A DNA stretch of 30,179 nucleotides from a virus: the IMG/VR virus record IMGVR_UViG_3300025892_000093, positions 1-30,179 of that record. One strand, written 5' to 3'. The position numbers were made by a program, and so were the translations under genes. Shown here one piece after another: positions 1-30,179 of the stretch (positions are counted from its first letter, which is position 1; each line of letters opens with the position of its first letter). The notes beneath the pieces are model-generated. The model saw only the letters and a program-made list of their open reading frames with translations, was not told the origin of the DNA and did no database searches.

Positions 1-1
1 A

Positions 2-1366
2 GTTATAACTCCTGCTGCAAATACAGCATACTTTGTAAGAGGCAATGTTAATTGCACTAATAGATTAGCTATTACTAATTCTAATATTGCTATTATTGGA
101 TGGGATAGAGATGTTGATGGTTTAACTTATACAGGAGCAGCAGGTGCAGGAGATTTTATAACTGTTACTGATGTAAACTTTCAATTATCAAATTTAAAAT
201 TCTCATCAACAAATTCTACAGGTGGGGATGTTGTTTTAAGAGCAGTTAACTATGATGCTGCTGAATACAATGCGGGAAGGGATAAGGTATTAACTATTAT
301 TAACTGTCAATTTAGAAATTGTTTTGATGTTTGGTTTATAGAAGGTTTTGACTTGGTTGATATTCAGAATACTTTAGTTTGGTACATTAAAGCTACTACT
401 ATTGGTTGTCAATTTAAGAATGTATCTAAGTTACAGTTAAGTTCTTGTGAGTATGTAAGATGGTTTGATGAAACAAACATAGCTAATAGTTTAGGAGCGT
501 GGGATGCAGTAACTTCTTATAGTCTTGGAGATATTGTAACCGAAGGACCAACATTTTATAGAGCACTAACAAATAATGTTAATAGACAACCTTCAACTAC
601 TTTAGGTGTTGATTGGGAAGTAACTGGTTACTCTACTGCATCAATGATTGAACTATTAGACAATGCAGGGGGTCCTGGATTTGGAGCAGTAAATATAAAT
701 GGTGGAATAGTACATCCACAACAGACACAAGTAGGCATAGATATTGACACAGCTTCTACTACGGGTTTTGGAACAATTAGTTCAAATGCTTTTATAAATG
801 TAGGTTTAACAACGGGAAAAGTATTTCTACCTGAAATTCCTGTTCAATTATTACCAGACTACTCTCAAACTGCTACATATAAGTTTGATGTTTTTGCAAA
901 TCAAGGAATTTTAAACTCTACAAGTGGAGCTGTTTCCACATTGTCAGCAAATGCAACTGCTACAACTGTAAGTGCTGTTTATGCAGATGTTGATACAGGA
1001 GCTTCTGCTGCAACACAAGCTGCGGTTAGATTTACATCGGCTAATACTGGTATAGTAACTTATGATGGAACAAAACAAATATATTGCTCAATACACGCTT
1101 CATTATCTTTAGATTCAGGAGGTAATGATGATACATATACTGTAGGTATTTTTAAAGATTCAGGTGCCGGTTATGTTCTTTTACCTGGAAGTGAAGTAGA
1201 AGTAGAATTTGATGGTTCAGGAGGATTTTCATTAGATGTAGGGACAATAGCTATAAATTATGGAACTCTATTTAATAATGGTGATGCAGTAAAAATGCAG
1301 ATTAAATCAACTGGTGCTAGTGCTGCTATTACTGTTACAGATTATCAACTAGTAATAAGAGAATAA
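2..1366 (+). CDS. Tail fibre/adhesin C-terminal part (5'-truncated by window edge)
   Basis: The frame is open from the left edge, so the gene begins outside the window and at least 454 residues are visible. Three regions can be read. First, up to about nt 470, there are short beta-strand repeats such as TIINCQFRNCFDVWF and TTIGCQFKNVSKLQLSSC, which resemble a right-handed beta-helix. Second, about nt 495-625, the pattern W-x3-SYSLGDIV-x4-FYRAL ... P ... DW resembles CBM5/12-type carbohydrate-binding modules. Third, about nt 1020-1363, an all-beta region (YCSIHASLSLD, YTVGIFKDSGAGY, GDAVKMQIKS) looks like a C1q/TNF-type jelly roll, common as a trimeric fibre tip. I infer a receptor-binding or surface-glycan-binding fibre. 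The gene converges on the leftward tail block, with 70 bp between. A TTG at nt 353 is only an internal codon and not the start. The fold calls come from pattern reading only. Confidence 0.65.
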   Translation, partial: VITPAANTAYFVRGNVNCTNRLAITNSNIAIIGWDRDVDGLTYTGAAGAGDFITVTDVNFQLSNLKFSSTNSTGGDVVLRAVNYDAAEYNAGRDKVLTIINCQFRNCFDVWFIEGFDLVDIQNTLVWYIKATTIGCQFKNVSKLQLSSCEYVRWFDETNIANSLGAWDAVTSYSLGDIVTEGPTFYRALTNNVNRQPSTTLGVDWEVTGYSTASMIELLDNAGGPGFGAVNINGGIVHPQQTQVGIDIDTASTTGFGTISSNAFINVGLTTGKVFLPEIPVQLLPDYSQTATYKFDVFANQGILNSTSGAVSTLSANATATTVSAVYADVDTGASAATQAAVRFTSANTGIVTYDGTKQIYCSIHASLSLDSGGNDDTYTVGIFKDSGAGYVLLPGSEVEVEFDGSGGFSLDVGTIAINYGTLFNNGDAVKMQIKSTGASAAITVTDYQLVIRE

Positions 1367-1375
1367 AATAAATCA

Positions 1376-1440
1376 TCAGGATAAAATAGGATGTGTATTT
1401 GCTTGGGTCCAAGTGCGAGCATTCTCAACGGGAGTATTAA
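1376..1440. other. GC-richer convergent intergenic patch, possible gene remnant or terminator
   Basis: The gap between the + strand fibre gene and the - strand tail-tube-like gene is clearly richer in G+C than its surroundings: 20 of the 40 bases from 1401 to 1440 are G or C. It carries a small palindrome, CTTGG-GT-CCAAG (1402-1413), whose loop is too short for a classic terminator. Read on the - strand from 1438, one frame gives 20 protein-like codons (TPVENARTWTQANTHP inside them) before a TGA at 1376-1378. This could be a remnant of a structural gene, a frameshifted extension of the tail-tube-like gene, or chance. No function is assigned. Confidence 0.3.
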
Positions 1441-1994
1441 TCAAAGTCGATATCTAAATCAAAATTAAGATATTCAAACTTAGCATTGAATGTTTTGAAG
1501 TCGGGAGTTACTGAACTATATGATAATTTAATTCCATCCTGTCCCTTTAAGATTGGTTTATTAAAAATTACAGAAGATACCATATATCCTTCATTATTAA
1601 GAAGTGTTAACCTAATTGGTTCTAACGTGTTCTTAGTATTATTATGATCTATATGAGTTAGATAACTAAGAGAGTTGTCTAAGAATATCCAATAATTTAT
1701 AAATGCGTCAGCCATTTTAAATGTAATCGTAAATTCTCTTTTAAACAGATCTTCAATTGGTGTTGGGTCTTTATATCCTTGTTTCTTACCTAGTGTTCTA
1801 GTTTGGTTAACAATCGGAATGTCCCATCCTGGAAATTCAATTTGCTGAATAGTAGAAGACATAAACTCCTCAATAGTATCATATGGAAGTATTAAACTTT
1901 GATAATACTTCTTGTATTTTTCTTTAATTTCATCACCAAAAAAATTAGGTGGAAAGAGGACTACAAATCCATTATTTCTAGCATTTAAAATCAT
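1437..1994 (-). CDS. Tail tube-like protein (gp19-type, or tube-initiator)
   Basis: This 185-aa protein has the layout of myovirus tail tube subunits. An N-terminal strand (FVVLFPPNFF) is followed by an FPGWDIPIVNQTRTLGKK segment, then FKREFTITFKMADAFINYWIFLD, then a C-terminal IRLTLLNNEGYMVSSVIFNKPILKGQDGIKLSYSS followed by FKTFNAKFEYLNFDLDIDF. The 'treat-strand, GxxxSxxF, ... F.Y..FD' ending is typical of the tube fold. Many copies would stack to form the inner conduit of the tail. It lies downstream of the gp15-like terminator and a 54-aa gene, and its ATG overlaps that gene's stop (TAATG), which implies translational coupling. It could instead be a baseplate tube protein of the gp48/gp54 type. 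The assignment rests on pattern, not alignment. Confidence 0.5.
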   Translation of the reverse strand: MILNARNNGFVVLFPPNFFGDEIKEKYKKYYQSLILPYDTIEEFMSSTIQQIEFPGWDIPIVNQTRTLGKKQGYKDPTPIEDLFKREFTITFKMADAFINYWIFLDNSLSYLTHIDHNNTKNTLEPIRLTLLNNEGYMVSSVIFNKPILKGQDGIKLSYSSVTPDFKTFNAKFEYLNFDLDIDFD

Positions 1995-2158
1995 TATCTA
2001 GTTTTTTGTTTTTTATATGAATCATTTTTATCTCTTGCTTCTTTTCTATTGTCGTATGATCCAACTAATCTCTTTCCTATATACACATTCCACATATCTC
2101 CTTCGTGTCTCACGTCCTCATTGATAAACTGTAAATATGTTTGTATGTTTCTCTTCAT
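1994..2158 (-). CDS. Small basic protein, 54 aa, unknown function
   Basis: This gene sits exactly between two tail genes. Its ATG (2156-2158) overlaps the stop of the upstream gene, and its TAA (1994-1996) overlaps the next ATG, giving TAATG junctions on both sides. That placement strongly supports real translation. The product is highly charged: it begins MKRNIQTYLQFINEDVRHEG, continues with WNVYIGKRLVGSYDNRKEA and ends in a lysine/arginine-rich tail (KKQKTR). The central WNVYIGKRLVGSYDNRKEA has a two-strand look, like short AP2- or DUF-type modules. I do not recognise the family. A small tail accessory protein is the simplest guess. Confidence 0.65.
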   Translation of the reverse strand: MKRNIQTYLQFINEDVRHEGDMWNVYIGKRLVGSYDNRKEARDKNDSYKKQKTR

Positions 2159-2946
2159 TATTCTACTTCGGGTGCATCTCTATCAATATAACCATCCGCT
2201 ATTGTAGTATTACTTCCTTGCGCTTTTTTAACAACATTAAATTGATCTATCACATTACCTTTATACATAGTAGATGAATCATCAAATGATGGATAATAAG
2301 TCTCTAATTCTACATTAAATGTTGTAGTTATATTTTGATCCGTATCATATGTGAAGTTGTATTTCTTATCATGGGTAATTGTTTCTGGAAATCTTAATTG
2401 TCCTGGGATTCTAATTCCTCGATATTGAAAATATGCAACCTCGTTTTTATAATAAAAATCAAATATTTTTTCTACAATCTTAAATGTTTTATTTAGGTTA
2501 TCACTTTTTATTTGTATTTGAAATGCTAAATCCATAGGTAAAGTTTTTAATCTTGCGGAGTAAGCTTTCATAACCTTTCTATCATTAAGTTGCTCGATTT
2601 CTTCTTGTTTAAATGTTCCTCTCACAAATGGATTAGTTATGTCGCCACTCTTGATTGCAAAATTATTAAGTGTAACTATTCCTCTTGGAAGTTGATCGTA
2701 GTTTCCTTCAGCGAATTCAGGATACTTACAACCATCTGGCATATCTATGAAGAAATCTTGCATGAATCCTCCAGTTCCTGCGTTGTTATATAAAAACGGG
2801 ACCTCATGTTTAGTTACAACGCCGTCTCTAACAAGATCTATTATTACTCTTCTATTGAGAACATCTAGGACCGCCAACGACGCATTTCTAAGAAAAACAT
2901 CTTGTGTATTCTTATTAATTATATTATTATGATCTGATGTTTGCAT
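2158..2946 (-). CDS. gp15-like tail terminator / sheath stabiliser
   Basis: This 262-aa protein is close in size to T4 gp15 (272 aa). The order of motifs matches the gp15 family: an early strand pair (LAVLDVLNRRVIIDLVRDGVV) leading to VPFLYNN, a P-R-x-I-x-L segment (LPRGIVTLNNFAI), a basic linker around KAYSARL, then PMDLAFQIQIKSDNLNKTFKIVEKIFDFYYKNEVAYF. That last stretch corresponds to the 'P..y.l.i..kn..d..qIlEqIlp.F.P.y' segment of the family. It ends with a RIPGQLRFPETI strand and a further beta region. Gp15 caps the finished tail and locks the last sheath ring before joining the head. The neighbouring tail-tube-like gene supports this reading. The match is by remembered pattern, so moderate confidence. 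Confidence 0.5.
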   Translation of the reverse strand: MQTSDHNNIINKNTQDVFLRNASLAVLDVLNRRVIIDLVRDGVVTKHEVPFLYNNAGTGGFMQDFFIDMPDGCKYPEFAEGNYDQLPRGIVTLNNFAIKSGDITNPFVRGTFKQEEIEQLNDRKVMKAYSARLKTLPMDLAFQIQIKSDNLNKTFKIVEKIFDFYYKNEVAYFQYRGIRIPGQLRFPETITHDKKYNFTYDTDQNITTTFNVELETYYPSFDDSSTMYKGNVIDQFNVVKKAQGSNTTIADGYIDRDAPEVE

Positions 2947-2960
2947 ATATTCTTATTTAT

Positions 2961-3620
2961 TTAAAAAAACTCGTCTAACACTTCGTATGTTATGTTTGTA
3001 AAACCATCACCTATCCATCTCCACTTTTCATTTTTTACGCTAATAACGTTGTTAATTACTTTGTCCCAAACTTCAGGATTATGTTTAGCATAATATACTA
3101 GTGCAGATTTGACAGAGGTTTCATATCCCAGTTGTCCATGCAATGATGAAATTCGATATAAGGATATTCCGTCCATTACGGTAGACTTCCAAGTAGTCAC
3201 CCATAACCCTTTAACTATTTTTAGATCCACTTTACTCATTTTTTCACGAATAAGTCTAACTAGTGATGTAATAGCCGGCTTAATACACTGAGTAAGCACA
3301 TCGGTGTATACAGTTTCTAATTTAAAATTAGATGGATCGTCTATTAGTTTTCGATAGTGTATTATCCTCGCATTGTGATTAGCTAATAGTATTATTGGTT
3401 TAATAGTCTTTTTTATATAAGTTATATCGTCTGACGTAAGCTTAACATTCTTATTTGATAACAGTTTATCGATATCCTTTTCTATAAGCATATCCCAATC
3501 CCTTTTTTCAGACTCTGGGTTTCGCTTAAGCATTTCATGGTAGCTCATCTCTTTAAATTTATTAATATCTACTTTAGATTCAGACTCATTCAAGCTATGA
3601 TAAGATAATATATGTTTCAT
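2961..3620 (-). CDS. Unknown 219-aa protein with capsid-targeting-like N-terminus
   Basis: I do not recognise the main body, which is mostly alpha-helical and basic, with runs such as DDITYIKKTIKPIILLANHNARIIHY and a Trp-rich end (WRWIGDGF). No membrane segment or catalytic motif stands out. The start is notable: MKHILSYHSLNES resembles the short capsid-targeting peptides of T4 internal head proteins (MKTYQEFIAE-type), which the prohead protease cuts after an L/I-x-E site. Here L10-N11-E12 is followed by S13. If this holds, the protein would be packaged in the head or processed there. It lies 5 bp downstream of the 715-aa gene and 14 bp before the gp15-like gene, so it is expressed with the tail block. 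Confidence 0.6.
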   Translation of the reverse strand: MKHILSYHSLNESESKVDINKFKEMSYHEMLKRNPESEKRDWDMLIEKDIDKLLSNKNVKLTSDDITYIKKTIKPIILLANHNARIIHYRKLIDDPSNFKLETVYTDVLTQCIKPAITSLVRLIREKMSKVDLKIVKGLWVTTWKSTVMDGISLYRISSLHGQLGYETSVKSALVYYAKHNPEVWDKVINNVISVKNEKWRWIGDGFTNITYEVLDEFF

Positions 3621-3625
3621 TAATG

Positions 3626-5773
3626 TTACCTATTTTTTGCGATATATGGAAGGTTTTGTTGAGGTTTACAGTTATCGATTATTAATAACGTAGACTCATC
3701 TTTTAAATACTGTTGACTTAGTATAAAATCATGATCTTCTTCTCGCAACATTGTATTGAATAATCTTACGTTTGCTATCCACATATTTGAAGATGGAATA
3801 TAATATTTTTCTCCTCTTAGATTAAAACCTAATTCAGGAATATCTTCTATGCTTTCAAATACTTTTATAAAATCATTGTGGTTTGTGATATCTGCAATAT
3901 CCTCCTTTACGGAATATATATAAATTCCACACTGTTTAAATTCGTTAGATAGTGATACTGCAACTGCATACCATTCTCCACTGTTGAAATTAGAAATAGT
4001 ATGTGTTTTAAGAGTTCCGTTAATTTGAACGGTTATTGTAAAATCTCCATTCTTAACATCTCCTACGTATTTAGCAAACTGTCCTGATATTTTAAGACCT
4101 AGTTGAGATTCATTATCGTATCCATTTAAGAATTGAACTGCATCACTTGCTGTATTTAAGTTAAACATTGAAGTGTATGATAGGTTACAATTTGATTCCT
4201 TATCGAAAATAGGTTCAGCATTATATATTATAGAGCTCTCTCTTATTTTAAAGCTAACTGTGTCTTTTCCATCCACATTTAATCCGTGCATTATATTCTT
4301 TTGTTTCTTATATGAAAGATCTGAATATGCTTCAATTCTAACGTATCTGCCTGAATCAGAACTTCCGTCATGATTTGGAATAGTATCAATCGGGCCTCTT
4401 ACTCTAATAAATTTAGAATCACTCCCAAACACGTTTTTATCAGAAGTAATTAATTCGTTGTTTTTCCAAGATTTATATGGTCCTGAATCTTGATATGCGA
4501 GTATAACATCATAATCACTAGGGATCCCCTCATTTAAACTTGGCAGAGTTTCAACATTGATACTTTGGCTAGTAAGAACTGTGTCCTGTGTGATCTCATA
4601 TGATGTAACCTGTGAAACTATTGCACTAAGATCATAGTAATTTTCAATAAGACTTGCATGATTAAAGTTATATTTCAAAGGTCTTATTCTTAGGTCTGGA
4701 TGGATAGCACTTCTAGATGGATCGAATCTAGTACTTATTGTATTATACTGTTGAGGCATTGTAGCATCCGCCGTGTCATTCTCAACCTCATCTTTAAATA
4801 GTTCATCTGCAGACTGAATTACGTTATCTAGGAATGTCCTAGAATCATCAGTAAGTAGCATGTCGATGTTTGGATTGTATTTTTGTAGGTTAACTTTCCA
4901 ATACGTTGCCTCCATCATAAATCCTCTGTGTAAATAACTTCCAGCGACTTCATACATTCGGTTTAACAGTGGAAAGTATAAAAAGTCCCGATGTCTAGGA
5001 TGAGATCCTTTTCCGAATATGGATTGGAAATAATTATGATCTAAGTGAACCTCGAATGGAGATTGGAAATCAAGTCCAAATTCTGTATATTTAGGATCGT
5101 TACTCGGGAAAGAATTCTTAGGAACTAGAACCTTTACACATTTACGATCTACATTTTTAAATAGTGTCCATTCTTTAAATATAAAATCTCCGCTATTAGA
5201 CTCTGGTACTGTTCTGAAGTAAACGACTTCGTGCCCAAACATTTTATTGGTGTAGAATGAAAGCTCTTTAAACATTCCGATTGCGCTATCAACCTGGTAT
5301 GGTTTAAAACTAGGATCGGTGTTTACAATTAAGGTTGTGCACTTTTCATCTGAACATATTAAAACAGGAGCGTAAGTATTTGATATTGGATCAGTTGTTG
5401 AGAATCTCAACTTAACTTCATTTATTTCTATAATTCCACCGAGTTCGTCGTTGGTTCCGTTGTCGTATTCATATTTTAACTCAAAGTAGAATTCTTGATT
5501 GTCTTCTAATATAATATCATCAGCAGAACCTAAATTTCCAGGCTCAACGTTGTACCATAGTGACCAGTCTAATTTATTTCTTGAGTATCTAAAATATCTT
5601 TTTAAGTATGATAAGTCAAGCCCTGGAGAACTCAATATTATATCTTCAATCATTTCGGTTAATCCCGTAATATTGCTAACCGGATCATCAGTAGTAAATA
5701 TTCTATAATTTTTGCTAAAGGTTAAAGAATTTTTATCTGGATTTATTAATAATTTCAACGTAATATTAGCCAT
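3626..5773 (-). CDS. Large structural protein with C-terminal laminin-G-like domain
   Basis: This 715-aa protein is the first gene of the leftward unit read from the divergent region at 5774-5877. The N-terminal half has a distinct block around FEVHLDHNYFQSIFGKG ... FLYFPLLNRMYEVAGSYLHRGFM ... EATYWKVNLQKYNP, of the kind seen in baseplate-associated proteins of large phages. From about residue 505 the sequence looks like a concanavalin/laminin-G sandwich: FTITVQINGTLKTHTI, SGEWYAVAVSLSNEFKQCGIYIYS, and the closing MWIANVRLFNTMLREEDHDF. Such domains often bind glycans or proteins. I infer a virion protein, probably on the baseplate or tail. Its exact counterpart in T4 is not evident. Confidence 0.6.
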   Translation of the reverse strand: MANITLKLLINPDKNSLTFSKNYRIFTTDDPVSNITGLTEMIEDIILSSPGLDLSYLKRYFRYSRNKLDWSLWYNVEPGNLGSADDIILEDNQEFYFELKYEYDNGTNDELGGIIEINEVKLRFSTTDPISNTYAPVLICSDEKCTTLIVNTDPSFKPYQVDSAIGMFKELSFYTNKMFGHEVVYFRTVPESNSGDFIFKEWTLFKNVDRKCVKVLVPKNSFPSNDPKYTEFGLDFQSPFEVHLDHNYFQSIFGKGSHPRHRDFLYFPLLNRMYEVAGSYLHRGFMMEATYWKVNLQKYNPNIDMLLTDDSRTFLDNVIQSADELFKDEVENDTADATMPQQYNTISTRFDPSRSAIHPDLRIRPLKYNFNHASLIENYYDLSAIVSQVTSYEITQDTVLTSQSINVETLPSLNEGIPSDYDVILAYQDSGPYKSWKNNELITSDKNVFGSDSKFIRVRGPIDTIPNHDGSSDSGRYVRIEAYSDLSYKKQKNIMHGLNVDGKDTVSFKIRESSIIYNAEPIFDKESNCNLSYTSMFNLNTASDAVQFLNGYDNESQLGLKISGQFAKYVGDVKNGDFTITVQINGTLKTHTISNFNSGEWYAVAVSLSNEFKQCGIYIYSVKEDIADITNHNDFIKVFESIEDIPELGFNLRGEKYYIPSSNMWIANVRLFNTMLREEDHDFILSQQYLKDESTLLIIDNCKPQQNLPYIAKNR

Positions 5774-5790
5774 CTGATTGAATTTTATAC

Positions 5791-5806
5791 TTTTTATTAT
5801 TTATTC
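5791..5806 (-). promoter_or_regulatory. Candidate late promoter (-10 like), leftward
   Basis: On the - strand this reads GAATAAATAATAAAAA, 17 bp ahead of the ATG of the 715-aa gene (22 bp from its AATAAATAATA core). The same 16 bases occur on the + strand at 5845-5860, making a perfect inverted repeat. The core resembles the T4 late promoter element TATAAATA, recognised by gp55, and a gp55-like gene is present in this window. Function is inferred from position, symmetry and that pairing. Confidence 0.55.
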
Positions 5807-5822
5807 ACATTCGATTAAGTAA

Positions 5823-5843
5823 ACTGAACTTCTTTTTTTCAGT
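5823..5843. repeat. Small hairpin between the divergent promoters
   Basis: ACTGAA (5823-5828) and TTCAGT (5838-5843) form a 6-bp stem with a 9-base pyrimidine-rich loop. It lies in the 38-bp spacer between the two promoter-like arms, so it could be an operator or simply part of a leader. It is off-centre relative to the larger inverted repeat, and chance is possible. Confidence 0.3.
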
Positions 5844-5844
5844 A

Positions 5845-5860
5845 GAATAAATAATAAAAA
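5845..5860 (+). promoter_or_regulatory. Candidate late promoter (-10 like), rightward
   Basis: GAATAAATAATAAAAA, identical in all 16 bases to the leftward copy at 5791-5806, lies 17 bp before the ATG of the lone + strand 267-aa gene. The equal spacing on both sides argues that both copies serve as start signals and not as a terminator hairpin. Assignment to the gp55-like sigma factor is inference. Confidence 0.55.
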
Positions 5861-5877
5861 CAATTTACAAATTAAAA

Positions 5878-6681
5878 ATGGGTGATACACATATATTAGA
5901 TCCACTTTGGATAACAAAGGGAAGTAGCGGATTAGATCCAGAATATTCAAAATATATTCTGCTTGCTGCAAATAAAAAATATAGAGATAAACTAAATGAG
6001 GGAGATACTTCAGATTTTTATGAAATACTGTTTCACTCTCTTAATCTTAATAATCTTGCAGTCGAAGGAAGTATGTTTAATTTTAACATGACACCGGTAT
6101 GGGACGATCCTAAGTTATTAGAGATAAGAGATCAGTTACGAGAAATATATCAATTACCAGACGATCTAGTTGAAATATTTAAAAACGCTAATTTCTTATT
6201 AACCGGCTTGATGTTAGATTATTTAGACGCTATGCTAGAATTAACTGATATAACTAAGTCGTATTTCGTAAACGGCTCGATTCACAGAGAGAAGGAAATA
6301 TTTATAGTTCTAAATTCAGAAGGAAGTATGGAATATGACATTTGGAAATTGCGAGCGGATCGTAGGTTCAAGTTCGGACATAAACTGGCTCGAATTAAAT
6401 CTATTGAATTAGAAGAACTCAAAGAGAATGCCCTGCATGATGCAATTGTAAAGGATGGAAATAAAGATCTATTAAACATGGACGCGGACGTAAACGTATT
6501 ATTCGTGGTAATGGAAGATCAATTAGATGCTGAAAAATTAGCGTCAACCGTTGCATCTTCTTTAATATTCTCTAGGGGAATTACCGAAGGAATTAAGTAT
6601 GAACCTAATATTTTATTAGAATTATACGATCTTCTTAGTAAAGAAAGAGTGCTTCCGTTTACAATGAGATCAATGATTTAA
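5878..6681 (+). CDS. Unknown 267-aa protein, inverted within the late block
   Basis: This is the only rightward gene between the flanking leftward structural genes. It starts at an ATG behind an A-rich leader (AAATTAAAA) without a Shine-Dalgarno sequence and ends 2 bp before the convergent stop of the S74 fibre gene. The product is acidic, mostly helical and soluble. It opens with MGDTHILDPLWITKGSSGLDPEYSKYILL, has a hydrophobic helix (NANFLLTGLMLDYLDAML) near residues 103-120, then a strand-rich part (EKEIFIVLNSEGSMEYDIWKLR) and an ending VLPFTMRSMI. I do not recognise the family. Sharing a copy of the same candidate promoter suggests expression with virion genes, so a structural or assembly role is plausible but unproven. 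Confidence 0.7.
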   Translation: MGDTHILDPLWITKGSSGLDPEYSKYILLAANKKYRDKLNEGDTSDFYEILFHSLNLNNLAVEGSMFNFNMTPVWDDPKLLEIRDQLREIYQLPDDLVEIFKNANFLLTGLMLDYLDAMLELTDITKSYFVNGSIHREKEIFIVLNSEGSMEYDIWKLRADRRFKFGHKLARIKSIELEELKENALHDAIVKDGNKDLLNMDADVNVLFVVMEDQLDAEKLASTVASSLIFSRGITEGIKYEPNILLELYDLLSKERVLPFTMRSMI

Positions 6682-6683
6682 TA

Positions 6684-9600
6684 TTAGAGTCCAAGATGAG
6701 ATTCTATCGCAGCTAATCTAGCCTCAAGATCTTCATTTTTAGCCTTAAGACCTTTATTTTCATTAATTAAATCCTTAATACCTTGGAACGATAATGGTAT
6801 TAACTCATGATGAAGTAGCGCTTTCTTACCAATAGCTAAAGTGCTTGGATCGTGTTCAATTCCAAGTAAATCTGCTTCATTATTCTCAAATGATGTTTCT
6901 TCAATTATAAATGGGAATTGATCTTCAACTAATGATTCTACCTGTTGAGCTTTAAAACCTAAATGTTTCTTTTCTTTATTATCATCTAATTTCCAATTAT
7001 ATGTTATGATATCCATTTGTTCAATTAATGGAAGAACATTATTAACTATTTCCATGTTCTCTTTTAATCTAACATCAGATGCGGCTGCATAACTACGTCT
7101 AACTATTGCATTTTCATCACCTGGAAATCCCATAGTTAGTACATCAGGAGCAAAAGTACCACCGTCCATTCTAGTTCGTTTCATCGATAAAAAACTACGG
7201 CTACTAGAAGTCATAAACCCTTTTCCAAGTCTAATGCTTGTGTTCTTATCGGTATCCCATTCAGGGTCAGACTGACCCCAATTTTGCGTTTCAACCTCTA
7301 TCTGGCCTTGGTATCCACCATTGGTTCCGATTTTAGTATTCTTCCCTGCGTAAGTATTAATTAATAAATCTCCGTCACTGTAAATTTGGCAGTATCCGCT
7401 TTCACCAACTAGTCGGTTCCCAGCTTGGAACGATTCGAAGTATCCCATTGATGCACCATTCCTCATTGTGAATCCAATCCTTTGGCAGATATCACTAGAT
7501 GTATTCGCATTTGCACTAAGCATAAGCGCATCTAACTTACCAGTATAATGATCAAAACCAGATCCATATGCTCCTCCTGAACCTTTATCTGATGCTAATA
7601 TTAAATCTGAATATGATCCATCAAAAACTATTCTTGATAATTTATGTGGAATATGAGCAGGTGTAGTATCAGAGGTTGTTCCATCTACCCATAGTCCACC
7701 ATTTGAGTTTATTTTACAATCGAATCCAGCTTGTGCCGCAGTTGATCCAAGTATAAAATCGCCACTTACTAACAATCCGTTAACAGGAGCAGCATTAGTA
7801 GATCCTATTGAAGCGTTTCCGCCCACATAAAAGTCATTTGATGTATTACTAGTACTAGATACTATAAGTTTATTAGTAATTCGTACATCACCAGTGAAAC
7901 CATTGATTTCAAATTCTGGAAAATTGGATAAAATGCTACCAGAATTTATTTTGAAGTTATTATTTGACGGTGATCCATCAATTCCAATTACAAATTCATC
8001 AGCAGGACCCATAAGTGAATTTCTAACAAACCTCATAGACGCATCTGAAGCAGCTCCACCTAATGGGTTTTCAACAACTAAAAGTGAACTAGTAATAGCA
8101 AGTCCGTCAAAAATATGTAACTTTGCATTAGTATCGGGAGTACTCGTCCCTATTCCAACTTGATCTGTTGCGTTAGTTAAGTGTACAACAGTTCCAGAAT
8201 CAGTCCATCCTGGAGAAAGAGTATCCCATGATAAAAATCCAGCTGCATCTGATGTTAACACCTGTCCAGCTGAAGGTGCAGTAGATGGTAATGCATAATC
8301 TATATCACTTGCCCCAGTAGGATAAGATATAGAAGAATAGTTAGAAGAATTATCCGTGTATAATTTTATTTTGTTTCCGCCTTTAACATTAATATCTGCG
8401 GAACTACTAACTCCCTGTGTAGATATATTTCCAATTGTGTTAATTCCTCCCTGTCCAACGGTTATTGACTGTCCTACAAGTATAGAATTTCCAGTAGTTA
8501 TATCCTTTTCTACATTTAATTTAGTTGAATGTATAGAGCCTATTCTTGCTGAATCAGTTTTAAATCCGTCTATTTCAATAGGTGTTAAATATTCAGATGT
8601 TCCATCTGTTTTATTTACGTAGATGTTATTGCCATTTACTATCATTCTAGATGCTGAAGAATCTCCTATGTCAGTCTTACTAACAATTGAAGGATTTTCA
8701 GTATCTCTAACATCTACCTTTATAATATGTGTATCAGTAGGAGCATGAGCAGATCCTGAGTTTCCGGTTGCTCCCAATATAATTAGTGAGCTTCCTATAA
8801 CTTCTATGTCCATTGCTCTCATTTCCGGATCAGGGTCGTACTGTAGAGTATCTATAACAGAATAATCTTCAGTCTGTGGATTATATCTAAGCGTATATAG
8901 CGCATTTGCATGAATTGCAAATATATGTCCTCCGGAAACTGCGACTGCACCAAATTTATTAAACTGAACTAAATCATTGCTCGCAGATTCAGTTACATTG
9001 TCAGTGCTTGTTAACAAATCGAAAATCTCGAAATTTCCGAAAATAAATCCACCAGATTCATTTAGATCTTGGGTTATTATCTTTAATTTCCAACCTGGGA
9101 ATTCCACATCGGTACTAGGGTCGTCGAATTCAATAGCTAGAGATACTGAGTGGTTATTATAAACATCTAAATCTAAAAAGTGTGTTCTTGGGTAGCTCTT
9201 ATATGATGATATATCTGGCGAACTTGGATCAGTAATATCTACTAATACAGCGTGTCCCGTTTCTCCAAATTGAGAATCGGCGGCTGGCACAGAATCACCC
9301 CAATCTCTAAGATGGTTTGTTACAACTAATACTTTATCTCCTACTGCTTTTATTCTGTATGCACCGTCTAACTTATTATCTGTTGAGTCTCCTCCTATAT
9401 ATCCATATGCGCTCCAATCGGGTCCATTTTCAAAGTTAGCGTTAACCGTTTGTAAGTTTGATTGTGATGCATTGCTACCTGGATTATCGTCATGAAATCC
9501 TCTCTGTTGATTGGTAATTGTGACTAGAATATTTCCTGATGCCACCATATCAACTGCAGCAGTACCTGGTAATGTAGTTTCAGACGAATTATTCGATTGA

Positions 9601-10982
9601 CCGTTAAATTTTTCTCTAGAAATATTAGTTGGCGCATTTGGATTAGTTATATCAGTTATGTAATAACTACCGGGAAGTGTAGTAATTGATATGTCTCTAT
9701 TTGAGGGCCAACTACCAAATGTTCCAATCGATTGATATAAATAATTTCCAGATATAGCAAAAGCTGCGTTTCCATAAGTTTCAACACTAAGTGGTATAGC
9801 AGTAGCGCCGTAAGCATCTATTGATGTCTTAATATCTCCTACACTAGTTCCAAGCTGTTCTATATTTCCATTGTCTTGATATAAATTAGAGTCTACCATT
9901 ACTCCAGTAACCGTTGAGTTATCTGATGCTAGAACTAGATAGTTTCTTCCGTCTATATCACTGATTGCGTTATCAAAATTTTCTCCGATACCTATACCTG
10001 CGTCTCCTGCTCCATCAACGTTAAAGTTAATACCGTCGAATTCAACGTAGGACTTTGCATTTTCATTGTGTGAGTATCTTGATCCAATTTGAACAAATCC
10101 TTCCTTTTTAACAGAAGGTGACGCTAAAAATTTAGTGAATTGAAAATCAAATATCCCATTGTGTCCAATTTCAGAAATTGGGTCTGTTTCAGTTTTAGTC
10201 AATGAAAATACTGCGTTAAATAACTTTTCAGTTGTTCCATCTATTACTTGATGTCGTATTTTAAAATTTTCAGTAAGGGTAGAAAGTTTAAAATCTGACG
10301 AACTGCCATAATCATATAGCGACCCTAGTTCAATGTGATATCTATTATCAATTGAAGACGATGCGTCAACATAGATTTTATGAAGTGCATTATAGTAGTC
10401 GTTAGTTTGACCGGTAGATAAGTCATCCAGTATATCTATTACTGTTCCTTGTACGGTTTCATTAAAGTTATTAAGAAATAAAACGTCATTGTTGCTTACA
10501 CCAGATCCTAAGCTATCTTCCTGTTGGTCAATTACAGTGTTTCCTCTATTAGGAAACATAATGAATCTATTGTCCTGAGGAGATCCTTCTCCAAATCCTC
10601 TAACAAACGTAGATCCTGATGATGCTAAATAGTTATTTACAATTCCGCCTAAATCAATTAAAACATTCCATGTGTCGGACACTAAATCATATTGCCAGAT
10701 TTGACTGTTGTCCGACAATACATAAAAATCCTCATCAAGTAGGCCCGGGAAAGTTAAAAGGTTTGGATCAGAGTTTCCTACAAACCACTGATTTCCCTTT
10801 TCTCCTTTTTCTCCTTGTACTCCAGACGGGCCAAGTGAACCTGTTCCTCCGGTTAATCCTTTTGCACCTTCTAGTCCAATTCCAAGTGACAATAGTTTGT
10901 TGAAGTTAAAATTTAACTTGTCAACTGATATTTCCTGTGAGTCGCTTCCGAAAAGCTCCTTTAAATTTATTCTTACTGGCAT
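6684..10982 (-). CDS. Long tail fibre with collagen-like repeat and S74 intramolecular chaperone
   Basis: This 1432-aa protein has four readable parts. Residues 1-37 (MPVRINLKELFG...) probably anchor it to the baseplate. Residues 39-63 are nine collagen-type G-x-y triplets, running from GAK through GEKGEKG. About residues 375-815 contain repeats such as ITDITNPNAPTNIS, LVDITDPSSPDISS and VDVRDTENPSIVSK, the LVIVD type that tends to form a beta-propeller. A shaft follows, including VGIGTSTPDTNAKLHI. The C-terminal 131 residues are a peptidase S74 chaperone, with SDVRLKEN (Ser1302, Lys1307), then HLGFKAQQVE and a terminal coiled coil. In this family the chaperone trimerises the fibre and then cuts itself off before the Ser. 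I infer a trimeric host-recognition fibre. It ends 2 bp from the opposing 267-aa gene. Confidence 0.85.
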   Translation of the reverse strand: MPVRINLKELFGSDSQEISVDKLNFNFNKLLSLGIGLEGAKGLTGGTGSLGPSGVQGEKGEKGNQWFVGNSDPNLLTFPGLLDEDFYVLSDNSQIWQYDLVSDTWNVLIDLGGIVNNYLASSGSTFVRGFGEGSPQDNRFIMFPNRGNTVIDQQEDSLGSGVSNNDVLFLNNFNETVQGTVIDILDDLSTGQTNDYYNALHKIYVDASSSIDNRYHIELGSLYDYGSSSDFKLSTLTENFKIRHQVIDGTTEKLFNAVFSLTKTETDPISEIGHNGIFDFQFTKFLASPSVKKEGFVQIGSRYSHNENAKSYVEFDGINFNVDGAGDAGIGIGENFDNAISDIDGRNYLVLASDNSTVTGVMVDSNLYQDNGNIEQLGTSVGDIKTSIDAYGATAIPLSVETYGNAAFAISGNYLYQSIGTFGSWPSNRDISITTLPGSYYITDITNPNAPTNISREKFNGQSNNSSETTLPGTAAVDMVASGNILVTITNQQRGFHDDNPGSNASQSNLQTVNANFENGPDWSAYGYIGGDSTDNKLDGAYRIKAVGDKVLVVTNHLRDWGDSVPAADSQFGETGHAVLVDITDPSSPDISSYKSYPRTHFLDLDVYNNHSVSLAIEFDDPSTDVEFPGWKLKIITQDLNESGGFIFGNFEIFDLLTSTDNVTESASNDLVQFNKFGAVAVSGGHIFAIHANALYTLRYNPQTEDYSVIDTLQYDPDPEMRAMDIEVIGSSLIILGATGNSGSAHAPTDTHIIKVDVRDTENPSIVSKTDIGDSSASRMIVNGNNIYVNKTDGTSEYLTPIEIDGFKTDSARIGSIHSTKLNVEKDITTGNSILVGQSITVGQGGINTIGNISTQGVSSSADINVKGGNKIKLYTDNSSNYSSISYPTGASDIDYALPSTAPSAGQVLTSDAAGFLSWDTLSPGWTDSGTVVHLTNATDQVGIGTSTPDTNAKLHIFDGLAITSSLLVVENPLGGAASDASMRFVRNSLMGPADEFVIGIDGSPSNNNFKINSGSILSNFPEFEINGFTGDVRITNKLIVSSTSNTSNDFYVGGNASIGSTNAAPVNGLLVSGDFILGSTAAQAGFDCKINSNGGLWVDGTTSDTTPAHIPHKLSRIVFDGSYSDLILASDKGSGGAYGSGFDHYTGKLDALMLSANANTSSDICQRIGFTMRNGASMGYFESFQAGNRLVGESGYCQIYSDGDLLINTYAGKNTKIGTNGGYQGQIEVETQNWGQSDPEWDTDKNTSIRLGKGFMTSSSRSFLSMKRTRMDGGTFAPDVLTMGFPGDENAIVRRSYAAASDVRLKENMEIVNNVLPLIEQMDIITYNWKLDDNKEKKHLGFKAQQVESLVEDQFPFIIEETSFENNEADLLGIEHDPSTLAIGKKALLHHELIPLSFQGIKDLINENKGLKAKNEDLEARLAAIESHLGL

Positions 10983-10985
10983 TTG

Positions 10986-13900
10986 TTATATAAATTTAAT
11001 TTTTATTTTAGGACTTACTAATGTTCCTGAATTTACAGCTTTCGCTATTTTGAAGGTTAATGTAAATCTATCTAGTTTATTTATCTCAGTGTTACGATTT
11101 AGTTTATATCCCTGTTCGAACCTTTCCGTATCGTTTAAAAATTCGAATTCTATTTTATTTTGATTTGATCTAGTTGATCCTTCGTCTAGGGTCTTATCTT
11201 CTTTTGAGTAAAATTCAATTTCTGTAATCTCGTACAGTTTTGTTATATTTAGTTTTATATATTCCTTTACATAATCTTCAATTGTTTCAAAATTTCCGAT
11301 ATATTTAGGATCTACCTTTAGGAATTCTACGAATTTTGCAGAAATTCCGTCGCTTAATAGATATGATGTTATCGCGTTTGTTAGATTTACTTTACCAAAT
11401 ATATTATTGTCGTTTTCTTGGTAAACAATTTCGTAATTATCTAAATTAATAGATTCTACGCTATCTACAAGGTCTATAGAATATTTCTCAATTTCAATAT
11501 CACTTCTAAGAGATATTATTTTAGATATAAACGAATTATCTTCTTCTATTCTTAGAGTACCAGACACGGGTTTTTTATCGGTTTTAGTTAAATAATCATA
11601 GTGAAATCCAAAATCCCAATTAGACATAAATAAGTCATAGTCTGATCTTCCTATTGCAATTTCACCTGTTGTTTCATATTTTGGCTCAAATTCTTCATCA
11701 TTTTCTAGATCTAGTATTTTAGTATCTGATATTTTAATATGGCTGAAGTTAGATATTTTTAAAAATGAATCTATTTCTATGTTAAATTGAGTATTACTTA
11801 AGTCTAATGATTTGATATCATTCTTTGAAAACTTAAACTTAGAATTAAATGTAAAAACGTCTTTAAATAGTGGAACAAAACCTCCGTCATATCTATTAAT
11901 CTCGTAATCATTATCAAGAGATGATCGCTCATATGTAAATCCTATTACATTTTTAAAGGATAAATTAGATGGTTTATCCGTGTCTATTTGAGTTATAACT
12001 GCATCTTCCTTAGTAACATTCACATTATCTGGAATCTCAGCGTACCAATTGGACGCCGTAGTAGAAATAGTGGACCCATCATATGAATAAGTCTCATATT
12101 CTATGAATGGGTCCAGTTTGTTCGTAATATCTTTAAATTTACCAAATGATAGTTTTTCAAATAGCGTCTCGAAATATAATTCTCCTCCTGCTAGTACCTT
12201 AAAGGTAAAGTTATTAGAGACTTGGGAATCTTGTATAGTGGTTGGTATATATGAAATAAGAGATCCAGTTTCGTCTATTAGGCCATATGCATCTCCGATA
12301 GTTAACGTGCCGTAATCAGTGTATGTTACTGAATTATCAGATGCAAATATAACATTATTATCATTTATAGGAGTTAATCCATCTATTAAATCTACAATTC
12401 TATCTTCGTCTATAGTTGAATCATATCCAATAACAAATGTCGTGCTGTTAGGGAAATTAATCTCATCTTTTAAGTTGGACGGGTAATTAGGAATGTTTAC
12501 ATTAGATATTTCATCTAGATTAAAGTCTCCATTAAATGCTCCAGTTTTAAGACTTAGTTTGGTACTTAATTTTATAGTTGAAAAATTATCGCTAAGCTGA
12601 TTAAATTTTTTATTTTTAAGTGAGTATAATAGGGTGTGAGTTAAATTAGATATGTTATTATTATCAAATTTTATTCTATAATCTCCATTTATTGAGTCAT
12701 ATACAATATCACTAGTTCCAGGAACGATATCTAGAAAATTAATTATTTTTTGTGGTATATCAGTTGATGAATTAGTTATATTATCGTATTGTTCTAAATC
12801 AACCGGAGAAGATAATGGTCCAAGATGTTCTCTGCTCCAATAATCATTCAACTCTCCTTGGTGTCCTATGCTAACCTCAATTAACAGTATCACAAATTTA
12901 AAATCTTCGTGCTCTATAAATCTATATCTGATAGGAGGAGTGGTATCATCATTAATTGATTCCTTAATTGGCTTAAGCAAGGTAGTGAATTTATATCCCT
13001 CATACTTATTAGAATTTATATTAAACTCAGGCTTTCCTGCGGAATTTAAATTATCTGCATCTATATAATCTTTAAACTGTATTTTGAATCCTTTAAAAAA
13101 CGTCTCATATATTCCTAGTGAGTTCTTACGTATTGGAGAGTATCTAGTTTGTGTACTACCTACTTCATTTCCTCCAAATTCAGGATTGTATGTGAAGTAG
13201 TCTATAAAATAACCATCTTCGGTGAGTGCTCTGTTTAAATCAAATGATTTTGGAAAATACGAGTAATTTAATTTTACTATTTGTTCATCGCTTGTATACC
13301 TAAATTTAGATTCAATATAGAACCACTCGTGAGTAAAGTTTGCAGGGTTTTGTGAATTATCTTCATGGTCAGGAGCAAAATTATTAAATCCAAAAACTAG
13401 CTCGGTGTTTAGTCGGTATGGATTGCTTCTACAATCTAGTCCGTCTGGATATACCCATTTAGTTATGTACGGTAAAATCTTAGATCTTAGGGCAAAATCT
13501 TTAACGTTGTTTTCTTTATAGAAATCATATTCAGAGTTTGCTATTCCATTTAAATATCTGTCTCTCCTAGAGTATAGCATAAACGGCTGGTTTATCTCGT
13601 CAACTGTTGTTAGATTAGGATCCCCTTCTGTAACTTCTGGAACAACTCTATCAGGATCTTTTAATAAGAAAAACCCTGGAAATTCGGTTAATTCATTGTT
13701 TTGATCATCTACTGGGGAATCCCAATAATTAAAACCTGGAATTGAATCCTCTCCTTTTGCTTCTATAATAACGTCTCCTGAAACTAAGACGTATTCATAT
13801 GGACCATCTGTCCCAGGGGGAACTGTATATGAAGTCGGAGCAACAACAGTTACTCCATTTATCAATATTGTTCCATTTCCATATATGTCATATGTAGTGT

Positions 13901-16064
13901 CGTTATATAATTCCTTAACGTTAGGAGGAAAGTAATAATGTTCATATAAATCAACTTGAGGAAAGTTTAGATATTCACTTGAGTAAAAATCAAAGTCAAA
14001 ATCTTTAATTGGAAAAAATGATAACAATCCAAACGACGGGCGATGTTTTAATACCATTGTAAAATCTCCTTCCTCGGTTTTAGGAATAGACTGCCGATCG
14101 AGAACAACCGACATTTTATCAAAGAATAGTTCAATAGCGTTCTTTCTCTCAAGTGCAGTATTAATGTTTGCTTCGTTAATAGGATCTATAAATTTTGAAA
14201 TCTTTTTAATTTTAGACCATCCATCCTTTGTTTTAACTAAAATATCTTCTAATCTAGAGTTTAATTTATTAAAGTGGGAATAATCAATTATTAATCTGTT
14301 TCCAACCTCTCGACTTCCTCCTTCAAATTTAATATTGGATCCAATTAGTTCAGTTCCGGTTATGTCGTTTATTATTACTCCCGAGTAATCTAATAATTGC
14401 GAAGTAAATTCTATTGAATAATCGGAGTCATAGTCCCCAGCGACGTTGCATCGTATGAATACATACTCATTATATACATATGCTTTAAAGCTTGCTCGTC
14501 TAATATTATTGATGCATCCAGCTAGCGATTTTGCTTGTTCAAGATCCGAACCATTTGCGTTGAAATAGAAGGTATCGTTTCCATTTACATTATCGATATC
14601 ATGGAAGAAATAGAAATCTGAAGGATTAGGTACCTCACTATATCCAATAACTGATTCAATCAATTCATATTTTCCATTTGAGTCTGATCTAGTACCATTA
14701 GGGTGATATATTTTAAACGAGTCTAAATGATTTATATTTTCTATTTTAATATACGAGTGTGAAAATCCTCTGTCATTATCGGGACTTCCCTTGTCCTGTA
14801 TAAAAAGTTTTCCAGGACCAAACATATCTCCTAATTCTAATTTAGTATCAGATATTCTAATCTTTCCACTTAATAGTTCATCTCCTTCTTTGTAATCAAT
14901 AGAATATGGATTATCTAGTTTGATCATGTGAATATTATCATTTCTATCCGTGAGATAATTAAAGAACATGTTATTCTTATCATTAAATATATTTTCAAAA
15001 TCTGATAGGTATACGTCTAAATTAGTTACCGGCAGTATAACTCCATTTGGGTTAGATTGATCTGCGTTTACATCTTCATATTCAAAGTATTCCTTTCTGA
15101 ATCTAGGGGTATTTTCCCAAATTCCTCGTTCTTTATATCCTCTATCTAAATCGATATCACACTTAGATAACTCAATTGCATTTACATACATTCCGACATA
15201 TCTATTAAAGTCATATACTTCTGATGTGTCATCGTCAAATATAAATTCTAAATTCAATATATTAGGAAATATTACTCCGTTTCTTTCAAACCCTAGAGTA
15301 ATAAATTCTTCGAAATATTTTAGTGGATTTGACTCTTTATAGAAATCATATAAATTTTCTCCCCTTGACCCAAACACTCCAGAGTTATATAGTATTCCGT
15401 TAAAATTAGTGGGATTGTTTTCATCAAATGAAACATCCAGTGGAGTAATAGGAAAAGCATCATTATTAATATGGTTTCTTAGGAATGATCCAACCTTAGT
15501 AGTTTGTCTTAAATCGAAAGTTTTTATAATGCTTGACTTCTTAAATAGATCTTTTATATAAGTTTCTTTATCATATGGATATGACTCTTCCATTTTATTA
15601 ATAGGAAGATTTAGTGGATCATTTATTTTAAATATCACAAAATATTCTGGTACTTCTTCCTTTAAGTAAATAGGAGCGAAATAGGATAGCCTTTCTTCAT
15701 ATCTTCGGCTCGGCAAATAATTTACTCCGCTAAAGTACTTATCAAAATCATATTGGTCTTTAAAATCAGTAGACGTTCTAGTAGAATCAAATGATTCTGA
15801 CATCTCGAACACGATCTCACTTGGTGTATTTCCATTGTCAAAGAAGTTTAACATATTTCCAGGTAAAGATATACTTGGGTCGATTGGAACTCTTTTGTAG
15901 ATAGACTTAGATAACTCCTCGTTTGCATTAATAGAATTAAGCCACATCATATCATTAGAATCAACAGTTAGCTTAACATTACCTGTTAGCTTAGGGTTTG
16001 TTCTAATTATCTGAAAACTTGACTCATCCTGAAGTATTTGTTTAAAATCTATTGTCTTTGTCAT
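10986..16064 (-). CDS. Very large (1692 aa) tail/baseplate structural protein
   Basis: This is the largest gene of the window, placed between the 1200-aa protein (3-bp gap) and the S74 fibre (3-bp gap), so it is almost certainly co-transcribed with them. It opens with MTKTIDFKQILQDESSFQIIRTNPKLTGNVKLTVDS, followed by an aromatic-rich block (YLPSRRYEERLSYFAPIYLKEEVPEYFVIFKI). The rest is rich in beta-strand, Asp, Asn and Tyr, without obvious enzymatic motifs, signal peptide or membrane segments. Proteins of this appearance occur in the tail modules of large Bacteroidota phages, where they are annotated only as structural. A role as a baseplate periphery or fibre-connecting protein is inferred from size and location. 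Confidence 0.6.
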   Translation of the reverse strand: MTKTIDFKQILQDESSFQIIRTNPKLTGNVKLTVDSNDMMWLNSINANEELSKSIYKRVPIDPSISLPGNMLNFFDNGNTPSEIVFEMSESFDSTRTSTDFKDQYDFDKYFSGVNYLPSRRYEERLSYFAPIYLKEEVPEYFVIFKINDPLNLPINKMEESYPYDKETYIKDLFKKSSIIKTFDLRQTTKVGSFLRNHINNDAFPITPLDVSFDENNPTNFNGILYNSGVFGSRGENLYDFYKESNPLKYFEEFITLGFERNGVIFPNILNLEFIFDDDTSEVYDFNRYVGMYVNAIELSKCDIDLDRGYKERGIWENTPRFRKEYFEYEDVNADQSNPNGVILPVTNLDVYLSDFENIFNDKNNMFFNYLTDRNDNIHMIKLDNPYSIDYKEGDELLSGKIRISDTKLELGDMFGPGKLFIQDKGSPDNDRGFSHSYIKIENINHLDSFKIYHPNGTRSDSNGKYELIESVIGYSEVPNPSDFYFFHDIDNVNGNDTFYFNANGSDLEQAKSLAGCINNIRRASFKAYVYNEYVFIRCNVAGDYDSDYSIEFTSQLLDYSGVIINDITGTELIGSNIKFEGGSREVGNRLIIDYSHFNKLNSRLEDILVKTKDGWSKIKKISKFIDPINEANINTALERKNAIELFFDKMSVVLDRQSIPKTEEGDFTMVLKHRPSFGLLSFFPIKDFDFDFYSSEYLNFPQVDLYEHYYFPPNVKELYNDTTYDIYGNGTILINGVTVVAPTSYTVPPGTDGPYEYVLVSGDVIIEAKGEDSIPGFNYWDSPVDDQNNELTEFPGFFLLKDPDRVVPEVTEGDPNLTTVDEINQPFMLYSRRDRYLNGIANSEYDFYKENNVKDFALRSKILPYITKWVYPDGLDCRSNPYRLNTELVFGFNNFAPDHEDNSQNPANFTHEWFYIESKFRYTSDEQIVKLNYSYFPKSFDLNRALTEDGYFIDYFTYNPEFGGNEVGSTQTRYSPIRKNSLGIYETFFKGFKIQFKDYIDADNLNSAGKPEFNINSNKYEGYKFTTLLKPIKESINDDTTPPIRYRFIEHEDFKFVILLIEVSIGHQGELNDYWSREHLGPLSSPVDLEQYDNITNSSTDIPQKIINFLDIVPGTSDIVYDSINGDYRIKFDNNNISNLTHTLLYSLKNKKFNQLSDNFSTIKLSTKLSLKTGAFNGDFNLDEISNVNIPNYPSNLKDEINFPNSTTFVIGYDSTIDEDRIVDLIDGLTPINDNNVIFASDNSVTYTDYGTLTIGDAYGLIDETGSLISYIPTTIQDSQVSNNFTFKVLAGGELYFETLFEKLSFGKFKDITNKLDPFIEYETYSYDGSTISTTASNWYAEIPDNVNVTKEDAVITQIDTDKPSNLSFKNVIGFTYERSSLDNDYEINRYDGGFVPLFKDVFTFNSKFKFSKNDIKSLDLSNTQFNIEIDSFLKISNFSHIKISDTKILDLENDEEFEPKYETTGEIAIGRSDYDLFMSNWDFGFHYDYLTKTDKKPVSGTLRIEEDNSFISKIISLRSDIEIEKYSIDLVDSVESINLDNYEIVYQENDNNIFGKVNLTNAITSYLLSDGISAKFVEFLKVDPKYIGNFETIEDYVKEYIKLNITKLYEITEIEFYSKEDKTLDEGSTRSNQNKIEFEFLNDTERFEQGYKLNRNTEINKLDRFTLTFKIAKAVNSGTLVSPKIKIKFI

Positions 16065-16067
16065 CTA

Positions 16068-19000
16068 TTAAAATTTTACTGGAATAGCTCCCCTAGATGG
16101 CACAATTGGTGAATCTAGTGTAGTTTCCTTTTTATACTGAGTTGATACATCAATATCAAAAGAGAAAGGTATGTCTTCTTTAATAAAAATGTCTATTCCA
16201 ATTTTCTTTGAGTATTTTATGTTGTTTAACTTTGAATCAGGTCTAAATCCTCCAACATATGATAGCTTATCTGAACATCTATATTGAAATAGAACCGGAA
16301 TATTTACGGAGTTTTCAGATCCTAACTGTATTTTCTTAGCAGATAGAGCAGGGTGATTTCCCTCTACTGAAATATCCTCGTAACTATTTGGAAACATATA
16401 TAAGTATGCTCCACATGTAAATTTTCCCATTAAATATTCATCGTTTGGAGAAAATCCTAATTTTATTGGAAAATCATTGTTAGTTGATGCTATTGCACTT
16501 AATGCAACACCAGCAGTCTCTCTATTTGCTTGAATATATGATTCATTTCCAAGAATCCCGGTTTTTTCATTAACCGATGTTTCAAAGAAGGGTGCATGTG
16601 CAAATTTTAAATAGTCTTGAGGGGTTCCGACTGCAGAATCATAATTTGCAAGAGCAATCCACCTCTCAATATTGTTTGTATTTATATTTATATTATTAGA
16701 AAGTCCTTGAATATCCGGATGATCTTTATGTATACAAAATTCGTTAAGATATCCATTTCCAAGTGGTGTTGCGGTTGCGTCAGTAGATCCTGACCATACG
16801 TTAGTAGCAGTTATCCAATTTGTCCCAGTTGGTCCAATTGCCATTCCTGGCCTAAATGGTACGTACATGTTTCCTTGTATTGGAACATTCTCATCTGCTC
16901 CAGTTATAGGGTGAGTTATTGAAACTCCATCATATCCACTTGTGTAATTAACCGGACCCGTTTGATATGATGTTCCTCCCAACGGATAAAAGTCATATAA
17001 ATTAGAAGATAGTCCGTAATTTAGGTATCTTGAATGTATATATTGACTATTTACTTGCTGAGATTGGTTACCAGGAGGATGTACAAAGTCTCCCTTTTCT
17101 CCCTCTGCTGCCGCGTTGACTGACAGTGGAACTAGATCATATCTTCTATTATTATGATAGTCAGAAGCAGGGTTAGCTATTGGATCTGAATCAATAACAG
17201 GTTGTTCAATACCACCTTTTAGTAGAGTAATTAGTTCAAGCTGAGTTGCTGAAGTATTTTCTATTTGAATAGCATATTGTTTGGTAATTATTCTACCGTC
17301 ATTATATACAACAGATGTTCCAGATGTGTCTTTAATTTGGTCTCTATAATATCCTGCAAATAGTTTAAGTGTATCTCCGTTTTTAACTTCTGATACATTT
17401 CCTTGATCATCAATTACAGATACTTTAATAACTCCAGTATCAATAGATAGTGCTTGCTCTAAGGATTTGATGGTTGTTTGTAGAGTAGTAAGTTTTTCAA
17501 ATAAATCTATTATGTTTCCTTCGGATGTAAAAAATCCAGAAGCAATGTCTTTAGATTGGTGGGCAAAAAATCTTTCACCGGTTGTAAACTGATTTCCTAA
17601 ATGTAAATCTAAACCTCTTGATGTAAGTTCATCTTCAAAGTCCAATCTTGCTTCTTCTGAAAATAATCGTTGCGAAATAACGGTGGCTTCTTCTGCTGAC
17701 AGTATTTCTTCTGGAAATGCGACTTGAACTGACTCGGACCATTCTGATTCTACAGCGTTATCTGGCCATCCTGCTTCACATAGCGACTTTACTTGAATTT
17801 CAATATTTTCTCCTTTACGTATTGATATGTCTAATTGATTAGCATTTACTTCCTCAGATGAAGATAAATCCTCAGTTGACCATTCATAAAGTCCAGTGGT
17901 TTCATTGAGTTCCCTTGTTCTAGATTTACTTAGTACTTCAGTCCATGGTGAGAATAGTGCAATTGATTCAGTTTGATCCCCTTGTTTTATCTTACTTTGA
18001 GTTGCGTTAGGAGCAGTTCCTTTTTTGGATAAGTATCTATATCTAATTTTGAATTGTACAACCTCCTGAGTTCCAAACGTACTATCTTTAGCGTCAGGCA
18101 TTGGCCAAAATCCTCTTACTTTATATTTAGGTTTTCTGTTAAATGCGGGAGTTGTGCTTAATTTAGTAGTTAAACCTCTAACGGTAGAGCTTAATTGAGA
18201 CTGAAGAGTTGCCTTTTCTTTTATTGAAGACGTGATCTTCTTTTCGATTCTGCTTTTCTCGGATTTAGATTTTTGGGTGTCATTTAATTTAGCCTTAAGA
18301 TCATCAATTTTTTTAAGGTTCTCCTTTACTCTGACTTTAAGGTTTTCTTTCTCAGCGATTTGATTAGTTATTTCATTAGCATCCTCATCTTCTTTGATGT
18401 GCTTATCTATTTGTATTACTTTAAAGTTTGAAACGTCAATAAGTGGAGCATCGGGTTCCTCTGCTACAATAGCAGGGAGTTTCTTTTCTTTAGCTGCGCT
18501 TAGTAATATCATCCCGAAATCTGCTACAAAATTATTATAGTATTGTTCTAATGTAGATTCACTTTCGTCTTCTAATGTAATAGTTAACTCATTTGAAAAA
18601 ACTCCAAATCCTTTTGAATAATCATCAATGGTTAAGTTTTGAGCTTTACTAATTGGTCTTATAAATATAATTTCTCTTTCGTTATATCCTACATTTATCT
18701 GTAGATTTCCGTCTCTATACTTGACAGGTTTCATTCTTAAAACATCTGCACCGATTGTTATTGGTTCAAGGCCGAATGTTCGTTCAAGAACAACCTCAGT
18801 ATCAGTCTTATTAACCGATATAACTTTATATTCTGAATCTTCATCAGTTAATAATACATCTCCTTCAGAAAGATTTTTTGAGTTTTGTTGCTGATCTAAT
18901 ATATCAGTGTACCTTAGCGTGCTTAACTTATATCTTCTTCTTGGTATAGTAACTGTTTCTCCGGTTGAAGAAAGTGTTTGATTTACTTCTTCTTCCATTA

Positions 19001-19670
19001 TTCTTAGGATATCAAACGATCCTTTAAACCTATTAACTGGAATTGGCATAGGAACTATATTGTCATCTTCAAAGTAATCAATTCCCTGTTCTTCTAAGGT
19101 AGATCTGGCTTCATCTAAGTCAACATCATTGTTATTTAAATATGTTTCGTTGAAAAATGAAAGTTCATCGTCATCAACGGAATTTATTATAAGTCTCTTT
19201 ACTGAAAATTGGTCAATATCATCAGTTAATACGGATTGTACATTAACGCTTACAAATAGTAAAGGATTTAGAAATGATTCAAAAAACCAATTATTTTTAA
19301 CTCCAAATGATGTCGGAATGTCTACACTTGTTGATGCAACTGTTTCTAGTTCTTGGATAAGCTTAGACACTTTCTTCATTTCAAATTTACGAACATCTCC
19401 ATTCGCTGATCTAATACCAATAACGTCGTCATTCGCTGATATTAAAGTTTCAAAATTAGTGTTTACATTGTCTATCTTGCTCTTTAGATATCCAAAAGAA
19501 GGAACATTAATGTTCTTAGTGCTTCCGTCATCTAATGTTTGAGTAAGTGTTACGTTCTCTGATTTAGACTCTAACATTGTATTTAGATTCAACAGGAATG
19601 AATTCATATTGTCTACATCTACAACTAATCTTGCTAATAAAGCCTCTATTGTGTTTTTAGTTTCAGCCAT
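16068..19670 (-). CDS. Large structural protein with coiled coil and FnIII-like domain (1200 aa)
   Basis: The N-terminal 110 residues are helical (NTIEALLARLVVDVDNMNSFLLNLN ... GYLKSKIDNVNTNFETLISANDDVIGIRS), probably an assembly region. A long charged coiled coil runs from about residue 420 to 500 (EITNQIAEKENLKVRVKENL, then DDLKAKLN and RIEKKITSS). It is followed at about 540-655 by a fibronectin-III-like unit: VQFKIRYRYLSKKG, FSPWTEVLS, ENIEIQVKSLCEAGWPDNAV and SEWSESVQVAFPEE. The C-terminal third is rich in Gly, Tyr and Asn and looks like an exposed beta fold. No enzymatic signature is visible. It sits in the middle of the tail block with 3-4 bp gaps to its neighbours. I infer a baseplate or fibre-network protein; FnIII-like domains on virions often aid surface attachment. 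Confidence 0.6.
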   Translation of the reverse strand: MAETKNTIEALLARLVVDVDNMNSFLLNLNTMLESKSENVTLTQTLDDGSTKNINVPSFGYLKSKIDNVNTNFETLISANDDVIGIRSANGDVRKFEMKKVSKLIQELETVASTSVDIPTSFGVKNNWFFESFLNPLLFVSVNVQSVLTDDIDQFSVKRLIINSVDDDELSFFNETYLNNNDVDLDEARSTLEEQGIDYFEDDNIVPMPIPVNRFKGSFDILRIMEEEVNQTLSSTGETVTIPRRRYKLSTLRYTDILDQQQNSKNLSEGDVLLTDEDSEYKVISVNKTDTEVVLERTFGLEPITIGADVLRMKPVKYRDGNLQINVGYNEREIIFIRPISKAQNLTIDDYSKGFGVFSNELTITLEDESESTLEQYYNNFVADFGMILLSAAKEKKLPAIVAEEPDAPLIDVSNFKVIQIDKHIKEDEDANEITNQIAEKENLKVRVKENLKKIDDLKAKLNDTQKSKSEKSRIEKKITSSIKEKATLQSQLSSTVRGLTTKLSTTPAFNRKPKYKVRGFWPMPDAKDSTFGTQEVVQFKIRYRYLSKKGTAPNATQSKIKQGDQTESIALFSPWTEVLSKSRTRELNETTGLYEWSTEDLSSSEEVNANQLDISIRKGENIEIQVKSLCEAGWPDNAVESEWSESVQVAFPEEILSAEEATVISQRLFSEEARLDFEDELTSRGLDLHLGNQFTTGERFFAHQSKDIASGFFTSEGNIIDLFEKLTTLQTTIKSLEQALSIDTGVIKVSVIDDQGNVSEVKNGDTLKLFAGYYRDQIKDTSGTSVVYNDGRIITKQYAIQIENTSATQLELITLLKGGIEQPVIDSDPIANPASDYHNNRRYDLVPLSVNAAAEGEKGDFVHPPGNQSQQVNSQYIHSRYLNYGLSSNLYDFYPLGGTSYQTGPVNYTSGYDGVSITHPITGADENVPIQGNMYVPFRPGMAIGPTGTNWITATNVWSGSTDATATPLGNGYLNEFCIHKDHPDIQGLSNNININTNNIERWIALANYDSAVGTPQDYLKFAHAPFFETSVNEKTGILGNESYIQANRETAGVALSAIASTNNDFPIKLGFSPNDEYLMGKFTCGAYLYMFPNSYEDISVEGNHPALSAKKIQLGSENSVNIPVLFQYRCSDKLSYVGGFRPDSKLNNIKYSKKIGIDIFIKEDIPFSFDIDVSTQYKKETTLDSPIVPSRGAIPVKF

Positions 19671-19674
19671 TATA

Positions 19675-21771
19675 TTATCGTATTTTGTCTATTTTAAATT
19701 CCAGAGTATTCGGGTTGATACATATAATCTCAAATATTGGTCTGTTTCCAGAAGGGTCAAAATCTAAATCATTGAGTACTCCTATTGTTGTACCGTATAC
19801 TCCGTTTCCAGTTTTGTTAATTGAATCGGTTTTTATCTTAATATCATATATATCGAGATTAATTTCATCCTCAATTACTAGCTTAAGAGTTTGACCTTTT
19901 TTCCAAGCTGAGTCTTCATCATTTATAAATATCTCTAAATCTCTAATTAAAACTATTGTATCATTATTGTTTTCATGTCTTATGTAATTAGAATAGTCAC
20001 CTAGTTCAATTACATTGTTATTGAATATATTGATAATTGAAGTATTAGATACATTATAGTTTTGGTTTATGTTTTCGATCTTTACTCGATTTGGGGTTCT
20101 TTTGTCTAGCTTAATACCCGTTCCGGATTTTAATACATCAGTATTATATGTTATTTCTATGTTTGCATCCCCATTTGTGATATCTACTACTTTTTCGTTT
20201 ACATTTTCAATCATTCTGACAATTTCACCAGTACTGTTAAAAACTGCTTGGTTTTCTATTAATGATTTTTCTAGATTAGTTATTCGGATATCTAGTTCAT
20301 TTTTATCTTCGCTGTTTACAAGAGTGTCCTTTAGTGATTCTACATCTTGAGAAAGTTGTTGGAGTTCTAATAGCTTATCATTTAACCTAGTTTGAATTAA
20401 TTTAAATTCAGTTAGTACATCAGTAAATAAGTCAAGTGAGAATGTTGAGTAATCATTTATTGATTTTTCAACAAATACATTTTCAATAGACGTATCTAGC
20501 TTTAGATTCATCTTGTGAGAGAATGAATTACCGTTTGTTTTGTTAAGCGGATCAGGTTTATATTTTGTAATATACGGAATTTCAAATTCAAGACCGGATT
20601 GCTCAATTTTATCTAAAAACAATATTCCATACAAATTAGTTGTAAACGATAATGGATTCCCGTCCGCGTCTAGATTGTTAGCGTCATATGTATCATAATA
20701 AATTAGAATAGCATTATATTGAAAATCCGTATTTGCTATGTAATCGTTGAATTGTGAAAATACCTTAATATTTGGATTTTCGGAAGCTAATTTGTAATTA
20801 TCTAAATTAAAATCTAAGGATATCCCATCTAGCTTAGTTCTTGAATACTCGACCGATGTTAATCCTAAAGTTTTAGTAATCCAATCTGTATCCGCTATAT
20901 TATATTCTCCTAGTGTATTATCTGTATAGTACGAGTTATTTATTGTGTGACTAAACCAGTTTCCAGGTGTAGTTGTTCCTCCGAACGTATCAGATACTTC
21001 TGAATAAACGCTTGCGTCGTCTAGATCATAGTATGCCTTTACTGATAATCCAAACGGATGAGTTTCATCATAATGTCTACCTGATAAGTATTCAATATCT
21101 AATGGATCTTTTGCATTATTCGAAATTGTCATGTTAGGATAATAGTTATCATCCTTAATTGACTCAAATAATACATGGGTTGTGCTTCCAACATTAGTTG
21201 GTATGTGAATATAAACTTCGGTATATGAATTTTCAGTAGATTTTACTGTATTAACAACATCAATATCTCCTATGTATTGAACTACTTTGTTGTATGTTCC
21301 AGATGATGTTTGTTCTTCTACAAATCTCTTGTCAGTTCCTACTGAATCTATATTCTTTTCTACTGAGTTTGCATCTCTGAATCTAATACCACCAGCCTCC
21401 TTTAACCATTTCCAAAACACTCTTTCGGATACGGTTCGTTCAGCTTCTCTTTTATATTGAGGTCTACTTAGTAGCAAAGTTTCCATATTCAGAGCGTAAC
21501 TCTGAAAACTTTGTGCTAGATTAACATTTTGATCTGTATTTACTCCTTCATTTAGAAATGACTCACCTTGTGCTAAAAACTGAAATTTATTGTCAGTCTC
21601 TAAACTATCAGGAGTTCCAAACTCAGGAATTCTAAGAAGAGCAAATTTAGAATACCTAACATCATTAGTGCCATTAGCGACCTTTAAGTCAATATCCTCT
21701 AACGCGCTCTGAAATGTATATAAAATACCTTTCTTATTCTGAATTGGTTTTAATAATGGTGTAACCGCCAT
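19675..21771 (-). CDS. Structural protein, 698 aa, with central coiled coil
   Basis: The N-terminus (MAVTPLLKPIQNKKGILYTFQSALEDIDLKVANG) leads into a mixed fold containing RTVSERVFWKWLKEAGGIRF, a pattern I associate with conserved virion proteins of Bacteroidota phages without a named function. About residues 450-515 form a coiled coil (LIQTRLNDKLLELQQLSQDV, then LDIRITNLEKSLIE), suggesting an oligomeric rod. The last part is beta-rich. It lies 18 bp downstream of the 329-aa gene and 4 bp before the 1200-aa gene. I infer a baseplate or fibre component. Function beyond that cannot be read from the sequence. Confidence 0.55.
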   Translation of the reverse strand: MAVTPLLKPIQNKKGILYTFQSALEDIDLKVANGTNDVRYSKFALLRIPEFGTPDSLETDNKFQFLAQGESFLNEGVNTDQNVNLAQSFQSYALNMETLLLSRPQYKREAERTVSERVFWKWLKEAGGIRFRDANSVEKNIDSVGTDKRFVEEQTSSGTYNKVVQYIGDIDVVNTVKSTENSYTEVYIHIPTNVGSTTHVLFESIKDDNYYPNMTISNNAKDPLDIEYLSGRHYDETHPFGLSVKAYYDLDDASVYSEVSDTFGGTTTPGNWFSHTINNSYYTDNTLGEYNIADTDWITKTLGLTSVEYSRTKLDGISLDFNLDNYKLASENPNIKVFSQFNDYIANTDFQYNAILIYYDTYDANNLDADGNPLSFTTNLYGILFLDKIEQSGLEFEIPYITKYKPDPLNKTNGNSFSHKMNLKLDTSIENVFVEKSINDYSTFSLDLFTDVLTEFKLIQTRLNDKLLELQQLSQDVESLKDTLVNSEDKNELDIRITNLEKSLIENQAVFNSTGEIVRMIENVNEKVVDITNGDANIEITYNTDVLKSGTGIKLDKRTPNRVKIENINQNYNVSNTSIINIFNNNVIELGDYSNYIRHENNNDTIVLIRDLEIFINDEDSAWKKGQTLKLVIEDEINLDIYDIKIKTDSINKTGNGVYGTTIGVLNDLDFDPSGNRPIFEIICINPNTLEFKIDKIR

Positions 21772-21789
21772 TTCTAATTTTTATTATTT

Positions 21790-22779
21790 TTAATATATCT
21801 CAAGTCCTACCATATTAGTAATAATGAGTCTGTCATTAGTGTCAGTGTCAACTATATAATTAAAGGTAGCGTTGTGTCCATATTCAAGTAATGCTTGACT
21901 TTTAAACATAGCATCTAAATTATGATTAACTGCTAACTTTTGGCCCTCTGCAACTAGACCGTGGTGCATTATAATTGTGCCCGTTGTATTTTGATTAGTT
22001 CCTGGATCAATTGATACTGGGGGTGGAGTTGATTCCAAATTTATATTTGAAATAATACTAGATCCTCCTGAATTTTCAATTACATCTACTATATGAATAG
22101 TGAATGTAGTATTTGCAGCAGGGGGATTTGATGCATCAAAATCAACTATTAATGGGAATCCTAATATTGTTCCATTAAATCCGGTTCCTGTCCATACTTG
22201 AGTAGGTCCAACCGTTGTCTCGGCTTCAAGTGTAACGTAAATATTTTTATTAGATGTACTAGTTAATGTAATAGTTCCGGTTGCATACTCGTTATATATA
22301 CCAGCTGATTGTCTTTGCATTGTTACTGATACCGTCTCCTTTGATTCAACTATAGATTCATTATATTGCAGTTTATTAGAAATAGTGGTAGGTCCGCTAA
22401 GAGTTGCAGAGTTGGTAGTTACAATATCATTAACTTCAGCACTGTTTGCTTGTATATCTAAATCTACAGTTAAGTGATCTACATTTAATACGGATTCATC
22501 TGATCCGTTTTTAGATAATCTAGAAATTATCTGATTTGGAATTCCAGTTTGGAATACAAATCCTCCATCTTGTATAATGATATCCGCTGTGCGAAGGTTA
22601 TTTATTGGATTGTCTGCTCCAATTGAGAGTGTGTTGGTATCAACCTCAAAATTATTTAAAAAGTCTTCTAACTTATCCTTCAATAGGAGCACGTTAGAGT
22701 TGTGAATTTGTGCAATATCAACAACGAAGTCGGTTTGCAATATTTCTTGAATCGGTAGATCTACTGGTGTAAACGCCAT
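21790..22779 (-). CDS. Structural protein, 329 aa, beta-rich
   Basis: The first 50 residues are helical (VDLPIQEILQTDFVVDIAQI, then LLKDKLEDFLNNFE). After that the sequence is Thr/Ser/Asn-rich beta-strand with fibre-like motifs such as DIQANSAEVNDIVTTNSATLSGPTT, and a C-terminal segment (GHNATFNYIVDTDTNDRLII). This helix-then-beta layout is common in short fibres or fibre-attachment proteins. A promoter-like sequence lies just upstream, at about 22791-22808, so it probably starts the transcription unit that runs through the S74 fibre. No family is recognised. Confidence 0.55.
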   Translation of the reverse strand: MAFTPVDLPIQEILQTDFVVDIAQIHNSNVLLLKDKLEDFLNNFEVDTNTLSIGADNPINNLRTADIIIQDGGFVFQTGIPNQIISRLSKNGSDESVLNVDHLTVDLDIQANSAEVNDIVTTNSATLSGPTTISNKLQYNESIVESKETVSVTMQRQSAGIYNEYATGTITLTSTSNKNIYVTLEAETTVGPTQVWTGTGFNGTILGFPLIVDFDASNPPAANTTFTIHIVDVIENSGGSSIISNINLESTPPPVSIDPGTNQNTTGTIIMHHGLVAEGQKLAVNHNLDAMFKSQALLEYGHNATFNYIVDTDTNDRLIITNMVGLEIY

Positions 22780-22790
22780 TTTAATAGAAT

Positions 22791-22808
22791 TATTTTATTT
22801 TATTTATC
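22791..22808 (-). promoter_or_regulatory. Candidate late promoter ahead of the 329-aa gene
   Basis: On the - strand this reads GATAAATAAAATAAAATA. The GATAAATAAAA core (22798-22808) is 18 bp before the ATG and resembles the AATAAATAATA element seen at 5795-5805 and 5846-5856, with a few differences. In such AT-rich DNA chance matches are common, so confidence is limited. Confidence 0.4.
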
Positions 22809-22820
22809 GATTTGATTGTT

Positions 22821-25800
22821 TTAGTTTAAGAGTTTAAGTTTTCTTCTATTCAATCTAGTCTCTATGTTTTTTATATAGTTTTCCTTAGCCATAACTGTTA
22901 CCATCTGATTAATTTCGTTTAGGTAAACGTTTCCTCGGTTGTCATGTATTTCTACATGTATTGTAAATCTTCCAAGATCTTTGAATTTCCAAACAAAGAA
23001 TGGAACAGATCTAACTTTTACTTTTTCACCAGTGTCAATATCAGTTAGTGTCCATATATATTCTAGTTTTCCGTCTATATTATTAACTGCAAAGAACATG
23101 GTTGTGTTCTCTGGAATATTGAATGATGATTCAAATACTTTTATATCATTTATATTGAAAGAGTTTTGATCTATGACAGTTGGAAGATATCCTATTTGTT
23201 TATTATTTTCAAATTTCCAATACTGTTTGTCTACCCAAAAGCTAGGATCCTGTACTGCTCCACTTACTATATCCGATGTTTTTGCTAATAAAAACATAGT
23301 TTCTTCGTCAAGCATAGGATATGTAGATTTAAGGTAATTGACTAACCTACTTGAATATATTTCTCGTGGTAAAAAGAATGTATATTTATCAACATCGGAT
23401 AACCCGGATCCAGGGCTAGATGTTCTAGGAGAGGGACTTCCTGAATTAATACCATCGTCCATTAGTATATGATACATTTCCTTGCTTAGATATTCCGCTT
23501 GAGCATGTATAACATATTGGTTATCTGATTTTCTACCTTCTATTATCTCATAGTTAAACAGTTGTATTCCCGGGTGTTCACTAGCATTCAATATATCTAT
23601 TAATTCTTCATTTGTATTAAAATTTGGTATTACATAGGGACTGAATAGTGAAATCTGAATAGTTTTTCCAGGTCTAGGGTCTCTTAGATAAAATCCTGCA
23701 TTAAAATCATCTACATATACTAAATCTGAAAGTCTCATAAAAAATAGAGACTTCATTGTCATATCGTCAAAATCCTGAAGTGTTAGTGGCTCGTTTGATT
23801 CACCGAGTCCCCAGTATAATTTTTTAGGATGATTTTGAGAAGGGTCATTATATGGGACATATGTAGCAGAGCTTTCATTATATAACTCAACGTCATACAT
23901 ACTTTGTCCCATTCCATATCGATTTTTATAGAACCATGTAAATTCAAGTAGCTGTTTATCTATATCTACTTCACTTATTGCAGCCTCATTATCTAATACA
24001 TTTATCTTAGGAAAATATTGCGGACTTGTTCCAAAATCCTTTAACTGTATATTTTTTAAATTATCAAGTTGGTAGTTGAATTTATCTTCTAATCTAGTTA
24101 TTCCTACTATTTGAGCAACTTGATCACTTTGAACTGTTATAAATTTACTATACGCATTTGAATTTCCGTAAAAATCATGCAGTTCGACAGTTAGTCGGTA
24201 AGTTCCATGAAACGGTAAAAAATGTGGAAGTTGCCATAGGTCTTCAATTTTTCCTCTATATTCGAATGAGTATGGATTCGGGGCATCCTTTTGAATTCTC
24301 CAGGTAATTTCATAGAAGTTTTTAAAGTCTATATTTCCTAGGGTATAGTGTGGGTCATATGATCCTATTGAGTCTAGATCTTCAAATGTGACTCCCTTAA
24401 GGGTTTGCATTGTAAATTTCTCATTATGTACATTAAAAATACAAGCAGCTCCGATAATTCTTTCTGGGTCATCTCCATCTTCCCATTTCATTCTAGCTCC
24501 AATATCAGGAAACTGTTGATCTTTAATTTCTTTGTAAAAGTCCTTAATATACTTTACCATTTCTGGTATCTGATCTGCTGTATAATATTGATTGTAATCA
24601 AACGGATTATAAACTCCTGGATTAAGAATAGTTGTTCCAAAATCTCCACCATTAGGATGCTCTTTTCTTAACAAAGGATTAAGAGACCTAATCTTAAAAT
24701 CTACACTATCATCAGGATATGATTGAAGTTCTGAGTATTCGTTAAGGTTAGTATCTAGTATATTTGTCTCATCTGACCAAAATTTTATTGTAATTTTTTG
24801 AAAATATATAAACTCCCCTATTATATCTTTTATTTTTACATTAATTGGTAAAAATTCATTTTTAGCTTTATCTTTTAGTCTGTTTAATTTATAAAATATT
24901 TCATCAACCGTAAAATCAGTGGTTTCAACTATTTCTGGAATTCCATCGTCGTCAAATTCATCAGTAGCTTTGGTAAACTGATATACTAATGCTAAGCACT
25001 CGGTTTTTCTAAATTGATTTCCGTGCTTAATTCTTTTGTTCTTATCCAGAATGTTCATGTTATCGATTTTACCGTCATCTAAATAGTCAGTAATATCTAC
25101 CATGAATTGCTTATTATAATATGGAGAATTATTATTAATATTTAACCAGTACTCCTTTATTCCAAGAACGTCTTTATATCCTAATAGATTTACAAAGTTA
25201 TTAAGACCTTTATATGTTCCTATATAAGGGTATACTTGGTCTTTATTTACTAATAAATTCTTGCGTGCTAAGTTTAATTGAGTCCAGTCAGGATATGCTT
25301 CTTTTATATCATATTCCTTTAAAATATTGGCGTCTTCTCTATTGAATTTAATTCCAAAGTTTTTAGCCCATACTCCAAATCTTTCATCTTCATTAACTCC
25401 TTCTCCATAGAATTTAATTTCAGCTATTTTAGTTTTTAAATTAGGACTAGTCGCATCTAAAATATACATGCACAGAGTTCTTTCATATTTTACTTCTTCA
25501 GTAGGATTAAATGCGATATTTAATTGAAGTGGTAATTTGATATCAATAGAAGACCCTCCTGAAACTGGAATTAGATCATCATATGATACCTCTACTGATT
25601 CTTTCTTGTTTATAAAATAATTATTAAGATCATAATCCTTTTCAACCTCATATAACATGAGCTCATTTTCAATCTCGTTATTTAACCATTCGAATTTAAT
25701 AGACGTTCCAGGATCTATTATTGGGAACTTGTAGGTGCCTGAACTATCTTCTAATATGAAAAGATTTTCATTGTCGTATAGAAATGTTGAAATCTCTTTG

Positions 25801-25898
25801 AAGAATATAATACCCTCCCAACAAGATTTCTCCGCATTCCAATCTAGATTTAAGTTCTTTCCGAACTTATCGTAGAAGTTTAGATTCTGGATTACCAT
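22821..25898 (-). CDS. Baseplate wedge-like protein with PKD-like end (1025 aa)
   Basis: About residues 175-255 show a pattern typical of tail protein I / baseplate wedge assembly proteins: RFGVWAKNFGIKFNREDANI, LKEYDIKEAYPDWTQLNLAR, VYPYIGTYKGLNNFVNLLGY, then IKEYWLN. The 'PY-x-GT-x-xG-x-x-NF-x-x-LLGY' core is the part I rely on. The central region is long and Asp/Tyr-rich. An Ig-like stretch lies around the phrase LPFHGTYRLTVELHDFYGNS, and another, PKD-like, near residues 920-1010 (LEYIWTLTDIDTGEKVKV, FKDLGRFTIHVEIHDNRGNV). It is the first structural gene after the late sigma factor, with its own promoter-like element upstream. I infer a baseplate protein, but the precise T4 equivalent is uncertain. 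Confidence 0.5.
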   Translation of the reverse strand: MVIQNLNFYDKFGKNLNLDWNAEKSCWEGIIFFKEISTFLYDNENLFILEDSSGTYKFPIIDPGTSIKFEWLNNEIENELMLYEVEKDYDLNNYFINKKESVEVSYDDLIPVSGGSSIDIKLPLQLNIAFNPTEEVKYERTLCMYILDATSPNLKTKIAEIKFYGEGVNEDERFGVWAKNFGIKFNREDANILKEYDIKEAYPDWTQLNLARKNLLVNKDQVYPYIGTYKGLNNFVNLLGYKDVLGIKEYWLNINNNSPYYNKQFMVDITDYLDDGKIDNMNILDKNKRIKHGNQFRKTECLALVYQFTKATDEFDDDGIPEIVETTDFTVDEIFYKLNRLKDKAKNEFLPINVKIKDIIGEFIYFQKITIKFWSDETNILDTNLNEYSELQSYPDDSVDFKIRSLNPLLRKEHPNGGDFGTTILNPGVYNPFDYNQYYTADQIPEMVKYIKDFYKEIKDQQFPDIGARMKWEDGDDPERIIGAACIFNVHNEKFTMQTLKGVTFEDLDSIGSYDPHYTLGNIDFKNFYEITWRIQKDAPNPYSFEYRGKIEDLWQLPHFLPFHGTYRLTVELHDFYGNSNAYSKFITVQSDQVAQIVGITRLEDKFNYQLDNLKNIQLKDFGTSPQYFPKINVLDNEAAISEVDIDKQLLEFTWFYKNRYGMGQSMYDVELYNESSATYVPYNDPSQNHPKKLYWGLGESNEPLTLQDFDDMTMKSLFFMRLSDLVYVDDFNAGFYLRDPRPGKTIQISLFSPYVIPNFNTNEELIDILNASEHPGIQLFNYEIIEGRKSDNQYVIHAQAEYLSKEMYHILMDDGINSGSPSPRTSSPGSGLSDVDKYTFFLPREIYSSRLVNYLKSTYPMLDEETMFLLAKTSDIVSGAVQDPSFWVDKQYWKFENNKQIGYLPTVIDQNSFNINDIKVFESSFNIPENTTMFFAVNNIDGKLEYIWTLTDIDTGEKVKVRSVPFFVWKFKDLGRFTIHVEIHDNRGNVYLNEINQMVTVMAKENYIKNIETRLNRRKLKLLN

Positions 25899-25916
25899 TA
25901 TATATTGCTTTAGTTT

Positions 25917-25928
25917 GTATTATTTATC
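25917..25928 (-). promoter_or_regulatory. Candidate late promoter ahead of the baseplate gene
   Basis: On the - strand this reads GATAAATAATAC. The 11-base core GATAAATAATA (25918-25928) differs by one base from the AATAAATAATA repeated at 5795-5805 and 5846-5856, and lies 19 bp ahead of the ATG of the 1025-aa gene. It sits in the 31-bp gap after the sigma factor gene. Confidence 0.5.
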
Positions 25929-25929
25929 A

Positions 25930-26337
25930 TTAAATGCTGTAAATAGCTCCGTCACCTGTTGTACTTAAAGATATAAAATCTAGAGGCTCATCATCCTGTA
26001 GTCCGGTTTTCTTATGTATTGCTTTCCACTGTTTAGCGTACCCATTTTTGCATACCTGAGTAAAATAAGCAAATGCGTTTGGATTTTCAGATTTAGCTGG
26101 ATCAAATCCCCTCCAGTATTTAAGACAGTCTAACAGTGCAGACTGAATACAGTCTTCTCTGTCTCTATAATCTTCATAATACATTTTATTAACTGCTCTG
26201 TTAGCCAGTGCTATAAAACAAGAAATAGCGAATTTAGATAGCTCGTCATTGTTTTTGCATTCTATTATCGAGGCAGTAAATTCTTTATTATTTACATAAT
26301 GCTTGTCGCCTCTCTTCTTTCGTTTCTTTGGTTCCAT
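25930..26337 (-). CDS. 55: T4 gp55-like late transcription sigma factor
   Basis: This is a 135-aa, strongly basic-ended protein. After MEPKKRKKRGDKH it carries YVNNKEFTASIIECKN, closely resembling the YVNNKELLQAII start of T4 gp55. The core has a sigma region-2 look: DREDCIQSALLDCLKYWRGF, then DPAKSENPNAFAYFTQVCKNGYAKQWK, matching the '[21 protein letters not shown]' part of gp55. In T4, gp55 binds core RNA polymerase, recognises TATAAATA and, through a C-terminal SLDFLYE motif, touches the sliding clamp. Here residues 117-123 (EPLDFIS) resemble that clamp motif but are followed by 12 more residues. It is about 50 aa shorter than T4 gp55. It sits downstream of the RuvC-like gene and ahead of the structural block it would activate. 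Confidence 0.88.
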   Translation of the reverse strand: MEPKKRKKRGDKHYVNNKEFTASIIECKNNDELSKFAISCFIALANRAVNKMYYEDYRDREDCIQSALLDCLKYWRGFDPAKSENPNAFAYFTQVCKNGYAKQWKAIHKKTGLQDDEPLDFISLSTTGDGAIYSI

Positions 26338-26347
26338 CCATATTGGA

Positions 26348-27019
26348 TTATTTTTGGTTTAGTATACTGTGTATCTTAGTTACTCCTAAATACGCATCTA
26401 TCATGTCCATTATGGGCGAAACGATGTCTCCTTTGTTGGTAACCATCCAGTCTTCTTTTAAGACTGCGTTATGAAGATCAGAGTTCTTAACTGACTCTAT
26501 TATTGGTTTTTCTTTAAATGCGTTAAATATATCTACCTTTGGGGCATTACCTTTGCATTCAATCGCGTTTTTAAGTTCTCCTGGACTAAACACAAAGAAT
26601 CTACTTACATCTCCGTTAAGGAAAGTATCAATTAGTTTATTCTTTATAATTCCAGTAGCTTGTGCGATGTCAACTAAGGCATTACCTTTAGATCCAAATG
26701 AGATACCTTCTATCGCAATAAGAAGGTCATCTGTTTTATCAACTACCTTTTCTATCTCATAAATAAGAAGATCAGTAGCTTCAAAGTAATTTTGTAGTTT
26801 TATCCGTTCAGTAACATGATATTGTTCATCTTTTCGTCTTCTTGACTCAGTGTACGCAATATGTATGCTAGGATATTTTAATGTAAGGTCCTCTAGATTA
26901 GACCTGTGTTTTTTAGTTGTATTAGAATTAACAACGGATATCCATTTATATTCCTTAAAGTCGGTGCATATACATACCCCGGGATAAAGAATTGAAAAAT
27001 CGATGGATATTATTGTCAT
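26348..27019 (-). CDS. ruvC: RuvC-like Holliday junction resolvase
   Basis: This 223-aa protein has an RNase H/RuvC fold pattern. The first strand is TIISIDFSILYPGVCIC, with the catalytic Asp7 (in SIDFS). The second acidic residue is Glu104 in LLIAIEGISFG, followed by GNALVDIAQATGIIKNKLI, a helix typical of RuvC-family resolvases. Further on come FFVFSPGELKNAIECKGNAPK, the basic segment before the last acids, and Asp205/Asp208 in SPIMDMIDAYLGV. RuvC-type enzymes cut four-way DNA junctions. In large phages they resolve branched replication concatemers before packaging, the job of gp49 in T4. The next gene is the late sigma factor, 10 bp downstream, so both are probably expressed together from a leader in the 27020-27277 region. 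Confidence 0.82.
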   Translation of the reverse strand: MTIISIDFSILYPGVCICTDFKEYKWISVVNSNTTKKHRSNLEDLTLKYPSIHIAYTESRRRKDEQYHVTERIKLQNYFEATDLLIYEIEKVVDKTDDLLIAIEGISFGSKGNALVDIAQATGIIKNKLIDTFLNGDVSRFFVFSPGELKNAIECKGNAPKVDIFNAFKEKPIIESVKNSDLHNAVLKEDWMVTNKGDIVSPIMDMIDAYLGVTKIHSILNQK

Positions 27020-27073
27020 TCATAAATGATATTTTATATATAGTTATACTCACTATCAATAATAAAGTTTCAA

Positions 27074-27090
27074 CTATTTATTTATTTATA
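27074..27090 (-). promoter_or_regulatory. Candidate promoter with a full TATAAATA box
   Basis: On the - strand this reads TATAAATAAATAAATAG, beginning with the exact T4 late consensus TATAAATA (27083-27090). It lies about 55 bp ahead of the resolvase ATG, leaving an untranslated leader longer than at the other candidate promoters. If real, the sigma factor would help drive its own gene. The repeated AAAT could equally be compositional. Confidence 0.4.
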
Positions 27091-27173
27091 ATTTTGTTTA
27101 AAACCTTTATCATCTAACATAGTACAAATAGGGTAGGAGGGTGGGATATTACTTAGTATTATTCTTATCTTTA

Positions 27174-27215
27174 CCTCATCTAAAAGAAGTACTATAGAGG
27201 TACCTTAGATAGGGG
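27174..27215. repeat. Hairpin in the divergent control region
   Basis: CCTC-ATCTAA (27174-27183) can pair with TTAGAT-a-GGGG (27205-27215) to make a ten-pair stem with one bulge and one G-T pair. Inside it, GTAC (27189-27192) pairs with GTAC (27200-27203) around a 7-base loop. It lacks a following U-run, so it is not a standard terminator. It may be an RNA element, an operator or part of an untranslated leader. Confidence 0.45.
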
Positions 27216-27277
27216 GATAATGTAAAATTTATAAAAATATAATTTAATGTTAATAATATATATAGTATATTTTGATT

Positions 27278-27616
27278 ATGAAAAGTAAGTATTATCGACC
27301 TTTACCAGATTGCTTGACTATATCAATTAATACTGAATTAACTAAATTAACTGGAATAAATCAGTTAGGATTATATGCGGTATCAGATATTAAAAAGGAT
27401 CATGTTTTAGGAATATCGCATATATTAGATCCAGATTTTGAAGACGGAATGATACGAACCCCATTAGGTGGATTCTTTAATCATTCAATAGAACCCAATT
27501 GTAGACTTTTACCTGACGCTAGCCGGACTGGTATTTTTAAACTAGTTACAAACGTATTTATTAATAAAGGAGAAGAACTAACTTGCAAATACACTAAATA
27601 TGACCCAGAAAAATAA
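27278..27616 (+). CDS. Minimal SET-domain protein (putative protein lysine methyltransferase)
   Basis: The ATG at 27278 is preferred over an in-frame TTG two codons earlier, giving 112 aa. SET hallmarks are visible: GLYAVSDIKKDHVLGISH (the strand after the G-x-G-like start), then LGGFFNHSIEPNCRL, the family's NH-S-x-x-P-N-C motif that shapes the cofactor pocket, and VFINKGEELTCKYTKY, the 'i-kGEEL-t-Y' ending with the catalytic-type Tyr. Known SET enzymes transfer methyl groups from S-adenosylmethionine to lysines. The stand-alone size is similar to the chlorella virus vSET (about 119 aa). Its target, phage or host, is unknown. It opens the rightward gene group and overlaps the next ORF by 17 nt. 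Confidence 0.75.
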   Translation: MKSKYYRPLPDCLTISINTELTKLTGINQLGLYAVSDIKKDHVLGISHILDPDFEDGMIRTPLGGFFNHSIEPNCRLLPDASRTGIFKLVTNVFINKGEELTCKYTKYDPEK

Positions 27617-27779
27617 TACTAAAGAAAATATATACCTAGTTAATATAGTATATTTAAATAGTAATATCTCCCCTATTGAAATAAAAATAATTTCAGATAA
27701 TTTAGAATTTACGATGGATCAATACCAAAGAAATAGAGATCCATTTAAGTGGAAATATAAGATAATAAAAGAACTTTAA
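27600..27779 (+). CDS. Small 59-aa protein overlapping the SET gene
   Basis: An ATG (27600-27602) inside the last codons of the SET gene, in another frame, opens a 59-codon ORF ending at TAA 27777-27779. The overlap is 17 nt. The product begins MTQKNNTKENIYLVNIVYLN and continues with SPIEIKIISDNLEFTMDQY, ending in a basic WKYKIIKEL. A strand-helix layout is likely. The tight overlap and the empty space otherwise left between the neighbours support it as a real gene, but I recognise no family. Confidence 0.5.
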   Translation: MTQKNNTKENIYLVNIVYLNSNISPIEIKIISDNLEFTMDQYQRNRDPFKWKYKIIKEL

Positions 27780-27816
27780 AACTTTACAATAGTATAAAAT
27801 TAAAAGAATTAACAAT

Positions 27817-28797
27817 ATGAAAAAAGTAGAAAATGTCGGTATTATCGGACAGGGATTTGTTGGCACTGCGGTAATGGAAAAGTTTAGACGATCATTTAAA
27901 GTTTATGCGTACGATAAAGATTCAACTAAGTCTATAATAACAACCCCATCTCTTGATAAAGATCCAGTAACAATTGCAAAAGTAGTTGAAAATTGTGAGG
28001 TTATATTTATATGTGTTCCAACTCCAATGTTTGAAGATGGAGAATGTGATATTCGCATAGTAGAAACCGTATTAGAAGATATTGCAAAAGAGGCAGAGTT
28101 CCAAAATAAAAAGGTTATTACCATTATCAAATCAACCATACCTCCAGGTACTACCAAAAAACTAAATGGATTATCAAATAAAGTTGGTGTAACATTTAGC
28201 CCAGAATTTTTAACTGAAGCGAATGCTACTGCTGACTTCGAGAATCAAACTAGAATTGTTTTAGGTATTGATTACGTAGAATACATTGAACCTATTAGAA
28301 ATATGTTTATAAGGGTATTCCCCAATGCCAATTTAATAATAATAAATTCAAACGAGGCCGAAATGACCAAGTATGCAACTAATTTATTTTTAGCAACTAA
28401 GGTTAGTTTCTTTAATGATATATATTCTTTATGTGAGAAACTTGACATTGATTACAATAATGTAATAGAAGCAACAATGCACGATCCGCGAATTGGAAAG
28501 TCTCACTATGATGTACCTGGCCACGATGGAGACAGGGGATTTGGTGGGCATTGCTTCCCTAAGGATTTACAAGCAATATTGTCTATAGCTATGAAATTTA
28601 AACTTGCACTTCCAACTATTACTGGAACTCACGTTACTAATATGATGGTTAGAAAAAATAAAGATTGGATGGACATGGAAGGAAGAGCGGTATCTACTCG
28701 ACCTGAACTCGATTCTGAAATAATAGAAAAATATCCAGCTAACGTTGAAGGATCTTTTGATTTTAATAACTATAATAGTATAGATGTAAAAAAATAA
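27817..28797 (+). CDS. UDP-glucose/GDP-mannose dehydrogenase family protein lacking the C-terminal domain
   Basis: The N-terminal NAD-binding fold is clear: NVGIIGQGFVGTAV with G11-x-G13-x-x-G16, then VIFICVPTPM, IIKSTIPPGTT and SPEFLTEANA. The central domain has EMTKYATNLFLATKVSFFND (likely catalytic Lys185) and GFGGHCFPKD with the nucleophile Cys246. These enzymes oxidise the sugar C6 alcohol of UDP-glucose or related nucleotide sugars to a uronic acid in two NAD-dependent steps. The protein has 326 aa, whereas family members usually have about 390-450. The last Rossmann-type domain, which completes the nucleotide-sugar site, is absent, replaced by a short tail (about 265-326). It may use a partner or a different substrate. 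A role in surface-sugar modification or a DNA-sugar precursor is possible but unproven. Confidence 0.85.
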   Translation: MKKVENVGIIGQGFVGTAVMEKFRRSFKVYAYDKDSTKSIITTPSLDKDPVTIAKVVENCEVIFICVPTPMFEDGECDIRIVETVLEDIAKEAEFQNKKVITIIKSTIPPGTTKKLNGLSNKVGVTFSPEFLTEANATADFENQTRIVLGIDYVEYIEPIRNMFIRVFPNANLIIINSNEAEMTKYATNLFLATKVSFFNDIYSLCEKLDIDYNNVIEATMHDPRIGKSHYDVPGHDGDRGFGGHCFPKDLQAILSIAMKFKLALPTITGTHVTNMMVRKNKDWMDMEGRAVSTRPELDSEIIEKYPANVEGSFDFNNYNSIDVKK

Positions 28798-28803
28798 GTA
28801 AAA

Positions 28804-28995
28804 ATGGCAATAGTTAATACAACAGACATATACGACTTAGAACTTCATGATGAGATTCAAATTGACAGATATAATACAGTTATGAGAGTTCCAGGAGGGT
28901 GGGTATATAAATCCTTTACTGGAACGGAAGGTGTAAACTTTAAAGCAGTAGGAATGGTATTTGTTCCAACTAACAACGAATTTGAAGAAGAATAA
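28804..28995 (+). CDS. Conserved-looking small protein, 63 aa
   Basis: An acidic 63-residue protein, starting 6 bp after the dehydrogenase stop behind an A-rich leader (AAGTAAAA). It shows strands around LHDEIQIDRYNTVMRVPGGWVYKSF and VNFKAVGMVFVPTN. The 'RVPGGW-x-Y' phrase is one I have seen in short uncharacterised phage and bacterial proteins, and a small beta fold is likely. The gene spacing (6 bp before, 11 bp after) implies the same operon as the dehydrogenase and exonuclease. No function can be given. Confidence 0.7.
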   Translation: MAIVNTTDIYDLELHDEIQIDRYNTVMRVPGGWVYKSFTGTEGVNFKAVGMVFVPTNNEFEEE

Positions 28996-29006
28996 AACAA
29001 TTAAAT

Positions 29007-29744
29007 ATGTATAAACAAGACGAACTTACGGGGATGCTTTTCTTTGATTTAGAAACATCATCTGAATACAAGAATTTAGACGCACTAACCGAAGCAAAGC
29101 CAAAAATGGCAGATCTTTGGTCTAAGCGATGTGACTATTTAAGAAGTAGATGGCCAGAAGATAACGCTGACAAAACTAATTCTGAGCTTTATGATGATAA
29201 AGCAGCATTAGCTCCAGAATTTAACAGAATAGTATGTGCTTCTTTCGGAAGACTTACTTGGGAAGGACTAACTCCTTCAATGGTTATAAAAAGCTATTAT
29301 GGAACAGATGAATTAGCGATCCTCGATGGAATAGAAAATGTAGCAAGTAAATTTACAAAATATAAAATGACTGGACATAATATCAAGAGATTTGATATCC
29401 CAGTTATGTGTAAGAGACTACTTATAAATGGATACAAACTTCCACCTTATTTACAAGTTCATAATAAGAAACCTTGGGAAATGCCGTTTATTGATACTTC
29501 AGAGAATTGGTCCTTTGGCGCATGGCAAGAAGGGTTTGCTTCTCTAGAATTGATAATGACTTCATTAGGACTTGATTCTCCAAAGGAAGATATTAAAGGA
29601 GAAGAAGTTAGTGGAGTATTTTGGAATAATGAAGAATATTCAAGAATTGCTAAGTATTGCGAAAAGGATGTTTATGCTTTAGCGCAAGCACTACTTAAAA
29701 TGTCTGGATATAATACTATGGACGGATTTGAAAGCCAATTATAA
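29007..29744 (+). CDS. DEDDy 3'-5' exonuclease, DnaQ/PolB-like
   Basis: This 245-aa protein has the three exonuclease motifs of the DEDD superfamily. Exo I is MLFFDLETSS (Asp14, Glu16). Exo II is MTGHNIKRFDIPVM (Asp130). Exo III is YCEKDVYAL (Tyr217 and Asp221, the Y-x3-D form). Such domains remove nucleotides from 3' ends for proofreading or DNA repair. It is a free-standing exonuclease here, with no polymerase domain attached, and resembles the predicted 3'-5' exonucleases related to the proofreading domain of family B polymerases. It could trim recombination ends, proofread with a separate polymerase, or process RNA. It starts 11 bp after the 63-aa gene and its stop is 1 bp before the next ATG. 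Confidence 0.85.
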   Translation: MYKQDELTGMLFFDLETSSEYKNLDALTEAKPKMADLWSKRCDYLRSRWPEDNADKTNSELYDDKAALAPEFNRIVCASFGRLTWEGLTPSMVIKSYYGTDELAILDGIENVASKFTKYKMTGHNIKRFDIPVMCKRLLINGYKLPPYLQVHNKKPWEMPFIDTSENWSFGAWQEGFASLELIMTSLGLDSPKEDIKGEEVSGVFWNNEEYSRIAKYCEKDVYALAQALLKMSGYNTMDGFESQL

Positions 29745-29745
29745 T

Positions 29746-30179
29746 ATGGAACACTATACTTGTGAAAAACACGGAACTAACAAAGCTTGGATACAAATAT
29801 GTAAATCTAAAAAGAAAGATGGAACTATCTCAGAACGTACATACATTAGATGTGTAAAGTGTCAATCTGAAAAGGTAGTAAAATCTCATAAGAAAAATCC
29901 AAGCTCAATTAGAAAAGCTAGGGCAAAATGGGAATCAGTTCCAGCAAATAGAGAAAAGGCTAAGAAACATAATCGTATATATCGTAATAGTAAAAAAGGA
30001 AAAGAAACCAGAGCATCATACTATAAAAAAAATAAAGATAAGATATTAACTCGATCAAGGAAGTGGAAAGATAACAATCCCGAAAAAATAAAAGAGCATA
30101 GTAAAAAGTACTATGAAAATAACAGGGATGCTCGAATACACTCATCTTCTACGTGGTATTATAACAATAGAGAAAAGAT
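29746..30179 (+). CDS. Zinc-ribbon, Lys-rich protein; possible HNH/endonuclease VII family (3'-truncated)
   Basis: The frame is open from ATG 29746 to the window end (144 residues visible). The N-terminus has a CxxH...CxxC pattern (Cys6, His9, Cys36, Cys39), which suggests one zinc-binding unit. It is followed by lysine- and asparagine-rich helical repeats such as YYKKNKDKI, WKDNNPEKIKEHSKKYYENN and WYYNNREKD. In many phages this 'zinc finger then NPEK-KYY repeat' layout precedes a C-terminal endonuclease VII or HNH nuclease domain. That domain would lie beyond the window, so nuclease identity is only inference. It directly follows the exonuclease gene (1-bp gap). Confidence 0.55.
   Translation, partial: MEHYTCEKHGTNKAWIQICKSKKKDGTISERTYIRCVKCQSEKVVKSHKKNPSSIRKARAKWESVPANREKAKKHNRIYRNSKKGKETRASYYKKNKDKILTRSRKWKDNNPEKIKEHSKKYYENNRDARIHSSSTWYYNNREK

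Follow-up and report, generated by a model that had tools for sequence, protein, structure and literature searches.

The region between positions 5773 and 5878 of the window, as we call the whole 30,179-base stretch of viral DNA analyzed here, is best explained by two separate, opposed late promoters of the T4 type, both carrying the box R(-13)ATAAATAAY and read by the host RNA polymerase together with a gp55-like factor; we put the probability of this reading at about 0.88. The assignment to twin T4-type late promoters is strongly supported by sequence comparison, from which we also infer the use of the box by the gp55-like factor, the actual start sites and the late timing.

In the proposed mechanism, each box would act as a lone -10-type element, devoid of a -35 element, and would be recognized by the host RNA polymerase carrying the phage gp55-like factor; factors of the gp55 type lack a -35-binding domain. 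Transcription would start at the purine located 12 nt past the first A of ATAAATAA, that is, at 5792 on the - strand and at 5859 on the + strand, and the perfect repeat described below would consist of two near-consensus copies of one promoter placed back to back. With no more than 27-43 bp from box to box, initiation complexes assembled on them would probably exclude each other on steric grounds.

Twin boxes and other boxes in the window

Both arms of the repeat read GAATAAATAATAAAAA, identically, from 5806 to 5791 on the - strand and from 5845 to 5860 on the + strand; they are separated by a 38 bp spacer (5807..5844), and a gap of 17 bp divides each arm from the ATG it faces, at 5773 and 5878, respectively. 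This is the window's sole perfect 16-bp inverted repeat whose arms are at most 80 bp apart, and none at all was found in 200 shuffles of it (100 first-order and 100 third-order Markov). The perfect repeat and the equal spacing, as reported in the preliminary description, are both confirmed. The predicted late promoter on the - strand, G-AATAAATAATAAAAA-G (5790..5806), has its A(-13) at 5805 and its box at 5805-5797, while the one on the + strand (5845..5861) has its A(-13) at 5846 and its box at 5846-5854. Both predicted leaders are 19 nt long and contain no Shine-Dalgarno sequence.

The - strand promoter would serve a gene of 715 codons (3626..5773, - strand), whose product matches the head closure Hc2 family phrog_679 (1.6e-6) and, slightly short of the cut-off, the T4 neck protein family PF11649 (8.8e-5); it will be referred to as the neck gene (T4 gp14-like, head closure). 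The + strand promoter faces a 267-aa gene (5878..6681, + strand). The window also encodes a gp55-like late sigma factor of 135 aa (25930..26337, - strand; phrog_234 late sigma factor, 7.4e-18), along with a weakly matching gp15-like protein (2158-2946), a UDP-glucose/GDP-mannose dehydrogenase (27817-28797), a RuvC-like protein and an exonuclease. A near-identity search of the window against a phage collection gave no match. Its protein relatives are found in Tenacibaculum phages pT24 and PTm1, Chryseobacterium phage MA9V-1, Flavobacterium phage MaF61, PAU and the Lak phages; since these are large T4-like phages of Bacteroidota, a Bacteroidota host is likely for the window as well. PAU, named as a Sphingomonas phage, has had its host reassigned to Sphingobacterium, as the title of a 2013 paper by White and Suttle indicates (cited in PMC10537231).

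Similar cores had been noticed before two further genes, and they are real: GATAAATAAAATAAAA (22808-22793, - strand, predicted +1 at 22795) precedes the 329-aa gene (21790-22779), and GATAAATAATACAAAC (25928-25913, - strand, predicted +1 at 25915) precedes the 1025-aa gene (22821-25898), both as predicted late promoters. A scoring matrix trained solely on the genomes of two relatives, the window being excluded, gave its four highest scores, among about 60,000 window positions, to the boxes of the neck, 267-aa, 329-aa and 1025-aa genes, the best of them falling on the 329-aa gene box. A candidate late box of a short-spacing class discussed below, AATAAATAAG (2946..2961, - strand), lies 14 bp from the ATG (at 2946) of the gp15-like gene, with a matrix score of 9.2. 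The core AATAAATAATA, when searched in the window with one mismatch, is not over-represented (5 matches against 8.7 expected by chance), and for this reason the window alone could not settle the question: its signal resides in the position and orientation of the matches, not in their bulk count.

Enrichment and anatomy of the box

Two complete relatives, of 270,962 and 253,137 bp, were picked because they encode the neck gene and not for the motif; genes were called by a simple ATG-only caller, and 8-mers were counted de novo within 60 bp upstream of the ATGs. ATAAATAA turned out to be the top upstream 8-mer in both, being found before 55 genes in each, against 2.4 and 2.6 expected. It occurs 3.1-3.2 times per kb in these upstream stretches, compared with about 0.04 in the sense strand of coding regions and 0.00-0.01 in the antisense strand, corresponding to upstream versus coding odds ratios of 77 and 68 (Fisher p < 1e-65). 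An equal frequency of the motif inside coding regions, proposed at the outset as evidence against the promoters, was thus not observed in these two relatives. Two contigs of the window's own clade feature a similar enrichment, with odds ratios of 38 and 37. When run on T4 as a control, the same de novo procedure returned TATAAATA, the T4 late box, indicating that it recovers known late promoters. In the two relatives, AATAAATA and GATAAATA outnumber TATAAATA. We found no open-access paper describing a RATAAATAAY box in these phages.

The anatomy of the box was derived from 82 sites with ordinary leaders, all containing the required word ATAAATAA. The sequence ATAAATA occupies positions -12 to -6, preceded at -13 by a purine (A 50%, G 45%) and followed at -4 by a pyrimidine in 81% of the sites. 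At the T4 start position, 12 nt downstream from the first A of ATAAATAA, 97% of the sites have a purine (A 80%, G 17%); the two columns that follow are rich in A, as is the whole stretch from -2 to +6. No conserved -35 element could be recognized in these sites, the information content being at most 0.14 bit at each position from -44 to -28.

T4 late promoters, where TATAAATA is read by gp55 and activated by gp33 and gp45, are the natural term of comparison: their 8-bp box lies about one turn ahead of the start and is followed by A+T-rich DNA, and they have no -35 element (PMC2988020). The boxes described here share with them ATAAATA at -12 to -6, the missing -35 element, the A+T-rich downstream DNA and a predicted +1 about one turn downstream, in addition to a gp55 homologue, virion and lysis genes behind the boxes and the use of both strands. 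They differ in having A or G, where T4 has T, at -13, A at -5 and a pyrimidine at -4, in the lack of a recognizable gp45 and in the short-spacing class, to which none of 29 T4 sites belongs. RATAAATA agrees with the T4 box at 7 of 8 positions, and A(-13) occurs at 9 of the 50 listed T4 sites (PMC2988020). With the box in the T4 register, and A(-13) already known as a variant in T4, there is no shift of the consensus. The preliminary description, which had proposed a phage-specific late promoter with the shifted consensus AATAAATAATA, is therefore strongly supported as to late promoters of T4 type, by the enrichment, the virion and lysis genes, the gp55 homologue, the fixed purine at the predicted +1 and the missing -35 element, and wrong about the shift: the T4 register is retained, with A or G replacing T at -13. 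A relaxed first box position is also known from the late promoters of cyanophages S-PM2 and Syn9, which use NATAAATA, likewise upstream of T4 late gene homologues (PMC2984593); those phages, however, infect other hosts, whereas here the first position is mostly a purine and the box extends to AAY.

Genes behind the boxes and the gp55-like factor

In the relatives, the box precedes dozens of genes, virion and lysis genes among them. Those of the 271-kb relative include members of endolysin, chitinase, head closure, baseplate wedge, tail and tail-fibre families, along with many genes with no match. A second upstream motif, TAGTATAAT / TTTAGTATAATAAC, is found before replication-type genes in both relatives and also in PAU; genes preceded by TAGTATAAT match single-strand binding protein, clamp loader, helicase loader, protease, nudix and tRNA nucleotidyltransferase families. 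The split between the two gene classes is only qualitative, because it rests on 25 families listed per set. The relatives lack a box immediately upstream of their major capsid gene; the 253-kb one carries a box ahead of the next gene upstream. A search for the tail sheath with PF04984 gave no match. Proteins encoded by boxed genes of the 271- and 253-kb relatives often start with a common tag (MKHLKLFEEF, MKHIKLFE, MKLIKDFNQFITE or MKNLKGFTDFISES), present on roughly 15-20 proteins per genome, as counted by eye, and recalling the sequence that targets internal head proteins to the T4 capsid.

The gp55 family (phrog_234) was found in 11 of the 12 records searched, T4 among them. The homologues of PAU, LR756500 and pT24 are much diverged; in the alignment, the C-terminus of the gp55 homologues differs from that of T4, and the clamp-binding SLDFLYE is not kept. 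The T4 models of the gp45 clamp itself, PF02916 and phrog_223, found no match in the relatives, which may reflect divergence. MaF61 gave no gp55 match across its full record, though its top upstream word, GATAAATA, is of this kind; the top words are TATACATA in PAU and ATATATAA in LR756500. These three phages share with the window homologous neck and other proteins and a T4-like box before many genes, but their boxes (TATACATAT in PAU, GATAAATAT in MaF61 and AATATATAA in LR756500) have drifted from RATAAATAAY.

In principle, the box might be read by a host sigma factor, the primary sigma of Bacteroidota, rather than by the phage gp55-like factor. Host-type promoters do appear to be in use in this group of phages, since the top upstream motif of pT24, TATATTTG, fits the host-like TAnnTTTG -7 element. 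RATAAATAAY, however, does not fit TAnnTTTG and is not accompanied by a -33 element, the partition of the box and of TAGTATAAT between virion or lysis genes and replication genes argues against a host factor, and the phage encodes its own gp55 homologue. We consider recognition by host sigma very unlikely, although it fares slightly better than the other alternatives.

The short-spacing class

The distance between box and ATG ranges from 12 to 59 bp and defines two groups, one at 23-39 bp and the other at 12-15 bp, the latter peaking at 12. For about one fifth of the boxes the ATG is 12-14 bp away; with a spacing of 12, the predicted +1 falls on the A of the ATG itself, and this class would therefore give leaderless mRNAs. 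The spacing is conserved in some genes: in one orthologue family it is 12-14 bp in 18 of the 24 distinct upstream regions, which share little other sequence, and for the gp4-like head-closure gene 15 of 19 show a value of 12, the box there overlapping conserved upstream sequence. The base preceding the ATG is T in 73% of the sites with 12-14 bp spacing and never A, as expected of a pyrimidine-purine start, whereas in the leadered class it is A in 56%. PAU has four sites at 11 bp, and in the two relatives TAGTATAAT likewise has a group of sites 12 bp from the ATG.

The same data bear on a different reading of the A-rich stretches, as translation-initiation enhancers of Bacteroidota mRNAs (Kozak-like A at -3/-6) and not as promoters. 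Such hosts do without Shine-Dalgarno sequences and prefer A upstream of the ATG (PMC6847099), and the leaders described here are indeed A-rich. Yet the sequence of the box is fixed although its distance from the ATG varies over the whole range just given, the conserved purine keeps its position relative to the box and not to the ATG, and A is never found immediately before the ATG at the shortest spacings, all of which makes an enhancer highly improbable.

Most Flavobacterium johnsoniae transcripts (87%) have leaders longer than 10 nt (PMC6847099), so that leaderless phage mRNAs would depart from the host pattern. What is new here is the short-spacing class, with the leaderless mRNAs it would imply, and the drifted boxes carried by cultured relatives. 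The broader picture, in which RATAAATAAY would govern virion genes and TAGTATAAT replication genes as a two-class system, a sizeable subset of both classes would be leaderless and the late box would have drifted between related phages, appears reasonably probable when taken as a whole. If this is true, leaderless mRNAs would be a regular part of expression in these phages, and would provide a direct test of how ribosomes start on phage mRNAs in hosts lacking Shine-Dalgarno sequences; the drifted boxes would form a natural series from which the gp55-promoter code could be read. Late boxes differing between relatives would, more generally, allow a comparative reading of promoter recognition by gp55-type factors. 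The predicted promoters would bring large uncultured phages, whose hosts are probably Bacteroidota, within the range of T4-type late transcription, and the promoter matrix could be used to sort many unassigned genes into virion/lysis and replication classes.

Conservation of the pair

The neck gene is encoded at 60 loci, 30 of which, having distinct upstream DNA, were used for counts. ATAAATAA is found 23-32 bp before the neck ATG in 29 of the 30, and an opposing copy in 25. Measured from A(-12), the ATG of the neck gene is 23-32 bp away and that of the opposing gene 26-31 bp. The equal 17-bp spacing is thus rejected as a rule, since the distance varies on both sides among relatives, and the perfect identity of the arms is likewise not conserved. 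The two A(-12) positions lie 43 bp apart in the window; this distance ranges from 39 to 43 bp within the clade to which the window belongs and from 27 to 29 bp in the second clade. The base preceding the box is A in the former and G in nearly all members of the latter.

On this comparison, the arms are two separately evolving predicted promoters and not one palindrome. A single palindromic element, such as an operator, a replication origin or a cruciform, would account for an intergenic perfect repeat far beyond chance, but is the least probable reading of all and was rejected, as arm spacing is not conserved (the clades differ by about 14 bp), loci L008 and L013 keep the neck-side box but lack the opposing arm, and single copies precede dozens of other genes.

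The opposing gene, the 267-aa gene in the window, is the same gene, in the same place, across the relatives, and is kept also by L008 and L013, which lack its box. Its protein matches no PHROG or Pfam family at E 0.001, gave no phage tblastn match and has no solved relative; the AlphaFold model is confident (pLDDT 87), without a meaningful PDB match. Relatives outside this phage group were thus not found by PHROG, Pfam, phage tblastn or structure searches. The protein and its orthologues share an invariant LDPxW close to the N-terminus.
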